NCBI GenBank assembly: GCA_945869195.1
Contig: CAMBNV010000003.1
Span: forward strand, 62,001 to 126,000
Source: Gemmatimonas phototrophica
GTDB lineage: Bacteria > Gemmatimonadota > Gemmatimonadetes > Gemmatimonadales > Gemmatimonadaceae
Length of the DNA: 64,000 nucleotides
Direction of reading: 5' to 3'
Position 1 is the first letter of the stretch. Every line of letters begins with the position of its first letter. The translations under genes were made by a program, and so were the position numbers. The notes below the pieces were generated by a model that saw nothing but the letters and a program-made list of their open reading frames with translations, did no database searches and had not been told where the DNA came from. Below are positions 1-64,000 of this stretch, piece after piece.

Positions 1-15
1 TACTGGCGCCGCTGA

Positions 16-849
16 TCAACCTGCCGCGAGGATCCCGGGCTGCTGCTTGGACGGCCGCGAACGCATCTGCATCCAGACCGCGCCGGCGATCATGAACCCG
101 AGTGCGATCATCTGTGCCATGGTGAACGTGCCGAAGAACCGGTCGTCCTTGGCGCGGAAGAACTCGACGAAAAAGCGCTCGGCGCCCTGCAGCACGCAGT
201 ACGCGCCGAAGAGCCACCCCATCGCATGCTTGTGTGCGCGCAGGCGCCAGAGGACGAAGAACATGGCGAGCCCCATCGCCACTTCGTAGAGCTGTGTCGG
301 GTGCACGGCGAGGACCATGTTTGACGGCATGTCGGCAAAGTCCCTCAGACCGAACAGCTGTGTGAGATTCGCGACGGTGCTGGCCGGGGCGCCCTCGGGG
401 AATGCCACTCCGAACGCTCCGTTCCAGGGCGTGCCATAGTCGTCGCCCACCGCCCAACACCCGCTGCGTCCGACGGCATAGGCTGCCGCAAGTCCTGGTG
501 CGCAGGCGTCGGAGATCTTTGCGAAGCTGTCCTTCTTGATGCGCACGACGATCACGCTCGCCAGGATGCCACCCATCAGGCCACCCCAGAACACGAACCC
601 CGCACGGCTGAAGATCGCCGTGATGTCACCGACGAGGATCGCGTAGTAGACTTTCGCGCCGAGTAGGCCGCCAACGACCGCTGCGACGGTGATGTCGCCC
701 ATGATCTCGGAGTGCCATCCGCGGCGGTCAAGTTCCTCTGTCGCGACCATCTGCCCGATCACGAAGGCGAGGAGCATCGCGAGCCCGAAGCCGGTGAGCT
801 CGAGCGGGCCGACGTCGTAGGCGAATGGATGGTGAATGGTCTGGTTCAT
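16..849 (-). CDS. lgt: Prolipoprotein diacylglyceryl transferase
   Basis: Inner-membrane enzyme that moves diacylglycerol from phosphatidylglycerol onto the lipobox cysteine of prolipoproteins, the first step of lipoprotein maturation. The 277-aa product has about seven hydrophobic segments, a GRSGCWAVGDDYG block (the family's GRxGN/C signature region, about residues 127-139), FVFWGGLMGG near residue 86 and HPTQLYE near residue 183, all typical of Lgt. The ATG start lies 18 bp downstream of tsaD, so it is probably the last gene of the long minus-strand operon. Lipobox proteins elsewhere in the window (MltG, one Rieske protein) would be its substrates. Identification is firm. Confidence 0.95.
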   Translation of the reverse strand: MNQTIHHPFAYDVGPLELTGFGLAMLLAFVIGQMVATEELDRRGWHSEIMGDITVAAVVGGLLGAKVYYAILVGDITAIFSRAGFVFWGGLMGGILASVIVVRIKKDSFAKISDACAPGLAAAYAVGRSGCWAVGDDYGTPWNGAFGVAFPEGAPASTVANLTQLFGLRDFADMPSNMVLAVHPTQLYEVAMGLAMFFVLWRLRAHKHAMGWLFGAYCVLQGAERFFVEFFRAKDDRFFGTFTMAQMIALGFMIAGAVWMQMRSRPSKQQPGILAAG

Positions 850-867
850 ACGAGAAACTTAGGCGGA

Positions 868-1914
868 TTACCCATCCGCGGCGATGAGGCCGGGGATCGG
901 GAGCGAGGAGTGCGCGTGCAGGGAGGCGTCGTCTCGCTGGCCCTGGTCGTATCGGAAGAGACCGGCGGCGGCGATCATCGCGGCATTGTCGGTCGCGAGT
1001 CGCGGCGGCGGCGCGAACACGGTGCCGCCGATCGGGTCGGCCGTACCCTGCATCGCCGTGACGAGCGAACGATTGCAGGCGACGCCGCCGCCGAGCACGA
1101 TCCGTGTTCGACCGTGCGCGCGCGCGGCGCGCAACGTCTTGGCGGTGAGTGTGTCGATGAGCGCCTCCTGAAAGGCGCGCGCGATATGGGCCCGGTCGCG
1201 ATCAAGGTCATCGCTCGCTCGCACGGCATGCAGCACGGCCGTCTTGAGACCGCTGAACGACACGTCGAAGTAGTCGTCGTCACCGAGGCGCTGACCGCTG
1301 TTGAGCATCGGGCGGGTGAATCGAAAGCGCGAGGGGTCGCCCTGGAGTGCGAGCGCCTCAATGTGTCGGCCGCCCGGGTATGGAAGACCTAATAATTTCG
1401 CGGTCTTATCGAACGCCTCGCCTGCCGCGTCGTCGCGCGTTGCGCCCAGCAGGCGATAGCGACCCCATGCCTCGACGTCCATCAATAGCGTGTGGCCACC
1501 CGAGACGAGTAGGGCTGTGAACGGCGGAGTCGCGTTGGGATGCGCGAGCGCGGTGGCAAAGAGGTGCCCTTCCATGTGGTGCACGCCGATCACCGGCTTG
1601 CCGAGCGATTCGGCGAGTGCCTTCGCATAGCTCACCCCCACCAGGAGCGCGCCGACCAGGCCAGGTGCATGCGTCACGGCAATCGCGTCGATATCCGCGA
1701 ACGTGCACTCCGCTTCGGCGAGTGCACGGCGAGTGACCGGGATGATCGCCGTGAGATGCTCGCGCGACGCGATTTCGGGGACGACGCCACCGAAGATACG
1801 GTGCACGTCTTGCGACAGAATCACCAGCGACTCGAGGATCGGGGCCGATGCGGTCCCGCTTACGACCGCCGCCGAGGTCTCGTCGCAGGAACTCTCGATA
1901 CCGAGGATGCGCAT
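868..1914 (-). CDS. tsaD: tRNA N6-adenosine threonylcarbamoyltransferase TsaD
   Basis: Transfers the threonylcarbamoyl group to A37 of ANN-decoding tRNAs, working with TsaB/TsaE/TsaC, which are not in this window. The 348-aa length is normal for the Kae1/TsaD family. It opens with MRILGIESSCDETSAA, carries the metal-binding histidines in HHMEGH (about residues 111-116), and has VSGGHT, a GEAFDKTAKLLGLPYPGG block and LGGGVACN, the ASKHA nucleotide-binding elements. It sits 44 bp downstream of resA and 18 bp upstream of lgt on the same strand. The identification is secure. Confidence 0.96.
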   Translation of the reverse strand: MRILGIESSCDETSAAVVSGTASAPILESLVILSQDVHRIFGGVVPEIASREHLTAIIPVTRRALAEAECTFADIDAIAVTHAPGLVGALLVGVSYAKALAESLGKPVIGVHHMEGHLFATALAHPNATPPFTALLVSGGHTLLMDVEAWGRYRLLGATRDDAAGEAFDKTAKLLGLPYPGGRHIEALALQGDPSRFRFTRPMLNSGQRLGDDDYFDVSFSGLKTAVLHAVRASDDLDRDRAHIARAFQEALIDTLTAKTLRAARAHGRTRIVLGGGVACNRSLVTAMQGTADPIGGTVFAPPPRLATDNAAMIAAAGLFRYDQGQRDDASLHAHSSLPIPGLIAADG

Positions 1915-1958
1915 GGGGTGGCGGTCCGGCGCGCGTGAGCGCGCCAGTCCTCAGGCCG

Positions 1959-2534
1959 TCAGCGCCGCGGTTCCGCGAGCAGTCGCTCGAGAAAGGCGAC
2001 GTTCGCCTCGCTCGACCAATCGTCCGCGCCGATGATGCGCCGCCGGATCAGGCCGTCGCGTCCGATGATAAACGTCTCGGGGACGCCGGTGGTCTGATAG
2101 ATCTGGCGAATCTCTCCGGGTGCGTCGTGCAGGATGGTAAACGTGAGATTCAAATCGGCGACGAATGCCGCGATCTTCGCCTCCATCCCTGGATCGTCTA
2201 CGCTCACCGCAACGATCTGCAGTCCCTGGGCACCCAGTCGTTGCTGCAGCCGCTGCATCGACGGCATCTCGACGAGGCAGGGACCGCACCAGGTTGCCCA
2301 GATGTTGAGCAGAACGACGTCGCCAGCGTAGGCGTCGATGCCTTTCGCGACGGCGGCGGCGGGGCCGGGACGAGCGGTGCTGGCCGGCAGCGTCACCGCC
2401 AAGAAGTTGGGTGCTTTTCCGCCGATCCGAATCGGGAAGAGCTCGTCACCGAGCTGTGTGGCTGCGAGCCAGAGTCCGCCCGCCAGCAGCGCGACGACGT
2501 GGGCCATGACGAACCACTGGTGTCGCGGGCTCAC
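1959..2534 (-). CDS. Membrane-anchored thioredoxin-like (TlpA/ResA) disulfide reductase
   Basis: A thioredoxin-fold redox protein facing the periplasm, probably reducing disulfides for cytochrome c or cofactor assembly. The active site is WCGPC within NIWATWCGPCLVEMPS; an N-terminal hydrophobic stretch of about 18 residues acts as signal anchor. I chose the GTG at 2534 (191 aa) because it overlaps the rpe stop as GTGA, which suggests translational coupling; the ATG at 2507 would give 182 aa and is also possible. The open frame continues upstream to 2639, but that part only shadows rpe. TlpA versus ResA cannot be separated from sequence alone. Confidence 0.88.
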   Translation of the reverse strand: MSPRHQWFVMAHVVALLAGGLWLAATQLGDELFPIRIGGKAPNFLAVTLPASTARPGPAAAVAKGIDAYAGDVVLLNIWATWCGPCLVEMPSMQRLQQRLGAQGLQIVAVSVDDPGMEAKIAAFVADLNLTFTILHDAPGEIRQIYQTTGVPETFIIGRDGLIRRRIIGADDWSSEANVAFLERLLAEPRR

Positions 2535-3202
2535 GCCTGCTCGGCGCAGAGTGCGCGGAGGGCGCGGATCTCGGCCTGCGGGTCCTTCGCGGAAAAGACC
2601 GCGTTGCCCGCCACGAAGGTGTCGGCGCCGGCGCGCCAACAGGCTGCGATCGTCTGGCGTGCGATGCCGCCGTCGACCTCGAGTACCGCGCTGCTCCGTG
2701 CTTCCTCGAGGATTGCGCGGGCGCGCGTGATCCTCTGCACCGATGCGGGAATGAACTTCTGCGCACCGAAGCCGGGGTTCACGCTCATGATGAGGAGGAG
2801 GTCGATGTCGGACGCCACCTCGCGCACCATCTCCAACGATGTCGACGGATTGAGCGTCACACCCGCCTGCGCGCCGAGTTCCTTGATGCGCATCACCTGG
2901 CGGTGCAGGTGCGGCGCGGTCTCTACATGGATCGTGATCGTTGCCGCTCCGGCCTTGACGAACGCGTCGAAGTACTTCTCGGGGTCGACCACCATGAGGT
3001 GACAGTCGAGCGGGAGGTTGGTCAGCTTGCGGCAGGTCTCGATCACCTTGGCACCGAAGGTGAGGTTGGGCACGAAGACGCCGTCCATGACGTCCACGTG
3101 CAACCAGTCGGCGCCTCCTTCCTCGATCATCGCGAGCTCTTCGGCGAGTTTCCCGAAGTCGACCGAGAGAAGCGATGGGGCGATCCGAATCGTGCGCGAC
3201 AT
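2531..3202 (-). CDS. rpe: Ribulose-phosphate 3-epimerase
   Basis: Interconverts ribulose 5-phosphate and xylulose 5-phosphate in the pentose phosphate pathway; cytosolic TIM barrel with a divalent metal. The 223-aa protein shows the family blocks HLMVVDPEKYF, SVNPGFGAQKFI and LEVDGGI. The start is ATG at 3202, sharing one base with the rsmB stop (TGATG); a GTG one codon upstream at 3205 also fits. The 3' end overlaps resA by four bases. The overlaps on both sides point to a tightly coupled rsmB-rpe-resA block. Confidence 0.95.
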   Translation of the reverse strand: MSRTIRIAPSLLSVDFGKLAEELAMIEEGGADWLHVDVMDGVFVPNLTFGAKVIETCRKLTNLPLDCHLMVVDPEKYFDAFVKAGAATITIHVETAPHLHRQVMRIKELGAQAGVTLNPSTSLEMVREVASDIDLLLIMSVNPGFGAQKFIPASVQRITRARAILEEARSSAVLEVDGGIARQTIAACWRAGADTFVAGNAVFSAKDPQAEIRALRALCAEQA

Positions 3203-4530
3203 CACTCCGCTCCCCGGCGCAGCCGCGCCGCGAATGAACCGTCAGTACCGTGCCGTTGCGGCAGCACGCGCAGGCGACCGGCGTCGAGCACCGTCGCGGG
3301 GACCGCGCCCTCCGGAGGCGGCTCGAGCGCCCAGTCGGGATGCTCCGCGAGGAACGTCTCCACCTGGGTGTCGTTCTCCTCGGGCTCGAGCGAGCAGGTG
3401 GAGTAGATCAGGAGCCCCCCCGGCGCGACGGCGGCGGCGGCGGCGCGCAGGATCGTGCGCTGCGCGGCCGCCATGACGGCGAGATCAGAGACGCGCAGCC
3501 GCCAGCGAGCGTCGGGGTGACGACGAAACGTGCCGGTGCCGGTGCAGGGCGCGTCCACGAGCACGGCATCGAATGTTCCGAGCGTCGCCGCGTCGCGCGC
3601 ATCGCAGACGACCGCTGTGACGTGCTGGAGCTCGAGCCGGTCAATCGTCTCCTGCAGACGCTGCAGTCGTGTCTCGCTCGAGTCGGCGGAGGTGACGTAG
3701 CTCGCCGTTCGCGCGAGCTCGACCGTCTTGCCGCCAGGCGCCGCGCAGAGATCGGCGACCTTCGCACCCGCGGGGAGTGCTGCGTATTTCGTCACGAGCG
3801 TCGCCGCGGGATCCTGCACGAAGCAGAGGCCCTGCTGAAAGGCGCCGAGCGCAGTGAGGATGGTCCCGGACGCGAGTTGGAGTGAGTCGCTCACGAGCGG
3901 TACATCGCTGACGTCGACGCCTGCCGCTTCGAGCATCGCTTCGAGCTGTTCGCGGACCACGCTCCACGGGCGGACGATAAGCGATCCCTCCCGGTTGTTC
4001 GACTCGAGCAGTGCGCGCGTCTCCTCCGCGCCCCAGCGCGCGACCCACCGCGCGACAAGCCAGCGCGGGTGCGAAAGTTCAACCGCGAGCGCTTCAACTG
4101 GGTCGGAGGGGAGGGCCGGCGCGAGTTCCGCGCGTTCGCGGTCGAGTCGCCGCAATACAGCGTTCACGAGCTTGCTGGCTCCCATGCCGTGGCGATGCTT
4201 CGCGAGCTCCACCGTCTGCGCGATCGCCGCGTACGGTGGCACGCTCCCCATGTGGAAGAGCTGATAGGTGCCGAGCCGGAGTAGGTCGGCGAGATCGCTT
4301 TCGATTCGCGCAATGCCACCCTTGACCCGCGGCGCAAGGAGGTGATCGATAAAACCACGCCGACGGAGCATCCCCCAGACGAGTTCCTGAGTCCAGCGTC
4401 GGTCACGGACATCGAGTGCGCCGGCGCGGCGGTCGAACGCGGCGTCGAGCAGCATTCCGCCGCGCAAATCGGTGAGCGTGTCAGCCGCGGCGACGCGGGC
4501 GTCGGTGACCATGGAGAGCGAGGGAGGCAT
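3202..4530 (-). CDS. rsmB: 16S rRNA (cytosine-967-C5)-methyltransferase RsmB
   Basis: SAM-dependent methyltransferase that makes m5C967 in 16S rRNA. The 442 aa comprise an N-terminal NusB-like helical RNA-binding domain (about residues 1-140) and a C-terminal Rossmann methyltransferase. LCAAPGGKT is the SAM-binding loop, and the two catalytic/assisting cysteines are visible in DAPCTGTGT and YSTCSLEPEEN. The start follows fmt by 11 bp. A second ATG six codons in is a possible alternative start. The fmt-rsmB pairing is common in bacteria and supports the call. Confidence 0.95.
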   Translation of the reverse strand: MPPSLSMVTDARVAAADTLTDLRGGMLLDAAFDRRAGALDVRDRRWTQELVWGMLRRRGFIDHLLAPRVKGGIARIESDLADLLRLGTYQLFHMGSVPPYAAIAQTVELAKHRHGMGASKLVNAVLRRLDRERAELAPALPSDPVEALAVELSHPRWLVARWVARWGAEETRALLESNNREGSLIVRPWSVVREQLEAMLEAAGVDVSDVPLVSDSLQLASGTILTALGAFQQGLCFVQDPAATLVTKYAALPAGAKVADLCAAPGGKTVELARTASYVTSADSSETRLQRLQETIDRLELQHVTAVVCDARDAATLGTFDAVLVDAPCTGTGTFRRHPDARWRLRVSDLAVMAAAQRTILRAAAAAVAPGGLLIYSTCSLEPEENDTQVETFLAEHPDWALEPPPEGAVPATVLDAGRLRVLPQRHGTDGSFAARLRRGAE

Positions 4531-4541
4531 ACTCTCGAAAT

Positions 4542-5501
4542 CTAGTCACCTTCACCCGCGGGGTCCCCCATGATGTCCCAGCGGTCCCCTGCGGCAATCC
4601 CGCGTCCCAGCGCCCAGTCGAGTGCGGCCAGCCGTCGCTTGCCCGAGGGATGGACCGCTTCGACCGCGACCGCTCCCTGGCCGCAGGCGACGATCATCCC
4701 CATCTCGCCGACCTCGAGCACCGCGCCTGCATCGCCCTGCCGGTCCACGATCGCGCGCGCACCGTAGAGCCGGACCTCACCGGCCCGCACGGTGCCCCAG
4801 GCACCGGGTTTTGGATCGAAGGCGTTGATGGCACGCGCGACCTGCGCAGCGGTCTGCCTGAAGTCGACTCGCGCCTGTGCCCGGTCGATCTTTGGCGCGA
4901 ACACTACCAACGATTCGTCCTGCGACGCTTCGTCGATGCCGCCGCGGTCGAGCATCCCTACCGCGTCGACGATCGCCTCCGCGCCCATCTCGGAGAGTCG
5001 TTCGGTGAGTTTGCCCGCGGTCTCTCCGTCGTTGATTGGCGTGCGCAGGGAGAGGAGCACGGGTCCCGCGTCGAGTGCGAGGACTAGGCGCATGATGGAT
5101 ACCCCCGTCTCGGCGTCGCCGGCGAGTATCGCCGCCTGAATCGGCGCCGCCCCACGCCAGCGCGGCAGCAGCGACGCATGGATGTTCACGGTGCCGAGCC
5201 GCGGCAGGTCGATAAGGTCCTGCCGGAGAATGTGCCCGTAGGCCACGACGACGGAGAGATCGGGCTCGAGCGCGCGCAACTGCGCTAGGAACTCGTCGCC
5301 TCGCGGCCGATCGGGTTGGAACACCGGGATCCCCGCGGCCAGCGCGACCTGCTTGACCGGCGACGCCACTAGCGTCGAGCGGGAACGACCCTGAGGCCGG
5401 TCGGGCTGTGTGACGACGCCGACGACATCATGCCCCTCGCCGAGGAGCCCCCGGAGCGGCGGCGTGGCGAACTCGGGTGTGCCGAAGAAGAGGATGCGCA
5501 T
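4542..5501 (-). CDS. fmt: Methionyl-tRNA formyltransferase
   Basis: Formylates initiator Met-tRNA using 10-formyltetrahydrofolate. The 319-aa length is standard. The protein begins MRILFFGTPEFATPPL and contains HASLLPRWRGAAPIQ (about residues 108-122), the folate and catalytic motif of the family, followed by a C-terminal OB-like tRNA-binding domain. It lies 44 bp after def, so formylation and deformylation genes are co-transcribed, the classical def-fmt arrangement. Confidence 0.97.
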   Translation of the reverse strand: MRILFFGTPEFATPPLRGLLGEGHDVVGVVTQPDRPQGRSRSTLVASPVKQVALAAGIPVFQPDRPRGDEFLAQLRALEPDLSVVVAYGHILRQDLIDLPRLGTVNIHASLLPRWRGAAPIQAAILAGDAETGVSIMRLVLALDAGPVLLSLRTPINDGETAGKLTERLSEMGAEAIVDAVGMLDRGGIDEASQDESLVVFAPKIDRAQARVDFRQTAAQVARAINAFDPKPGAWGTVRAGEVRLYGARAIVDRQGDAGAVLEVGEMGMIVACGQGAVAVEAVHPSGKRRLAALDWALGRGIAAGDRWDIMGDPAGEGD

Positions 5502-5545
5502 GCGACGGAAACTATCCCCTCTGCCCTCTGCCGTCTGCCCTTTCC

Positions 5546-6088
5546 CTACAGCTCCTCGTCGACACCCTTGGCCGGCACGAGTAGTCGCAATCCGTCCGGA
5601 TACTTCTCCCTCTCCTCCTCCCAGACGGCCAGCGCCGCACGCTTCTTGAGAAAGCTGAGATGGTCGAGGAACAGTTTTCCGTCCAGATGGTCGATCTCGT
5701 GTTGCAGGCAGACCGCGAGCAGATCGCTCCCTTCCAGCTCGATGTCCTCACCCTCCCGATCGAGCGCGCGCACCTTCACCCACTTCGATCGTTCGACCCA
5801 ACCGAAGACCTCAGGGATCGAGAGGCACCCTTCCTCCCACCTGATCTTCCCGTCGCGGGCGATGATCTCCGGGTTGAACAGCGCGAAGGCCTCGTCTTTG
5901 ACCTCCACGACGCAGAGCCGTACGGATCGTCCGACCTGTGGTGCCGCTAGGCCCACGCCATCGGCAGCGCGCATCGTCTCGAACATCGAGTCGGCGAGCG
6001 CGCGGAGCTCATCCGTCACCTCGGTCACGGGCTTCGTCTCCTGTCGCAGGATCGGGGCCCCCAGGACCGTGATGGGGAGAATCGCCAT
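5546..6088 (-). CDS. def: Peptide deformylase
   Basis: Metalloenzyme that removes the N-formyl group from nascent proteins. All three signature motifs are present in the 180-aa product: GVGLAAPQVG, EEGCLSIPE (Cys metal ligand) and QHEIDHLDG (HExxH with both His ligands). The ATG follows the yajC stop by 2 bp, so the two are almost certainly translated from one message. It precedes fmt in the same direction. Confidence 0.97.
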   Translation of the reverse strand: MAILPITVLGAPILRQETKPVTEVTDELRALADSMFETMRAADGVGLAAPQVGRSVRLCVVEVKDEAFALFNPEIIARDGKIRWEEGCLSIPEVFGWVERSKWVKVRALDREGEDIELEGSDLLAVCLQHEIDHLDGKLFLDHLSFLKKRAALAVWEEEREKYPDGLRLLVPAKGVDEEL

Positions 6089-6090
6089 GA

Positions 6091-6450
6091 TCAGAGCGCC
6101 GTGTCGTCGCCGCCCACGGCAGCGATACGGCCACGCGTCACGACGAGCTTCGACTCGCCGCTGCGGATCGTCACATGATCGTTGATCCCGGCAAGGGGCT
6201 GGCCATCCTTGAGCCCTTCCTTGATATGGACCACCTCGCCGACGATCCCGCCAGCCGTGACGACCTGGTCGCCCTTCTTAATCGACATCACCTTGGTCTG
6301 GTGGTCCTTGCGTTGCTTCGACTGCGGCCGGATTACGAGGAAGTAGAAAATCGCGAAGATCGACCCGAACATCACGAGCGAGCCGAGCGGTGAGGGGCCA
6401 GCGGCGGTGGCTGCGGTCGTCTGGGCGAAGAGCGTCGGAAGAACGGTCAT
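6091..6450 (-). CDS. yajC: Sec translocase accessory subunit YajC
   Basis: Small single-pass inner-membrane protein associated with SecDF-YajC. The 119-aa product has one strong transmembrane helix (about residues 23-42) followed by a basic QSKQRKDHQ segment and a compact KKGDQVVTAGGIVGEV domain typical of YajC. secD and secF, often next to it, are not in the window. The start lies about 196 bp below queA, the largest gap inside this gene string. Confidence 0.92.
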   Translation of the reverse strand: MTVLPTLFAQTTAATAAGPSPLGSLVMFGSIFAIFYFLVIRPQSKQRKDHQTKVMSIKKGDQVVTAGGIVGEVVHIKEGLKDGQPLAGINDHVTIRSGESKLVVTRGRIAAVGGDDTAL

Positions 6451-6646
6451 TGGGGGTCACTGTGAGGGATCCTACATGAACGCGGGTGGGCCATTCCCGG
6501 CCTGACGCGGTGAACGCCCCGGTGCCGGTCGCCTCGCAAGCAGGGCGCATCAGGGCGATCAGGAAATGTAACTTGCACCGCCTAACCAGACGGAGCCCCC
6601 GCACCGCATCGGCGGCCCCCTCTGTCGCCAAGGGCTACCGGGTCGC
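6451..6646. other. Non-coding gap between queA and yajC
   Basis: A 196-bp interval without a credible gene on either strand; short open frames across it lack family features. It has a small AT-richer patch near 6562-6575, so an internal promoter for yajC-def-fmt is possible, but I cannot assign -35/-10 boxes with confidence. Confidence 0.4.
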
Positions 6647-7702
6647 TCACCGAATGAGCATGGCGTCGCCGTACGAGTAGAAGCGATACCCTTCCCGCAC
6701 CGCGGTGTCGTAGGCGTGCATCGTGAAGTCGTAGCCGGCCATCGCCGCCACCAACATGAGGAGTGTCGAGCGAGGTAGGTGGAAGTTCGTGATGAGCAGG
6801 TCGGCCGATTGCGGATGGTACGGTGGGCGGATGAAGATCGACGTGTCGCCGGAGCCGGCGCGGATGCGGCCGTCGTCCCCTACGGCACTCTCTAGCGTGC
6901 GCAAGCTTGTCGTCCCTACCGCGCAAATACGTCCACCCGCCGCTCGGGTAGCGTCGAGCACTTTCGCCGTGGCTTCGGGGATATCGTACCACTCCTCGTG
7001 CATCAGATGGTCGGCCGGGTCCTCGGCTTCGACTGACTTGAAGGTGCCTGCTCCCACATGCAGCAGTACATCAGCGCGACAGACGCCCTGCTCGGCGAGC
7101 ACCGCAAGCAACTCCGGCGTGAAGTGCAGCCCGGCGGTCGGAGCCGCGACCGAGCCCTCCTCGCGCGCGAACACCGTCTGGTATCGCTCTGCGTCGCTGG
7201 GCGCGTCGGCGCGCTCGATGTAGGGCGGCAACGGGATATGTCCATGCGTCGCGATCGCGGCGCGCACGTCACCGGTCGCCAGATGTAGCCGGACGAGGCG
7301 CGTGCCCCGCGCCGTCACTCGGAGAATCTCGGCGTCGAACCCCGGCGCGAGATGCACGCGTCGCCCCATCCGGAGCTTGCTCCCGGGATGGACCATCGCC
7401 TCCCAGGTGTTGTCGCCCAGATCGCGGAGCAGGAACACCTCGGCGGGGGCTCCGGAGCCGCGGTGCCCGAGCAGGCGAGCGCGAAAGACGCGCGTCCGGT
7501 TCAGGACGAGCGCGTCACCGGCGTGCAGAAAATCGGCGAGGTCACGGAACGTGCGGTGTTCGATCGTCCCGCTCGCCCGGTCGAGCACCATGAGCCGGCT
7601 CTCATCACGACGTGCCGTCGGGACCTGCGCGATGCGCTCGGGTGGAAGCGCGAAATCGTAGTCCGCCGTGCGGAGTCCACCACCACCGGCTCGCTCGCTC
7701 AT
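6647..7702 (-). CDS. queA: S-adenosylmethionine:tRNA ribosyltransferase-isomerase QueA
   Basis: Transfers and isomerises the ribosyl moiety of SAM onto preQ1-tRNA to give epoxyqueuosine in the wobble position of GUN-decoding tRNAs. The ATG at 7702 (351 aa) sits just after the ruvB stop and gives a normal QueA N-terminus with YDFALPPERIAQ; the open frame runs further upstream but there it only mirrors ruvB. Conserved stretches include HEEWYDIPE, VGTTSLRTLES and TNFHLPRSTLLMLVAA. The partner gene tgt is not seen here. Confidence 0.95.
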   Translation of the reverse strand: MSERAGGGGLRTADYDFALPPERIAQVPTARRDESRLMVLDRASGTIEHRTFRDLADFLHAGDALVLNRTRVFRARLLGHRGSGAPAEVFLLRDLGDNTWEAMVHPGSKLRMGRRVHLAPGFDAEILRVTARGTRLVRLHLATGDVRAAIATHGHIPLPPYIERADAPSDAERYQTVFAREEGSVAAPTAGLHFTPELLAVLAEQGVCRADVLLHVGAGTFKSVEAEDPADHLMHEEWYDIPEATAKVLDATRAAGGRICAVGTTSLRTLESAVGDDGRIRAGSGDTSIFIRPPYHPQSADLLITNFHLPRSTLLMLVAAMAGYDFTMHAYDTAVREGYRFYSYGDAMLIR

Positions 7703-7727
7703 GCGGCCCACTCGTGGACGGCGCGGG

Positions 7728-8759
7728 TCAGAAGAGGTCGGCCTGAGGTGTCGGCGGAGCGGTGGGCGGCGGAAAGCCGAAGTGCCGGTACGCTTGCGAC
7801 GTCGCCATGCGTCCGCGCGGCGTGCGCTGGAGGAAACCATTTTGGACGAGAAACGGCTCGTAGACTTCTTCGATCGTGTCGGCATCCTCGCCCACCGCGG
7901 CGCCGATCGTGCCCACGCCCACGGGCCCGCCGTCGAACTTCTCGATGATCGCGCGGAGGATCCGGACATCCATTTCGTCGAGGCCGAACTCATCTACGTC
8001 AAGCATTGCGAGCGCCTCGCGCGCGACGTCGCGCGTGATGTGTCCCTGCGCCTTGACCTGTGCGTAGTCGCGGACGCGCCGCAGCAGGCGGTTGGCCACG
8101 CGCGGCGTGCCACGCGCTCGGCGGGCGAGTTCGTGCGCCCCGGTCGCGTCGATCCCGGCGCCGATCACCGCCGCCGTGCGATGCACGATCTGCTCGATCT
8201 CGTCGACGGGGTAGTAGTTCATGCGTAGTTCGATCCCAAAGCGGGCGCGTAGGGGCGCCGTGAGCATGCCCAACCGGGTCGTCGCGCCAATCAACGTGAA
8301 GGGCTCGATCGCCATCGTGATGGTTTGTGCTTTGGGGCCCTCGGAGAGCCGGATGTCGATCTTCCAGTCCTCCATCGCCGGGTAGAGAAACTCATCGATG
8401 ATCGGCCGGAGGCGGTGGATCTCGTCGATGAACAGAATGTCACCGGCCCGGAGGTTGGTGAGCGTGCCCACCAGATCGCCCGGCTTTTCGAGTGCCGGCC
8501 CTGAGGTCGTGTGGATGTTCACCCCCATCTCGCGCGCGATAAGCTCGGCAAGCGTCGTCTTGCCAAGGCCTGGCGGGCCGAACAACAGCGTATGGTCGAG
8601 CGGTTCCTTCCGTCCCATCGCTGCATCGATGTAGATGCGCAGCGCGTCCTTCACCTTGCCCTGACCGATGAACTCGGCGAGGCGCTGCGGACGGAGTGAG
8701 AGTTCGACGACCGACTCGTCGATGAGGGACTCCGGGGTGGTAATCTCGGCGCGGCTCAT
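7728..8759 (-). CDS. ruvB: Holliday junction branch-migration ATPase RuvB
   Basis: Hexameric AAA+ motor that drives branch migration with RuvA. The 343-aa protein has the Walker [11 protein letters not shown] (about residues 61-70), Walker [11 protein letters not shown], sensor [18 protein letters not shown] and a C-terminal winged-helix domain. It begins 11 bp after ruvA and is followed by queA, so ruvC-ruvA-ruvB-queA is a contiguous block. Confidence 0.97.
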
Positions 8760-8770
8760 GAGCGGTGAAT

Positions 8771-9376
8771 CTACTTGCCGATCGCTGTGAGCGAGCGACG
8801 GATGAGGTCGGCGGTCGACTCGCCCTTGGGCGCCCCGTCGAGGGTCGCCCTCACCGCGCGGTCGGCGTCGGTTGGCGCGTACCCGAGTGCCACGAGGGCA
8901 CGCACAGCATCGCTGCCGGGAGCACTCGGCGTGGCGGCGCGGCCCGCGGGCGTAATCTCCTCCATCCCGGTCCCGTCGAGCTTGTCGCGCAGTTCAAGCA
9001 CGAGCCGCTCCGCGAGCTTTTTCCCAACGCGCGGGACCTGTGTGAGTGTCGCGAGGTCGCCGGCGCGGATCGCGCGCACCAACCGCTCCGCGGTGAGCGT
9101 GGACAGCAGGTTCATCGCGAGCGATGGGCCAACGCCGGTGGTGCCCATGAGTCGGTGAAAGAGTCGACGCTCCTCGGCGGTCGGGAAGCCGAAGAGCAGC
9201 CACGCGTCCTCACGCACCACCATCGCCGTGTGCAGCGCGACCTCGCCTCCAACGCGCGGGAGCGTCTCGAGCACACTGAGCGGCACAAGCACCTCGTAAG
9301 CGAGGCCGCTTGCGGTTAGGACTTCGATGCGGTCGATCCCGCCGGTTAGAAGCGTGCCGTGGATGCGAGCGATCAT
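8771..9376 (-). CDS. ruvA: Holliday junction DNA-binding protein RuvA
   Basis: Tetrameric protein that holds the four-way junction and loads RuvB. The 201 aa show the N-terminal OB domain ([10 protein letters not shown]), the helix-hairpin-helix region ending in [19 protein letters not shown], and the C-terminal three-helix RuvB-binding domain ([16 protein letters not shown]). Its ATG overlaps the ruvC stop by four bases (ATGA). Confidence 0.96.
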
Positions 9377-9894
9377 GGCGCGCGCCGTGGGCGGAGGGCA
9401 CCTGCGCGTGCCGTCAGGGCGTGCGTGAGTGCGTGACGCATCGCGCAGGTCAGCGCAGCCGCCACGCCGTCGGCCGCGTCGGCGGGCTGTGGGGCGTGCT
9501 TGAGTCGCAGCAGCTTGGTGATCATGAACTGCACCTGGGTCTTGGTGGCATTGCCCACGCCGGTGATCGCCTTCTTTATCTCGGCCGGCGGGTATTCGTG
9601 AATCTCGACGCCGGCCTCGGCGCCCGCCAGCAGGATCACGCCGCGCGCATGGCCGAGGACAATCGTCGTGCGGACGTTGCGGGCGTAGAAAATGTCCTCC
9701 ACCGCCATCGCCTCGGGACGGTGTCGCGCCAGCAACTCGCGCACGCCGTCACTGATGTCCTTCAACCTCGCTGGCAACGGGCGATCGGCCTTGGTGCGGA
9801 TCACACCGCACTCGACGAGGATTGGCTGGGGACCCGTACGCACCACGCCGTAGCCGGTCACGGCGGTGCCCGGATCGATACCGAGGATTAGCAC
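9373..9894 (-). CDS. ruvC: Holliday junction resolvase RuvC
   Basis: RNase H-fold endonuclease that cleaves Holliday junctions. Starts with GTG. The acidic active-site residues are present: Asp in LGIDPGTAVTGYG, Glu in AVEDIFYARN, and the C-terminal Asp pair in ADAADGVAAALTCA. The 173-aa length is standard. It lies 46 bp below yebC, a frequent neighbour of ruvCAB in bacteria. Confidence 0.96.
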   Translation of the reverse strand: MLILGIDPGTAVTGYGVVRTGPQPILVECGVIRTKADRPLPARLKDISDGVRELLARHRPEAMAVEDIFYARNVRTTIVLGHARGVILLAGAEAGVEIHEYPPAEIKKAITGVGNATKTQVQFMITKLLRLKHAPQPADAADGVAAALTCAMRHALTHALTARAGALRPRRAP

Positions 9895-9940
9895 GATGCC
9901 GCATCGCCAAGGCCGCTGCGGGAGCGGGTCCGGGTGCCGG

Positions 9941-10684
9941 TCACCCCGCGGTAATCTCGGAGATGTCGATGTCGAAGTTCGCGTCGACCTTCTGCACGTC
10001 GTCGAGATCCTCGATCTGTTCGAGCAGTTTGATCAACGCATCGGCCGCACTGCCCTCGACTTTCACTGTGGTTTTGGGGATCCACGCGAGCTCTGCCTCG
10101 GTCGCAGCGAGCCCGGCCTTTTCCAGTCCCTGCTTCACGGCGTGCAGTTCCGACGGTGCCGTCGTGACCACGAACTGGTCGTCCTCGGCGACGAAGTCCT
10201 CGGCGCCGGCCTCGAGCACGGCCTCCATCACCGCGTCCTCGGTCCTGCCGTTCGCCGGGATGTAGATCTGCCCCTTGCGATCGAACATGAAGGAGACCGA
10301 GTTGCTCGCGCCAAGGTTGCCGCCGTACTTGGAGAGCTTGAAGCGGACCTCGGCGACCGTGCGTGTGGGGTTGTCGGTGAGCGCTTGGATCATGAGCGCG
10401 ACGCCGCCTGGTCCGTACGCCTCGTACAGGACCTCCGAGTAGTCGATGCCCTCGAGTTCGCCCGTGCCCTTCAGGACGGCGCGCTCGATGTTCTCCTTCG
10501 GGCACGACTGCGCCTTAGCGTTCTCGATTGCGGTGCGGAGTCGGGCGTTGCCGTCGGGGTCGCCGCCCCCGGCTTTTGCCGCGACCGTGACCTCCCGCAG
10601 CACCTTGGTGAACATGGCGCCGCGCTTCTTGTCCGTGGCGGCCTTGTAGTGCTTGATCTGCTTCCACTTGCTGTGGCCGGCCAT
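9941..10684 (-). CDS. yebC: YebC/PmpR-family DNA-binding regulator
   Basis: Three-domain protein of the TACO1/YebC family; members bind DNA or help ribosomes over difficult sequences such as polyproline. The ATG at 10684 gives the canonical start MAGHSKWKQIKHYKAATD and 247 aa; the frame extends to 10771 but without family similarity. GNARLRTAIENAKAQSCPKENIERA and the acidic C-terminal half are typical. It is the first gene of the ruv block. Confidence 0.94.
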   Translation of the reverse strand: MAGHSKWKQIKHYKAATDKKRGAMFTKVLREVTVAAKAGGGDPDGNARLRTAIENAKAQSCPKENIERAVLKGTGELEGIDYSEVLYEAYGPGGVALMIQALTDNPTRTVAEVRFKLSKYGGNLGASNSVSFMFDRKGQIYIPANGRTEDAVMEAVLEAGAEDFVAEDDQFVVTTAPSELHAVKQGLEKAGLAATEAELAWIPKTTVKVEGSAADALIKLLEQIEDLDDVQKVDANFDIDISEITAG

Positions 10685-10811
10685 GGGAATGCAGCTCTGA
10701 GGTGGGAGGTAGGAGGGGGGGGAGGCGCGCGGCCCGTGCACTCCCGCCGCGGTGAAAGGTACCGCCCTCACCGGTCGCTGTGGAGGCAGTCGAGGGGCTA
10801 CCGGCTATCCA
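10685..10811. other. Gap upstream of yebC
   Basis: 127 bp with no gene. It contains a G-run (about 10714-10723) on the plus strand. It may hold the promoter of the yebC-lgt gene string, since the upstream gene of unrelated function ends at 10812, but no clear -35/-10 pair stands out. Confidence 0.35.
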
Positions 10812-11909
10812 TCATCTCCACCGTACCGTCAGACTGCCGCGCATCCCGGTGACGTCCGTCGCTCCACCGTTCAGGGTGTCATACAGCTTGCCGAGACTGA
10901 CGCCGATCGACGGGAAGAGGACAAAGCTGCGCGTGCTGAACCGAAGGCGGACGCCAGAGTTGAGCATGTTCCCCGCCTTGACGCCCGCGATCTGCCAGAG
11001 ACGGAGTTCGAGATTCGGCTGGATGAGGAGGTCGCGCACGGTGACGCTCAGGCCGGCGTTGACGTTTGCTACGTTTTCCGTCGGTGCGGGACCGCCGAGT
11101 TGCTGGCCCGCCATGCGGTAGAGGTTCCATCCGGAGAGGAAGACGCTGGCGTCGCGCACGGGGAAGCTCCAGCCTCCCGACGCCACCACGCGGTCGCCGG
11201 TGCTGTACGACGTGGCGCCGGCGAGATCGTGGCCGAAGGCGGAGAACGAGAGGCCCAACTGCACCTGACCGTCGCCGGCTGGACGATCGATGCCAACGTT
11301 GAGGCGGTACTCATCAGCGGGCGTGAACCGCAACTCCTCCGCGGCAACGCTGAACGCGGCGAACTCGGTCGATTTCCGCATGCTCGCGCCGGCGCCAAGG
11401 TTCCAGTCACCGATCGTGCGCGCAAAGGCGACGCCGCCGGTGCCGCCGAAGCCGTTGCCCATCGAGGAGATTGTGTAGTTCAAGAAGTCGTTGCCGATCT
11501 GTCCAGCCGCCTCCGCCTGCCCTTCAGGAATCGTGTACTGCCCCGTGGGAAGGTTGACGCCGGCGGTCAATACGATGTTCTGCTTGACGAATGCGAGGTT
11601 GCCACGAATCTGCGTGTCAGTGAGTCCCTGGATGCTACTCGTCGCGCTACCGCCGGCGATCACATCGGAGATCGCGTAGGAGGTCGTGATGTCCATCGTA
11701 AAGCTCTCGGTCACTGGCAGCGCGAAGACGATCGGGATCGCGGTCTGCGCCACCGACTTCTTGGTCGCGCCACTGCCAATCGTGTAGGTGGTCAGGTGGG
11801 GCGCGACGATCACGGCGAAGTCGCGAAGCCCCTGCGCCGCGGTGAGCGAGGGCAGGGTGACGGCCAGCAGCGAGGTGCCAGCGAGGGTGCGTAGCAGGGA
11901 TCGGTTCAT
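10812..11909 (-). CDS. Exported outer-membrane barrel-like protein of unknown function
   Basis: 365 aa with a clear signal peptide (MNRSLLRTLAGTSLLAVTLP, cleavage near AAQG). The mature part is almost wholly alternating amphipathic strand with frequent aromatic girdle residues and Gly turns, as in small transport or channel barrels of the outer membrane. It lacks the usual C-terminal Phe, ending in VRWR. It follows the TPR/CsgG-like gene by 14 bp in the same direction, so the two are probably co-expressed. I cannot assign a substrate; beta-barrel is a reading of the strand pattern, not of a known family motif. Confidence 0.7.
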   Translation of the reverse strand: MNRSLLRTLAGTSLLAVTLPSLTAAQGLRDFAVIVAPHLTTYTIGSGATKKSVAQTAIPIVFALPVTESFTMDITTSYAISDVIAGGSATSSIQGLTDTQIRGNLAFVKQNIVLTAGVNLPTGQYTIPEGQAEAAGQIGNDFLNYTISSMGNGFGGTGGVAFARTIGDWNLGAGASMRKSTEFAAFSVAAEELRFTPADEYRLNVGIDRPAGDGQVQLGLSFSAFGHDLAGATSYSTGDRVVASGGWSFPVRDASVFLSGWNLYRMAGQQLGGPAPTENVANVNAGLSVTVRDLLIQPNLELRLWQIAGVKAGNMLNSGVRLRFSTRSFVLFPSIGVSLGKLYDTLNGGATDVTGMRGSLTVRWR

Positions 11910-11923
11910 GAATCGGTTCTCGC

Positions 11924-13300
11924 TCAGGGGCGGCGAATGATGATGACCACTTGCCCCGTCTGGAGGGGCTGATCGGTGCCGGTCGTCGCGCTTGTTGCGT
12001 CGCGTTGCGGTAGGGGCGCGGCGGCGGGCGCGGCAGCGGGCGACGCCGTCGTCACGACCGCCGCGACGGCGGCCACCGCCGGCGGGTTCACCGACTGCGT
12101 GACGTTGTTGACCGTGGCCTGGAGCGCACTGACCGGGCTCACGATGACCCCTGTTGCCGCGACCGCGGCGATCTGTCCCTCCGTGCCAGCGCCGAGGCTC
12201 GATTCGATCGCCGTCGTGGAGACCTCCGCGCCCGGTGTCCCCGACGTTGCCGCCGCCGCGGCCGCCTGAAATCGCGCGGTCGCCGCGCCGAAGCCCGGGT
12301 CGAGCGCGCGCGCACTCTCGAAGAACCGCGAGGCGTCCTCGAAGCGACCGTCGTCCGACGCCTGCAGTCCACGGCTGTACGCGAGAAACGCCTGTAGGTT
12401 GTTCGTCGGTCGGCGCTCCACGAGCTGGCGCTCGGCAGGCGTTAGTGTGACGCCAAGTCGGTCGAACAGCTGGAATACCAGACGTTTCTCCATGTCGAAG
12501 AGCTGGTCAAGCGCGCTGGTGACCTGTGCCGGTTCGCCAATCACGCCGGTTCCGACCGTGACGATCGACGCATCGAGCGCGAGCTGATTGGCCCCGACCT
12601 GCTGAATAATCCCGTTCACGAGCGAGCCCGCCTGCATCAGCTTGCCGGCGCGCACCGCGGTGGCGGCGTCGACGCGCTCGGACTCCGAGAGTCGAAGCTC
12701 ATCCGTGAGCGCCTGCATGCGATCCCGCTCGACCACGATCAGCCGCGCCGAACGACTCAGGTCGGTGATTAGGAGTTCTGCCATACCGCGCTCAAGTGGC
12801 TTGAGCGTGCTGTCGGTGCCATTGAACCGGAGCGGCGGGACCGCAACGGTGAGCACCGACCCCGGCGTCGCCGTAATCGTCGCCTCGTTCGCGACCGCCG
12901 CCTTGGCGGAGGCAATCGCTTCATTTCGCGAGAGCGACACGAGGCGCGTCCGGATCTCGAGCTTAACCCGGCGCGTGGCGCCCACGGTCAGGTAACTCTC
13001 ATAGGCCCGGCGTGCGCTCGTGAGGTCCCCCAACCGCTCGGCGGCGAGCCCCAAGTACAGCGTGCTCACGCCGTCTTTCGGGTCGAGCTGGCGGGCCTGC
13101 TCGAGCACCGCGCGCGCATCGGCGAAGCGCTGCGCCTTGTAGTAGGCGACCCCGAGTCCACGGAGCGCTGCGACGTTCTGCGGTGTTTTTGATCGGGCGG
13201 CTTCGAGCAGGGTGATCGGGTCCCCGCCGCGCTGTGCGGTCGCGGGCGTGACCGCGACGGACACGAGTACGATGGCCAGGAATAGTCGGGAGTGTCGCAT
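11924..13300 (-). CDS. Exported TPR protein with CsgG-like domain
   Basis: 458 aa from the ATG at 13300, which gives a signal peptide (MRHSRLFLAIVLVSVAVTP, cleaved after ATAQ). Residues about 30-130 form TPR helices (GVAYYKAQRFADARAVLEQA, LYLGLAAERLGDLTSARRAY). The middle (about 155-290) resembles CsgG/FlgT-type domains: VLTVAVPPLRFNG, ERGMAELLITDLSRSARLIVVERDRMQAL. A further TPR-like stretch and an Ala/Pro-rich tail follow. CsgG-like proteins take part in outer-membrane secretion or lipoprotein assembly; a role together with the downstream barrel is an inference. Confidence 0.75.
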   Translation of the reverse strand: MRHSRLFLAIVLVSVAVTPATAQRGGDPITLLEAARSKTPQNVAALRGLGVAYYKAQRFADARAVLEQARQLDPKDGVSTLYLGLAAERLGDLTSARRAYESYLTVGATRRVKLEIRTRLVSLSRNEAIASAKAAVANEATITATPGSVLTVAVPPLRFNGTDSTLKPLERGMAELLITDLSRSARLIVVERDRMQALTDELRLSESERVDAATAVRAGKLMQAGSLVNGIIQQVGANQLALDASIVTVGTGVIGEPAQVTSALDQLFDMEKRLVFQLFDRLGVTLTPAERQLVERRPTNNLQAFLAYSRGLQASDDGRFEDASRFFESARALDPGFGAATARFQAAAAAATSGTPGAEVSTTAIESSLGAGTEGQIAAVAATGVIVSPVSALQATVNNVTQSVNPPAVAAVAAVVTTASPAAAPAAAPLPQRDATSATTGTDQPLQTGQVVIIIRRP

Positions 13301-13308
13301 TGCTTCTC

Positions 13309-14187
13309 CTATCGATCGGGGTCCAGCAGGTCTTCGAATCGTAGCCATTGCTTGTAGAAATATAGGTCCACGTACCCAGTGGTCCCGTTTCTGTTTTTGC
13401 GCACGTGGAGCTCGGTCGCCCCCTCCACTCCCGCGTCCGAGGCGTACATCTCCTCGCGGTAGAGCGCGAGCACCACGTCGGCTGCTTCTTTTACGGCTCC
13501 CATCGCCCCGAAATCATCAAGCGTTGGGCGGGCGTCCGTGCGCGGTGCGAGCCGCGGCAGCTGCGCCGTCAAGATCAGGCACACTCCCTTCGTGACCGCA
13601 TACGCCTTGAGCTGGTACACCTGGGCGGCCAGCGCCTCCTCCCGCGGCTCCCCAGGTATACGGACTCCCAGCGTCTGGGGCAGCGCCTGGAGCGAATCCA
13701 CGATCACGACAGTCGGAGGTGGGTCGCCGCTGCTCAGTTCTAACTCGCCTCTGTCCGAAAACAACAGCGGATTGAACCGGACCTTCCCCTGACGCAGCCG
13801 CACTGCGGCCGCCCCGACTGATGCGCGCTGTTTGTCATCGAGCCTCCCCTGGCGAACGTCATCGACCGTTACGCGTCCCTCAATCGCGAGGGCGCGCTCC
13901 ATGACTCGTGTCGCTGTCATCTCTCCCGAGAGGAACTCGACCTGTTGGCCCGCCTCCGCTATCCGCAGCGCCATCGCCAGCGCGAGTGCGGACTTGCCGC
14001 TCCCCACCTCACCGCCGAGCACCACCAGATCCTCTCTGCGCAACCCGCCTCCGAGCCAGCGATCGATGCTCGGGAAGCCGGTACAGACCGTGTCGTCGGA
14101 CATTGTGCCGTCCGCCACGCGATCGACCAGGTGCACAATGGGTGAAATCGGTAAGACGTCGGTCGGGCGCAGCGGTATTTGTTCCAT
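13309..14187 (-). CDS. Stand-alone DnaB C-terminal-domain-like ATPase
   Basis: 292 aa resembling only the RecA-fold motor domain of replicative DnaB helicase. Visible are Walker A GEVGSGKSALAL (about 59-70), FLSGEM, a Walker B strand TVVIVDSLQAL, a REEALAAQVYQLKAYA helix, LTAQLPR and a C-terminal HVRKNRNGTTG block, which matches the KxRxGxxG arginine-finger region of DnaB. The N-terminal primase-interacting domain is absent. It lies 8 bp upstream of the TPR gene. It could be a helicase loader-type or RadA/KaiC-like accessory ATPase rather than the replicative helicase. Confidence 0.75.
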   Translation of the reverse strand: MEQIPLRPTDVLPISPIVHLVDRVADGTMSDDTVCTGFPSIDRWLGGGLRREDLVVLGGEVGSGKSALALAMALRIAEAGQQVEFLSGEMTATRVMERALAIEGRVTVDDVRQGRLDDKQRASVGAAAVRLRQGKVRFNPLLFSDRGELELSSGDPPPTVVIVDSLQALPQTLGVRIPGEPREEALAAQVYQLKAYAVTKGVCLILTAQLPRLAPRTDARPTLDDFGAMGAVKEAADVVLALYREEMYASDAGVEGATELHVRKNRNGTTGYVDLYFYKQWLRFEDLLDPDR

Positions 14188-14225
14188 GGACTCTATAGGG
14201 TGCAGAGGGCGGTGCCTCGCGGAAA

Positions 14226-14663
14226 TTACCCTATGGCGCGTTCACCGACTCGGGCAAGTTCAACGGCGTCGGCCCGCAATCCAGAGGAGATCCGGTCCAA
14301 CTCCGAACGTGCCACCCTATCCAGCTGTCCTGCAGTGATTTCAATCACAGTTTCCACAGCTTCGGCAGCGGTGATTAGGTCGCCCGAGGCAGTGGTCGCG
14401 AAGGCGCGGAGGAAGGCCGTCCTGGCTTTGGCCGGCACCGTGAGTGCCACCAGCCAAGCCCTGGCCGCGTCGGCGCGCGACTGGCGCACGGGCGCGGAGA
14501 GCGGCACCGGGAGCCGAAGTCCACTCGCAAGTCGGGCGACCATGACGGCCCCCAGTAGCGTCTCGCGCGCCCCGCCAAGTCCAGCGCGGCCCGCCGCCGC
14601 GAGCAGCGCCGGGGAGGAGAAGGTCGCCCGGAGGGGCGCATAAGCGGGGATGGGTTGGGGCAC
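14226..14663 (-). CDS. Hypothetical Ala-rich helical protein
   Basis: 145 aa, GTG start, no signal peptide and no motif I recognise. It is rich in Ala, Arg and Leu and predicted mostly helical (AFLRAFATTASGDLITAAEAV, ITAGQLDRVARSELDRISSG). It lies 38 bp upstream of the DnaB-C-like ATPase in the same direction, so a functional link is possible. Codon choice is similar to neighbouring genes. Confidence 0.55.
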   Translation of the reverse strand: MPQPIPAYAPLRATFSSPALLAAAGRAGLGGARETLLGAVMVARLASGLRLPVPLSAPVRQSRADAARAWLVALTVPAKARTAFLRAFATTASGDLITAAEAVETVIEITAGQLDRVARSELDRISSGLRADAVELARVGERAIG

Positions 14664-14788
14664 AGCCCCAAAGTGCCGTACGGGAGGCTCGGTCCGAAAG
14701 GGGGCCCCGATGGAACGGTTGCGGTGCTCGGGCTATCTTCCCCCTCCATGACCATCACGGCCCTCCCGCGCACCCGATCCGGCCGCTG
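14664..14788. other. Divergent intergenic region before msbA
   Basis: 125 bp between the minus-strand hypothetical gene and plus-strand msbA. Both genes must be expressed from here, but I see no convincing -35/-10 pair or operator. Confidence 0.35.
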
Positions 14789-16621
14789 ATGCGCGTTTAT
14801 CGCCGCCTCCTCGCCTTTCTCCGGCCCCACGTCTGGCGCCTCGGCGGGAATGTTTTCTTCAATGTGATCGCGGCCGCGCTCGATGGCGTCGCGTTCACGC
14901 TGCTGATCCCGTTCCTCAACACGCTCTTCAGTCTCGAGACGAAGGTCGCGGGCGGGATGGGATGGCTCACGCGACTGCAGTCCTGGCTTATCGGTCCGTT
15001 TCTCGACGCCGGCGATCCGATGGGGTCGCTCCGGGCGGTGATCCTGGTGATCCTGGCGATGGTCACCCTCAAGAACCTCTCCCTCTGGGCCGGCGGGCTG
15101 TTCGGTGCTTCGCTCCAGGAGAACATCACGCGTGATCTTCGCGCGGCGGTCTTCTCACACATGCAGCGTCTTCCGTTGACCTGGTTCAGCCGCACGAAGA
15201 CGGGCCAGATCATTTCGCGCGTCCTCGCTGACACCGAGCAGACTAAGATCATCCTGTCCGAGGTCGCGACGCGGACGGTGCAGAATGCGGCCACGCTCGG
15301 CGTCACCGTCGTCATCCTCTTCAGCATGTCGACGCGGCTGACGCTCGCCGCGCTGGTGATCGCGCCACTGGTGATGGCCGTCCTGCAGCCGCTGTTACGG
15401 AAGCTGCGCAAGGGACATCGCCGCCTGCGCAATGAATACGGCGAGATGACGAGCGTGCTGCAGGAGGTCGTCAGCGGCATCCGGCTCGTAAAGTCGTTCC
15501 GCGGCGAGGCCTACGAGGACGAACGCTTTATCGGTGCGTCGGCGCGCTACTCGCGCGGGATGACGCGAATGCAGCGGCTCTCGTTGTTGTCCAGCCCGCT
15601 CACCGAGGTGCTCGGCACGATCATCGCCATGGGCGTGCTCTGGATTGGTGCCCGCGAGGTCCTCGAGACGCGCACCATGGATGGCGGCATTCTGATCACC
15701 TTTATGGTTCTCGTGATGCGCCTCCTGCAGCCGATCAAACAGCTCTCGCAGGCGCCGACGACCGCGCAGCAGTCGCTCGCGGCCGCCGAACGGCTGTTCG
15801 ACGTGCTTGATCAGCCGGTTGAGACCCAACAGGATCGCGGCACACGGGAGGTGCTCGCCCTCGATCATGGCGTCGCCTTTGAGCAGGTGAGCTTTGCCTA
15901 TGGCGACGAACCGGTGCTTTCCGACGTGACCCTCACCGCGCGTCGCGGCGAGATCGTCGCCCTCGTGGGCGCGAGCGGGGCGGGGAAGAGCACGCTGGTC
16001 GATCTGATCCCACGCTTTATCGAGCCGACGTCCGGGCGCGTCCTCATCGACGGCGTCGACGCGCGCGAGATCCGCCTCTCGTCGCTGCGGGCGCTCACCG
16101 GGATCGTGAGTCAGGACACCGTCCTCTTCAACGACACCGTGCTCGCCAACATCGCGTACGGCACCGCGAATCGGTACTCGCGCGCGCAGGCCGAGGCGGC
16201 CGCGCGCGCCGCCAACGCGCACGAGTTCATCCTCGCGCTCCCGGAGGGCTACGACACCGTGCTCGGCGAACGCGGCACGAGGCTTTCAGGTGGGCAACGG
16301 CAACGTCTCGCGATCGCGCGCGCGCTGCTCTCCGATCCGCCGATCCTGATTCTCGACGAGGCCACGTCTGCGCTCGATACGGAGAGCGAACGGCTGGTGC
16401 AGGAAGCGATCGACCGTCTGCTCGCGGGACGCACCGTCTTCGTGATCGCGCACCGACTCTCGACGATCGTCCATGCGACGCAGATCCTCGTGCTCGAAAA
16501 GGGTCGCGTGGTCGAACGGGGGTCGCATGCCGAACTCCTCCCGCGAGGTGGTGCCTACGCCCGTCTGCACGCGATGCAACAGCGCACGGTCCCCCCCGCG
16601 CTTCCCGATGCCCCACGCTGA
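14789..16621 (+). CDS. msbA: ABC transporter, MsbA-type lipid A exporter
   Basis: 610-aa half transporter: six transmembrane helices in residues about 1-330, then a nucleotide-binding domain. Walker A GASGAGKSTL, signature LSGGQRQRLAIARALL, Walker B ILILDEATSALD and H-loop IAHRLST are all intact. MsbA flips lipid A-core across the inner membrane. The direct overlap (14 bp) with a lauroyl/myristoyl acyltransferase gene strongly supports the lipid A role over general multidrug export. Confidence 0.88.
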   Translation: MRVYRRLLAFLRPHVWRLGGNVFFNVIAAALDGVAFTLLIPFLNTLFSLETKVAGGMGWLTRLQSWLIGPFLDAGDPMGSLRAVILVILAMVTLKNLSLWAGGLFGASLQENITRDLRAAVFSHMQRLPLTWFSRTKTGQIISRVLADTEQTKIILSEVATRTVQNAATLGVTVVILFSMSTRLTLAALVIAPLVMAVLQPLLRKLRKGHRRLRNEYGEMTSVLQEVVSGIRLVKSFRGEAYEDERFIGASARYSRGMTRMQRLSLLSSPLTEVLGTIIAMGVLWIGAREVLETRTMDGGILITFMVLVMRLLQPIKQLSQAPTTAQQSLAAAERLFDVLDQPVETQQDRGTREVLALDHGVAFEQVSFAYGDEPVLSDVTLTARRGEIVALVGASGAGKSTLVDLIPRFIEPTSGRVLIDGVDAREIRLSSLRALTGIVSQDTVLFNDTVLANIAYGTANRYSRAQAEAAARAANAHEFILALPEGYDTVLGERGTRLSGGQRQRLAIARALLSDPPILILDEATSALDTESERLVQEAIDRLLAGRTVFVIAHRLSTIVHATQILVLEKGRVVERGSHAELLPRGGAYARLHAMQQRTVPPALPDAPR

Positions 16622-17546
16622 AGGCAGGCGCCCGACCTTCGTCCATCGGGTCGAGTACGGCCTGCTGCGCCTGATCGCCACGTCACTGCGTCCGTTCGGT
16701 TGGCGCACTGCCTCCGCAGTGGGTGCCGCATTGGGCGGGCTCGCTTGGTGGCCCCTGCGCATTCGCGCCGAGCGCGTGGAACGCACCATCCGCGCCTGTT
16801 TCCCAGACTTTAGCGACGCACGCGTACGCGACGTCGCGCGCGCGAGCTACCGCAGCCTCGGACGTACTTCGATCGAGAGCATCGTTCTCTCGCGCGCCAC
16901 CACCGACGACGTGCTCGAGGTGTTCGCCGACGCGCATGGTTTCGAGGTTCTCGCGCGCGCCTTCGCACAGGGCAGGGGCGTGATTCTCGTCGCCGGCCAT
17001 GTGGGCAACTGGGAACTCTCGGCGGCCTATATGACCGCCCGCGGCCTTCCCATCGACGCAATCGCGATGCACATGGTGAACCCGCTCTCTGACGCCTTCT
17101 TCAAGCGGACGCGCGAACGCTTCGGGACGCGCGTGATCTTCGACGATCAGGCGGTGCGCGCGATTCCGCGGGCGCTCCGCGACGGGCGCGGGGTTGGGTT
17201 CCTCTCCGATCAGAGCGCGAAAGGGCTCGCGAGTACCTTCGTGCCGTTCTTCGGTCGGCCAGCGCGCACGCCGCGCGGTGCCGCCGTCTTCGCGCTGCGC
17301 GGCGATCTCCCGATGGTGTTCGTCGCCGCCCTTCGGCGCCCCGACGGACGGTATACGGCCCACTTCGAGGAGGTCCCACTCGTGCGGACCGGCGACCGCG
17401 AAGCCGACGTGGATGCGACTGTGCTTCGCTACACGCAGGTGCTGGAACGCTTGGTGCGTCAGCATCCGGAGCAGTACTTCTGGCAGCATCGACGGTGGAA
17501 AGGCCAACCGTTCGATACGCCGAGCGAACTGCTTATGCCACGGTAA
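16608..17546 (+). CDS. Lipid A biosynthesis acyltransferase (LpxL/HtrB family)
   Basis: 312 aa from the ATG at 16608, inside the end of msbA. Adds a secondary acyl chain to lipid A at the inner face of the inner membrane. An N-terminal hydrophobic segment precedes GHVGNWELS, the HxxxxE catalytic motif (about residues 121-129), and SDQSAKGLASTFVPFFGRPA, the family's second conserved block. The frame is open further upstream, but that part shadows msbA. LpxL versus LpxM specificity cannot be told. Confidence 0.9.
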   Translation: MPHAEGRRPTFVHRVEYGLLRLIATSLRPFGWRTASAVGAALGGLAWWPLRIRAERVERTIRACFPDFSDARVRDVARASYRSLGRTSIESIVLSRATTDDVLEVFADAHGFEVLARAFAQGRGVILVAGHVGNWELSAAYMTARGLPIDAIAMHMVNPLSDAFFKRTRERFGTRVIFDDQAVRAIPRALRDGRGVGFLSDQSAKGLASTFVPFFGRPARTPRGAAVFALRGDLPMVFVAALRRPDGRYTAHFEEVPLVRTGDREADVDATVLRYTQVLERLVRQHPEQYFWQHRRWKGQPFDTPSELLMPR

Positions 17547-17582
17547 CATGTCGTTGCCTCGGACTGTCCCGGCCGCCCGCCC

Positions 17583-18746
17583 GTGAGCGACTATCCACGT
17601 GACCTCGCGTCCCTGCGTTCCCGAGAGTATCCGTGGGAAGCGAACGGCGACGCGATCCACTTTGACCACGCCGCGGTTGGCCCGCTCCCCCAGTGCTCCC
17701 GCGACGCGCTCGATGCGTACGGGCTCAAACGCGCGGAACCCCACCGACTGGGGATGGACGACTTTTCCCCGGTGCTTGATTGCGCGCGCTCGCTCGTCGG
17801 CAGGCTCATCGGCGCCAGCGCCGGGGAGATCGTCCTCACGACGAATACGAGCTGGGGGGTGAATCTGGCCGCCTATGCGCTCCCGCTCGGTCCCGGCGAC
17901 ATCGTGCTCGGTAGTCAGGGGGAGTTCCCTGCGAACGTGTATCCGTGGATGTCCGCGGCAAAGGCGCGCGGCTTCACTTTCGAGCTCCTGCCGCTCCTCG
18001 GCGACTCTCCTGACGTTGCGGCGGTGCTCGCGCGCATCGCGTCCGACTCGCGCGTAAAGGCCGTCGCGCTCTCGTGGGTCTCGTTCTGGAGCGGCGCGCG
18101 TATTGATCTCGGTGTCATTGGGGCCGCCTGCCGGGCGCGCGGTATCTGGTTCGCCGTCGATGCGATTCAGGGGCTTGGTCCGCTCGTCCTCGACGTCCGC
18201 ACCATGCCGGTTGACATACTCTCGTCTGGCGCCCAGAAATGGCTCTGCTCTCCATGGGGCAGTGGCTTCGCCTACATGCGCGAAGCACTCGTGAAGACCC
18301 TCGAGCCGCCGGCCGCCGGTTGGCTCGCCCAGGCGAGCTCGGGAGACTTCGGCCGATTCCTCGACTATGACCCGACGTGGCACAGCGATGCGCGTAAGTT
18401 CGAGGTGGGGACGATCCCGTATCAGGACATTGTCGGCATGAATGCGTCGCTCTCGCTTTTTCTGGAGCTCGGGCCCGCGCGGATCGAGGCGCATGTACGC
18501 GAACTGACGCGCGCGCTGCTCGACTGGGCCCAGAGAGCACCTGGCGTGCGGCTGCTCACCCCGGTGGCGGATGCGCGCCGCGCTGGAATCGTCGCGTTCG
18601 CGACCCTCGACGTTGAGGGTGATTCCGCCAAGCTTCGCGCCGCCAAGGTCACCCACTCCGTGCGAGAGGGCGCAATCCGGCTCGCGCCGCACTTCCACAA
18701 CACGCTCGAGGAAGTGGCGGTCGTCATCGGGGCGATCGGGCGGTAA
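17583..18746 (+). CDS. Class V aminotransferase (cysteine desulfurase/epimerase-like)
   Basis: 387-aa PLP enzyme, GTG start. The PLP lysine is in SSGAQKWLCSPWG (about residue 219), with the preceding WFAVDAIQGLG holding the cofactor-binding Asp and Gln. TNTSWGVNLAAYAL matches the phosphate-binding region. Overall it resembles the isopenicillin-N-epimerase-like branch of NifS-related enzymes. I see no mobile catalytic Cys loop typical of IscS, so cysteine desulfurase activity is uncertain. It lies 36 bp below the acyltransferase gene. Confidence 0.82.
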   Translation: MSDYPRDLASLRSREYPWEANGDAIHFDHAAVGPLPQCSRDALDAYGLKRAEPHRLGMDDFSPVLDCARSLVGRLIGASAGEIVLTTNTSWGVNLAAYALPLGPGDIVLGSQGEFPANVYPWMSAAKARGFTFELLPLLGDSPDVAAVLARIASDSRVKAVALSWVSFWSGARIDLGVIGAACRARGIWFAVDAIQGLGPLVLDVRTMPVDILSSGAQKWLCSPWGSGFAYMREALVKTLEPPAAGWLAQASSGDFGRFLDYDPTWHSDARKFEVGTIPYQDIVGMNASLSLFLELGPARIEAHVRELTRALLDWAQRAPGVRLLTPVADARRAGIVAFATLDVEGDSAKLRAAKVTHSVREGAIRLAPHFHNTLEEVAVVIGAIGR

Positions 18747-18774
18747 GGCCTCGACCCGCGGTTATCTTTCGCCG

Positions 18775-20454
18775 GTGACCGCGCCGACCTCCGCTCCCCC
18801 TCGCTCCCTCGACACGCTCATCGCGCGGCGCCGGACCTTTGCGATCATCTCGCATCCCGACGCCGGTAAGACGACCCTCACCGAGAAGCTCCTGCTCTAC
18901 AGCGGCGCCATCCACCAGGCCGGCGCGGTGAAGGCGCGCAAGTCGCAGCGCCACGCCACGTCTGACTGGATGACGCTCGAGCAGGAACGCGGTATTTCGG
19001 TGACCTCGTCGGTCCTGCAATTCGAGTACGCCGGCTATCAGGTCAACCTGCTCGACACCCCGGGTCACCAAGACTTCGGTGAGGACACGTATCGGACGCT
19101 CGTCGCCGCCGACCGCGCCGTCATGCTGCTCGACAATCGGAAAGGGGTGGAAGAACGCACGCGTCAGCTGTTCGATGTCTGTCGTCGTCGACGCATGCCG
19201 ATTTTCACCGTGGTCAACAAGTGTGACCGCGTCGGAGAGGACCCGCTCAAGATCGTGAGCGATCTCGAGAACGATCTCGGGATCACGGCGGTCGCGGCCC
19301 ACTGGCCGATTCATCAGGACACGGCGGAGCACGGCACCATCTTTGTCGGCGTGTACGATCGTCGGCGCAAGCGCGCCTTTCTGTTCGAGCGCGGTGCGCA
19401 TCATGGCGCGCGGCGCGTCGAGACCGAGACGCTCGATCTCTCTGGTCCCGACGATCACCAGCTGGTGGAGGCGCTCGGTGGCGACGATACGGCGGTCGAT
19501 GCGGTCGCCAAGCTCGCGCACGACATCGAACTGCTCGACGCGGCCGGACACGAGTTCGACGCCAACGCGATCCTTGCTGGAGAGCAGACGCCGGTCTACT
19601 TCGCGTCAGCGATGACCAACTTCGGCGTCGAGCCCTTTCTCGAGGACTTCCTCCCGCTCGCTCCCGCGCCGGTCGCGCGCGAGAGCTCCGCGGGGCCGGT
19701 GTTCCCGGCGCTTCCCGCGTTCACAGGCTTCGTGTTCAAGGTCCAGGCGAACATGGACCCGCGGCATCACGATCGCATCGCTTTCGTGCGCGTCTGCTCC
19801 GGCCGCTACGCCGCCGGTCTCGAAGTCACCCACGTGCGCACGGGGAAGAGCTTCAAACTGTCACCGCCACAGCAGTTCCTTGGGCGCGAGCGCGTCTTTG
19901 CCGAGGAAGCGTTGCCTGGCGATGTCGTCGGGGTGCATGACCGCGGGCTGTTGCGGATCGGTGACACGCTCGCCTCCGCCGATGCACCTCGCTCGGTCGA
20001 CGGGAAGTTGCTCGAGTACGTCGGCATCCCGCGCTTTGCGCCGGAGCACTTCGCGCGCATCCTCTCGAAGGACCCGCTGCGCCGAAAGGCACTCGACAAG
20101 GGACTCCGCGAACTCACCGAAGAAGGTGCGGCGCAGGTATTCTTCGCCGAGTCGCAGATGGGCCCGATCCCGATTGTCGGAGCGGTTGGGCTGCTGCAGT
20201 TCGACGTGATGCTGCACCGACTCGAACATGAGTACGGAGCGCCCTGCTCGCTCGAGAAGCTCCCGTTCCGATACCCGCGTTGGGTCACGGGATCGGCGGC
20301 GGAGATCCAGAAGCTCGGTGAGTCGCAGGATCTATCGCTCCTATATGACGCGAAGAATCATCCCGTGATTCTCTTTCGGGACGAGTGGCGACTGCGCTGG
20401 GCGCTCGAGCGCGCCGAGGGCATCGGGCTCGCCTACCACGAGGCGGCGCCCTAG
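18775..20454 (+). CDS. prfC: Peptide chain release factor 3
   Basis: GTPase that recycles RF1/RF2 from ribosomes after termination. 559 aa from the GTG at 18775. G motifs: ISHPDAGKTTLTEK (G1), DTPGHQDFGEDTYR (G3) and NKCDR (G4). DWMTLEQERGISVTSSV is the switch I region characteristic of RF3. It lies 28 bp after the aminotransferase gene. A longer frame starting at 18571 is a shadow of that gene. Confidence 0.95.
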   Translation: MTAPTSAPPRSLDTLIARRRTFAIISHPDAGKTTLTEKLLLYSGAIHQAGAVKARKSQRHATSDWMTLEQERGISVTSSVLQFEYAGYQVNLLDTPGHQDFGEDTYRTLVAADRAVMLLDNRKGVEERTRQLFDVCRRRRMPIFTVVNKCDRVGEDPLKIVSDLENDLGITAVAAHWPIHQDTAEHGTIFVGVYDRRRKRAFLFERGAHHGARRVETETLDLSGPDDHQLVEALGGDDTAVDAVAKLAHDIELLDAAGHEFDANAILAGEQTPVYFASAMTNFGVEPFLEDFLPLAPAPVARESSAGPVFPALPAFTGFVFKVQANMDPRHHDRIAFVRVCSGRYAAGLEVTHVRTGKSFKLSPPQQFLGRERVFAEEALPGDVVGVHDRGLLRIGDTLASADAPRSVDGKLLEYVGIPRFAPEHFARILSKDPLRRKALDKGLRELTEEGAAQVFFAESQMGPIPIVGAVGLLQFDVMLHRLEHEYGAPCSLEKLPFRYPRWVTGSAAEIQKLGESQDLSLLYDAKNHPVILFRDEWRLRWALERAEGIGLAYHEAAP

Positions 20455-20622
20455 GTCCGTTCGTCCCGGCGTCCCGCGCCGCGCAGGGCGGTTCCAAACC
20501 GTTTCGGCGTCCATTGCGTATTAACGGAAGCTGCATGCTGCCGTCTAACCTCGCCTCAGGGATGCGGCAGTTCGATTCCCTGACACGCGCTGGTTCGTCA
20601 CTCTCCCCCATCGCAATACATC
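20455..20622. other. Intergenic region upstream of the Oar-like receptor
   Basis: 168 bp without a gene. A small inverted repeat (CGGTT-CCA-AACCG, 20489-20501) followed by TTTC could end prfC transcription weakly. The downstream half probably carries the receptor promoter, but no clear boxes stand out. Confidence 0.35.
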
Positions 20623-23600
20623 GTGCCCTTGCACCGCTGCCGTTCACTCTTCGCCGTTATCGCGCTCCTCTTGACCGTCGCGCTTCCTTCGGCGCTCAGC
20701 GCTCAGGATGGCGCCGACATCATCCGTGGTCGCGTTGTCGGCCCAGACGATCAGCCGATTGTCGGCGTGATCGTCACCGCGACTTCCGTGAGCGGCAATG
20801 TGTCGCGCCGGGCGCGCACGGGGCGCGATGGCCGCTTCACCATCGCGTTTCCGGGCGGTGAGGGCGACTACTTTCTCAGCTATCAGGCCATTGGCTTCGG
20901 ACCGCGTCGATTTCAGGTGAAACGGACCGCCGACCAGGATATCCTCGTCGCCGATGCCAAGCTCGTCATGGCGTCGCAGAGCCTCGACACCGTGCAGATC
21001 ACCACTGACGGCGACCGGGCCCGCGTGAATCGCAATGACGCCGCTAGCGACATCTCTGGCACCGAACGTTCCGTCAGCATGAGCGGGCTCTCGGCAGAAC
21101 AGCAGGGTGATCTTGCGGCGATGGCGGCCTCGCTTCCGGGCGTGATGTTCATGCCAGGCGCCGACGGCGATCCGTCGGGCTTCTCCGTGCTTGGCCTCGC
21201 GTCGGACCAGAACTCGACGACACTCAACGGCCTCAACTCCAGCGCCTCCAACCTCCCGCGCGACGCGGCGGTCTCGAGCTCGCTCGTGAGCACACCGTAC
21301 GACGTCTCCCGGGGCGGGTTTAGCGGCGGGCAGTTCAACGTACGGAGTCGCTCTGGTTCGAACTTCCAGTCGCGTTCGATGAGCCTCAATACCGATTCGC
21401 CCACGCTGCAATGGACCGACCCGGCGGGCCGAGCGCTCGCCCAGGAGTACTCGAACCTCTCCTTCGGTGGCTCGGCGAGCGGACCGATGAAGATCGACGA
21501 GGCCTTCTACAGTCTGTCGTATCAGGTCGGTCGTCGTGCGAACGATCTGCAGACCCTGCTCTCGACCAGCCCCCTCGGTCTACAGGCCTCGGGCATCGCG
21601 CAGGACTCCGTGCAGCGGCTCCTAAACATCCTGCAGGCGGCGACCGTGCCGGTGAACGTCGCCGGCCTTCCGAGCGATCGGAACAACGATCAGCTCCTCG
21701 TCTTCGGCGCGTTCGATTTTGCGCCGCCGTCGTCCCTCTCGGGCCAGGCGTTGAATCTCTCGTTCAACGGCAACCTCTCCAAGCAAACCCCCGCGACGAG
21801 CCTGACGAGCGCGATGCCATCCTACTCTGGCGATCGGACCACCGGCAGCGGCGGCGCCCAGCTTAAGCACACTGGCTTCGTGGGGATCTTCCTCAGCGAG
21901 ACCAACCTCGGCTTCAGCCTGTCGCGGAACACCACCGATCCCTATCTGACGCTGTCGAGCGGCGCGGTGCTCGTGAACTCCACCTTTGCTGACGGCACGA
22001 ACGGCGTGCGCACGATCAACTTCGGTGGCAACCCGAACCTCGACACGGAAAATACGTCCCGCAACGTCGCGTTTAACAATCTCCTGTCGTGGTTCAGCGA
22101 GAATAACCGCCACCGCCTCAAGCTCACGAGCGAAATCCGGCTCGATGGCTACTCCGCTGAACAGAACGCGAACAACCTTGGCACCTTCCGGTTCAACTCG
22201 CTTGCAGATCTCGAGAACAGGGTCCCGTCATCGTTCACGCGCTCGCTCGTCCCACGCATTCGCGAGGCGAGTCAGTGGGTCGCCGGGACGTCGCTCGGCG
22301 ACTCGTGGCGGATTAATCCGAGCCTCCAGGTGCAGTACGGGGTGCGCGTGGACGCGAATCAGTTCATCGACCGGCCGGAGCTCAATCCGGCTGTCGAATC
22401 GACCTTCGGTGTGCGCAACGATGTCCTGCCAAACCAGGTGCTCGTCAGTCCGCGCCTCGGCTTCTCGTGGACCTATGGGCAGGCGCCGGAGATCCCGGGC
22501 TTCGACGGTGCGCTGCGCGGTCCTCGCGCCGTCGTCCGTGGTGGCGTCGGCGTCTTCCAGAACGCCCCGGGCACGCAGCTCACCGGTAACTCCCTCGACA
22601 ACACTGGTCTCGCGTCGGGGGTGCAGAACATCGCGTGCGTCGGAGCGGCCGCACCCATTCCTGACTGGGTGACGTACGGCGTCGATGCGTCGCAGATCCC
22701 CGTCCTCTGCGCGAACGGCACCGGCGGCACGGTCTTCTCAAACACAACACCCAACGTCTCGCTCTTTGCGAGGGACTACCGAGCGCAGCGGTCGCTCCGC
22801 TCCAACCTGCAATGGAACGGCCCTATCCTCGACAACCGCTTCGCGGCGACGCTCGAGGTCACCTACTCGCTCAACCAGAGCCAGCCGAGCGCCGTCGACC
22901 TCAACTTCAGTGGGCTCCAGCGCTTTGCGCTGCCGCTGGAGGCCGGGCGTCCGGTCTACGTCCAGCCGACGAGCATCGTGCCCCTGAACGGTGCGATCGC
23001 ACCCGGTGACAACCGGCTCTCCGCGGGCTTCGCGCGCGTGACGCAACAGGTCTCCGACCTGGACGGGATGAGCCGGCAGGTCTCGCTCCGCATCTCGCCG
23101 ACGCGGTTCAGCACCGGGCTCACCTGGAGCACCGCCTACGTCTACTCGAACAACCGCGAGCAGGTGCGCGGCTTTCAAAACACCGCCGGGAATCCACTTC
23201 TCGTGGAGTGGGCCCGCAGCTCGCTCGACACCCGCCATCAGATCAGCTACAACGTCGGCTACAACTTCTTCGACGTGGTGCGCGTGAACTGGTCGGGGGC
23301 ATTCCGCTCCGGCAGTCCGTACACGCCCGTCGTCTCCGGCGACGTGAACGGTGACGGCTACTCGAATGATCGCGCCTTCATCTTCGACCCGGCCACGGTC
23401 GCCGATCCGGCGGTCGCGAGCGCGATGCAGTCGCTCCTGGCGAGCACCAGCGGGCAGGCGAGGGACTGCCTCCAATCCCAGTTTGGACGGATCGCCACCC
23501 GCAACAGCTGCGAAGGCCCCTGGACGCAGTCGGCGGTGCTCTCGATGTCGTTCAATCCGCTCAAGCTCCGCCTGCCCCAGCGCGCGACGCTTTCAGTGAA

Positions 23601-24366
23601 CATCGCCAATCCGCTCGGCGCGGCCGACCTGATCCTCCACGGAGAGGACAACATCCGTGGCTGGGGACAGTCGCCCTTCGCCGACCCGGCGCTCCTCTAC
23701 GTCCGCGGCTTCAATACTGGCGCGCAGACCTTCCGGTACGACGTGAACCAACGCTTCGGCAACGTGAGTCCGCAGCTGTCGGCGATTCGTGCCCCGGTCG
23801 CGGTCACCGTGCAGATGCGCTTCGACATCGGGCCGACGCGCGAACGGCAGATGTTGATCCAGGGGCTCGATCGCGGCCGCAGCACCACGGGCAGCAAGGC
23901 GCAGGTGGCGCAACTGCGCGGCCAGTACGGCAACGCCGGGCTGCCGAACCCGATGGCGACGATCCTGCGCCAGGCCGACACACTCAAGCTCACGTCGCCG
24001 CAGGCCGATACGCTCGCGACGATGAATCGCTGGTACCTCATTCGGCTCGACTCGATCTGGGCACCGGTCGTGAAAGAGCTCGCCGCGTTGCCCGACAACT
24101 ATGACCGCGAAAGCGTGTACCAGAAGTACACGACGGCGCGTCAGGGCTCGGTTGACCTGCTGGTGCGCCTCGCGCCGCGAATGAATGGACTCCTCTCGAA
24201 GGAACAGAAGCGCAAGCTGCCGGCCTTCATTGCCAGCTACCTCGACCTCCGCTACCTCGCCTCGATCCGCAACGGCACGGCGGGCTCGGGCTTCGGCCTC
24301 CCTGGTGGCTTTACTCCGGGAGCGATGGGTGGTGGTGGCCGTACTATCGAGATCCGGCGACAGTAG
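20623..24366 (+). CDS. Oar-like TonB-dependent-type outer-membrane receptor with C-terminal LTxxQ-like extension
   Basis: 1247 aa, GTG start. Signal peptide to about residue 27 (ALSAQ), then a carboxypeptidase-regulatory-like beta-sandwich (about 33-115: IIRGRVVGPDDQPIVGV ... GRDGRFTI), a plug-like region (about 150-250) and a large barrel to about residue 1075 (last strand VAVTVQMRFDIG). Such proteins import large substrates or organise the outer membrane; the ligand is unknown. Residues about 1076-1247 form an extra helical segment with LTSPQ near 1123 and LLSKEQ near 1190, recalling Spy/CpxP LTxxQ motifs, and a Gly-rich end. No tonB/exbBD is in the window. Confidence 0.85.
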   Translation: MPLHRCRSLFAVIALLLTVALPSALSAQDGADIIRGRVVGPDDQPIVGVIVTATSVSGNVSRRARTGRDGRFTIAFPGGEGDYFLSYQAIGFGPRRFQVKRTADQDILVADAKLVMASQSLDTVQITTDGDRARVNRNDAASDISGTERSVSMSGLSAEQQGDLAAMAASLPGVMFMPGADGDPSGFSVLGLASDQNSTTLNGLNSSASNLPRDAAVSSSLVSTPYDVSRGGFSGGQFNVRSRSGSNFQSRSMSLNTDSPTLQWTDPAGRALAQEYSNLSFGGSASGPMKIDEAFYSLSYQVGRRANDLQTLLSTSPLGLQASGIAQDSVQRLLNILQAATVPVNVAGLPSDRNNDQLLVFGAFDFAPPSSLSGQALNLSFNGNLSKQTPATSLTSAMPSYSGDRTTGSGGAQLKHTGFVGIFLSETNLGFSLSRNTTDPYLTLSSGAVLVNSTFADGTNGVRTINFGGNPNLDTENTSRNVAFNNLLSWFSENNRHRLKLTSEIRLDGYSAEQNANNLGTFRFNSLADLENRVPSSFTRSLVPRIREASQWVAGTSLGDSWRINPSLQVQYGVRVDANQFIDRPELNPAVESTFGVRNDVLPNQVLVSPRLGFSWTYGQAPEIPGFDGALRGPRAVVRGGVGVFQNAPGTQLTGNSLDNTGLASGVQNIACVGAAAPIPDWVTYGVDASQIPVLCANGTGGTVFSNTTPNVSLFARDYRAQRSLRSNLQWNGPILDNRFAATLEVTYSLNQSQPSAVDLNFSGLQRFALPLEAGRPVYVQPTSIVPLNGAIAPGDNRLSAGFARVTQQVSDLDGMSRQVSLRISPTRFSTGLTWSTAYVYSNNREQVRGFQNTAGNPLLVEWARSSLDTRHQISYNVGYNFFDVVRVNWSGAFRSGSPYTPVVSGDVNGDGYSNDRAFIFDPATVADPAVASAMQSLLASTSGQARDCLQSQFGRIATRNSCEGPWTQSAVLSMSFNPLKLRLPQRATLSVNIANPLGAADLILHGEDNIRGWGQSPFADPALLYVRGFNTGAQTFRYDVNQRFGNVSPQLSAIRAPVAVTVQMRFDIGPTRERQMLIQGLDRGRSTTGSKAQVAQLRGQYGNAGLPNPMATILRQADTLKLTSPQADTLATMNRWYLIRLDSIWAPVVKELAALPDNYDRESVYQKYTTARQGSVDLLVRLAPRMNGLLSKEQKRKLPAFIASYLDLRYLASIRNGTAGSGFGLPGGFTPGAMGGGGRTIEIRRQ

Positions 24367-24446
24367 GGGATCACCGCGGGAGATCACTGCAGGATCGGCC
24401 ATTCGCATTCGCACGCCAGACCGTAGACCCTACCCAGGACCATCCG

Positions 24447-25913
24447 ATGTCTCGTCACCGCTCTTCATTCGTCCCAGCCCTCCTTGGTGCGTTGCTCGCA
24501 CTCCCGCTCGGTGCGCAGCAGACAAAGCTCCCACCCGTGCGTACGCTGCCGGCCATTACGGCGCGCTCCACCGAGGCGCTCGCGGCGGTTGCGACCGCGG
24601 TGCCGCTTCCGGGTGGCAGGGTGCTTGTCAACGACATCCTCGGCCGCCGCGTGCTCCTCCTGGACTCGATGCTTGTCCAGCTGGCGACCGTTGCCGACAC
24701 CACCAGTGCGACCGCGAACGCCTACGGCCAGCGCGGCGCGGGCCTCATTGGGTACAACGGCGATTCGGCGCTGTTCATCGATCCGGTCTCGCTCTCGATG
24801 ATCGTGATCAATCCCGCCGGTGAGCTCACGACCGTTCGCGCGGTGCCGCGCGCCAACGAGATCTCATTCCTTGTCGGCGGTCCAAACGGGCGCCCGGGTT
24901 TCGATCCGCGCGGCCGCCTCTACTATCGTGGGCAGGCGAGGCCGCGCCAGCCAGCCGCTGGGGTGGGCGGTGCGCGTGGCGCTCGCGCTGGCATCAACCT
25001 CCCGGGTGGCGGGACCTTCGCCCTCCCGGAGCAGCCCGACTCTGCACCCGTGGTCCGTGTCGACCTCGCGACGCGTCTGCTCGACACCGTGGCGACCTTC
25101 AAGATCCCGAAGATCGAGATCAAGGTCACTCAGGGTGTGGACGGTCGCATGAACATTCAGACCGCGATGAATCCGATGCCCGTCACCGATGACTGGGCGG
25201 TTCTCAGCGACGGCACGATTGCGGTCGTCCGTGGGCACGACTTCCATGTCGATTGGATCGCGCCCGACGGCAAGCTGACTTCGTCACCGAAGCTTCCGTA
25301 CGAATGGCAGCGCCTCTCCGACGAGGATAAACAGCTCGTCGTCGACAGCGCGCGCGCCGCGATCGAGAAGCAGCGTGCTGAAGCACAGCGCCTCGTTGAT
25401 GGGGCTGGTGGTGCTGCAGCGTTTGTGCAGGGGATGCAGGGGGGCGGTGGCGAGCGAATGATGGTGTTCGGCATGGGCGGCGGAGAACCGCCGCAGCGTG
25501 GCGCCGCGGCGCCGATGGCGGGTGGAGCGGCCGCAGGCGGGCCGCGCGGCGGTGGACAGGGCGGTGGACAGGGGGGTGGACAGGGGGGCGGACAGGGCGG
25601 CGGGCCCGGCGGTGGCTTTCGCATTCCCAACGTCGACATGATCCCCGCGAACGAGCTCCCCGACTATCGTCCGCCCTTCACGCAGCAGTCGGCGCTGGGC
25701 GATCTGGAGGGGAATCTCTGGGTGCGCACCACGGCGCCGTCGCAGAATGGCGGCCCGCTCTACTACGTGATCAACCGCAATAATGAAATCATCGATCGGA
25801 TCGAGCTGCCGCAGGGTCGTATCCTCGCGGGCTTCGGGAAAGGGGGGCTGATCTACCTCGGGTTCCGCGATGCCGAGTCAAAGGCCTACCTCGAGGTCAC
25901 CCGCTGGAAGTGA
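24447..25913 (+). CDS. Secreted propeller-like protein with Gly-Gly-Gly-Gln repeats
   Basis: 488 aa with a signal peptide (cleaved near LGAQQ). The chain reads as repeating short strands such as GGRVLVNDILGRRVLLLD and GNLWVRTT, like a six-bladed propeller of the NHL/TolB type, which I infer rather than recognise. Between about residues 330 and 390 lies a low-complexity insertion rich in Gly, Ala and Gln, with four GGGQ repeats from a 12-bp DNA repeat. It starts 80 bp after the receptor gene and is followed by a good terminator, so the two probably form one operon. Confidence 0.7.
   Translation: MSRHRSSFVPALLGALLALPLGAQQTKLPPVRTLPAITARSTEALAAVATAVPLPGGRVLVNDILGRRVLLLDSMLVQLATVADTTSATANAYGQRGAGLIGYNGDSALFIDPVSLSMIVINPAGELTTVRAVPRANEISFLVGGPNGRPGFDPRGRLYYRGQARPRQPAAGVGGARGARAGINLPGGGTFALPEQPDSAPVVRVDLATRLLDTVATFKIPKIEIKVTQGVDGRMNIQTAMNPMPVTDDWAVLSDGTIAVVRGHDFHVDWIAPDGKLTSSPKLPYEWQRLSDEDKQLVVDSARAAIEKQRAEAQRLVDGAGGAAAFVQGMQGGGGERMMVFGMGGGEPPQRGAAAPMAGGAAAGGPRGGGQGGGQGGGQGGGQGGGPGGGFRIPNVDMIPANELPDYRPPFTQQSALGDLEGNLWVRTTAPSQNGGPLYYVINRNNEIIDRIELPQGRILAGFGKGGLIYLGFRDAESKAYLEVTRWK
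25548..25595 (+). repeat. 12-bp tandem repeat, four units, in frame
   Basis: Four near-identical copies of GGCGGTGGACAG, each encoding Gly-Gly-Gly-Gln, followed by a degenerate fifth (GGCGGCGGGCCC). Because the unit is a multiple of three, copy-number change would lengthen or shorten the linker without breaking the frame. Confidence 0.9.
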
Positions 25914-25945
25914 TCGCACCTGGTCGGCGGTTGGCGAGAGCAGAG

Positions 25946-25985
25946 ACACGCCCGAGACCTCTGGTCCGGGCGTGTTCTTTTATTT
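25946..25985 (+). terminator. Rho-independent terminator after the secreted propeller-like gene
   Basis: Stem ACACGCCCG (25946-25954) pairs with CGGGCGTGT (25967-25975); the inner part GACC/GGTC extends it with one bulged A and a TCT loop. It is followed by TTCTTTTATTT. Lies 33 bp after the stop codon and insulates the feo operon from read-through. Confidence 0.9.
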
Positions 25986-26009
25986 ACAACATTTTCTATC
26001 GCCTTTCCC

Positions 26010-26038
26010 TTGCCTGAGCCTCCTGCCGTAAATACACT
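26010..26038 (+). promoter_or_regulatory. Probable sigma-70-type promoter of feoAB
   Basis: TTGCCT at 26010-26015 and TACACT at 26033-26038 with a 17-bp spacer. Predicted start near 26045 places a Fur-box-like palindrome directly over the initiation region, the usual layout for iron repression. Box matches are partial, so this is an inference from position and spacing. Confidence 0.5.
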
Positions 26039-26050
26039 ACGTTGTAGAAC

Positions 26051-26069
26051 ATTGAGAACCATTCTCAAT
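26051..26069 (+). promoter_or_regulatory. Fur-box-like operator upstream of feoA
   Basis: ATTGAGAA-CCA-TTCTCAAT, a perfect 8-bp inverted repeat with a 3-bp centre. The core TGAGAACCATTCTCA matches the 7-1-7 form of the Fur box (TGATAATNATTATCA-type, with the common G/C variant). It lies about 35 bp before feoA and just below the predicted -10 box. Iron-dependent repression by Fur is expected; no fur gene is in the window. Confidence 0.8.
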
Positions 26070-26104
26070 CGTCTACTGGCCCCCGATTTGGCAAGCTGCC
26101 ACTC

Positions 26105-26374
26105 ATGACCGTCCCGAACCCCCGCGAACTCGCTGTCTGCACCTGTCCCCTCGTCGACTCCGAGATGGGGCGTCAGGCGACGGTCGTGGCGATCGCCTGT
26201 GGGGATCACGACGCGTGTCGGCTGCGGGCGATGGGTGTCTATGAGGGCGCCACGGTCTCCGTGATCGGAAAACGCCACTGCCTGCTCGTCGATGTGCGTG
26301 GCACGCGACTCGCGCTTGGGGCCGCGCTCGCCGAGGGCATCACGGTGCGGCCGCAGGAACGCGCCGCGCACTGA
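26105..26374 (+). CDS. feoA: Ferrous iron transport protein A
   Basis: Small cytosolic SH3-like protein that assists FeoB. The 89 aa show the family pattern: ARxRAMGVYEGATVSVIGKRH-like core (visible as CRLRAMGVYEGATVSVIG) and a final LGAALAEGITVRP strand. An N-terminal extension with two cysteines (AVCTCPL) is present. It is followed by feoB after one base, and preceded by a Fur-box-like site. Confidence 0.92.
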   Translation: MTVPNPRELAVCTCPLVDSEMGRQATVVAIACGDHDACRLRAMGVYEGATVSVIGKRHCLLVDVRGTRLALGAALAEGITVRPQERAAH

Positions 26375-26375
26375 C

Positions 26376-28517
26376 GTGACTGCGACCGCGGGGCCGGATC
26401 GGCTCACCGACCTCGAGCCACTGCGCGTTGCCATCGTTGGCAACCCGAACACCGGTAAGACGACCCTCTTCAATGCACTGACGGGACTTCGTCAACGCGT
26501 CGGGAATTTCGCCGGTGTCACCGTCGAGCGTGTCGAGGGCCGTTACAAAATGGCCGACGGCCGTCGCGTCGCCGTGCTCGATCTTCCGGGGTCTTACTCC
26601 CTCTCCGCCGGCTCGCCTGACGAGCACGTCGCGCTCGAGGTCCTGCTCGGTCGAGACGAAGCGCACTGGCGCCCGCAGGTCGTCCTCCTCGTCGTCGACG
26701 CGTCGCATCTCGAGAGGAATCTCTTTCTCGCCAGCCAGGTCTGCGAGCTCGGCGTGCCGGTGGTGATCGCGCTTAATCAGATCGACGCGGCGACCGATCG
26801 TGGAATCCAGATCGATGTGCCGGCCCTGATCCACGAGATCGGCGTGCCGATCGTGCCCACGATCGCCTCGCGCGGCGAGGGAGTCGACGCGGTCAAACAG
26901 GCGATTCTCATCGCGGCGTCCCTGCCGGCGCCCAAACGTCGGTTCACGCTGCCAGCCGACACCGTCGCCGCCCTCGCGCCGCTGCAGACGTTGATCGAGG
27001 GAGACGGCTTTTCACCGTCGGCGGCGGCAATGGAAGCACTCCGCCTGCTCTCGGTCACGCGCGGCGAGGCGCATCTCGCTCGCGTCAACGCGCTCGCCGA
27101 GCATCTCGAGTCGACCCGCGACGCCTTGCGAGCGCTGGGCATCGCGCCCCAACAGGTGGAGGCCGAGGCACGCTACGCATGGATCGTCGGTGTGCTCGAT
27201 CATACGGTGATTCGTCGCGCCCAGCAGCTCAGCACGCGGAGCGATCACCTCGATGCGGTCGCGCTGCACCGCGTCGGTGGCCCAGTGCTCTTCCTCGTCG
27301 TGATGGCGCTCGTTTTCCAGGCCGTCTTCAGCTGGGCGACGCCGTTCCAGGACGTGATCTCGGCGTTCATCGCGCGGGCCGGGGGAATGATTGGGGGCTG
27401 GCTGCCCGCCGGCGACCTTCGCTCGCTCGTGGTCGACGGCATCTTCGCCGGCGTCGGCTCGGTGCTCGTCTTTCTACCCCAGATCGCGTTCCTCTTCGGA
27501 TTGATTGGCGTGCTCGAGCAGAGCGGCTACATGGCGCGCGCCGCCTTCCTCATGGATCGCGTCATGCGTCGGGTCGGACTCCACGGCAAGAGCTTCATCC
27601 CCATGCTCAGCGGCTACGCCTGTGCGGTGCCCGGCATCATGGCCACGCGGACGATCGAGGACCCGAAGGACCGGCTCGCGACGATCATGGTCGTGCCGCT
27701 CATGAGCTGTTCGGCGCGCCTGCCCGTCTACACGCTCCTGATCGGCGGTTTCGTACCGGCGATTCCCCTGCTGCCGGGTCTCGACCTGCAGGGTGCGACG
27801 ATGCTCGCGATGTACCTGCTGGGCACGGTCACCGCCCTGATCGTCGCCGCACTCTTCCGCTCCACGCTCCTGCGTGGGCCGGTGCGACCGATGATCCTCG
27901 AGCTCCCGCCGTACCGCTGGCCATCGGTCCGCTCACTTGGCGTCTCGGTCTGGCAACGCTGCCAGATCTTCTTGCGGCGCGCCGGCACGGTGATCCTCTC
28001 CCTCAGCATCGTGCTCTGGGCGCTCGCGACGTTTCCGCACGCGTCACCGGATGCGACGCTTCCCGAGGCGGAGCGGCAGGAGGCGCAGCTCGCCTACTCT
28101 GCCCTTGGCCGCTTCGGCCATGCGATCGAGCCGATCGTCCGCCCACTCGGATACGACTGGAAGATTGGCGTCTCGATCGTCGCGAGCTTCGCCGCGCGCG
28201 AAGTGTTCGTCTCGACAATGGGCACGATCTATGGCGTCGGCGCCGATGACGACGCGGCGCTGCAGGACCGGCTGCGTGTCGAGCGGGACGCGAGCGGCGC
28301 GCTCGTATATACGCCGCTGATTGCGGTCGGGCTCATGGTGTTCTACGTGTATGCGCTGATGTGCGTGAGCACGATTGCCGTCACGGTCCGCGAGGCGGGC
28401 GGCGGCCGCATCGGGTGGCGGTGGGCCGCGATTCAGTTCGGCTACATGCTCGCGCTCGCCTACGGCGCGGCTTGGCTTGTGATCGTGGTCGGTAGGGCCC
28501 TGGGGTTCGCTGGATGA
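26376..28517 (+). CDS. feoB: Ferrous iron transporter B (GTPase-permease)
   Basis: 713 aa from the GTG at 26376, right after the feoA stop. Imports Fe(II) across the inner membrane. The N-terminal G domain has GNPNTGKTTLFNAL (G1), FAGVTVERVEG (switch), LDLPGSYSL (G3) and ALNQID (G4). The C-terminal half has about nine to eleven membrane helices with two Gate motifs (SGYACAVPGIMATRTIED; REVFVSTMGTIYG). An upstream in-frame extension to 26292 only mirrors feoA. Confidence 0.96.
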   Translation: MTATAGPDRLTDLEPLRVAIVGNPNTGKTTLFNALTGLRQRVGNFAGVTVERVEGRYKMADGRRVAVLDLPGSYSLSAGSPDEHVALEVLLGRDEAHWRPQVVLLVVDASHLERNLFLASQVCELGVPVVIALNQIDAATDRGIQIDVPALIHEIGVPIVPTIASRGEGVDAVKQAILIAASLPAPKRRFTLPADTVAALAPLQTLIEGDGFSPSAAAMEALRLLSVTRGEAHLARVNALAEHLESTRDALRALGIAPQQVEAEARYAWIVGVLDHTVIRRAQQLSTRSDHLDAVALHRVGGPVLFLVVMALVFQAVFSWATPFQDVISAFIARAGGMIGGWLPAGDLRSLVVDGIFAGVGSVLVFLPQIAFLFGLIGVLEQSGYMARAAFLMDRVMRRVGLHGKSFIPMLSGYACAVPGIMATRTIEDPKDRLATIMVVPLMSCSARLPVYTLLIGGFVPAIPLLPGLDLQGATMLAMYLLGTVTALIVAALFRSTLLRGPVRPMILELPPYRWPSVRSLGVSVWQRCQIFLRRAGTVILSLSIVLWALATFPHASPDATLPEAERQEAQLAYSALGRFGHAIEPIVRPLGYDWKIGVSIVASFAAREVFVSTMGTIYGVGADDDAALQDRLRVERDASGALVYTPLIAVGLMVFYVYALMCVSTIAVTVREAGGGRIGWRWAAIQFGYMLALAYGAAWLVIVVGRALGFAG

Positions 28518-28654
28518 ACGTCGATTCGATTCTCGTGGTCCTGATCGTCGTGGCGGCGGCCGTGTTCCTAATCCGGCGCGCGGTGACGGGCGCGGTGAAG
28601 CGGGCAGCGGCTCGCCGCGCGGCGGCACCAGGTTGCGACCATTGCGGGCACTAG
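28514..28654 (+). CDS. FeoB-associated Cys-containing small membrane protein
   Basis: 46 aa starting at an ATG that overlaps the feoB stop (ATGA). One N-terminal transmembrane helix (about residues 5-20, SILVVLIVVAAAVFLI), a basic middle, and a C-terminal CDHCGH end, a CxxC pair with flanking histidines. This is the layout of the FeoB-associated Cys-rich membrane protein family, which often follows feoB. It probably binds metal or contacts FeoB at the cytosolic face; the role is not established. Confidence 0.82.
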   Translation: MNVDSILVVLIVVAAAVFLIRRAVTGAVKRAAARRAAAPGCDHCGH

Positions 28655-28708
28655 TGATCGGCTGATGCGCGCGTCTCACCGCCCAGTCGCGGTGGTGACG
28701 CCGGTTCG

Positions 28709-30016
28709 CTACTGGGGTGCTGCGACTTCGCCGACGGCGATATCGCGCCCGCCCTTTCTCACCAAAAACCACTTCCCTCGTACCGCCTCCCCGACCGGGA
28801 CGCGCTGTGAGTCGGCGCCCAGCTTGGCGCCGTTGACCGACACCGCCCCCTGTTCGATCAGTTTGCGCGCCGCCGTCTTGGAGAGCGCGAAGGCCTGCTC
28901 GAGCAATACGACCAGGTCCACCATCTGGTCTTCCGGTACGACGCGCACCGAGGGCATCTCGGCTGCGAGCGAAGCGAACACCGCATCCTCCAGTGCATAG
29001 GCGTCGGCCTTTTTGTCGAACACCGTCTCTGACACGCGTTTCGCTACTGCGGCCGCGGCCTCCCCATGGATCATCGCGGTCACCTCCAACGCGAGCCGCT
29101 TCTGTCCCTCGCGTAGGTGTGGCGCGGCGGCCTGCGCCGACTCGACCCCGAGGATCGCCGGCTGGTCGAGCAGCGTAAAGGTGCGGAGCAGTCGCGCGAC
29201 GTCAGCATCCTCGGCGTTGATCCAGAACTGGTAGAACTGGTAGGGGCTCGTCTTCGCGGCATCGAGCCAGACCGCGCCGGACTCGGTCTTACCGAACTTC
29301 TTGCCGCTCGCATCCGTCAGCAGCGGGAAGGTGAGCCCGTGCGCTTCGCCGCGTGCGGCGCGTCGCACGAGTTCGGTGCCGGCGGTGATGTTCCCGTACT
29401 GGTCGCTCCCACCGATCTGCAGCGAGACTCCGTCCTGCTGGTACAGGCGCAGGAAGTCGTACGCCTGCAGTAGCATGTAACCGAACTCGGTGAATGAGAT
29501 CCCGGCGTCAAGGCGCGACTTCACCGAGTCCTTCTGCATCATCCAGTTCACGGTGAAGTGCTTCCCCGTGTCGCGCAGGAAGTCGATCAACGCCAGCGGA
29601 CCGAGCCAGTCGGCGTTGTTTCGGAAAGTCACGCGACTCGCGGCTTTTCCCTCGCCGAGCGCGTTGCCGATCACGCGGCGGATCTGCGCCTCGATCAGCC
29701 TGGCGTTCGCACGGATCTCGTCGGCCGAACGGATCGGACGTTCCTCCGACTTGCCGCTCGGATCGCCGATCATCGCCGTGCCACCACCCACGAGCGCGAC
29801 CGCCGTGTGGCCGGCGCGCGCCAGCCGCACGAGCCCCATGATCGACACGAGGTTTCCCACGTGCAGGCTCTCGGCGGTGGGATCGAAGCCACAGTAGCCC
29901 TTGACTGGCCCTGCGGCGAGCGCGGCCGCGCAGCCGTCCGTCTGCTGGAACAACAGGCCACGCCACTCAAGTTCTTCGAGGAGCGGGAGCGAGCCCGGCG
30001 AGGGAACCATAGTCAT
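28709..30016 (-). CDS. tyrS: Tyrosyl-tRNA synthetase
   Basis: Class I synthetase charging tRNA-Tyr. 435 aa from the ATG at 30016 (a second ATG at 30010 is equally good). HVGN in AESLHVGNLVSIMG is the HIGH motif and KFGKTESG the KMSKS equivalent. The region with SDQYGNITAG binds tyrosine, and the C-terminal S4-like domain carries KLIEQGAVSVNG. The frame stays open to 30403 but overlaps the pbp1A coding region on the other strand. Confidence 0.96.
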   Translation of the reverse strand: MTMVPSPGSLPLLEELEWRGLLFQQTDGCAAALAAGPVKGYCGFDPTAESLHVGNLVSIMGLVRLARAGHTAVALVGGGTAMIGDPSGKSEERPIRSADEIRANARLIEAQIRRVIGNALGEGKAASRVTFRNNADWLGPLALIDFLRDTGKHFTVNWMMQKDSVKSRLDAGISFTEFGYMLLQAYDFLRLYQQDGVSLQIGGSDQYGNITAGTELVRRAARGEAHGLTFPLLTDASGKKFGKTESGAVWLDAAKTSPYQFYQFWINAEDADVARLLRTFTLLDQPAILGVESAQAAAPHLREGQKRLALEVTAMIHGEAAAAVAKRVSETVFDKKADAYALEDAVFASLAAEMPSVRVVPEDQMVDLVVLLEQAFALSKTAARKLIEQGAVSVNGAKLGADSQRVPVGEAVRGKWFLVRKGGRDIAVGEVAAPQ

Positions 30017-30112
30017 GCGGGAAAGGTAGGGGCGGTGGGCGGGGATGTCATTCCCATTCTGCGTACCTACGTTGCCCCTCTCTCGGCCTCGGCCTAGCTT
30101 CCGCTCACCGCG

Positions 30113-32191
30113 ATGCGACGAAAACTCCTTCTCTTTCTGCTCGGCGGTACGGCCCTCGGCGTCGTCGGAGCTGCTGGCTTCGCCGTCTATTGGACCTGGG
30201 TCCTCTGCGCCGCTGCCCGCTGCCCGTCGGTCGCGCAGTTCGACGAGTACAAGCCGGCCCAGCCCGCACGCCTCTACGCCGCCGACCGACGATTCATCGC
30301 CGAGGTGGGCCTCGAGCGCCGCTCCGTCGTGCGACTTGAGCAGGTGCCGCAGCATGTGATCGACGCCTTTGTCATAACCGAAGACAAACGATTCTACCGT
30401 CATGCGGGCATCGACTTCATCCGCATTTTCGGGTCCGTCTGGGCGAATGTGAAAGCGATGGGATTCTCCGAAGGCTTTTCAACGATTACGATGCAGCTCG
30501 CGCGAAACGTCTTTCCCGAGCAGTTGCCGTTGCGGTCCAAGGGGCAGAGCGCCATGGCGAGTCTGGTGCGCAAGTTCCGGGAGGCCAAGGTCGCGCGCGC
30601 GCTCGAGACGCGCTTTAGCAAGGAACGCATCCTCGAGCTGTATCTCAATCAGATCCCCTTCGGCTCTGGCGCGTATGGCGTGGAGTCAGCCGCACAGCGC
30701 TACTTCGGCCGTCCGATCAACGAACTCACCGTGGCAGAAGGCGCGATGCTCGCGGCCCTTCCGAAGGCACCGTCGCGCTACAACCCGCGCCGCTTCCCCG
30801 ACCGCGCAATCCAGCGCCGAAACACGGTGCTCGAGCTCATGCGTCGCGAAGGCGCACTCAGCGATGCCGACGCGTCGCTCGCCAAGGCGTACCCGCTTCG
30901 GCTCAATCGACCCGCGCGGTACGGGGGGGGGGAGATCGCGCCCTACTTTGTGGAGTGGGTGCGTGCCGAACTCGTGCGGCGTTTTGGCCGTGATGCCTAT
31001 GACCAAGGGCTTCGCGTGATGACCTCGTTGGACCTCGACATGCAGGGCGCCGCAGAGCGCGCCATGGAACGACAGCTCCGGGCGATCGAAGCCGGGACGT
31101 ATGGCCCCTTCCCGCACCAGAGCTACGAGGCCTATCTGGCCAAGGCAGCGACCGGCGACGCCGATGCGGCCAGCTCGCCGTACCTGCAAGGCGCCTTCGT
31201 GGCGATCGATCCCAGCACTGGAGCAGTACGCGCGCTGGTGGGAGGGCGCGACTTCGATGACAGTAAGTTCGACCGTGCCACGCGGGCGCTGCGCCAGCCG
31301 GGCTCGACCTTCAAGCCGATCGTGTATGCCACCGCGGTGCAGGCCGGCCGTCCGCCGAGCTATTTCCTCGACGACGAGCCGGTTGAAGTGCCGCAGCTTG
31401 ACGGCTCGCTCTGGGCCCCGCAGAACTACGATCGAAAGTTCGAGGGACGTGTGACGATGCGGCGCGCCCTGTACCAGTCGCGCAACCTGCCGGCGATCCG
31501 GCTGACCATGGAGCTCGGTGAGAGCGGCGTGGTGGAGATGGCGGAGGCGTTCGGCCTCACCACGAAAATCCCGCCCTATCCGTCGATCGCGCTGGGCTCC
31601 GCAGAGGTCTTCCCGATTGAGATGATCGCCGCCTACGGCACGTTCGCGAATCTCGGCTGGCGCGTGCCGCCAACGCCCATTCTCCGGGTGGAGACGTTGG
31701 ACGGTCGTCTGCTTTTCGAGGCGAAGCCGGAGCGCGTGCAGGTCCTCGGGCGCGAGGAAGCGTGGATCATGGTCGACATGATGAAGGATGTCGTGACGCA
31801 GGGCTCTGGCGCATCGGTTCGCCGCGGCGGCTTCCTCCTGCCGACCGCCGGCAAGACCGGCACCACGAACGAGTATTCCGATGTCTGGTACATCGGATAT
31901 ACGACCGATCTGGTCGCCGGCGTCTGGATGGGCTTCGATCAGCCCAAACGGATCAAGGACAATGCGCAGGGCGGGCAACTCGCGGCGCCGGCCTGGACCT
32001 CCTTCATGCGCGACGTATACGAACGGAAGCCTGCGCCGCCAGACTGGCCGCGGCCGTTCGGGATCACAAGCGTGCTCATCGACCCTGCGACCGGCCTCCG
32101 CGCTGGCCCCGGCTGCATGTCGGACTCTTCACGCATCGAGTTTTTCCTCCCCGGGACCGAACCGCAGACCCAGTGCGGGCGCGCCCCGTGA
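30113..32191 (+). CDS. Penicillin-binding protein 1A (bifunctional transglycosylase-transpeptidase)
   Basis: 692-aa class A PBP anchored by one N-terminal helix (about 9-29). Glycosyltransferase domain: ITEDKRFYRHAGIDF (catalytic Glu), MQLARNVF and a QIPFGSGAYGVESAAQRYFG block. Transpeptidase domain: PGSTFKPIVYA (SxxK serine), SRN in YQSRNLPA and KTGTTNEYSD. Builds peptidoglycan in the periplasm. The gene contains a ten-G run at 30923-30932, in frame here. Its stop overlaps the next gene's GTG. Confidence 0.95.
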   Translation: MRRKLLLFLLGGTALGVVGAAGFAVYWTWVLCAAARCPSVAQFDEYKPAQPARLYAADRRFIAEVGLERRSVVRLEQVPQHVIDAFVITEDKRFYRHAGIDFIRIFGSVWANVKAMGFSEGFSTITMQLARNVFPEQLPLRSKGQSAMASLVRKFREAKVARALETRFSKERILELYLNQIPFGSGAYGVESAAQRYFGRPINELTVAEGAMLAALPKAPSRYNPRRFPDRAIQRRNTVLELMRREGALSDADASLAKAYPLRLNRPARYGGGEIAPYFVEWVRAELVRRFGRDAYDQGLRVMTSLDLDMQGAAERAMERQLRAIEAGTYGPFPHQSYEAYLAKAATGDADAASSPYLQGAFVAIDPSTGAVRALVGGRDFDDSKFDRATRALRQPGSTFKPIVYATAVQAGRPPSYFLDDEPVEVPQLDGSLWAPQNYDRKFEGRVTMRRALYQSRNLPAIRLTMELGESGVVEMAEAFGLTTKIPPYPSIALGSAEVFPIEMIAAYGTFANLGWRVPPTPILRVETLDGRLLFEAKPERVQVLGREEAWIMVDMMKDVVTQGSGASVRRGGFLLPTAGKTGTTNEYSDVWYIGYTTDLVAGVWMGFDQPKRIKDNAQGGQLAAPAWTSFMRDVYERKPAPPDWPRPFGITSVLIDPATGLRAGPGCMSDSSRIEFFLPGTEPQTQCGRAP
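30923..30932 (+). repeat. Ten-guanine homopolymer inside the PBP1A gene
   Basis: A run of ten G bases encoding the Gly-Gly-Gly of RYGGGEIAP, between the glycosyltransferase and transpeptidase domains. Runs of this length are prone to slippage in replication and sequencing; a shift of one base would truncate the transpeptidase half. Confidence 0.9.
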
Positions 32192-33543
32192 GCGCGCTCG
32201 TCCGTCGGCATGCCCGCTGGGTCGTCCCTGTCGCGACACCGCCGATCGCGAACGGGACGGTCGTCACCGACGGAGAGCGGATTACCTGGGTGGGGCCACG
32301 CGCCAATGCGCCTGTCGGCGGGCAGGACGAGGAGCTCGGCGACTGCATCCTCACACCTGGGCTCGTGAACGCGCATACGCATCTCGATCTCACGATGATG
32401 CGCGGTGCGCTCGAGGACCTGACCTTCTTCGAGTGGGTGCGCACGCTCACGCGGGCCAAACGCGAGCTGCTCACCGACGACGACTTTCGCGCGGCGGCGC
32501 TGCTCGGCGCGGCCGAGGGACTCTCTCGCGGCATCACGACCTTCGGCGATACGTCCGACAACGATGCCGCCTTCGACGCGCTCCTTACGCTCGGGGCACG
32601 AGGGATTGCGTATCGCGAGGTCTTCGGCGCAGACCCGGCGCAGGTTGATGCGTCTATTGCCGGCCTGACGACCGCCATCGCGACGATGCGGCTCCGTGCA
32701 ACGCCGCTCGTGCGTCTTGGCGTTTCGCCGCATGCGCCCTATTCGGTTTCCGATGCGCTCTTCGTTTCGGTGCGTGAGTTTGCTGACCGTGAGGGACTCC
32801 CGCTCGCGGTGCACATCGCCGAGAGCGCGGCAGAGGACGACCTTGTGATCCGCGCGTCCGGTCCGTTCGCGGAGTTCCTCCGCGCTCGCGGTCTGGAGGT
32901 CGAACGCCGCGCGTCTGGCCCAATCCAGCTGATCGATGCCGCAGGGCTGCTCCGCCAGAACACGCTGCTCATCCACTGCGTGCGCGTCGCGGCGAGCGAT
33001 GTGGCGCGGATTGCCGACACCGGATGCGGCATCGCCCACTGCCCGACGTCGAACGCCAAGCTCGGACACGGCGTCGCGCCGCTCAGGGAGTTCCTCGCCA
33101 CCGGCGCCCGCGTCGGCCTCGGCTCCGACTCCATGGCATCGAACAACACGATGGACCTGCTCGCCGAAGCGCGCCTCGCCGTACTCCAACAGCGCGCGAT
33201 CACGAAGACCCCCGATGCCCTGCCGGCGCGCGCGGCTTTTCGCCTCGCGACACTCGGAGGCGCCGAGGCCCTGCGTCTCGACGACGAGATTGGTTCGCTC
33301 GTCCCGGGGAAGCAGGCCGACCTTGCTGCATTTCGGGTCAGCGACCTTGGGTTGCCTGCGGAGGATCCGCTCGCTGCGCTCGTCTTTGGTGCGGGGCAGG
33401 TCGTGGCCCATCGGGTAATCATCGCAGGGCGCGAGCGGGTGCGGGATGGTGTCGTGACGGACCTCGACCCCGGGGTGCCGGCGCGAGTCCGTGCTGCCGC
33501 CCTGCGACTCACTCAGTGGCGGAGTGCGCGCGCGGCACTGTAA
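32188..33543 (+). CDS. Amidohydrolase of the MtaD/MqnX (adenosine-type deaminase) family
   Basis: 451 aa from the GTG at 32188 that overlaps the pbp1A stop (GTGA). Metal-dependent deaminase: VNAHTHLDL (first two His ligands), LAVHIAES, HCPTSNAKLGHG and LGSDSMASNNTMDLL (Asp ligand). These suit 5'-methylthioadenosine/S-adenosylhomocysteine deaminase or 6-amino-6-deoxyfutalosine deaminase of menaquinone synthesis; sequence alone does not choose between them. No other mqn gene is in the window. Confidence 0.82.
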   Translation: MSALVRRHARWVVPVATPPIANGTVVTDGERITWVGPRANAPVGGQDEELGDCILTPGLVNAHTHLDLTMMRGALEDLTFFEWVRTLTRAKRELLTDDDFRAAALLGAAEGLSRGITTFGDTSDNDAAFDALLTLGARGIAYREVFGADPAQVDASIAGLTTAIATMRLRATPLVRLGVSPHAPYSVSDALFVSVREFADREGLPLAVHIAESAAEDDLVIRASGPFAEFLRARGLEVERRASGPIQLIDAAGLLRQNTLLIHCVRVAASDVARIADTGCGIAHCPTSNAKLGHGVAPLREFLATGARVGLGSDSMASNNTMDLLAEARLAVLQQRAITKTPDALPARAAFRLATLGGAEALRLDDEIGSLVPGKQADLAAFRVSDLGLPAEDPLAALVFGAGQVVAHRVIIAGRERVRDGVVTDLDPGVPARVRAAALRLTQWRSARAAL

Positions 33544-33575
33544 ACTTCGAGGTCGCTTCGTCACTGGAGGTGTGC

Positions 33576-34178
33576 GTGATCGTCGGTTGTCTCGCTCTGA
33601 ACTCGTCGTTCGAACCACTGACGATGGTCCCGCTCAAGCGGGCCCTTCGACTTGTCATCGATGGCAAGGCCGAGATCGTGGAAGCTGATCGCGATCGCAC
33701 GATCCATTCGGAGCACATCGCGATGCCGCAGCCGGCGGTGATCCGCCTCCGAAAGTTTGTGCATGTACCGCGGCGCTTCCGCCGCCAGGTAACGAACACC
33801 TTCCTGTTCGCCCGCGACAGCTACCGCTGTCAGTACTGCGGCCGGTGGACCTGGGAGTTGCGCCACCGCGAGTCGCTCACGCGCGATCATGTGATCCCAG
33901 TCTCGCGCGGAGGGTTAAATGTGTGGACGAACGTCGTGACCGCCTGCTCCGGCTGCAACACGCGGAAGGCAAATCATCTCCTCACGGAGTGCGCGATGCA
34001 GTTGTTGCACCAGCCGAGGGAGCCGCATTTCGTGCATCTCTCATGGGCGGTCCGTCGGCTGACACCGACGCAAGCGCACTACATCAAGCTCTTCTATGGC
34101 GGAGACGTCGTGCGCCAGCTCGAGGCGATCGAGCGGAAAAACGGCGGACGCCTGCCGCTAGAGGCACAGGTGATCTGA
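33576..34178 (+). CDS. HNH endonuclease family protein
   Basis: 200 aa from the GTG at 33576, placed five bases after a GGAGG ribosome-binding site. The N-terminal region (LALNSSFEPLTMVPLKRAL) is the typical lead of this small bacterial HNH family. The HNH site has a zinc frame CQYCG ... CSGCNTRK and the catalytic DHVIPVSRGG. Such proteins are widespread but poorly characterised; genuine nuclease activity is predicted by the intact motif. Confidence 0.87.
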   Translation: MIVGCLALNSSFEPLTMVPLKRALRLVIDGKAEIVEADRDRTIHSEHIAMPQPAVIRLRKFVHVPRRFRRQVTNTFLFARDSYRCQYCGRWTWELRHRESLTRDHVIPVSRGGLNVWTNVVTACSGCNTRKANHLLTECAMQLLHQPREPHFVHLSWAVRRLTPTQAHYIKLFYGGDVVRQLEAIERKNGGRLPLEAQVI

Positions 34179-34199
34179 CCGGGCCGGGCCGGCCGTCTT

Positions 34200-34272
34200 G
34201 GCGACGGCGGTTAGGCCGACGGCGGTTAGCGCGACGGCGGTTAGCGCGACGGCCGGTTAGCGCGACGGCCGG
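34200..34272. repeat. 15-bp tandem repeat, nearly five copies
   Basis: Units of CGCGACGGCGGTTAG at 34200-34214, 34215-34229, 34230-34244, a 16-bp version at 34245-34260 and a partial copy to 34272. The fourth unit supplies the TAA stop and the last codons of the DUF4390 gene on the minus strand, so the array overlaps that gene's 3' end. It lies between two convergent genes. Confidence 0.9.
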
Positions 34273-34931
34273 AAGCTTGGACTCCGCTGAGTGTACTCGC
34301 GCCGCTCGCCGCCGAGCAGGCGCGTTGCGAGTGAACGGATGCCACGGCTAAGCGCCGTGCCTGGGTTCCGTTGGCCTCGCACGGTGGGTTGTAGCTCGCC
34401 GTGAAGCCAGCGGTTCAGCTCCTCCAGGTCCGTCATCGACAGCGCCTCGACCTCGAGCGTCGCGAGGTAATAGAATCGTCTATCGTCGGCCGTGGCGCGA
34501 ATGGGCACGCGCACCGGTCGTGCGGCTGCCACATCCGCATCCTCGAGTCGGGCGAAGACGCCGAGCGACAGTGGTCGCTCTCCGACGAACTGGATCACCT
34601 CGTACGTCTGCTGTACGCCGCGAAAGATCACGCGGACCTCCCACTCGACCGACCGCTGCAGTTCGTCAAAGACTCGGCCCTCAGCCCAGAGCTCCACCCG
34701 GTAGCTCAGTCGCACGGGAAAACCGCTCTGTAATAACTCGCGCAGGTACGGGTCGGCCAGGATCGCGCGCGCGCGCACGAGCGGACCTTCGGCCGTCAGC
34801 CGCGTCGCTGTCGGCAGCTGGACCTCGACACCCGGACGCTGCTGGGCTGCGAGCGGCGCCAGCGGGATCGCTGACGCGCTCGCGACTGCGCTCGCGACGA
34901 GGAGCAGGGCGGGGAGGGCACGCCGGATCAG
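34257..34931 (-). CDS. DUF4390-type exported protein
   Basis: About 224 aa with a signal peptide-like N-terminus (ALPALLLVASAVASASA). The mature part (ADPYLRELLQSGFPVRLSYR, VELWAEGRVFDELQ, EWEVRVIF, QQTYEV) matches the DUF4390 pattern, a family often encoded beside NtrY-type kinases. No ATG, GTG or TTG lies near the start; the only coupled candidate is CTG at 34931, overlapping the upstream stop as CTGA. The frame runs on to 35141 without signal features. The C-terminus is formed by a DNA repeat. Confidence 0.75.
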   Translation of the reverse strand: MIRRALPALLLVASAVASASAIPLAPLAAQQRPGVEVQLPTATRLTAEGPLVRARAILADPYLRELLQSGFPVRLSYRVELWAEGRVFDELQRSVEWEVRVIFRGVQQTYEVIQFVGERPLSLGVFARLEDADVAAARPVRVPIRATADDRRFYYLATLEVEALSMTDLEELNRWLHGELQPTVRGQRNPGTALSRGIRSLATRLLGGERREYTQRSPSFRPSR

Positions 34932-36610
34932 AAGCGTCGCCCCATGCGCACGATGACGTTGAGGGCCTCGTGCGGTGTCGAGACCGACTTCGCGACGTAG
35001 ACGCCGATGTCGCCCAGGTCGAGCCCCGCGCCAATGCTCGCGCGAAATCCTGAGAGCGGCGGGAGTCCCTTCCCATGACTGACCAGGCTCGGTGTCTCTG
35101 GCGTGGTCCAGCCCCGCCCCGCGTCGGCAAAGATCACCCACGACGGTGTGAGGTCACGTAGGCGCAGCCATTTCTTGCCGTCACGGTACCAGTGCCAGTT
35201 GAGCGACTGCCGCACTTCGACCTGTGCGAGCGCGACGCGATCACAGAGCGCCGGCTGGCCCTCCCAGGTGGCGATGCCGCCGCAGGTAAGGAAATCATCG
35301 GCATCGTACCGGTTTTGCCGGAAGTCGTATCCTTCCACCGCGCCTGGCCCGCCGAGTGAGAGGCGGCGTTGCAACGGCAGCTGGTCCCCGCCGAGCCAAC
35401 CACCAGCGACGATGCGCAGGTTGAGCTCGGTCCCCGGCGAAATGCGAGTGTAGCGGCGACCATCAATAAAGCCGCGCGTGTACGTCACGTCCTCAGCGAC
35501 CGACCCGGCGAGCGATGGTCCGCGATCGCGCGTGAGCGTCCCGCTCCCGCGCTCAATATCGGCGTTCACATACCACCCGCCGAGGAGCGGCGCGCGCACG
35601 CGTTCGCGGGTGTCGATCTTGAGCCGCACCGACGCGAGGTCTAGGCGACCCACGTCCATCGGTGGGTTGACGCGCCAGCGCTCGGTGTCGCGCGTGAGCG
35701 TGTAGGGTCGACGTTCCTCGACGGACCGCCACTGCTCGCTTCCCGCGACGACGCTCAATGAAGCCTCCTCGCCGAGCCGTCCGCCGAGGCTCGCTTCGGT
35801 CCCATGGCGGCCGTAGTAGTCCCGCATGTCGCGGTGCAGCACGAACGTGGCAAGTCCGGCCTCGTTATCCCTGAGCTGCCACGATTCTACCGGGGCAACC
35901 AGATCGAACGCGCGCCCGCCAAACGTGAGCCCGCTGCGTACCCCGAGCCGCAGATCGAATCGCGCGTCGTGCCCGAGTGTGCCTCGATCCCACTGCACCG
36001 GCCCCGCCGTCCGCACGACACCGAGCGCCTCGAGCTCTACGCGCCCCCAGTTGGTGGGGCGCCGAAAGCGCGGACCCACGAGCACCGGCAGGCCCTCGAC
36101 GCGGTTGTAGGTGCGGGCCGCGACGAAAAAAAGGTCGGTGTACGACTCACCGCGCACCTCGGCCGGCCGGTCTTTGCGCGGCTCCCAGTCGTTTGAGCGG
36201 TCCTCGTCGGGGACGAGCCGTACGTCGTCGATGGTGTAGCGCAGTACTTCCGCCTGCGTCCGCACGTCACCGCCAATAGTCACACCGTCCTCGCGCGTCA
36301 GAACGCCCCCCACGATCACCACGTCAGTGCCGATCCGCGCGCCGGTCTTCAATCGGACGTCGGCATTGATCGCCACGAGCGTGCCCGTGATCGTCCCCGA
36401 CACAACCACGGGACCGTTGAGTACCGCGACGTCGCCAATGATCTCACGTTCGGGCGCGATGTCGAGTGGACCCGTGATCCGACTCGTGCTGCTCGCGTTA
36501 TAGATGCCGACGGCGCCCCACAACGTGCCCGCCGTGCGAGCACGCTGCTGCGCTCCGGTCGGGGTGACTTCCAACAGCAACAGGGCGGCCACGAGGACCG
36601 ATTTTCGCAT
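34928..36610 (-). CDS. Beta-helix/Omp85-type outer-membrane protein fusion
   Basis: 560 aa with a signal peptide (VLVAALLLLEVTPTGAQ). Residues about 50-130 form short repeats (GDVAVLNGPVVVSGTITGT, GARIGTDVVIVGGVLT) like a bactofilin or polymer-forming beta-helix. The rest is a barrel with the Omp85 signature GGPGAVEGYDF and a C-terminal phenylalanine (MGRRF) as read by the BAM machinery. POTRA domains are not visible, so it is not canonical BamA; surface-antigen or TamA-like transport is an inference. It sits between NtrC-like and DUF4390 genes on the same strand. Confidence 0.82.
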   Translation of the reverse strand: MRKSVLVAALLLLEVTPTGAQQRARTAGTLWGAVGIYNASSTSRITGPLDIAPEREIIGDVAVLNGPVVVSGTITGTLVAINADVRLKTGARIGTDVVIVGGVLTREDGVTIGGDVRTQAEVLRYTIDDVRLVPDEDRSNDWEPRKDRPAEVRGESYTDLFFVAARTYNRVEGLPVLVGPRFRRPTNWGRVELEALGVVRTAGPVQWDRGTLGHDARFDLRLGVRSGLTFGGRAFDLVAPVESWQLRDNEAGLATFVLHRDMRDYYGRHGTEASLGGRLGEEASLSVVAGSEQWRSVEERRPYTLTRDTERWRVNPPMDVGRLDLASVRLKIDTRERVRAPLLGGWYVNADIERGSGTLTRDRGPSLAGSVAEDVTYTRGFIDGRRYTRISPGTELNLRIVAGGWLGGDQLPLQRRLSLGGPGAVEGYDFRQNRYDADDFLTCGGIATWEGQPALCDRVALAQVEVRQSLNWHWYRDGKKWLRLRDLTPSWVIFADAGRGWTTPETPSLVSHGKGLPPLSGFRASIGAGLDLGDIGVYVAKSVSTPHEALNVIVRMGRRF

Positions 36611-36696
36611 CAATGACTCCAGAAGTTCAGGAAACTCGAATGAAAAACAGGAGGCTTGTTGAGAAGCGAATGCGTGTTTCAGGCCGCAACGTCGGT

Positions 36697-38085
36697 TCAC
36701 GATGTTCCTTCGCCCGGCAGGGTGAGGCCGAGCCGTTTGATGCGTCGATATAGGTTCGGTCGGTCGGTGCGGAGTCTTCGCGCGGCTTCCGCGACCACAC
36801 CCTCTGCGGCCGAGAGTGCGCGCGTGATGAGTAGCGATTCGTATTCGTCGAGCGCGTCGGCGAGTGGGATGTTGAGCCGATCTCCGTCGGGCAGCGCACT
36901 CGGCCGCGTGGAGGTCTGCTCTCCCGCCGGCATCACGCTCGCGACCTCGGCGGCGCCGATCGACTGTCCGGCGAAGAGAATGCTCAGCCGCTCCACGATG
37001 TTCGCGAGCTCGCGCACATTTCCCGGCCACCGATAGCGCGAAAAGGCGTCCACGCCCTCCATTGTCCAGACCGGCGCTGCCTGTGCCGAGCGACGTCGAT
37101 TCAACGCCGCGAAGTGCGAGACTAGCGCCGCGATGTCGCCGGGGCGCTCACGCAGAGGCGGGATCACCATCGGAATGACGTTGAGTCGAAAGAATAGATC
37201 CTCGCGGAATCTCGCCTCGCGTACTTCGCGTGCGAGGTCGCGATTACTCGCCGCCAGGATGCGCACGTCCACCCTGATGGGTTTCCCGCCCCCGACGCGC
37301 TCGATCTCCCGCGCCTCGATGGCCCGCAGCAACTTCGCCTGCGCCTCTGCCGAGAGTTCGCCGACCTCATCGAGCAGGAGCGTCCCGGTGTGCGCGAGCT
37401 CGAACCGCCCGATCCGACGCTCGGTCGCGCCGGTGAAAGCACCGCGCTCGTGCCCGAACATCTCGCTCTCCAAGAGTTCGCGTGGAATGGCGGCGCAGTT
37501 CACGCGCACGAACGGCTTATCCCGGCGCGGACTCTGGGCGTGGATCGCCGACGCCACGAGCTCTTTGCCGGTGCCCGACTCTCCGCCGATCAGCACGCGC
37601 GCCTCGGTTGGCGCTACGCGCGCGATCATCTCGCGGACGCTGCGCAAGGCCGGACTATCGCCGACGAGTTCACCCGCGAGGCCGAGGTCAGCGCGCAGCG
37701 TCGATCGCTCGCGCCGTGCCTGCCGGAGTTCCAGGGCGCTCGCGAGTGCAAGGAGCACGCCTTCCGGCGTGAGCGGTTTCTCGAGGAAGTTCACTGCGCC
37801 CAATCGCGTCGCCTTGACCGCGTCCGCGAGTCCAGCGCGCCCCGACATCATCACCACGGGCAGATCGGGGAAGCGCGCCCGCAACTGCTCGAGCAACTCA
37901 AACCCGTCAGTTGGACCGGGCATCATGAGGTCGAGGAGCACGAGGTCGGGTTCGTACTCCACGGCGCGGGCCAACCCCGCGGCGGCGTCACTCGCGTCAC
38001 GAACTTCGTAGCCCTCCGCGCCCAACAACGCCCCCACCATGCGGCGAATATTCGGCTCGTCGTCGACGATCAGGATTGAGGGCAT
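36697..38085 (-). CDS. Sigma-54-dependent response regulator (NtrC/NtrX family)
   Basis: 462 aa. Receiver domain (residues 1-120) with DDE and phospho-acceptor Asp in LVLLDLMMPG, and Lys in FLEKPLT. AAA+ domain: GESGTGKELVASAIH (Walker A), GAFTGA loop that contacts sigma-54, LLLDEVGEL (Walker B), and RWPGNVRELANIVERL. C-terminal Fis-type helix-turn-helix (AARRLRTDRPNLYRRIKRLG). Its kinase is encoded upstream with one small gene between, so it acts as a two-component pair. It implies that the cell has RpoN. Confidence 0.93.
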   Translation of the reverse strand: MPSILIVDDEPNIRRMVGALLGAEGYEVRDASDAAAGLARAVEYEPDLVLLDLMMPGPTDGFELLEQLRARFPDLPVVMMSGRAGLADAVKATRLGAVNFLEKPLTPEGVLLALASALELRQARRERSTLRADLGLAGELVGDSPALRSVREMIARVAPTEARVLIGGESGTGKELVASAIHAQSPRRDKPFVRVNCAAIPRELLESEMFGHERGAFTGATERRIGRFELAHTGTLLLDEVGELSAEAQAKLLRAIEAREIERVGGGKPIRVDVRILAASNRDLAREVREARFREDLFFRLNVIPMVIPPLRERPGDIAALVSHFAALNRRRSAQAAPVWTMEGVDAFSRYRWPGNVRELANIVERLSILFAGQSIGAAEVASVMPAGEQTSTRPSALPDGDRLNIPLADALDEYESLLITRALSAAEGVVAEAARRLRTDRPNLYRRIKRLGLTLPGEGTS

Positions 38086-38112
38086 CGGGTCAGGTGTAGT
38101 GGTGGGCGGTGC

Positions 38113-38400
38113 TCAGCGGGCGTCCAAGTCGCGCGAGGGCAATACCCCGCCCGGGCGCTCACGTTCGGCCAGCAGCTTCGTCACAAATCGTTGCCCTTCC
38201 GAGATCCGCTCGATCTCGACCGCCATCGACTCGACCGCCATTTCGATGCGCGCCAAGCGGTGATCGCGCTCAGCTTCGCCGGGTGAGAGCGTATGCCGGT
38301 GGTCCAGCCGCCGGGTATAGGCGCGCACGAGCGGAAGCCCGATGACGATGACGATCGCCGTGGAGAAGAACCCGACGAGCCCCACGATATCCTCGTTCAT
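38113..38400 (-). CDS. Small membrane protein with coiled coil
   Basis: 95 aa: one transmembrane helix (about residues 6-26) followed by a basic segment and a helix with heptad character (HRLARIEMAVESMAVEIERIS). The ATG overlaps the kinase stop by four bases (ATGA), and the regulator gene follows 27 bp later, so it belongs to this two-component operon. I know no family name; it may tune the kinase or anchor a complex, but that is conjecture. Confidence 0.75.
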   Translation of the reverse strand: MNEDIVGLVGFFSTAIVIVIGLPLVRAYTRRLDHRHTLSPGEAERDHRLARIEMAVESMAVEIERISEGQRFVTKLLAERERPGGVLPSRDLDAR

Positions 38401-39671
38401 GCCTCGCTCCCTGAATCAATGTGTCCCTGCACCCCTGGGAAAAAGAGCCGAATCTCGGTCCCCGCTCCCAGTGTGCTCGATGCTTCCACCCGCCCCCCGT
38501 GCGCCACCACCGTCTGCTTGACGATCGCGAGTCCGAGGCCCGTCCCGCCCGTCTTGGCCGTCACGTACGGATCCCAGATCTTCGTCAGCGGCTCGGCGGC
38601 GATCCCGACGCCGTCATCCCGCACGGCGAGCACCGACTCATCGCCCTGCGACCAGACGCGCACCACCACCTCGCCATGTCCCCCCGTGGCATCGACCGCA
38701 TTGAGCAGCACGTTGGTGAGCGCCCGCTGCAACGCGTCGTGCTGGCCCGTCACCAGGACGCCGTCGTCGCCGTCGATGTGTAGCCGCATCTCCATCGGGA
38801 GCGTGGTGCGTGTGGTCTCGCGCGCTAGTTCGGCGAGATCCACGGTTGCCGTGGGACCCTGAGGTAGCCGCCCGAACAGCGCAAAGCTTTTTGCCATGGA
38901 CTCGATCCGCGTCGACTCCGTGGCGAGTACCTCCACCGCATCCCGTTGCTCTGGTTGGGCCGACCGCCGCAGGCTCGCGATGGCGAATCGGATCGGCGTG
39001 AGCGGGTTCTTCAGTTCGTGCGCGACCTGCCGTGCTGACTCGCGGAACGCCGAAAGGCGCTCGGTCTCGATCGTGGACCGCCGACCGACTTCGAGCGCAT
39101 CGGCCATCTGCCGCATGCGATCACGCAGCACCCCGAACTCCGGGGCACCCTTCGCCTCGCCCTCAGGTCGGAGCGGCAGGCGCTCGGCCTTTGCGATGAG
39201 CGCCGTCCAGCGGATGAGTTCGTCGAGCGGGCGCGAGAGTTGTCGACTCAGGTGGCCGGCCACACGGGACGCGAGGAGCGAGAGCACCGCGAGCAGCAGC
39301 AGACCGACGATCGCCAGCGCCGGTCCGATCCGTCCAGCGATAAAGCCGAGGCGCCGCCCCTGGAGCCGGGCCTGACCTAGCTCCGCTTCGTGGACATCGA
39401 GCGCCGCGGTCGCCTCGGTAGAGCCGGGGCGCTCGCGCGCCAGTCGGATGGCAGTTTCGCCACTCGTGGCGACCTGCTCCCATGCCGCCGACCCGAGCAA
39501 CTGCGGCAACAGCACCCCGGCCACGCCGCTCCAGGCCAACGTGAGCACAATAGCTGGCACGAACGCGAAGAGCGCGAGGATGATGAAAAGCCGGGTTCGG
39601 AAGCGTGTGTGCTTCACTGAGGAGTCGGGGGCCTGTACGGGAGGGGTGTCAGCGTGGGTTTCGCCCTTCAA
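38397..39671 (-). CDS. Sensor histidine kinase, NtrY-like
   Basis: 424 aa. Two transmembrane segments (about 28-58 and 112-135) flank a short periplasmic region; a HAMP-like linker follows. The H-box is AHELKNPLTPIRFA (phospho-His), with N-box NVLLNAVDA, G1 VRDDGVGI and G2 TGLGLAIVKQ. Start is a TTG at 39671; a GTG at 39617 would also leave the first helix intact. Located upstream of a sigma-54 activator, as NtrY is with NtrX. Confidence 0.9.
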   Translation of the reverse strand: MKGETHADTPPVQAPDSSVKHTRFRTRLFIILALFAFVPAIVLTLAWSGVAGVLLPQLLGSAAWEQVATSGETAIRLARERPGSTEATAALDVHEAELGQARLQGRRLGFIAGRIGPALAIVGLLLLAVLSLLASRVAGHLSRQLSRPLDELIRWTALIAKAERLPLRPEGEAKGAPEFGVLRDRMRQMADALEVGRRSTIETERLSAFRESARQVAHELKNPLTPIRFAIASLRRSAQPEQRDAVEVLATESTRIESMAKSFALFGRLPQGPTATVDLAELARETTRTTLPMEMRLHIDGDDGVLVTGQHDALQRALTNVLLNAVDATGGHGEVVVRVWSQGDESVLAVRDDGVGIAAEPLTKIWDPYVTAKTGGTGLGLAIVKQTVVAHGGRVEASSTLGAGTEIRLFFPGVQGHIDSGSEA

Positions 39672-40069
39672 GTCTATGCGTCGACGAGGGCGTTTGCACG
39701 GGCCGAAGTTGCGCCCCCACTGTCATTTACGGGGTGCTACGCTAGGTTTCTGGTCGGGACGCGCTTAGCGCCTCGATGATCCGCCGCCGCACGGCGCGGA
39801 CCATCGGAGCGACGAGCGGTCCTGCTGCGGGCTTCGCGTCCGCGCCAGTGGCGTCCTCCGGGCTGACTTTCGCCCAGATGAGTGGCTGAGCGCGTTCGCA
39901 CCCGCGCACTCGATGCCTGCTCCGCTCCCCGCGCCGTTCGGTGCGACGCGCCAGGCGACAACTCACCGGCGATACACGCCAGGACAAGATGCATCCTCGT
40001 TCCAACCATCTCGTAGGCGCGCGTCCCGCGCGCGCTGCGGTGGCCCCCCTTCATCGGGGCCCGCAGGCC
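39672..40069. other. Divergent intergenic region between kinase and NYN genes
   Basis: About 400 bp with no convincing gene. Short open frames exist on both strands (for example minus 39742-40005), but none shows family features and the best has mixed codon quality. Promoters for both neighbouring operons should lie here. The NYN frame stays open upstream to 39941, so a longer N-terminus starting at the ATG at 39989 cannot be excluded. Confidence 0.4.
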
Positions 40070-41707
40070 ATGAGCGCTGGCGTCAACGTACACGCACCGA
40101 ACGCCGCCCTCCTCATCGACTTTGACAACGTCACGATGGGGATCCGCTCCGACCTACAGACAGAACTTCGCAATCTCCTCAGCAGCGCGATCATCTCCGG
40201 CAAGGTAAACGTCCAGCGCGCCTACGCGGACTGGCGCCGCTACCCGCAGTACGTCGTACCGCTCGCCGAATCGTCGATCGACATGATCATGGCGCCGGCC
40301 TACGGCTCGTCCAAGAAGAACGCGACCGACATTCGTCTGGCCGTCGACGCGATCGAGCTCGTCTTCACCCGCCCCGAGATCGGGACCTTCATCCTCCTCT
40401 CTGGCGATTCCGATTTCTCGAGCCTCGTCATCAAGCTGAAGGAGTACGGCAAGTACGTGATCGGCGTGGGCATTCGTGAATCGTCGAGCGACCTTCTCGT
40501 GCAGAATTGCGACGAGTACTACTCGTACAACACGCTCGCCGGCCTCGTAAAGACGGGCGACGAAGCGAGCAATCGGAAGTGGGATCCGTATGAGCTCGTG
40601 ACCGAGGCGATTGGTCGCATGCAGAAGAACGGCGACGTGATGCGCTCGGATCGTCTCAAGCAGGTCATGCAGGAGGTCGACCCGTCATTCGACGAGAAGG
40701 ATCTCGGCATGTCGAAGTTTTCGCGGTTCTGCATGGAAGCCTCGCAGAAAGGGCTACTCCACGTGCAGAAGCTCGAGAACGGACAGCTCGAGGTTGGGCT
40801 GCCGCGCAAGGCGGGCGAGGCGGCGGCTCCGCCCGCTCCTGCGGGGGCCGAAGGCGACGGTGAGAGCCGTCGTCGTGGTCGTCGCGGCCGTGGGGGCCGT
40901 GGCGGACGCTCGCGTGAAGGGAGCGCGACTTCGGCGGAGGGCACCGCTGCGGCCGCGACAGGTACGGCGGAAGGGGCGACTGCCGCTCCCGCGAGGACGC
41001 CAGCCAGCACGGGCGCTAGCGCACCTGCACCCGCTCCGGCGGCGCGTTCGTCGGCCCGCGGCTCTCACGCACCGCGTCCCAGTGGCGACCCGAGCGTCGG
41101 CGCCGCAGGGATCCGTCTCACGCGTGACGAGGCTTTTGCGCTCGTCCGCGACGCCGTCGCCGCCGTCGTGCGCGGTGAGGAGTCGGTTGCGAGCGAGACA
41201 GTGCGCGTGAAGGCGCACCAGCTCCTCGGCCGCGACAGCGAGTCCCTCTCGGAGCGGAACTTCGCGCGCATCCTCAAGGATGCGCACGACGCCGGCATTG
41301 TAGACCTGCGTAAGCGCGGCGATGCCTTCGAGGTCACCTCTGGCGCGGGCGCGGCGAGCATCGCCGACCAGCTCGCCGTCGCCGAAAAGGCGGCTACGCC
41401 GGTCGCGGCGCCGTCAGCACCGGCTCCGCGCGGGATGGGACATCGCTCGGTCCCGAGCAAGGGCCGAGGCGGAGCCAAGCCCGCCGTACCTCAGGGATTG
41501 TTGATGCTCGGGATGGTCGACGAACCATCCGCTCCCGCGAGCGCGGCCAGGAGCGAGTCTGAGGCCCCGAAGAAGGCGAAGGCCGCCGCGAAGTCGGTGG
41601 CCGCCAAGTCTCCCAAGACTGAAAAGCGGGCCAAGGAAGCGAAGGAGCTCAAGGCCAAGAAGTCCGTGGCGAAGAAGCCTGCGGCAAAGAAGAAGGCCGC
41701 GAAGTAG
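40070..41707 (+). CDS. NYN-domain protein with two LOTUS/OST-HTH-like domains and histone-H1-like tail
   Basis: 545 aa. NYN/PIN-like nuclease domain at about residues 10-155 with acidic residues LLIDFDN (D17, D19), ATD (D87) and SGDSDF (D113, D115). A LOTUS-type winged helix follows at 172-244 (YELVTEAIGRMQKNGDV ... GLLHVQKLENGQLEV). After an Arg/Gly- and Ala/Pro-rich linker comes a second one at about 348-425 (AFALVRDAVAAVVRGEESV ... GIVDLRKRGDAFEV). The last ~45 residues are Lys/Ala repeats ending KKPAAKKKAAK, resembling eukaryotic-type H1 tails and likely to bind nucleic acid. Probably an RNA-processing enzyme. Confidence 0.85.
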   Translation: MSAGVNVHAPNAALLIDFDNVTMGIRSDLQTELRNLLSSAIISGKVNVQRAYADWRRYPQYVVPLAESSIDMIMAPAYGSSKKNATDIRLAVDAIELVFTRPEIGTFILLSGDSDFSSLVIKLKEYGKYVIGVGIRESSSDLLVQNCDEYYSYNTLAGLVKTGDEASNRKWDPYELVTEAIGRMQKNGDVMRSDRLKQVMQEVDPSFDEKDLGMSKFSRFCMEASQKGLLHVQKLENGQLEVGLPRKAGEAAAPPAPAGAEGDGESRRRGRRGRGGRGGRSREGSATSAEGTAAAATGTAEGATAAPARTPASTGASAPAPAPAARSSARGSHAPRPSGDPSVGAAGIRLTRDEAFALVRDAVAAVVRGEESVASETVRVKAHQLLGRDSESLSERNFARILKDAHDAGIVDLRKRGDAFEVTSGAGAASIADQLAVAEKAATPVAAPSAPAPRGMGHRSVPSKGRGGAKPAVPQGLLMLGMVDEPSAPASAARSESEAPKKAKAAAKSVAAKSPKTEKRAKEAKELKAKKSVAKKPAAKKKAAK

Positions 41708-41736
41708 TCTGACGCGCGACCGATCTACCACATTGC

Positions 41737-41771
41737 GAAAGCGCGGCCGGGCTCAGCCCGGCCGCGCTTTC
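41737..41771. terminator. Bidirectional terminator between convergent genes
   Basis: Perfect 16-bp stem, GAAAGCGCGGCCGGGC pairing with its complement across a TCA loop. The A/T ends of the stem supply short T-tracts on both strands. It separates the NYN gene (plus) from the rhodanese gene (minus). Confidence 0.88.
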
Positions 41772-41795
41772 ATTCGTCCGCACCGAGCGGGCGTG

Positions 41796-42833
41796 TCAGG
41801 GGCGAGGCTTTGCGCCCTCAATCGGCAGCGAGCCATCGCGGCTCCACTCGTCGAATGACCCGTCGTACATCCGCACGTCGCGGCCCAGAACGCGCAGCGC
41901 GAGGTAGATCCACGACGCCTGCACCCCGATGTGGCAATAGGTTGTGAGGGACTCGTCAGCACCGATGCCGGCTGCGCCCACGAGACTGGTGAGCTCTTCG
42001 TGCGAACGGAGCGTGCCGTCGGCGTTGGTGACGGTGCTGAACGACAGGTTGACCGCACTCGCGATGTGACCGCCGCGAGGCATCTGATTGTCCCTAAGGT
42101 CCTGGTAGAAAACCGTATCGCGCGCGTCCACGATCCGAATTCCGGTCTTGCCGATCGTGGCGACCAGATCGTCCGCGGTCGCGCGGCGCGCGGTCTCAGG
42201 TACGAGGGTGAGATTCGTGGCGGGCGCGACACGCTTGCCCGCTCCCGTCGCCACGTACCGTGCCTCGCGCGCCCACTTGGGGTAGCCGCCGTCCAGCACG
42301 GCTACGCGGCCTGCGAGTCCTGCCCATTCGAGCGTGAAAAAAGTGCGCCCCGCGCGCACAAAGGTCGACGGCTGATCGAACACGATGACCACACGACTCG
42401 ACGTTGTTACCCCTTTCGTGCGGAGCATCGCTTGCAGTGCGTCGCCTGTCGGAAGCTCGACGCGCAGGCCACCGTCGATCGCCGGCGCGATCACCTCACG
42501 GTTGTAATCCAGGAAGACCGCGCCCGGTACATGCCCCTTCGCGAACTCCTCGGCACCGCCGAGCTGCAGGATGACGAGGTCGGGGCGGCCGAGCTCGCGT
42601 TGGAGCCATTCGGTGCTCACGAGCGGCTCAATCGCGGGTTCCGTCCGCCCGGCCGTAGCCAGCGCGCCGGCCGAACCGAGTTGTGCACCAGCGCCGGCGA
42701 TGGGCGCCGCGACGCCGAACATGGCCAGGGTTGCAGCGACTGTAGCGCGCCCGGCGGCGCGCAACATGCGTCGCCCGGCCAGAGGTCGCCGCCGATCGAA
42801 GTCGGAGACACCGAGTGTATTCACCGACATCAC
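41796..42833 (-). CDS. Exported tandem-rhodanese sulfurtransferase
   Basis: 345 aa: an N-terminal export signal (basic RRRPLAGRRMLRAAGRA then a hydrophobic stretch, possibly Tat) and two rhodanese domains. The first (about 70-190) lacks a catalytic Cys; the second carries YCHIGVQAS, whose Cys forms the persulfide. Thiosulfate or 3-mercaptopyruvate sulfurtransferase in the periplasm is the likely activity. The first codon is GTG at 42833 followed by ATG at 42830, which overlaps the kbl stop as TGATG. Confidence 0.87.
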   Translation of the reverse strand: MMSVNTLGVSDFDRRRPLAGRRMLRAAGRATVAATLAMFGVAAPIAGAGAQLGSAGALATAGRTEPAIEPLVSTEWLQRELGRPDLVILQLGGAEEFAKGHVPGAVFLDYNREVIAPAIDGGLRVELPTGDALQAMLRTKGVTTSSRVVIVFDQPSTFVRAGRTFFTLEWAGLAGRVAVLDGGYPKWAREARYVATGAGKRVAPATNLTLVPETARRATADDLVATIGKTGIRIVDARDTVFYQDLRDNQMPRGGHIASAVNLSFSTVTNADGTLRSHEELTSLVGAAGIGADESLTTYCHIGVQASWIYLALRVLGRDVRMYDGSFDEWSRDGSLPIEGAKPRP

Positions 42834-44032
42834 CTGATCACGCCCGCCGCGAGTCCGACTTTCCTGATTGCCCGCACCGCGAAGTCCAGATCGTCGCGCG
42901 AGTGCGCCGCCGAAATCTGGCAGCGCAACCGTGCCGTTCCCTGCGGCACGACCGGAAAGCCGAAGCCGGTGACGAAGATTCCCTCCTCGAGCAGCAACTC
43001 GCTCATGCGGATCGCATCTGCCGTCTCGCCGATGATGATCGGGACGATCGGCGTGTCGCCGTCGAGCGGGTTGAAGCCCGCTTCCCTGATCGCCGCGCGA
43101 AAGTAGAGCGTGTGCTCGCGTAAGGTCGCCACGCGCTCCGGGTGGGCCTCAATGTACTCCACCGCTGCGAGGGCGCTCGCTGCGACCGTCGGGGGGAGCG
43201 CGTTCGAGAAGAGCTGCGGCCGCGATTTCTGTGTGAGTGTCTCGCAGAGCGCCGCCGGTCCGGCGACGAAACCACCGGCGGCACCGCCGAGCGCCTTTCC
43301 AAGCGTCGACGTGATGATGTCGACCTCGCCCACGACGCCGAAGTGCTCCGCCGTCCCACGGCCGGTGGCGCCGAGGACGCCGGTCGCGTGCGAGTCGTCC
43401 ATTACGACAATCGCGTCGTGGTCGCGCGCAATCTGCAGGATCTGCGGCAGCTTCGCGACGCTGCCCTCCATGGAGAAGACGCCGTCGGTCCAGATAATCC
43501 GCCGTCGCGCGCCGGCGTTCGCCCTGAGCTTTTCAACGAGGTCGTCGAGGTCGGAGTGCTTGTAGACCCCAGTGGTGCACCTATTCATCGCCTTCGCGAG
43601 GCGGATTGAGTCGATGATTGACGCATGGTTGAGCGCATCAGAGATCACGAAGTCACCTTCCTCGGCGATCGACGCCGTGAGGCCCTCGTTCGCGTTCCAG
43701 GCCGAGACGAAGCTCATCGACGCTGGGGTCCCAACGAAGCGTGCCAGTGCCTGCTCGAGCGCACGGTGCACCGTGAACGTCCCGCAGATGAAGCGCACGC
43801 TGGCCGTTCCCGCACCGAAGTCGTGCAGGGCCTGGATCCCGGCGTTCACGACCTCGAGTTGCTCGCACAGGCCGAGATAGTTATTGGAGCTCAGGATGAG
43901 CACCTCACCGTGTCCTTCCATTGTCACGCGCGCCGACTGCGGCGAGGCGAGATGGTTGAGCTTCTTGAGCGTGCCTTTCGACTGGAGGTCGGCGAGGCCG
44001 GACTGGAGTTGGGTGACGAAGTTCTGGTTCAT
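42830..44032 (-). CDS. kbl: 2-amino-3-ketobutyrate CoA ligase (glycine C-acetyltransferase)
   Basis: 400-aa PLP enzyme that cleaves 2-amino-3-ketobutyrate with CoA to glycine and acetyl-CoA. The PLP lysine is in STLGKALGGAAGGF; DDSHATGVLG holds the cofactor-binding Asp/His. Chosen start is the ATG at 44032; a TTG lies just before it. tdh is directly upstream in the same direction, so both steps of threonine degradation are encoded together, which settles the choice among alpha-oxoamine synthases. Confidence 0.94.
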   Translation of the reverse strand: MNQNFVTQLQSGLADLQSKGTLKKLNHLASPQSARVTMEGHGEVLILSSNNYLGLCEQLEVVNAGIQALHDFGAGTASVRFICGTFTVHRALEQALARFVGTPASMSFVSAWNANEGLTASIAEEGDFVISDALNHASIIDSIRLAKAMNRCTTGVYKHSDLDDLVEKLRANAGARRRIIWTDGVFSMEGSVAKLPQILQIARDHDAIVVMDDSHATGVLGATGRGTAEHFGVVGEVDIITSTLGKALGGAAGGFVAGPAALCETLTQKSRPQLFSNALPPTVAASALAAVEYIEAHPERVATLREHTLYFRAAIREAGFNPLDGDTPIVPIIIGETADAIRMSELLLEEGIFVTGFGFPVVPQGTARLRCQISAAHSRDDLDFAVRAIRKVGLAAGVIR

Positions 44033-44132
44033 CAACGGCAGATAGAAGAGTGAAGAAGTGAGCGGGGAAGAATGGCGATGCGAAGGCTTGTGCCCCCTAG
44101 CTCTGACGTTCCCCGCCGGGCCTCAGCAGTGA

Positions 44133-45158
44133 TCAGATCTCGAACACCACTTTCCCCGCCTCGCCCGACTTAATCACCGCGATCGCCTCGGCATGCTGTT
44201 CCAGCGGGAAGCGGTGCGTGATCACCGGGGTCGGGTCGAACTGTTTCGCGCGCAGGAACTGCGTCATCTGGATCCAGGTCTCGTACATCCGCCGGCCGAC
44301 GACGCCGTAGACCGTGATTCCCTTAAAGATCACCTCGGTCGCGAAGTCCACGTCCATCGGTTGTGCCGGGATCCCGAGCATCTGCACGCGCCCGCCGGCC
44401 CGCACGAGCGCGAAGGCCTGGTGGATCGCCGCGGGCACGCCACTCATCTCGAGTACCACGTCCACGCCAAGTCCGTGCGTCGCCGAGCGGACGGCCGCCT
44501 CGGCGTCCTTGGGGTGGACCGCCGAGTGGGCACCTATGGTGCGTGCGAGGGCGAGGCGAGTCGGGTTCACGTCACTTGCCACGATGTGCGACGCCCCGGC
44601 GGCCTTCGCGATACCCACGGCAAAAATCCCGATTGGGCCGCAACCGGTCACGAGCACGGTCGCACCTGGCAGGTCCGTTCCATGGAGTGCCGTATGGAAC
44701 GCGTTGCCCATCGGATCGTGGATCCCGCCGATTTCAAACGGGACGTCGGCGTCGAGATGCCAGACGTTCCCAGCCGGGATCGCGATGTAGTCGGCGAACG
44801 CTCCATCGCGGTCCACACCAATGATCTTCGTGTTCGGGCAGACGTGCGCATTGCCGGTGCGACAGAGCGGGCAGCGCCCGCAGACGATGTGCCCCTCGGC
44901 TGTGACGCGGTCGCCCACCTTCACGGCGGTGACGAGCGAGCCGACCTGCTCCACCACACCAGCAAACTCGTGTCCCACGGTGAACGGCGGCTTGCAACGG
45001 CCCTGCGCCCACGCGTCCCACTCGTGGATGTGCACGTCGGTACCACAGACGCCGGCGGCCTTCACCTTGATGAGCACCTCGTCATCGCGGTACGCGGGAA
45101 CGGGAAGGTCCTTTAGGACAAAACCAACGGCCGGGGATTCCTTGACCAGTGCGCGCAC
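44133..45158 (-). CDS. tdh: L-threonine 3-dehydrogenase
   Basis: 341-aa zinc alcohol dehydrogenase-type enzyme, GTG start. CGTDVHIHEWD and GHEFAGVV hold the catalytic Zn ligands; the structural zinc loop is CGRCPLCRTGNAHVCPN. The Rossmann GCGPIGIFAVG binds NAD. Oxidises threonine to 2-amino-3-ketobutyrate, handed to Kbl encoded 100 bp downstream. The HEWDAW segment is characteristic of Tdh rather than other dehydrogenases. Confidence 0.95.
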   Translation of the reverse strand: MRALVKESPAVGFVLKDLPVPAYRDDEVLIKVKAAGVCGTDVHIHEWDAWAQGRCKPPFTVGHEFAGVVEQVGSLVTAVKVGDRVTAEGHIVCGRCPLCRTGNAHVCPNTKIIGVDRDGAFADYIAIPAGNVWHLDADVPFEIGGIHDPMGNAFHTALHGTDLPGATVLVTGCGPIGIFAVGIAKAAGASHIVASDVNPTRLALARTIGAHSAVHPKDAEAAVRSATHGLGVDVVLEMSGVPAAIHQAFALVRAGGRVQMLGIPAQPMDVDFATEVIFKGITVYGVVGRRMYETWIQMTQFLRAKQFDPTPVITHRFPLEQHAEAIAVIKSGEAGKVVFEI

Positions 45159-45260
45159 CAGAAACTCACGAGTTCAGAGTGAAGCAGAAAAAATGGACCA
45201 TGGAACGATAGTGAAAAATTACCGGGGCCGTCCCGCTCGTAAAGGGGCTATGCCCTCGAT
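45159..45260. other. Gap between formate dehydrogenase and tdh
   Basis: 102 bp, AT-richer than its surroundings around 45184-45222 (several A and T runs), as expected of a promoter for the tdh-kbl genes on the minus strand. I cannot fix the exact boxes. Confidence 0.4.
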
Positions 45261-48224
45261 TCAGACGAGCGCTGGCCGCACCGCCTCGATCCGCACCGCG
45301 CACACCTTGAACTCCGGAATTCCCGAAGGTCCGTCGAGCACGGGGTTCGTCAAGAGGTTCGCCGCCGCTTCGCGGTAGTGCATCGGGAGGAACACCTGGC
45401 GCTTCGCCACTCGCTCGGACAAGCGCACCGCGATCCGAATGGTATTGCGACGCGACGTGATCGAGACTTCATCTCCGTCGGCAATCCCTAGCTCAGCGGC
45501 ATCCACCGGATTCAGCTCCACCGTCGCCGTGCTCTCGCGCGCGTCGAGGGCCGCAGACCGTCGCGTCATCGTTCCCGTGTGCCAGTGGTACATCTGGCGT
45601 CCGGTGTTCAGGAAGAACGGATACGCGGCGTCGGGGAGCTCGGCGGGCGGAAGGTATTCCACCGGGACCAGTCGAGCGCGGCCGTCAGTGGTCGGAAAAC
45701 GATCCCCGAACAGGAATGCCGTCCCCTCGTGCTCAGCATCCGGCACGGGGTACTGGAGGCCGCCCACGCGCTCAGCGAGTCTTGCGTACGAGACGCCACG
45801 CCAGCTCGGCGTCACACGCGCGATCTCGTCGAATACCTCCGCCGCTGTCGTATACGGCGTGGGCACGCCAAGACGGCGAGAGAGATCAATCACGATGTCC
45901 AAGTCGGAGCGTGCCTGCCCTGGCGGCTCGACGGCCTTCCGCGAGAGCTGGATCCGTCGTTCCGTGTTCACGAACGTCCCGTCTTTCTCCGCGAACGACG
46001 AACTGGGCAGGACGACGTCGGCGCAGCGCGCGCTTTCCGTGAGAAAAAGGTCCTGCACCGCGAGGAACTCGAGGGCGTGGAACCATTCCTCGGCATGCGC
46101 CACGTCGGGGTCGGAGATAATCGGGTTCTCGCCCATGATGAACAGTCCGCGGACCGGCGAGCCGTCCTGCACAATCTCCGTGACCTTGAGTCCGACGTTC
46201 GGGTCCAACCGCTCCACCGGGATGCCCCACGCGGCAGCGTACTCGGCACGGACCGCCGGGTCGTCCACGCGCCGATAGTCCGTGAACGCGAAGGGAATCG
46301 CCCCCATGTCGCTCGAGCCCTGCACGTTGTTCTGGCCGCGGATTGGGATCATTGGCGCGCCCCAGCGTCCGATCATCCCGCAGGCGAGCATCAGGTTGAG
46401 CAGCGACGTCACAATGTCGGTGCCGGTATGATGCTGGGTGAGCCCCATCGCCCAGAGTGTCGCCGAGCGCGGCCCGCGAGCGTACAGCTCCGCCGCGCGA
46501 CGGATGGTCTCGGCGGGAATCCCGGTGATGCTCTCCGCCAGCTCCGGGGTGTAGCGCTCGACGGCGTCACGCACCGCGTCAAAGCCGGTGGTGCGCGCGG
46601 TGATGAATGCCTGGTCCTCGAGCCCACTCGCGAGCACGTGCCGCAGCATCGCGTTCAGCAGCGCAACGTCGGTACCGGGGGTCATCTGCAGGTGGATGTC
46701 GGCGCGTTCGGCGAGCTCGATCCGCCGCGGATCGGCGACGATCAGCTTGGCGCCGCGCCGGAGTGCGCGCTTGATTGCTGCCCCGAACACCGGGTGGCTC
46801 TCCGTGGTGTTCGCACCGAGGATGAAGATCACTTCCGACTCATGCTCCACCTCGCGCATTGACCCTGACGCCGCCGAGGTCGCGATCGCTCGCTGCATCG
46901 CGCTCACCGACGACGCATGACAGAGACGTGTGCAGTGGTCGATATTGTTCGTGCCGATTCCGGCGCGAAACATCTTCTGCAGCACGTAGTTCTCCTCATT
47001 CGCGCACTTGGCCGACTGAAACGTCGCGAGGCTGGAGGGGCCGTGCGTGTCACGCAGTCGCAGGAGCTGCTGCGCCGTGAGATCGAGTGCCTCCTCCCAC
47101 GAGGCTTCGCGGAACGGCGCGAACCAGTCGGCCGGCGTCGCGAGCCGATCGCGCGGATCGCCCAACGCGGCATTTGCCGCCGCCTCGGCGCCGGCGTCCA
47201 CACGGCGGCGGAACGGGTTCGTGCGCGGGCGGCGGTCCTTGGCGGCCTGGCCCTCGACCTCGACATCAACCCACGGGCCACTGCGCCTGGGCCACAGGGC
47301 CGCCTCGCGGTGTGCGGCGTCGAACCGCCATGTACCTGCCGCATCGCGCACCCACCCGCGCCGGATCAGCGGCGTCGTCAGTCGGTCGCGGTGCATGACG
47401 AAGTCGGTCCCGAACCGTCCCTTCACGCAGGTCGAGCCCTGGTTCGGCGTCGCCTCTTCGATCCACGGCGAGGTTACACGCACCACCTGATCACCGCGCA
47501 CCTCGAGGTCGAGCTGGCACCCTACGGCGCAGTACGGGCAGATCGATCGCACCTTCTCGGCGGGCAAGTCCATCACCCCCGCCTTGAGCTTCGCCATCGG
47601 GAGGATGTCGTGGATCGCCCCCGTCGGACAGACGCGGACACACTCACCACACCACGTACAACCCGCGTGCTCGGGGTTGCCGTCGGCGCCCACGATGATC
47701 TCGGCGTGCTCGCCGCGCTGCGCCATCTCGAGCACTCCAACCACCTGGATATCTTCGCACGCCCGCACGCACCGTGTGCACAGGATGCAGGTACTCATGT
47801 CGTGCGTGATGATTGGGTCGGTCGGTCGCTCGTCACCCGTGCGAAGCGCGTTCTCGCCGGAGCGCGTGAGCGGCACCTGATAGCGGTGCACCAACGCCTC
47901 GAACTCGTTGCGCGCGCTGTCGGCGGGGATGGATTCGACCGGGTAGCGCTCGAGGAGGAGCGACAGCACCCCCTGGCGGTTCTTCACTGCCGCCTGGGAC
48001 TCCGTCTGGACCACCATGCCATCCGTGGCCGCGGTCGCGCACGCTGCCACGAGTTTCGGGTTCCCGTCCACCGATACGAGGCAGATGCGGCAGTTGCCGA
48101 CAGTCGGCAGCTGTGGATACCAACAGAGCGTCGGGACGTCGATTGCGGCTCGGCGCGCGGCGTCGAGAATCGTCGCACCGGGCGCGGCATCGCACTCGCG
48201 GCCATTGATAATCAGTGTGGGCAT
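45261..48224 (-). CDS. Formate dehydrogenase alpha subunit (Mo/W-bis-MGD, NuoG-like N-terminus)
   Basis: 987 aa. N-terminal [2Fe-2S] domain (CWYPQLPTVGNCRICLV ... CATAA), a His-Cys cluster stretch, two [4Fe-4S] motifs (CILCTRCVRACE; CTWCGECVRVCP), then the molybdopterin domain with CPYCAVGC and the catalytic Cys in TRLCHASSVSAM at the position of selenocysteine in other formate dehydrogenases. Oxidises formate to CO2. An unusual Arg-rich insertion lies between about residues 305 and 365. No beta/gamma subunit or fdhD is in the window. It starts divergently from tldD. Confidence 0.9.
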   Translation of the reverse strand: MPTLIINGRECDAAPGATILDAARRAAIDVPTLCWYPQLPTVGNCRICLVSVDGNPKLVAACATAATDGMVVQTESQAAVKNRQGVLSLLLERYPVESIPADSARNEFEALVHRYQVPLTRSGENALRTGDERPTDPIITHDMSTCILCTRCVRACEDIQVVGVLEMAQRGEHAEIIVGADGNPEHAGCTWCGECVRVCPTGAIHDILPMAKLKAGVMDLPAEKVRSICPYCAVGCQLDLEVRGDQVVRVTSPWIEEATPNQGSTCVKGRFGTDFVMHRDRLTTPLIRRGWVRDAAGTWRFDAAHREAALWPRRSGPWVDVEVEGQAAKDRRPRTNPFRRRVDAGAEAAANAALGDPRDRLATPADWFAPFREASWEEALDLTAQQLLRLRDTHGPSSLATFQSAKCANEENYVLQKMFRAGIGTNNIDHCTRLCHASSVSAMQRAIATSAASGSMREVEHESEVIFILGANTTESHPVFGAAIKRALRRGAKLIVADPRRIELAERADIHLQMTPGTDVALLNAMLRHVLASGLEDQAFITARTTGFDAVRDAVERYTPELAESITGIPAETIRRAAELYARGPRSATLWAMGLTQHHTGTDIVTSLLNLMLACGMIGRWGAPMIPIRGQNNVQGSSDMGAIPFAFTDYRRVDDPAVRAEYAAAWGIPVERLDPNVGLKVTEIVQDGSPVRGLFIMGENPIISDPDVAHAEEWFHALEFLAVQDLFLTESARCADVVLPSSSFAEKDGTFVNTERRIQLSRKAVEPPGQARSDLDIVIDLSRRLGVPTPYTTAAEVFDEIARVTPSWRGVSYARLAERVGGLQYPVPDAEHEGTAFLFGDRFPTTDGRARLVPVEYLPPAELPDAAYPFFLNTGRQMYHWHTGTMTRRSAALDARESTATVELNPVDAAELGIADGDEVSITSRRNTIRIAVRLSERVAKRQVFLPMHYREAAANLLTNPVLDGPSGIPEFKVCAVRIEAVRPALV

Positions 48225-48309
48225 CCCGAAAAACTCTCCGCTGTTCCGTTGTGTCCCACAAAAATCGTGGCAGGGGTCTGCGTTGGCAACGTCTTACAAT
48301 CACGGGGCG

Positions 48310-48339
48310 TTGCCTCGCCAACTGCCTGCCACTCAATAT
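48310..48339 (+). promoter_or_regulatory. Possible promoter upstream of tldD
   Basis: TTGCCT at 48310-48315 and CAATAT at 48334-48339 with an 18-bp spacer; start predicted near 48346. This lies in the 193-bp divergent region between the formate dehydrogenase and tldD genes. The -35 is a reasonable match, the -10 partial. Confidence 0.35.
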
Positions 48340-48417
48340 ATTCGCATGAGTGGTGATCTTCGTTCGGGCTCGCCGCCGTGTTCTCGTACTCTCCTCTTCT
48401 CCACAAGTGAGCTACGC

Positions 48418-50049
48418 GTGACCGCTTCTCGCCGGGAGTTCCTCCAGCAGTCCGCCGCCGCGGCGGCCCTCGGACTCGCTTCGTCCGCACTCGCCACGCC
48501 GGCGTTCGCGATGCCAGCGCCCTCGTCGTCGCCGAGCTTCCAGGGAGACCCGTCACATAAAGAGCTCGTCCTTCGTGCGATCGATGCGGCCAAAGCCGCG
48601 GGCGCGGACTACGCGGACGCCCGTATTTCGAGCGCGCGTTCGCAGAACATCGGGACGCGCGAGTATCGCGTGACGAATATCGGTGACAACGAGACCTTCG
48701 GATTCGGGGTGCGCGTGCTCGTCGGTGGTGCGTGGGGATTCGCCGCCTCGAGTAACCTCACCGCCGACGAGGTCACCCGCGTGGCGAGGCAGGCGGTCGC
48801 GCAGGCGAAGGCGAACCGCTCGGCGATGGTGAAGCCGGTCCAACTCGTCCCGATCCATCACCCCCCCGTGCCGAATGGCGTCTGGCGCTCTCCGATCCGG
48901 ATCGACCCGTTCACGGTCGCAATCGAGGACAAGGTCGCCTACCTCATGGAGGCCAATGCCGCTGCGATGGCCGCCGGCGCTCGGTTCGTGAACTCGCAGA
49001 TGTTCTTCCTCAAGGACGAGAAGACCTTCGCGAGCACCCTCGGCACCGTCACGCAGCAGACGATTTTTCGCGCCCAGCCCGGTATGACCGTCACGATGGT
49101 CTCTGCGGACAATCGTGATTTTCAGACGCGCCAGAGCACCGACATCCAACCCAAGGGGCTGGGCTACGAGCATGTCCTCGACAACGACATGAAGCGCCAC
49201 GCCGCGCGTTGGGTCGAGGAAGCCAAGCAGAAGTTGACCGCCAAGCCCGTCGAGGTGGGGCGGTACGATCTCATTCTGCATCCCTCGCACTTGTGGCTCA
49301 CCATCCACGAGGCGATCGCCCACCCCACAGAGCTCGACCGCGCCTACGGATTCGAGGCCAACTACGCCGGTACCAGCTATCTCTCGCCGCCCGAGGACAA
49401 GCTCGGGAAGTTCCGCATGGGTCCGTCGTTCATGAACGTCCTCGCCGACCGCTCCGCGCCCGGGTCGCTCTCCGCCTGCGGCTGGGACGACGAGGGCGTC
49501 GCCCCCGAGGACTTCTATATCGTGAAAGACGGCATCTTCGTCGATTACCAGACCACCCGCGAACAGGCGATGTGGCTCGACTGGTGGTACAAGCAGCGCG
49601 GCCTGCCCACGCGCTCGCACGGCTGCTCGTACGCGCAGACCTGGGCCGACGTCCAGTTCCAACGGATGCCCAACGTGAACCTCGTGCCGGGGGAGAAGGA
49701 CCTCGTCTGGGAGGACCTCATCGCCGCAACCGAGAACGGAATCGCCATCATGGGGGACGGATCGTTCTCAATCGACCAGCAGCGCTACAACGCGCAGTTC
49801 GGCGGCCAGCTGTTCTACGAGGTGAAGAACGGAAAGATCACCGGGATGCTCAAGGACGTGGCCTACCAGATCCGCACTCCAGAGTTCTGGAATGCCATGG
49901 ACATGATCGGCGGCAAACGGAGCTATGAGCTCGGTGGGGCGTTCGGCGACGGCAAGGGCCAACCCGCGCAGTCCAATGCGGTGAGTCATGGCTGTCCCCC
50001 AACACGGCACAAACAGATCAACATCATCAACACCGGGAGGACTGCGTAA
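48418..50049 (+). CDS. tldD: TldD-family metalloprotease with Tat signal
   Basis: 543 aa from the GTG at 48418. N-terminus ASRREFLQQSAAAAALG is a twin-arginine signal followed by a hydrophobic stretch and an ALA-type site, which is unusual since TldD is normally cytosolic. The active site is HEAIAHPTELDRAYG, the HExxxH zinc motif, with a downstream SACGWDDEGV block. TldD and TldE together degrade unfolded or modified peptides. An ATG at 48346 could lengthen the N-terminus by 24 residues. TldE follows with a TAATG overlap. Confidence 0.88.
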   Translation: MTASRREFLQQSAAAAALGLASSALATPAFAMPAPSSSPSFQGDPSHKELVLRAIDAAKAAGADYADARISSARSQNIGTREYRVTNIGDNETFGFGVRVLVGGAWGFAASSNLTADEVTRVARQAVAQAKANRSAMVKPVQLVPIHHPPVPNGVWRSPIRIDPFTVAIEDKVAYLMEANAAAMAAGARFVNSQMFFLKDEKTFASTLGTVTQQTIFRAQPGMTVTMVSADNRDFQTRQSTDIQPKGLGYEHVLDNDMKRHAARWVEEAKQKLTAKPVEVGRYDLILHPSHLWLTIHEAIAHPTELDRAYGFEANYAGTSYLSPPEDKLGKFRMGPSFMNVLADRSAPGSLSACGWDDEGVAPEDFYIVKDGIFVDYQTTREQAMWLDWWYKQRGLPTRSHGCSYAQTWADVQFQRMPNVNLVPGEKDLVWEDLIAATENGIAIMGDGSFSIDQQRYNAQFGGQLFYEVKNGKITGMLKDVAYQIRTPEFWNAMDMIGGKRSYELGGAFGDGKGQPAQSNAVSHGCPPTRHKQINIINTGRTA

Positions 50050-51419
50050 TGGCCCCCCATTCGCTGTATGCCATCGCGCCGCACCTCTCGCGTTCGGAGT
50101 GCGAGGCCATCACCAAGAAGATCCTCGGGTTCTCCACCGCTGACGAGTGCCGCGTCACGATCAACAGCGGCATGCGCCAGAATACCCGTTTCGCCCTGAA
50201 CCAAGTGTCCACGGCCGGCGACGACTACGACGCCTCGGTGAGCATCCGCGCCGTGGTCGGGAAGCGCGTGGCGAACGTGACCACGAACCGGCTCGACGAC
50301 GCCTCGCTGCGGACCGCGATGGCGAACGCCGAGCGCATCGCCAAGCTCGCGCCAGAGGACCCGGAGCTCCTGCCGGAGCTCGATCCACAGCAGTATCGCG
50401 AGTCCGTCGTCTGGAGCGACAAGACCGCGTCGCTCGAGCCGGAGGCGCGCGCCGAAGCGGTGCGCGCGATCACTTCCCGCTCGTTGGAGGCCGGTTTCAT
50501 CTCCACCGGCTACCTCGAAGCCAATGCCGGGTCGCTTGCCGTCGCCAATAATCGCGGTCTCTTTGCCTACTCGCGGAGCACCAGTTCGGCCTTCACCACG
50601 ACGGTACGCACCCCAGACGGCACCGGCTCCGGTTGGGCCGGCGCCTCCGACAATGACTTCACGCGCATGGATCCGAAGCTCCTCGCCGAGCGCGCGATCG
50701 AAAAGGCGCGGCGGTCGATGAACCCCGTGGCGATCGAACCCGGCCGCTACACGGTGATCCTCGAACCGACCGCGGTCGCAAATCTCGTCGCGCTCATCTC
50801 GGGCGCGCTCAATGCCCGAGGCGCCGACGAGGGCCGCAGCTTCTTCTCTAAGGGCGGCGGAGGAAACAAGATCGGCGAGAAGGTCGTGGACGAACGCGTG
50901 ACCCTCATCTCCGATCCCCTCGATTCGCGCGTGCCCGCCAATACGTTCACCGGCGACGGTATGCCCACCGAGAGGGTGACATGGATTGAGAACGGTATCG
51001 TAAAGAATCTCGCGTACGATCGCTTCTGGGCGCAGAAGTCGGGCAAGGCCCCCGTGAACGCCGGCGGGTCGCTTGCAATGGCTGGTGGTACCAGCAGCAT
51101 GGAGGAGATGATCGCGTCTACCGAGCGCGGCATCCTCGTGACGCGCTTCTGGTATATACGCGGCGTCGACCCACGGACGATCCTCTTCACCGGCCTCACC
51201 CGCGACGGCACCTTCCTGATTGAGAACGGCAAGGTCACACGGCCGGTCAAGAATCTTCGCTACAACGAGTCGCCCATCTTCATGCTGAATAATCTCATGG
51301 CGATGGGCCGGCCCGAGCGGGTGAGCGCGTCGGAGTCGGGTGGTCCGGGACAGGCGATCATGGTGCCACCGCTCAAGTGTCGCGACTTCAACTTTACCAG
51401 CACGAGTGACGCCATCTAG
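50049..51419 (+). CDS. TldE/PmbA-family protein
   Basis: 456 aa; its ATG shares one base with the tldD stop. TldE is the partner of TldD, lacking the metal site. Characteristic regions are visible: GYLEANAGSLAVANNRGL, MNPVAIEPGRYTVILEP, SRVPANTFTGDGMPTERV and a C-terminal RDFNFTSTSDAI end. No signal peptide or twin-arginine motif is present, unlike its partner. A decayed copy of its 3' end lies directly downstream. Confidence 0.9.
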   Translation: MAPHSLYAIAPHLSRSECEAITKKILGFSTADECRVTINSGMRQNTRFALNQVSTAGDDYDASVSIRAVVGKRVANVTTNRLDDASLRTAMANAERIAKLAPEDPELLPELDPQQYRESVVWSDKTASLEPEARAEAVRAITSRSLEAGFISTGYLEANAGSLAVANNRGLFAYSRSTSSAFTTTVRTPDGTGSGWAGASDNDFTRMDPKLLAERAIEKARRSMNPVAIEPGRYTVILEPTAVANLVALISGALNARGADEGRSFFSKGGGGNKIGEKVVDERVTLISDPLDSRVPANTFTGDGMPTERVTWIENGIVKNLAYDRFWAQKSGKAPVNAGGSLAMAGGTSSMEEMIASTERGILVTRFWYIRGVDPRTILFTGLTRDGTFLIENGKVTRPVKNLRYNESPIFMLNNLMAMGRPERVSASESGGPGQAIMVPPLKCRDFNFTSTSDAI

Positions 51420-51599
51420 GGGGCCCACGCGTCGCGACGTCCAGCTACCGTCGAATCCAGTCGCGCGACAGCTGTCGGTGGAGAATCTGGCATTGCAGCA
51501 GCGGTAGTACGCGTTCTGATCGGCGGAGCATCAGGAAGGATCGCGACCGGCGACGAGCAAGCGATGACGATGTCGGATGGCCTTTCGACGTTGCGTGCG

Positions 51600-51848
51600 A
51601 GGATTCGGAGCACCCAACGCATGATGAAACTTTGCTGATATTGACAATTGCGCGATGGAGATCCGCGCACCATTTTTCGTACGGGATTGACACGCGACAA
51701 GATTGTACTTATTGAACAGGGAAGAAATACGCGCGCATTTTGTAATCTGTGCGTCAACGAGTCGCCCTGATTCATGTTCCACGACCGCGTGATCCAGGCG
51801 ATACGAGTTCAAGTTTGCAACTTCACCAGCCTCTGTGAGGCTGTTTGA
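51600..51848 (+). pseudogene. Remnant of a second TldE/PmbA gene 3' end
   Basis: Reading from 51654, DGDPRTIFRTGLTRD, LIEQGRNTR and VNESP line up in order with GVDPRTILFTGLTRD, LIENGKVTR and YNESP of the intact tldE upstream, and the end CNFTSLCEAV matches FNFTSTSDAI. The frame is broken by TGA at 51636, 51642 and 51768, and the segment between NESP and the end is shortened. Identity at DNA level is modest, so the duplication is old or came from a diverged paralogue. Homology may begin earlier, from about 51421, but is not clear there. Confidence 0.8.
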
Positions 51849-51951
51849 TTCATCCGCGTCGGAGCAGTGGCGCGGTCCAGGATGCGGCGGTCACCCGATC
51901 GTCGCATGACCCACCGATCCACCGGGGGATCGGCAGGGAGAACATTTTTTC

Positions 51952-51957
51952 AAGGAG
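51952..51957 (+). promoter_or_regulatory. Strong ribosome-binding site of the Lys/Ala micro-gene
   Basis: AAGGAG with 8 bases to the ATG at 51966, a near-ideal Shine-Dalgarno site. It is the main evidence that the very short frame downstream is translated. Confidence 0.8.
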
Positions 51958-51965
51958 CTCGTACC

Positions 51966-52025
51966 ATGGCTGCCAAGAAGAAGACCGCTAAGAAGGCGAC
52001 CAAGAAGGCCGCGAAGAAGAAGTAG
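51966..52025 (+). CDS. 19-residue Lys/Ala-rich histone-H1-like micro-protein
   Basis: Encodes MAAKKKTAKKATKKAAKKK followed by TAG. Eleven of nineteen residues are Lys and none are acidic, like the basic tails of bacterial histone-H1-like proteins. It has an excellent Shine-Dalgarno site, its own downstream hairpin, and lies in an intergenic stretch of its own. The Lys codons are nearly all AAG and Ala codons end in C, G or T as in the genome. Such a peptide would bind DNA or RNA non-specifically. The similar tail of the NYN-LOTUS protein is noteworthy. Too short for homology proof. Confidence 0.65.
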   Translation: MAAKKKTAKKATKKAAKKK

Positions 52026-52040
52026 GCCTTTTGCTTCACA

Positions 52041-52076
52041 CACAAAGGGGTCGGCGCTTGCGCCGATCCCTTTGTG
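52041..52076 (+). terminator. Hairpin terminator after the micro-gene
   Basis: CACAAAGGG-GTCGGCG pairs with CGCCGAT-CCCTTTGTG around a CTTG loop (one G-T pair), 15 bp after the stop. The T residues lie within the stem base, the same style as the other intergenic hairpins in this window. Confidence 0.82.
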
Positions 52077-52143
52077 CTATCTGGGTAGCCCGTTGCGATG
52101 TCTCGACAAGTCGATGGGGAGCAGTCAGTCAGCGGTCGCATGA

Positions 52144-52181
52144 AAAGGAGAGGGCCGCTCGAATGAGCGGCCCTCTCCTTT
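52144..52181 (-). terminator. Hairpin terminator for the 53-aa minus-strand gene
   Basis: Perfect 17-bp stem AAAGGAGAGGGCCGCTC with a 4-base loop. On the minus strand the 3' arm runs into TTTTC, so it ends transcription coming from the 53-aa gene 37 bp away. It may also stop read-through from the plus strand. Confidence 0.85.
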
Positions 52182-52217
52182 CTAAAAGTTGTGGCTTTCT
52201 AGTTCGCCATCATCGCT

Positions 52218-52379
52218 TCACGCCGCCCGGTGCGCTCCGGTCGTGGATAGCTCCGACTCGTCCGGCACCGGCCCCCACACATAGGCGAAGAGACGCGGTT
52301 CCGCCGCAATCCGACTCCCGCCGGAAATGATGATCCCGATCGGTTCTTCGTCCAGCGGTGTCTGTGCGGTGCGTTCCAT
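52218..52379 (-). CDS. Small conserved-looking protein of 53 aa, unknown function
   Basis: Starts at ATG 52379 preceded by GAGGT at 5 bases' distance. Product begins MERTAQTPLDEEPIGIIISG and contains RIAAEPRLFAYVWGPVPDE. It is soluble, acidic in its N-terminal half and has no motif I know. Support comes from good codon use (mostly G/C third positions), a proper ribosome-binding site, a sigma-54-like promoter about 60-75 bp upstream and a strong terminator downstream. The length is below usual gene-calling limits. Confidence 0.65.
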   Translation of the reverse strand: MERTAQTPLDEEPIGIIISGGSRIAAEPRLFAYVWGPVPDESELSTTGAHRAA

Positions 52380-52438
52380 GGTCGACCTCTACTGATGAAT
52401 GGCATGCGTGGATGCCGCGATCTCTGCCCTAGAGACAT

Positions 52439-52454
52439 TGCACGTACGGTGCCA
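52439..52454 (-). promoter_or_regulatory. Sigma-54-type (-24/-12) promoter
   Basis: On the minus strand TGGCACCGTACGTGCA: the GG of -24 and GC of -12 are separated exactly as in the consensus TGGCAC-N5-TTGCA, with one mismatch. The start would fall near 52428, about 50 bases before the 53-aa gene. ATGTGTT repeats lie just upstream (52460-52478 region on the plus strand as ACACAT copies). A sigma-54 activator is encoded at 36697-38085, but a link is not shown. Confidence 0.55.
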
Positions 52455-52571
52455 GTAACACATCTGTGCAACACATTGTCAGATAAGCACTTGAGGCCAC
52501 CCCTGGAAAGGCGGGATGGCCTCGTTGTCGCACGCTGACACAGTAGTGCCGTTGTCATGTGTGTCATTTCG

Positions 52572-53354
52572 TTACATAAAAGACTTCTTCGCGACAAATG
52601 TCCGCGACGCTCCGGGCTCAGGCATGAGCGAGATTTCCCACCCTTCGTATCGGGCCCGAAGTTCCTCTTCCGTGAGGATTGCCTGCCCGGCGACCAGGGT
52701 CTCGATCAGGTGGACTCCGCCGTCGGTCGTCGCCTGCTGCAACAGACGGATCACCTGCTCGCGTTCAAAGATTGACAGACCGGCGAACGCCGCCGGCGTG
52801 CAGATCACCGCCGCGAGCGGACCGTCCGGCGTGAAGCTCACCAGGTCGGCGGCGAAGCCACGCACTTTTTCGGTGAGCCCGGCATCCTGCGCTGCGCGGA
52901 GCACCCGATTCACAACCGCGACCTCGGGTTCGATCGCTGTTACCTCGCAGCCGTTCGCCGCCAAGTAGAGCGCCGAGCCTTCAACCCGCGCACCGGCGAC
53001 GAGGACCGACGGCGAAACACCGTGGATCGGGAGGATCGCCCGCGCGAGCGGCGTGTCGGGACGCAGCCCCCAGTGTTCCGGTCGACGCAACTCGTTCGCG
53101 TTCTTCTCGCGCCGCCGCCGCCACGTATTGTACGATGGGATCCGTAGCCTCGCGGTGATGATCCGATCCACTTCGTCAGCGAGGAGCACCTCGCGCATCC
53201 CGATCTGCGCCCCGTCGTCGAGCGCTCGTGCCGCTTCAGACGCGATGCCGTGCAGCACCGAGGTCGGGACCGAGATCTTGTAGTCCTCGAGCTCACGGTC
53301 GACGTATTGTTGGTACTCGTACCGCTGCGATCGGGTCGAGTGGCGACTGGCCAT
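52572..53354 (-). CDS. SAM-dependent methyltransferase-like protein
   Basis: 260 aa. Residues 1-85 form a basic helical region; residues about 90-255 look like a Rossmann methyltransferase: VLVAGARVEGSALYLAANG (degenerate SAM loop), VTAIEPE (acidic residue for ribose), VRGFAADLVSF and a C-terminal YEGWEIS ... FVAKKSF similar to TehB-like enzymes. The glycine-rich loop is altered (GARVEGSA), so activity is uncertain. Substrate unknown. Confidence 0.6.
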   Translation of the reverse strand: MASRHSTRSQRYEYQQYVDRELEDYKISVPTSVLHGIASEAARALDDGAQIGMREVLLADEVDRIITARLRIPSYNTWRRRREKNANELRRPEHWGLRPDTPLARAILPIHGVSPSVLVAGARVEGSALYLAANGCEVTAIEPEVAVVNRVLRAAQDAGLTEKVRGFAADLVSFTPDGPLAAVICTPAAFAGLSIFEREQVIRLLQQATTDGGVHLIETLVAGQAILTEEELRARYEGWEISLMPEPGASRTFVAKKSFM

Positions 53355-53501
53355 GCGGGGCGGTGAGGCGGTGAGGAGGACGCGCGCGCGACCTGATGGC
53401 CGACGGGAGCAAGCTACGGCCTTTCACCGCGCCGATACACCCCTGCACGCCGTATCCGCCGCCTGCGCCCCGTGGTGCGCGTCCAACGGATCACGAGACG
53501 G

Positions 53502-54668
53502 TCAATCGCCCGCCTCCAGCAACGCCCCCTTCAAGTACCCAGTCTCGGGGATCGTGATGACCTCAGGATGATCACTTGGCTGCCCCGTCACCGCGCGTAG
53601 GATCATGCGACGTCCGCTGTCCGCCGCCGCGTCTTGTAACATCAGGAGGAAGTCCGCCTTCCCCACATGGTACGAGCAGCTGGCCGTGTAGAGTGTCCCA
53701 CCGGGCGCGAGAAGCCGCATTGCGCGCAGGTTGATGTCCTTGTAGCCCCGCAACGCTCCGGTGATCGAGGCGCGATTCTTCGCGAATGCGGGCGGGTCGA
53801 GCACGATCGTCTCGTATCGCGCCCCACGCCCTTCCTCAGCGCGCAGAAAATCGAACGCATCGGCTTCGACGCCGGTGATGTTCGTGAGGCCATTGAGCGC
53901 GGCGTTCTCGACCGCGCGCGCGATCGCCACCCCGGAGGCGTCGACCGCCGTGACCGTCGTGGCGCGGCGCGCCAGATGCAACGCGAACGAGCCGTGATAC
54001 GAGAAGACGTCGAGTGCCCGGCCGCGCGCGACACTCGCCGCGAGCACCCGGGCCTCCCGCTGGTCGAGAAAGGCACCCGTCTTCTGGCCGGTGTGGGGCG
54101 CCGCGATGTACCGCACGCCATGCTCGCGCACCTCGACCGCGTCCGGCACCGAGCCCGCAATCACTTCGACCGAGCGCGACAACCCCTCGCGCGTTCGCAC
54201 ACTCGCGTCGTTGCGCGCGAGAATCCCCTCGGGGCGCACGAGGCCCGTCAGGGCCGCCACGATCGATTCGCGGTGGGCTTCGATGCCGGCCGAGAGCAGC
54301 TGCACCACCAGCCAACGATCGAACCGATCGACGACGAGCGACGGCAAGCCGTCGCCCTCGCCGTGCACCAGGCGGCACGCGTTCGTGTTGGTGTCGAGCA
54401 GCCCGTCGCGGCGGGCGACCGCGGTGGCGATTCGCTCATGCCACCAGGCGGCATCGAGCACCTCGCCGGCGCGCCGCGACACCATGCGGAGCGAGATCTC
54501 GGAGTCGGGGCTCCAGAGCGCCGTGCCGACGACGCGGCCCTGCTGGTCTGTCACGGAGACCGTCCCCGGCGGCATCTGGGGTGCGGCGACGACATCCGAA
54601 CGGAAAATCCACGGATGCCCGAGCGTCCAGCGGCGCGCACCTCGCGTTGAGACCACGACTGTTGTCAT
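53502..54668 (-). CDS. rlmI: 23S rRNA (cytosine-C5)-methyltransferase RlmI-like
   Basis: 388 aa. N-terminal PUA domain (GARRWTLGHPWIFRSDV), a central beta domain, and a Rossmann methyltransferase with ALDVFSYHGSFALHLAR (SAM loop) and LDPPAFAKNR (DPPxF catalytic block). This is the RlmI/YccW class which makes m5C1962 in 23S rRNA. Other members of COG1092 share this layout, so the exact target base is inferred. Confidence 0.85.
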   Translation of the reverse strand: MTTVVVSTRGARRWTLGHPWIFRSDVVAAPQMPPGTVSVTDQQGRVVGTALWSPDSEISLRMVSRRAGEVLDAAWWHERIATAVARRDGLLDTNTNACRLVHGEGDGLPSLVVDRFDRWLVVQLLSAGIEAHRESIVAALTGLVRPEGILARNDASVRTREGLSRSVEVIAGSVPDAVEVREHGVRYIAAPHTGQKTGAFLDQREARVLAASVARGRALDVFSYHGSFALHLARRATTVTAVDASGVAIARAVENAALNGLTNITGVEADAFDFLRAEEGRGARYETIVLDPPAFAKNRASITGALRGYKDINLRAMRLLAPGGTLYTASCSYHVGKADFLLMLQDAAADSGRRMILRAVTGQPSDHPEVITIPETGYLKGALLEAGD

Positions 54669-54725
54669 ACGGCAATCTAACCCTCCCCCTGCCGCATCCC
54701 GCGGTGGTGTCGCATCTTCGTAACT

Positions 54726-55112
54726 GTGTCCGCCCCTGACCGCCTCCGCAGTGTCCGCGCCGTGCGTGGCGCCACTACCGTCTCCGCGGACGATCCCGCC
54801 CTCATCCGTGCGGGGGTCACCGAGCTACTCGAGGCGATGCTCGACGACAATGACATCGCTCCCGCCGACCTTATCTCGGCGGTTTTCACTGCGACGAACG
54901 ATCTTGTCAGCGAGTTCCCCGCGCATGCCGCTCGCCTGTCCGGGTGGACCGACGTGCCGCTCCTCTGCGCGCAGGAGCTGCCGGTGCATGGCGCCTTGCC
55001 GCGCTGCATCCGCGTGATGCTGCACGCCGAGACGCGTCGCCAGCGGAGCGAAATTCGCCACGTCTACCTTCATAACGCGGTACTCCTGCGCGTGGACCTG
55101 CGCTCGGACTGA
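54726..55112 (+). CDS. aroH: Chorismate mutase, AroH type
   Basis: Converts chorismate to prephenate for phenylalanine and tyrosine synthesis. 128 aa, GTG start, trimeric AroH fold expected. Visible: VRAVRGATTV with active-site Arg, ELLEAML, SAVFTATNDL, EFPAHAAR, CAQELPVHGALPRCIRVM. A lone gene between two minus-strand genes, so it has its own promoter in the 57-bp divergent gap. Confidence 0.93.
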   Translation: MSAPDRLRSVRAVRGATTVSADDPALIRAGVTELLEAMLDDNDIAPADLISAVFTATNDLVSEFPAHAARLSGWTDVPLLCAQELPVHGALPRCIRVMLHAETRRQRSEIRHVYLHNAVLLRVDLRSD

Positions 55113-55133
55113 TCTCCAGCCGCCTCGGGGCGT

Positions 55134-56147
55134 TCAGGGAGGCGGTTTTGGCCCGGAATCGACGGTCGCGTCCAGCACTCGGGCCGCCCGCACCATTGCG
55201 ATCGCCGCGAGGTGCTCACGGTACGTTGCACGAAACTCGTGGTGCCCGTCGGGCCGCGCGACGAAGAACCGGTACGGGACGTCGGCGGGGTAAAGCGACG
55301 CTGCGATACTCGCGCTTCCCGGGGCCGCGATCGGCCCGGGCGGCAGCCCCACCCGGCGGTACGTGTTGTAGGGCGAATCCACCTTGAGATCGCTGAAGAG
55401 CACGCGGCCCGGACGCTTCTTCTGCGCGTACTGCACCGTCGGGTCCGCCTGCAACGGCATCCGCATCCGCAGGCGGTTCGAGTAGACGGCTGCCACAAGA
55501 GGCCGCTCCGACTCGCGACGCACTTCCATCTCCACGATCGACGCGAGCGTGAGGATCTGATGGCGCGTCATCTTCCGCTCGGCGAGCCGCGCGTTCCACT
55601 CCGGCTTCCAGAGCTGTTCAAACCGGCGCACCATCTGGTCCACGGCCGCGCGCGCGGTCGTTCTCCCTGGAAAGTCGTAGGTGTCCGGAAAGAGATACCC
55701 CTCGAGTGTCTCGGTGCCGAGGGGCGCACCGACGCGCTGTAGCAGGAGCGTGTCGCGCACTGCGACCTCGAGCGACTCGATCGGGACCTCGAGCGCCGCA
55801 CTCAGCTTCGGCAGCGTCTCCCAGAGCGGCAATCCTTCGGGGATCGTCACGCGGGAGACAACCCCACGTCCCTGCTGTAGCGCGAGTAGCACCTCGTGCC
55901 AGCCCGCACCACGCCTGATCAGATACGTCCCGTAGTGAATGTTACGGTCCTGGCCGCGACGCGCGGCGTAGAAGCTGAAGAGCCGCGGATAATCGACCAC
56001 GTCGTGCGCGGCGAGCGAGTCGGCCGCCTCGCCGAACGACGACCCCCGCGGGATCGTGATTGTCACGCGCGTCTGATCGGTGCCCCCGCAGCCGGCGAGC
56101 AGCAGGGTGGCGACGAGCGCGGGCCAGCGGATCCGCCAGTTAGACAT
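55134..56147 (-). CDS. mltG: Endolytic peptidoglycan transglycosylase MltG
   Basis: Cleaves nascent glycan strands at the inner membrane and sets their length. 337 aa from ATG 56147, overlapping the ruvX end by 8 bp; a TTG at 56162 is an alternative. TLASIVEMEVRRESERPLVA contains the catalytic Glu, and QADPTVQYAQKK and SPYNTYRRVGLPPGPI are family blocks. The N-terminus ends in LLLAGCGG, a lipobox, so this copy seems to be a lipoprotein instead of having the usual uncleaved helix. Confidence 0.93.
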   Translation of the reverse strand: MSNWRIRWPALVATLLLAGCGGTDQTRVTITIPRGSSFGEAADSLAAHDVVDYPRLFSFYAARRGQDRNIHYGTYLIRRGAGWHEVLLALQQGRGVVSRVTIPEGLPLWETLPKLSAALEVPIESLEVAVRDTLLLQRVGAPLGTETLEGYLFPDTYDFPGRTTARAAVDQMVRRFEQLWKPEWNARLAERKMTRHQILTLASIVEMEVRRESERPLVAAVYSNRLRMRMPLQADPTVQYAQKKRPGRVLFSDLKVDSPYNTYRRVGLPPGPIAAPGSASIAASLYPADVPYRFFVARPDGHHEFRATYREHLAAIAMVRAARVLDATVDSGPKPPP

Positions 56148-56616
56148 CGGCGCCCCGCTCAACCACGACCCCCATCGCTTCCGCGCGCGCGAATCGGTCG
56201 AGCGCGATCCGGAGCATCACCGCCGCCGCCATCGCGTCGACGTCCCCCTTCCGTCCGCGCGTCGATCCCTCCATGTCCCGGATCGCACGGAGCGCCGAGG
56301 CGGTCGTGAATCGTTCGTCCACCAACTCGGCCGGGTGACCGGAGCGCGTCTGGAGTTCGAGCGCGAGACGCCGTGCTTCCATTGCGCGAGGCGTGTCGTC
56401 GCCATTCTGGTCGAGCGGGAGTCCCACCACGAAACCCTCCGCACCGAGCTCTGCGGCCTTCGCGAGCAGCGCGGTGAGCGGCGGGCGCTTCCCAGCGCGA
56501 CGCTCGAGGTGCCCGGCCGGGGACGCGATCATCCCCAACGGGTCGCTCAGCGCGAGTCCGACGCGCCGGTCCCCGAGGTCCACTGCCAGCCAGCGTCGTC
56601 GCCACGTGCCCGTCAT
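56140..56616 (-). CDS. ruvX: Holliday-junction-resolvase-like / pre-16S rRNA nuclease YqgF
   Basis: 158-aa RNase H-fold protein. WLAVDLGDRRVGLALSD holds the first catalytic Asp, VVGLPL and LVDERFTTASA the central motif with Glu, and DVDAMAAAVML the last Asp. The family processes 16S rRNA 5' ends in E. coli. The ATG overlaps the rho stop as ATGA, and mltG overlaps its end; ruvX-mltG is a common pair. Confidence 0.93.
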   Translation of the reverse strand: MTGTWRRRWLAVDLGDRRVGLALSDPLGMIASPAGHLERRAGKRPPLTALLAKAAELGAEGFVVGLPLDQNGDDTPRAMEARRLALELQTRSGHPAELVDERFTTASALRAIRDMEGSTRGRKGDVDAMAAAVMLRIALDRFARAEAMGVVVERGADV

Positions 56617-57869
56617 GCGCCCTCCGCCATCCGTTCGAAGAACTCCTCGTTCGTCTGCGTCTGTGTGAGTCGGCGGATCACGAAGCTGGTCGCCTCGTCC
56701 GGCGCCATGTCGCCTACGAAGTGTCGCAGCAGGAAGATGCGGTTTCGCTCCTTCTCTGTCAGGAGGAGCTCCTCCTTGCGCGTCCCGGACTTGCCGATCT
56801 CGAACGCCGGATAGATCCGGCGGTTCGCGATGTCGCGGTCGAGCACGATCTCCATGTTGCCCGTGCCCTTGAACTCCTCGAAGATCACTTCGTCCATCCG
56901 CGAACCGGTGCTCACGAGTGCGGTCGCGACGATCGTGAGAGACCCTCCGCCGTCGATTCGCCGTGCGGCGCCAAAAAATCGCTTCGGCTTCTCGAGTGCC
57001 TTCGCGTCCACGCCGCCCGAGAGGATCTTGCCCGACATCGGCGTCACGGCGTTGTGGGCGCGGGCCAGCCGCGTGATCGAATCGAGAAGGATCACCACGT
57101 CCTGCTTCGACTCCACGAGGCGCTTCGCCTTCTCAATCACCATGTCGGCCACCTGCACATGCCGCTTGGCGTGTTCGTCGAACGTCGACGCGATCACTTC
57201 GGCGGTCGGGCAGCACTCGATGAAGTCGGTGACCTCTTCGGGGCGTTCGTCGATCAGCAGCACGATCAGTTTGATCTCGGGATGGTTCTCGGCGATCGCG
57301 TTCGCCATCCGCTGGAGCAGAAGCGTCTTGCCCGCGCGCGGTGGCGCCACGATCAGTCCGCGCTGGCCCTTGCCGATCGGGGCGATGAGATCGGCGAGGC
57401 GCATCGAGAGGCCGCCGCTTGTCGACTCCAATCGGATCCGCTCGTCAGGATACAGCGGCCGCAGGGTGTCGAACGCCGCCCGCCCCACCAGCGCTTCGGG
57501 CGGCTGGCCGTTCACCGACTCGAGCTGCATCAACGCGAGGAACTGTTCCCACTGGTTCGCCGGCCGCACGCGACCGCGGATCGTGTCGCCGGTCTTCACG
57601 CCGAATCGACGGACCTGCGTCTGCGACACATAGATGTCATCGGGCCCCGCGAGGTAGCTCCAGTCGGGGCTCCGCAGGAATCCATGCCCCTCGGGGACGA
57701 TCTCGAGCGTTCCCTCGGCGATCAGCGCGTCGCCGCGCGCGAGCAGCGCCTGCTCGAGCCGAGCGACGAGATCCTGCTTGCGGAGCTCGGCCACGTCAAT
57801 GAGGCCGAGTTCCTCAGCCAGTCGGTGAAGCTCGGCCGGGTCCGTACGGCGGAGAGAAGCGAGGTCCAC
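56613..57869 (-). CDS. rho: Transcription termination factor Rho
   Basis: 418-aa hexameric RNA helicase that terminates transcription; GTG start. N-terminal helical domain, then an OB RNA-binding fold ([33 protein letters not shown]) and the ATPase core with [18 protein letters not shown] (Walker A), [14 protein letters not shown] and [15 protein letters not shown] (Walker B). Length is the family standard, with no large insertion. Confidence 0.97.
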
Positions 57870-57965
57870 GCGAGGGATGAGGAGGGGAGTGCTCTGGGCC
57901 GCCGGCCCGCGCGACGGGGGGCGCGGGAGGGGAGGGTGGGGCGGACCCGGTGAAGAGGGGAGCAG

Positions 57966-58039
<74 letters not shown>

Positions 58040-58192
58040 GAACACCGGAAGGTAGCCGCCTGTCCGGTGCCGGGGTAGCCCGACCAGGCGGGTTCCCTCA
58101 CGGAGCTGTCAGGGCGTCGAGGGATGCAGGAACCCGCGACAAGTCGTATCGTACGCGCACAGGGTCACGTCCCATAGAACGATCCCCGTCAC

Positions 58193-58450
58193 GTGGAGCC
58201 GCGGATGCATCGAGCGGCCGAGGCGTCGCGACAACACGACCGCGTGGGTGAGTTGCTCGCCAAGGGCTGTCTCGACGACGAGTTGAAGCAGCTGGTCGAG
58301 CTCGGGGATGCGACCGTGCGACATCTCGCGGGCACCGCGGCGAGCCGCGACCCCGTCCGCCACCACGGCGACTCCGAGTCGCTGGCAAAGCGGCTCGGGA
58401 AGCAGACGCCGGAGCAGCGCGTGCAGGTGCAGGTGGAGTTCGAGCTGTAG
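58193..58450 (+). CDS. Hypothetical small protein
   Basis: 85 aa, GTG start (ATG alternative at 58205). Predicted soluble and charged (GELLAKGCLDDELKQLVELG, ESLAKRLGKQTPEQRV). Around nine in ten third codon positions are G or C, as in real genes here, and the opposite strand's frame is less convincing. No homology recognised and no clear ribosome-binding site, so it remains tentative. Confidence 0.45.
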   Translation: MEPRMHRAAEASRQHDRVGELLAKGCLDDELKQLVELGDATVRHLAGTAASRDPVRHHGDSESLAKRLGKQTPEQRVQVQVEFEL

Positions 58451-58667
58451 GCGTCGTCCTTGCTCGCGATGCGTCAAGCGAGGGCTACGTACAAGAAGCT
58501 GCGTCCCGAGGCGGAATAGGACGCGGCGCACCCGGATTTGACAACCGACGCAGTTCACAAGTAGATACCTCAGTTGCGAAGTGCCCGGACCGGCGCGACG
58601 AGGCGCCTGGACCCGGATGTGTTGCCTGTCGGTCCCCCCCCCGCTCGACCCGCACCCCGGAGAGGCG

Positions 58668-59258
58668 ATGATTGTTCTGCTGCAACTCGCCGCAGCGCTT
58701 GTGACGGCACCGGTCGACACCGTGCCGTTGCCCGAGCTCGCACCGCGGAATGTCCTCGTCGCCGTCACCCGGCTCTCGATGGGAGACACCGTCCCGCGAC
58801 CGCGACGAAAGTCCATCGAGCTGAGCGATGGCTATGAGACACGGCTCCGCATCCATCAGATCGCGAGCTATGCCACCATCCCGCTCTTCGCGGCGCAGGT
58901 GATCGTCGGCACCAACCTCTACAACGCCGATGCCAGCGGCACCAAGCGCCCCGAATGGGCCGTGAATGCGCATCGACCGCTGGCCTACGCACTCGGCGGC
59001 CTCTTCGCGGTGAACACCGTGACGGGGACGATGAACTGGTGGGAGACACGCCATCAGCCGGAAGGTCGGACCTGGCGAACTATCCACGCCGCCTTGATGC
59101 TTGCCAGCGATGCCGGTTTTGCCTACACGGGGTCGCTCGGCACTGACGCGAAGTCGTCGTCCCGCGACCGCGACCGCCATCGCAGGTGGGCGCTCGCCAG
59201 TTCGTCGCTCGCGCTCGCGAGCTACGTGATGATGCTGTCACCCTTCAGACAGGAATAG
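58668..59258 (+). CDS. Four-helix b561-like diheme membrane protein
   Basis: 196 aa; ATG follows GGAGAGG closely. After a short hydrophobic N-terminus (perhaps a signal) come four helices at about 64-83, 104-123, 138-155 and 173-191. Histidines H63, H102, H140 and H171 sit at the start of each helix, so H63/H140 fall on one membrane side and H102/H171 on the other, the bis-His diheme arrangement of cytochrome b561 folds. It probably carries electrons across the membrane, with the two Rieske proteins encoded next to it. The family assignment is from topology only. Confidence 0.65.
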   Translation: MIVLLQLAAALVTAPVDTVPLPELAPRNVLVAVTRLSMGDTVPRPRRKSIELSDGYETRLRIHQIASYATIPLFAAQVIVGTNLYNADASGTKRPEWAVNAHRPLAYALGGLFAVNTVTGTMNWWETRHQPEGRTWRTIHAALMLASDAGFAYTGSLGTDAKSSSRDRDRHRRWALASSSLALASYVMMLSPFRQE

Positions 59259-59266
59259 CCCCCGCT

Positions 59267-59785
59267 ATGAGCACCATCCCGACCGAGACCGGCATCCCCG
59301 CGTGTGCGGCACTGTGTGCGGCGATCGACGCCAAGCGCGGGGTCAACCGCCGCATCTTCCTGTCCGCGGCGACGATCGCCGCCGTCACCACCTTGCTCGA
59401 GGCCTGCGGTGGTGGGGAGGTCACCGGGCCCACCGGCACCGAGGGCACGCCGATTCCTCCCGCGACCGGTGGAGCATTGATCGTCACGCTCGCCAGCTTC
59501 CCGACGCTCGCGTCGGTTGGCGGCATCGCGAGAGTGGATGGTGGATCGGGGAGTCCCACGGCGCTTGTGCGTACCGGCGCGAGCACGTTTGTCGCGCTCT
59601 CGATGATCTGCACGCACGCCGGGACCACCGTCAACATCAGCGGGAGCGGCTTCCTCTGCCCCAACCACGGCGCCCAGTATGCATCGGACGGCAGCTGGGT
59701 GGGTGGTCAGCGGACGACCAGCCTCAGCGTCTTCACCAGCAACTTCAACGCCAGCGCCGGCACGGTAACGATCAGCCGCCCGTAG
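59267..59785 (+). CDS. Tat-exported Rieske [2Fe-2S] lipoprotein
   Basis: 172 aa. Twin-arginine signal NRRIFLSAATIAAV (RR at 28-29) that ends in a lipobox LLEACGG (C47), so it should be folded with its cluster, exported by Tat and lipid-anchored. The Rieske site is CTHAG (C115, H117) and CPNHG (C131, H134), with all four ligands. A Gly/Thr/Pro linker separates anchor and domain. It follows the diheme gene by 8 bp. The role is electron transfer; partners are inferred from order. Confidence 0.87.
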   Translation: MSTIPTETGIPACAALCAAIDAKRGVNRRIFLSAATIAAVTTLLEACGGGEVTGPTGTEGTPIPPATGGALIVTLASFPTLASVGGIARVDGGSGSPTALVRTGASTFVALSMICTHAGTTVNISGSGFLCPNHGAQYASDGSWVGGQRTTSLSVFTSNFNASAGTVTISRP

Positions 59786-59786
59786 C

Positions 59787-59948
59787 GGGGCAGCCTGCAC
59801 GCACGAGTATTTGCTCGCATTCTCCTGCAAGTGTCGCTACTTCTGTCCGAGCTGCCACGCCAAACGCCTCGCGATCTGGACGCAGTGGCTGGACACCACA
59901 CTCCTCGTGCCGGCGCCGCCTCCTCGGGGAGATCGCCCGCCTCGTTAG
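59787..59948 (+). pseudogene. IS91-family transposase fragment (zinc-binding N-terminus)
   Basis: Read from 59787, the frame gives CTHEYLLAFSC, KCRYFCPSCHAKRLAIW, matching the Cys-rich zinc-binding region that begins IS91/Y2 transposases (HEY-AFSCK-R-FCPSC--KR). It is cut off on both sides: no start codon, and a TAG at 59946 after a degenerate Pro-rich end. Neither the catalytic Tyr domain nor clear ends remain nearby. It lies between the two halves of the redox gene set. Confidence 0.78.
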
Positions 59949-60019
59949 TATTGCACTGTGCGTGTATAGAGGGCAGCGTCGCAGGTAGCGGCCGCCGGGA
60001 CCCGAACGTGGAGAGCGGA

Positions 60020-60520
60020 ATGTCGGTGATCGAGACGGTGGTGGCGCTGGCCAAGCCCTGGGCGGACTTCTATGCGGACTCCACTCCCGTTGGCACGGCC
60101 GTGACCTTCCTGCACATCGGCGGCATCATGGTCGGCGGTGGCTTCGCGATGACCTCCGACCGTGCTGCGCTCGGGGCGGTGAAGGGGAGCGACGAGGATC
60201 GGAGACGCATCCTCCGCGACTTCGGCGCAATCCACCGGCCGGTACTGACCGCATTGACCGTGGTCGTTGCGTCCGGGGTCGCGATGATGCTTGCCGACGC
60301 CGAGACCTTGCTGGTCTCGCCGGTGTACTACACGAAAATCGGAATGTTCACGCTCCTGCTCGCCAACGGTTGGATGGTGCGCGAGACCGAACGCAACCTG
60401 GTGACGGACCCGACGGCGGGGAACAAGCTCTGGGGGCGCTTCACCCTGGGGGCACGCGCGAGTATCGCGCTCTGGCTGATGACGGCGTTCGTCGGTGTGG
60501 CACTGACGACTTCGGCCTGA
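60020..60520 (+). CDS. Four-helix membrane protein of the redox island
   Basis: 166 aa; the ATG follows a GGAGAG site. Four predicted helices at about 24-44, 74-92, 104-122 and 143-162. Conserved-looking polar residues include H32 inside helix 1 (FLHIGGIMVGGGF) and H72 before helix 2 (IHRPVL), which could bind heme or a metal. I do not recognise the family; it recalls CopD/DUF2269-like membrane proteins. It starts 22 bp before the second Rieske gene, so the two are one unit. Confidence 0.72.
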   Translation: MSVIETVVALAKPWADFYADSTPVGTAVTFLHIGGIMVGGGFAMTSDRAALGAVKGSDEDRRRILRDFGAIHRPVLTALTVVVASGVAMMLADAETLLVSPVYYTKIGMFTLLLANGWMVRETERNLVTDPTAGNKLWGRFTLGARASIALWLMTAFVGVALTTSA

Positions 60521-60542
60521 CTCGAACCGAACGATTCGACAG

Positions 60543-61031
60543 ATGAGCGACACGACCTGCACTGGCTGTGAGGTGGGGCGCCGCGTATTCCTGCGCGACG
60601 CGGCGATGGCGGCGGCCGCGCTGCTCGCGATGGGGACGACTGCGAAGGCGATGCCGATCCATTGGGTCAGCGCGCTCGGGAGCGCGCGCGCGGAAGCGCG
60701 CTACGCGATTCCGGCGGCCGACAGCGTGAATATCGACAAGGACCAGGAGGTGATCCTGGTGCGCGCGTCGGGGAAGGTATTCGCCTTCGCACTGAGCTGT
60801 CCGCACCAGAACACCGCGCTCAAGTGGTTGGCGTCGGACAAGCGCTTCCAGTGCCCCAAGCACAAGTCGAAGTACGCGCCCGATGGGACCTATCTCAAAG
60901 GACGTGCCACGCGGTCGATGGACCGCTACGAGGTCCGCAAGGACGGCGCGAATATCGTGGTGAACCTCGACAATCTGTACGAAGAGGATATGGACAAGGC
61001 GGAGTGGCCGCAGGCGTTTATCACTCCATAG
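60543..61031 (+). CDS. Tat-exported Rieske [2Fe-2S] protein
   Basis: 162 aa. N-terminus GRRVFLRDAAMAAAALLAMG is a Tat signal; an extra pair of cysteines precedes it (CTGC, residues 6-9). The Rieske ligands are C86/H88 (CPHQN) and C104/H107 (CPKHKSKY), spaced as in QcrA-like or assimilatory reductase proteins. No lipobox is seen, so it is soluble or held by an uncleaved signal. Likely electron carrier with the neighbouring membrane proteins. Confidence 0.87.
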   Translation: MSDTTCTGCEVGRRVFLRDAAMAAAALLAMGTTAKAMPIHWVSALGSARAEARYAIPAADSVNIDKDQEVILVRASGKVFAFALSCPHQNTALKWLASDKRFQCPKHKSKYAPDGTYLKGRATRSMDRYEVRKDGANIVVNLDNLYEEDMDKAEWPQAFITP

Positions 61032-61258
61032 TCATGCGGTAATACAAAACGAGGGCGCCGCGATGAGGCGCAGGAACTCGGTATACAGCGCGTGGTACCG
61101 CTCAGGCCAACTCGCTCCCGACCGTGAAGGGCTGGTAGTGCGATGCGAGCGGGGTGCGACGGGGTAGGGGGGTAGGCAGCATCCGGCGCACGCACTCCGT
61201 GGCAGCCCCCGGGGCACGAGCCTAGCGCCAGACGGAGGATAGGGGCATTCTAGGCGCT
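61032..61258. other. Gap before the protein kinase gene
   Basis: 227 bp without a credible gene. It should hold the end of the Rieske operon and the kinase promoter, but I see no strong hairpin or boxes. Confidence 0.35.
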
Positions 61259-63988
61259 ATGCCTTCACAAATTGATCGCCTCAACACCGCCCTCGTCGGT
61301 CGCTACCACATCGAACGCGAGCTCGGCGAAGGCGGGATGGCGACGGTCTATTTGTGCGAGGACATCAAGCACAAGCGGAATGTAGCGCTCAAGCTGCTCA
61401 AGCCCGAACTCGCCGCCGTGCTCGGCGCTGAGCGATTCGTGCAGGAGATCACGACCACCGCGGCGCTGCAGCATCCGCACATCCTGCCGCTCTTTGACTC
61501 AGGTGCCGCAGACGGGTTCCTGTTCTACGTCATGCCCTTCATCAAAGGCGAGACGCTCCGCGACAAGTTGAATCGCGAGACGCAGCTGGGCGTGGAAGAG
61601 GCGGTCCGCATTGCCCGGGAAGTGGCCGATGCGTTGGACTATGCGCACCGAAACGGTGTGGTACACCGCGACATCAAGCCCGAAAATATCTTGATGAATG
61701 ACGGTCGCCCGATGGTGGCGGACTTCGGGATTGCGCTCGCCGTGAGTGCCGCCGCGGGCGGGCGCATGACGGAGACGGGGCTCTCGCTGGGTACACCGCA
61801 CTACATGAGCCCCGAGCAGGCAACCGCGGAGAAGGAGATCACGGCGCGGAGCGATGTGTATTCCGTGGGCTCGGTGTTGTATGAGATGCTCACGGGAAAC
61901 CCGCCGTTTACGGGCGCGGTGGCGCAGCAGATCATCATGAAGATCATCACGGTGCCCGCCGAGTCGGTGACGGTGCACCGGAAGAGCGTGCCGCTCCATG
62001 TCGCCGACGCGTTGGCGAAGTCCCTCGAGAAACTGCCAGCCGATCGCTTTGAGAGTGCGAAGGCGTTTGCCGAGGCGTTAGGGAATCCGTTGTACCGCAG
62101 CGGGGCGGTGCAGGCCTCAGCGATGCACATCGGTGGTGGTGGCGGGAGAGTCAACATCCTTGGCCTCATCTCCTCCGCGCTCGCGGCGGTGCTGCTGGGC
62201 ACCACCCTCTGGGGCTGGCTGAAGCCAGCCGCGGTACCAGTCGTCAGCCGCAATAGCATCAACCTGTGGCAGAACCAGCAGATCCCGGTTGATCGCGTCG
62301 CACGCGGACTGGCGATCTCGCCGGACGGCGGGACGGTGGTCTTCATGGATGGCGATGGAACTGGTGCACAGCTGTACGTCAAGGAGCGCGACCGGCTCGA
62401 GGTCGCCGCGCTGGCTGGCACCGCCGGCGTGATTGGCGCTCCCACCTTCTCGCCAGACGGCGCATGGATCGCATTCGTCACGCGTGACGGCAAGGTGCAG
62501 AAAGTGCCCCGACTCGGCGGCTCGGCGATCGCCATCGCCGACTCCGCCGCTACCGGCTTTTCTGCCCTCGCATGGCTAGAGGACGGCACGATTCTGTTTG
62601 AGGATGTGCATGCTGACGTCAAGGCCGTGGGGCAGGATGGTGGCATCGCGCGCCATGTGTTGACCAATACGCCGGGCGATTCTGCAAGTCGGAACACGCG
62701 GTCTCTGGCGAGCGTGCAGGGCGCGAAGGCGGCGCTCGTCGTGGCGTGCGTTCCCGGTTGCGCCACCTCGGAGCTTCGTGTCCTTGACCTCCGGTCGGAT
62801 CAACCCAAGGTCACGGTGCTGACCACACAAGCCCTGAACGCATGGTCGCTGCCGGGTGGGATCGTCGCGTTTGTGCGGCAAGACGGTGGCGTCTTCGCGG
62901 CACCCTTCGATATCAAGACGCTCACGTTCACGCAGCCTCCGACGCCGATGATGAGCGGGGTGCGGACCGGTCTCAGCGCGGCGGATATGGTGGTGTCGGC
63001 CAATGGCACCGCCATCTACGTCTCCGGCACCAGCAGCGGGTCCGGCCTAATGGTGGAACCGGTCTGGGTGACGCGGGCGGGGGCGGTGACGCCGATGGAT
63101 TTGGCGTGGACGATGAACATCTCGCAAAGCCTGAATGGAAACCCGATGGCCCTCTCGCCTGACGGACAGCGCCTCGCCCTGACCGTCGCCCGGACAAACT
63201 CGGGCGAGAATGACATCTGGATCAAGCAACTCGACCGCACGTCAGGCACGCTCACCAAGCTCACGTTCGAGGGGAATAACATCAACCCGGTCTGGACACC
63301 GAATGGACAGCGGGTGCTATACGCCGGTGGAGGGCTCCCCCTCCCCCTCCGCAGCCGGCGAGCCGATGGGACCGGTGCCGTGGACACGCTGTTCATGAGC
63401 CAGCGTGGTGTTTATTCAGTGGTGCTGACACCAGACAGCAACACGTTCCTCCTGCGCCTTACTACCGCTCCTACCGCGGACATTGGCCTATGGCACCGCG
63501 GCGATACCGCGACCGTCCCATTGGTTGCGTCACCGGTTTTTGGCGAGAACTCGCCCGCGCTTTCCCCCGATGGGCGGTGGTTGGCGTATACCTCGAACGA
63601 ATCAGGGCGTAACGAGGTGTACGTACGCCCCTACCCCAACGTGGACGCTGGTCGGTGGCAAGTCTCTCAGGCCGGCGGCAGCTCACCCCACTGGTCACAT
63701 ACTGGCCGAGAACTGTTCTACGAGAATGGGGCGAAGGCGCTCGTGGCCGTGGCCGTGGTGCCGGGGGTGACATTCACCTTGGGTGCCCAAGTCACGCTGT
63801 TCACGACGAGCGGGTTTGCTGGCGCTCCACCAAACTTTCTCTATTACGATGTCGCACCGGGTGACCAACGGTTTGTGCTCTTCCGGACGGCGACCGAGAA
63901 CGGCGACGTCAAAGTGGACCCCCTCGTGCAGGTGGTGAACTGGGGGGTGGAGGTGCGCGCCAAGCTCAAGGGGAAAAGGCCGCAGTAG
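61259..63988 (+). CDS. Serine/threonine protein kinase (PknB type) with periplasmic PD40 propeller
   Basis: 909 aa. Kinase domain at about residues 12-280: GEGGMATVYLCED (Gly loop), VALKLLKPE (Lys), HRDIKPENIL (catalytic loop), ADFGIA (DFG) and GTPHYMSPEQ. One transmembrane helix at about 298-322 places the C-terminal part outside the cytoplasm. That part has repeated SPDG and SPDGRWLAYTS units typical of TolB/WD40-like PD40 propellers. It would sense a ligand and phosphorylate cytosolic targets. Several such kinases per genome are known in Gemmatimonadota and Acidobacteriota. Confidence 0.93.
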   Translation: MPSQIDRLNTALVGRYHIERELGEGGMATVYLCEDIKHKRNVALKLLKPELAAVLGAERFVQEITTTAALQHPHILPLFDSGAADGFLFYVMPFIKGETLRDKLNRETQLGVEEAVRIAREVADALDYAHRNGVVHRDIKPENILMNDGRPMVADFGIALAVSAAAGGRMTETGLSLGTPHYMSPEQATAEKEITARSDVYSVGSVLYEMLTGNPPFTGAVAQQIIMKIITVPAESVTVHRKSVPLHVADALAKSLEKLPADRFESAKAFAEALGNPLYRSGAVQASAMHIGGGGGRVNILGLISSALAAVLLGTTLWGWLKPAAVPVVSRNSINLWQNQQIPVDRVARGLAISPDGGTVVFMDGDGTGAQLYVKERDRLEVAALAGTAGVIGAPTFSPDGAWIAFVTRDGKVQKVPRLGGSAIAIADSAATGFSALAWLEDGTILFEDVHADVKAVGQDGGIARHVLTNTPGDSASRNTRSLASVQGAKAALVVACVPGCATSELRVLDLRSDQPKVTVLTTQALNAWSLPGGIVAFVRQDGGVFAAPFDIKTLTFTQPPTPMMSGVRTGLSAADMVVSANGTAIYVSGTSSGSGLMVEPVWVTRAGAVTPMDLAWTMNISQSLNGNPMALSPDGQRLALTVARTNSGENDIWIKQLDRTSGTLTKLTFEGNNINPVWTPNGQRVLYAGGGLPLPLRSRRADGTGAVDTLFMSQRGVYSVVLTPDSNTFLLRLTTAPTADIGLWHRGDTATVPLVASPVFGENSPALSPDGRWLAYTSNESGRNEVYVRPYPNVDAGRWQVSQAGGSSPHWSHTGRELFYENGAKALVAVAVVPGVTFTLGAQVTLFTTSGFAGAPPNFLYYDVAPGDQRFVLFRTATENGDVKVDPLVQVVNWGVEVRAKLKGKRPQ

Positions 63989-64000
63989 GCACGAGGTCGC

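Follow-up and report, generated by a model that had tools for sequence, protein, structure and literature searches.

A conserved gene cassette in Gemmatimonadota encoding a predicted di-haem four-helix membrane protein and Tat-exported Rieske proteins

The core of cytochrome b561 consists of four helices and has two bis-His haem sites on opposite sides, the ligand pairs lying on helices 1/3 and 2/4; the protein binds two b haems and is reduced by a donor that is either soluble or in the membrane. The haem pairing of cytochrome b differs from this arrangement. Cytochrome b561 serves transmembrane electron transfer, and the Rieske/cytochrome b complexes (bc1, b6f and anammox R/b) join two transmembrane b haem sites to a Rieske protein. 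Arsenite oxidase AioB is a small Tat-exported Rieske protein, and HemJ, CopD, DUF2214 and DUF6644 have four TM helices, in which a His of TM1 and a Lys of TM3 are conserved. We analysed a 64,000-nucleotide stretch of Gemmatimonas phototrophica DNA (the window) carrying four genes, A to D. The features of the locus are as follows.

58668-59258, plus strand: gene A, four-helix membrane protein, predicted di-haem b (H63/H140, H102/H171)
59267-59785, plus strand: gene B, Tat lipoprotein with one Rieske [2Fe-2S] domain (PF00355, 2.3e-7)
59790-59918, plus strand: scrap of an IS91-family transposase zinc-binding domain (PF14319, 4.4e-7)
60020-60520, plus strand: gene C, four-TM protein, from an AlphaFold2 model and alignments
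60543-61031, plus strand: gene D, Tat-exported Rieske protein (PF00355, 1.6e-9)

An ORF check of the window showed that the reading frames of A, B, C and D are all intact, and third-position GC amounts to 80-87% in each of them, in keeping with genuine coding regions. A 234-bp gap separates B from C and contains the PF14319 fragment. The first-pass annotation had described four plus-strand genes and a 234-bp IS91 scrap, and its coordinates and frames were borne out. A tRNA-Arg (ccg) gene on the minus strand (57965-58039) precedes the cassette by about 0.6 kb and, together with the IS91 scrap, suggests an insertion-prone spot. A large Ser/Thr protein kinase gene (PF00069, 61259-63988) stands directly downstream, outside the conserved cassette. 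The idea that the IS91 insertion had removed a second Rieske domain of B was rejected, the gap having no convincing similarity to such a domain. The host genome is 2.33 Mb in size and 98% complete, and the named relatives used for comparison are Gemmatimonadota.

The alignment of 42 homologues of A showed that H63, H102, H140 and H171 are each invariant (42/42), a conservation on which the first-pass annotation had made its reading depend, while one further histidine, H129, is retained by just 11 of the 42. In a second set of 66 sequences, which came mostly from a public-genome scan and shares members with the first set, H63, H140 and H171 were found in 66/66 and H102 in 65/66, with one replacement. 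The protein starts with a hydrophobic N-terminus and a linker of about 40 residues, followed by four helices that an AlphaFold2 model, built on the alignment of the second set, places at residues 56-90, 96-127, 134-156 and 165-187 (pLDDT 95-98). In the model, every one of the four histidines lies 6-7 residues (two turns) into its own helix, at equal depth in successive helices. Because helices 1 and 3 run parallel in an up-down bundle, as do helices 2 and 4, H63/H140 would be level on one side of the membrane and H102/H171 on the other. The four histidines deviate from the most conserved face of their helices by 0, -1, -22 and -29 degrees, and the offsets still stay within 50 degrees with the named residues left out. 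From H63 to the conserved Gly81, and from H102 to the conserved Gly120, the distance is exactly 18 residues, or five turns, which puts each glycine on the face of its histidine, where the opposite haem would pack and need room. The invariance of the histidines and the confident four-helix model uphold the placement of the two pairs on opposite sides proposed earlier, and there is strong indirect evidence that A has two bis-His haem sites, predicted to lie on opposite sides of the membrane.

The assignment of haems to sides is contradictory, since the loop charges put the N-linker and loop 2-3 inside by the positive-inside rule, whereas clear signal peptides in some homologues place the linker outside. 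The opposite-sides claim is independent of whether the N-linker lies inside or outside. The profile searches found no Pfam family above its cut-off and nothing meaningful among the sequences of solved structures in the PDB, and the Foldseek search returned generic four-helix bundles only, with cytochrome b561 at rank 29. A has the b561 architecture, with four core helices, one His in each and 1/3 + 2/4 pairing. For homology, PF01292 scored 15 bits (cut-off 30.1), and 4o7g gave a Foldseek E of 1.3 and a TM score of 0.44. The earlier label "b561-like" thus holds for the architecture of A but was not substantiated for homology.

The two Rieske proteins differ in their export signals. B has an RRxFL twin-arginine motif, the lipobox LEAC and a Rieske domain, and D has GRRVFL, an AxA cleavage site without a lipobox, and a Rieske domain, in agreement with the earlier description of one Tat lipoprotein and one plain Tat substrate. 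The twin-arginine motif recurs in 81/82 D and 79/80 B sequences, marking both as Tat substrates, and the lipobox residue C47 of B is kept in 29/30. The CxH...CxxH cluster ligands of the Rieske domain were present in 30/30 B and 26-27/27 D sequences, and both window proteins match PF00355 above its cut-off. The disulphide Cys pair typical of respiratory (bc1/b6f) Rieske proteins (CTHLGC, CPCHG) was found in none of the 82 D sequences, is absent from window B, and occurs in 20/80 B homologues. At the places of the potential-raising residues, D has Ser (82/82) and Tyr (79/82), whereas B homologues mostly have Ala and Phe, and window B has Ala and Tyr. Ser and Tyr add about 130 and 65 mV, respectively, to the potential of yeast Rieske (PMC12954380). 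D is therefore expected to be more oxidising than B, an expectation that concerns their relative order, absolute potentials being unpredictable from sequence. The best solved-structure match of D was 9rk3 (8.6e-12), which, judging by its title, belongs to the Kuenenia set of PMC12954380. In six related loci (L073, L080, L082, L085, L086 and L148), which include those with the C or D closest to the window, B is a tandem double-Rieske lipoprotein. Plasmid-borne relatives of D were considered and rejected, as the three weak cyanobacterial Rieske matches did not extend across most of D.

A pair of cysteines, absent from the first-pass annotation, lies just ahead of the twin arginine in both B and D. 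It was found in 120/128 Tat-type Rieske proteins of these loci, spaced usually as CxxC and otherwise mostly as CxxxC. In window B the pair is C13/C17 (n-region 59303-59353; C13 in 26/30 and C17 in 28/30), and in window D it is a CxxC at C6/C9 (n-region 60558-60584), the pair being present in 80/81 D sequences. Among 19 other candidate Tat signals, collected with a crude pattern, two had a Cys pair, both apparently truncated Rieske gene ends. No pair was seen in the non-Rieske Tat-like signals (0/17) or in bc-type Rieske proteins of the same order, recognised by their CxHLGC and CPCH boxes (0/11). Since the lipobox of B and the AxA site of D imply that the pair is lost on cleavage, it most likely acts before export, and may serve there in, for example, cluster loading or proofreading. 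We found no description of Cys-tagged Rieske Tat signals among the open-access papers searched; such signals offer a testable way into how the Tat pathway senses insertion of the Rieske cluster before export.

The AlphaFold2 model of C (mean pLDDT 95.3) showed four TM helices with a short N-terminal helix before them, confirming the four-helix call made for this protein at the outset. Across 60 sequences, H32, D47, H72, K106 and N116 never vary, and R48 and D93 are almost without exception; the invariant His and Lys residues had not featured in the first-pass annotation. Their positions in the helices divide six of these residues into two clusters at opposite membrane faces, H32/D93/K106 and D47/R48/H72, and the loop charges would put the H32/D93/K106 cluster on the outer side. 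The weak Pfam matches of C were to DUF2214 (17 of 25 members), DUF6644, UPF0093/HemJ and CopD, with a best E of 2.7e-6 among the 25 members; window C itself is below every curated Pfam cut-off (DUF6644, 15.1 of 27 bits). These matches point to C as a probable member of one broad group of small membrane proteins. The profile search gave no solved-structure relative of C and the fold search gave generic four-helix bundles, and no paper on the function of its DUF relatives was found among the open-access papers searched.

Gene A was found in 48/99 relatives and in 44/150 genomes across the phylum, these 44 all belonging to one order and three families. The public-genome scan of Gemmatimonadota yielded 80 A loci, 75 of which had a partner beside A and 62 both C and D. 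The co-occurrence on which the earlier reading also depended was therefore present, and the conserved-neighbourhood analysis across Gemmatimonadota that it had proposed showed genes A to D adjacent order-wide. The commonest gene order is A-C-D-B, followed by A-C-D, A-B-C-D (the window) and A-B, the last, without C and D, prevailing in the genus of the host. In compact forms the gaps mostly range from a slight overlap to some tens of bases. The odds ratios over 99 genomes were 348 for C/D, 48 for A/D and 28.5 for A/C, with p-values inflated by shared descent. Correlation between the distance matrices of A, C and D was 0.71-0.72; joint inheritance as a unit would produce such values, but so could the history of the species by itself.

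D-like and C-like paralogues also stand alone. In the host's genus (L162, L164, L169 and L170), a solitary D-like Rieske gene lies near arginase-like genes, away from A-B. In several near relatives (L072, L074, L075, L078 and L093), about 2 kb of DNA separates A-B from C-D, and in L032, which is the same place as L075, an antisense ABC-F-like ATPase gene lies in this gap. No family among the flanking genes recurs with the cassette across families, and a fixed catalytic partner was rejected because the flanking clusters are housekeeping or lineage neighbours. A CxxCH protein with the motif IPQWAR(E/K)Y was seen near the cassette at two Longimicrobiaceae/Longimicrobium loci (L126 1865 and L103 1721), in L126 downstream of D, past a masked stretch. 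A linked outer-membrane monohaem cytochrome was rejected on the ground that the motif occurs in these two loci only.

The respiratory genes of the host were surveyed in the same way. PF00033 cytochrome b was found neither in the cassette nor in the whole genome, and no bc1, oxidase or catalytic gene lies near the cassette, extending the earlier remark that no such subunits were visible. The host has one haem-copper oxidase (aa3-type) with a cytochrome-c-motif subunit beside its gene, and an NrfD-type subunit in a gene cluster that reads as alternative complex III; beside it are encoded a protein with five CxxCH motifs and a Tat protein of 1012 residues. The only other Rieske protein in the genome is ferredoxin-like and encoded in a suf operon, so that no exported Rieske protein other than B and D was found in the host. 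The presence of A in relatives showed no association with a PF00033 protein (p 0.16). A role of the cassette as a general bc1 replacement was rejected given this result and the alternative complex III and aa3-type oxidase of the host.

The reading we lean towards is that A to D constitute a stand-alone transmembrane electron relay from haem b to Rieske. The invariant histidines, the co-occurrence and the absence of a family match lend support to the compact electron conduit outside the named complexes that the first-pass annotation had suggested. The genes, their conservation and co-occurrence, the ligand residues and the export signals are observed; we infer the cofactors, direction, complex formation, donor and acceptor as follows. 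Two b haems would be stacked across the membrane in A, as the invariant histidines and the model suggest, and would be reduced by a donor in or behind the membrane, most likely menaquinol. The haems would pass electrons on to the periplasmic side, where B (low-potential-type) and then D (higher-potential-type), ordered by their second-sphere residues, would act in series, and D would hand the electrons to a periplasmic acceptor. C would be a small partner in the membrane, and its His/Asp/Lys site on the periplasmic side might bind haem or quinol. The tandem double-Rieske B of six relatives fits such a relay, and the occurrence of A-B without C and D in one genus, together with the lone D relatives, indicates that the four proteins need not always form one complex. 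Against the relay stand the contradictory topology of A, its lack of a significant fold match to cytochrome b561 and of a Pfam family above cut-off, and the absence of a partner enzyme encoded near the cassette.

A periplasmic reductase or maturation module, in which A and C send electrons outward with MsrPQ-like logic for the Rieske proteins to reduce, for instance, a metal, haem or an oxidised protein as substrate, seems unlikely to us. HemJ (UPF0093) and CopD, which C weakly matches, are families handling haem precursors and copper, and the cassette occupies many neighbourhoods without a fixed catalytic partner, both of which would suit such a module; however, the matches fall below the Pfam cut-offs, and the cassette is not accompanied by a molybdoenzyme, a peroxidase or a thiol enzyme.

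We consider it quite improbable that the cassette is a minimal Rieske/cytochrome-b-like quinol oxidase that arose independently of the cytochrome b family. Quinol would be split between D as the high-potential branch and the A haems as the low-potential branch, with C as the quinol site; two transmembrane haem sites and a Ser/Tyr Rieske protein do make up the minimal parts list of a Q-cycle, and the conserved His/Asp/Lys cluster of C faces the predicted periplasmic side. Yet A has no similarity to PF00033, its predicted 1/3 + 2/4 haem pairing departs from that of cytochrome b, D lacks a membrane anchor, the presence of A is unrelated to that of a PF00033 protein, and the host already has an alternative complex III. 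The bolder version, an independently evolved minimal haem-b/Rieske energy-converting complex with the n-region Cys pair as a pre-export Fe-S loading or proofreading tag, is likewise a long shot. If the cassette oxidises quinols, it would add a complex-III-like route alongside the alternative complex III.

That A to D are merely adjacent and do not cooperate is barely credible: the IS91 scrap breaks the B-C gap in the host and A-B or D-like genes stand alone elsewhere, but the genes are close neighbours throughout the order, in several arrangements and with little space between them, and this and the odds ratios of 28 to 348 speak against it.

Set beside the known systems, the relay we favour shares with cytochrome b561 (PF03188/PF01292; 4o6y, 4o7g) the four-helix core and the 1/3 + 2/4 pairing of A, for which transmembrane electron transfer is likewise proposed, and differs from it in the Rieske partners, the N-terminal signal-like segment and linker, and the lack of a significant sequence or fold match. 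Like the Rieske/cytochrome b complexes, the cassette would combine two transmembrane b haem sites with Rieske proteins, whereas it has no cytochrome b family protein and no cytochrome c1 or f, and window B (a lipoprotein) and D (anchorless) have no disulphide pair. D resembles AioB in being small and Tat-exported and matches 4aay chain B (3.6e-9), but it reaches 30.9 of the 95.65 bits of the NCBIfam cut-off, and no AioA is encoded in the neighbourhood. C has the four TM helices, TM1 His and TM3 Lys of HemJ, CopD, DUF2214 and DUF6644, and is unlike them in its second invariant His (H72) and the conserved D47-R48. For A and C, no Pfam, NCBIfam or PDB match led to a named complex, and no paper on the cassette was found among the open-access papers searched. 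The parts, a di-haem four-helix membrane protein (as predicted) and Rieske proteins, are of known kinds, while nothing we found describes their combination or two of the families. In Gemmatimonadota, a phylum common in soils and lakes and poorly studied, this conserved module with two membrane proteins outside curated families widens the known couplings between membrane haem and exported iron-sulphur proteins.
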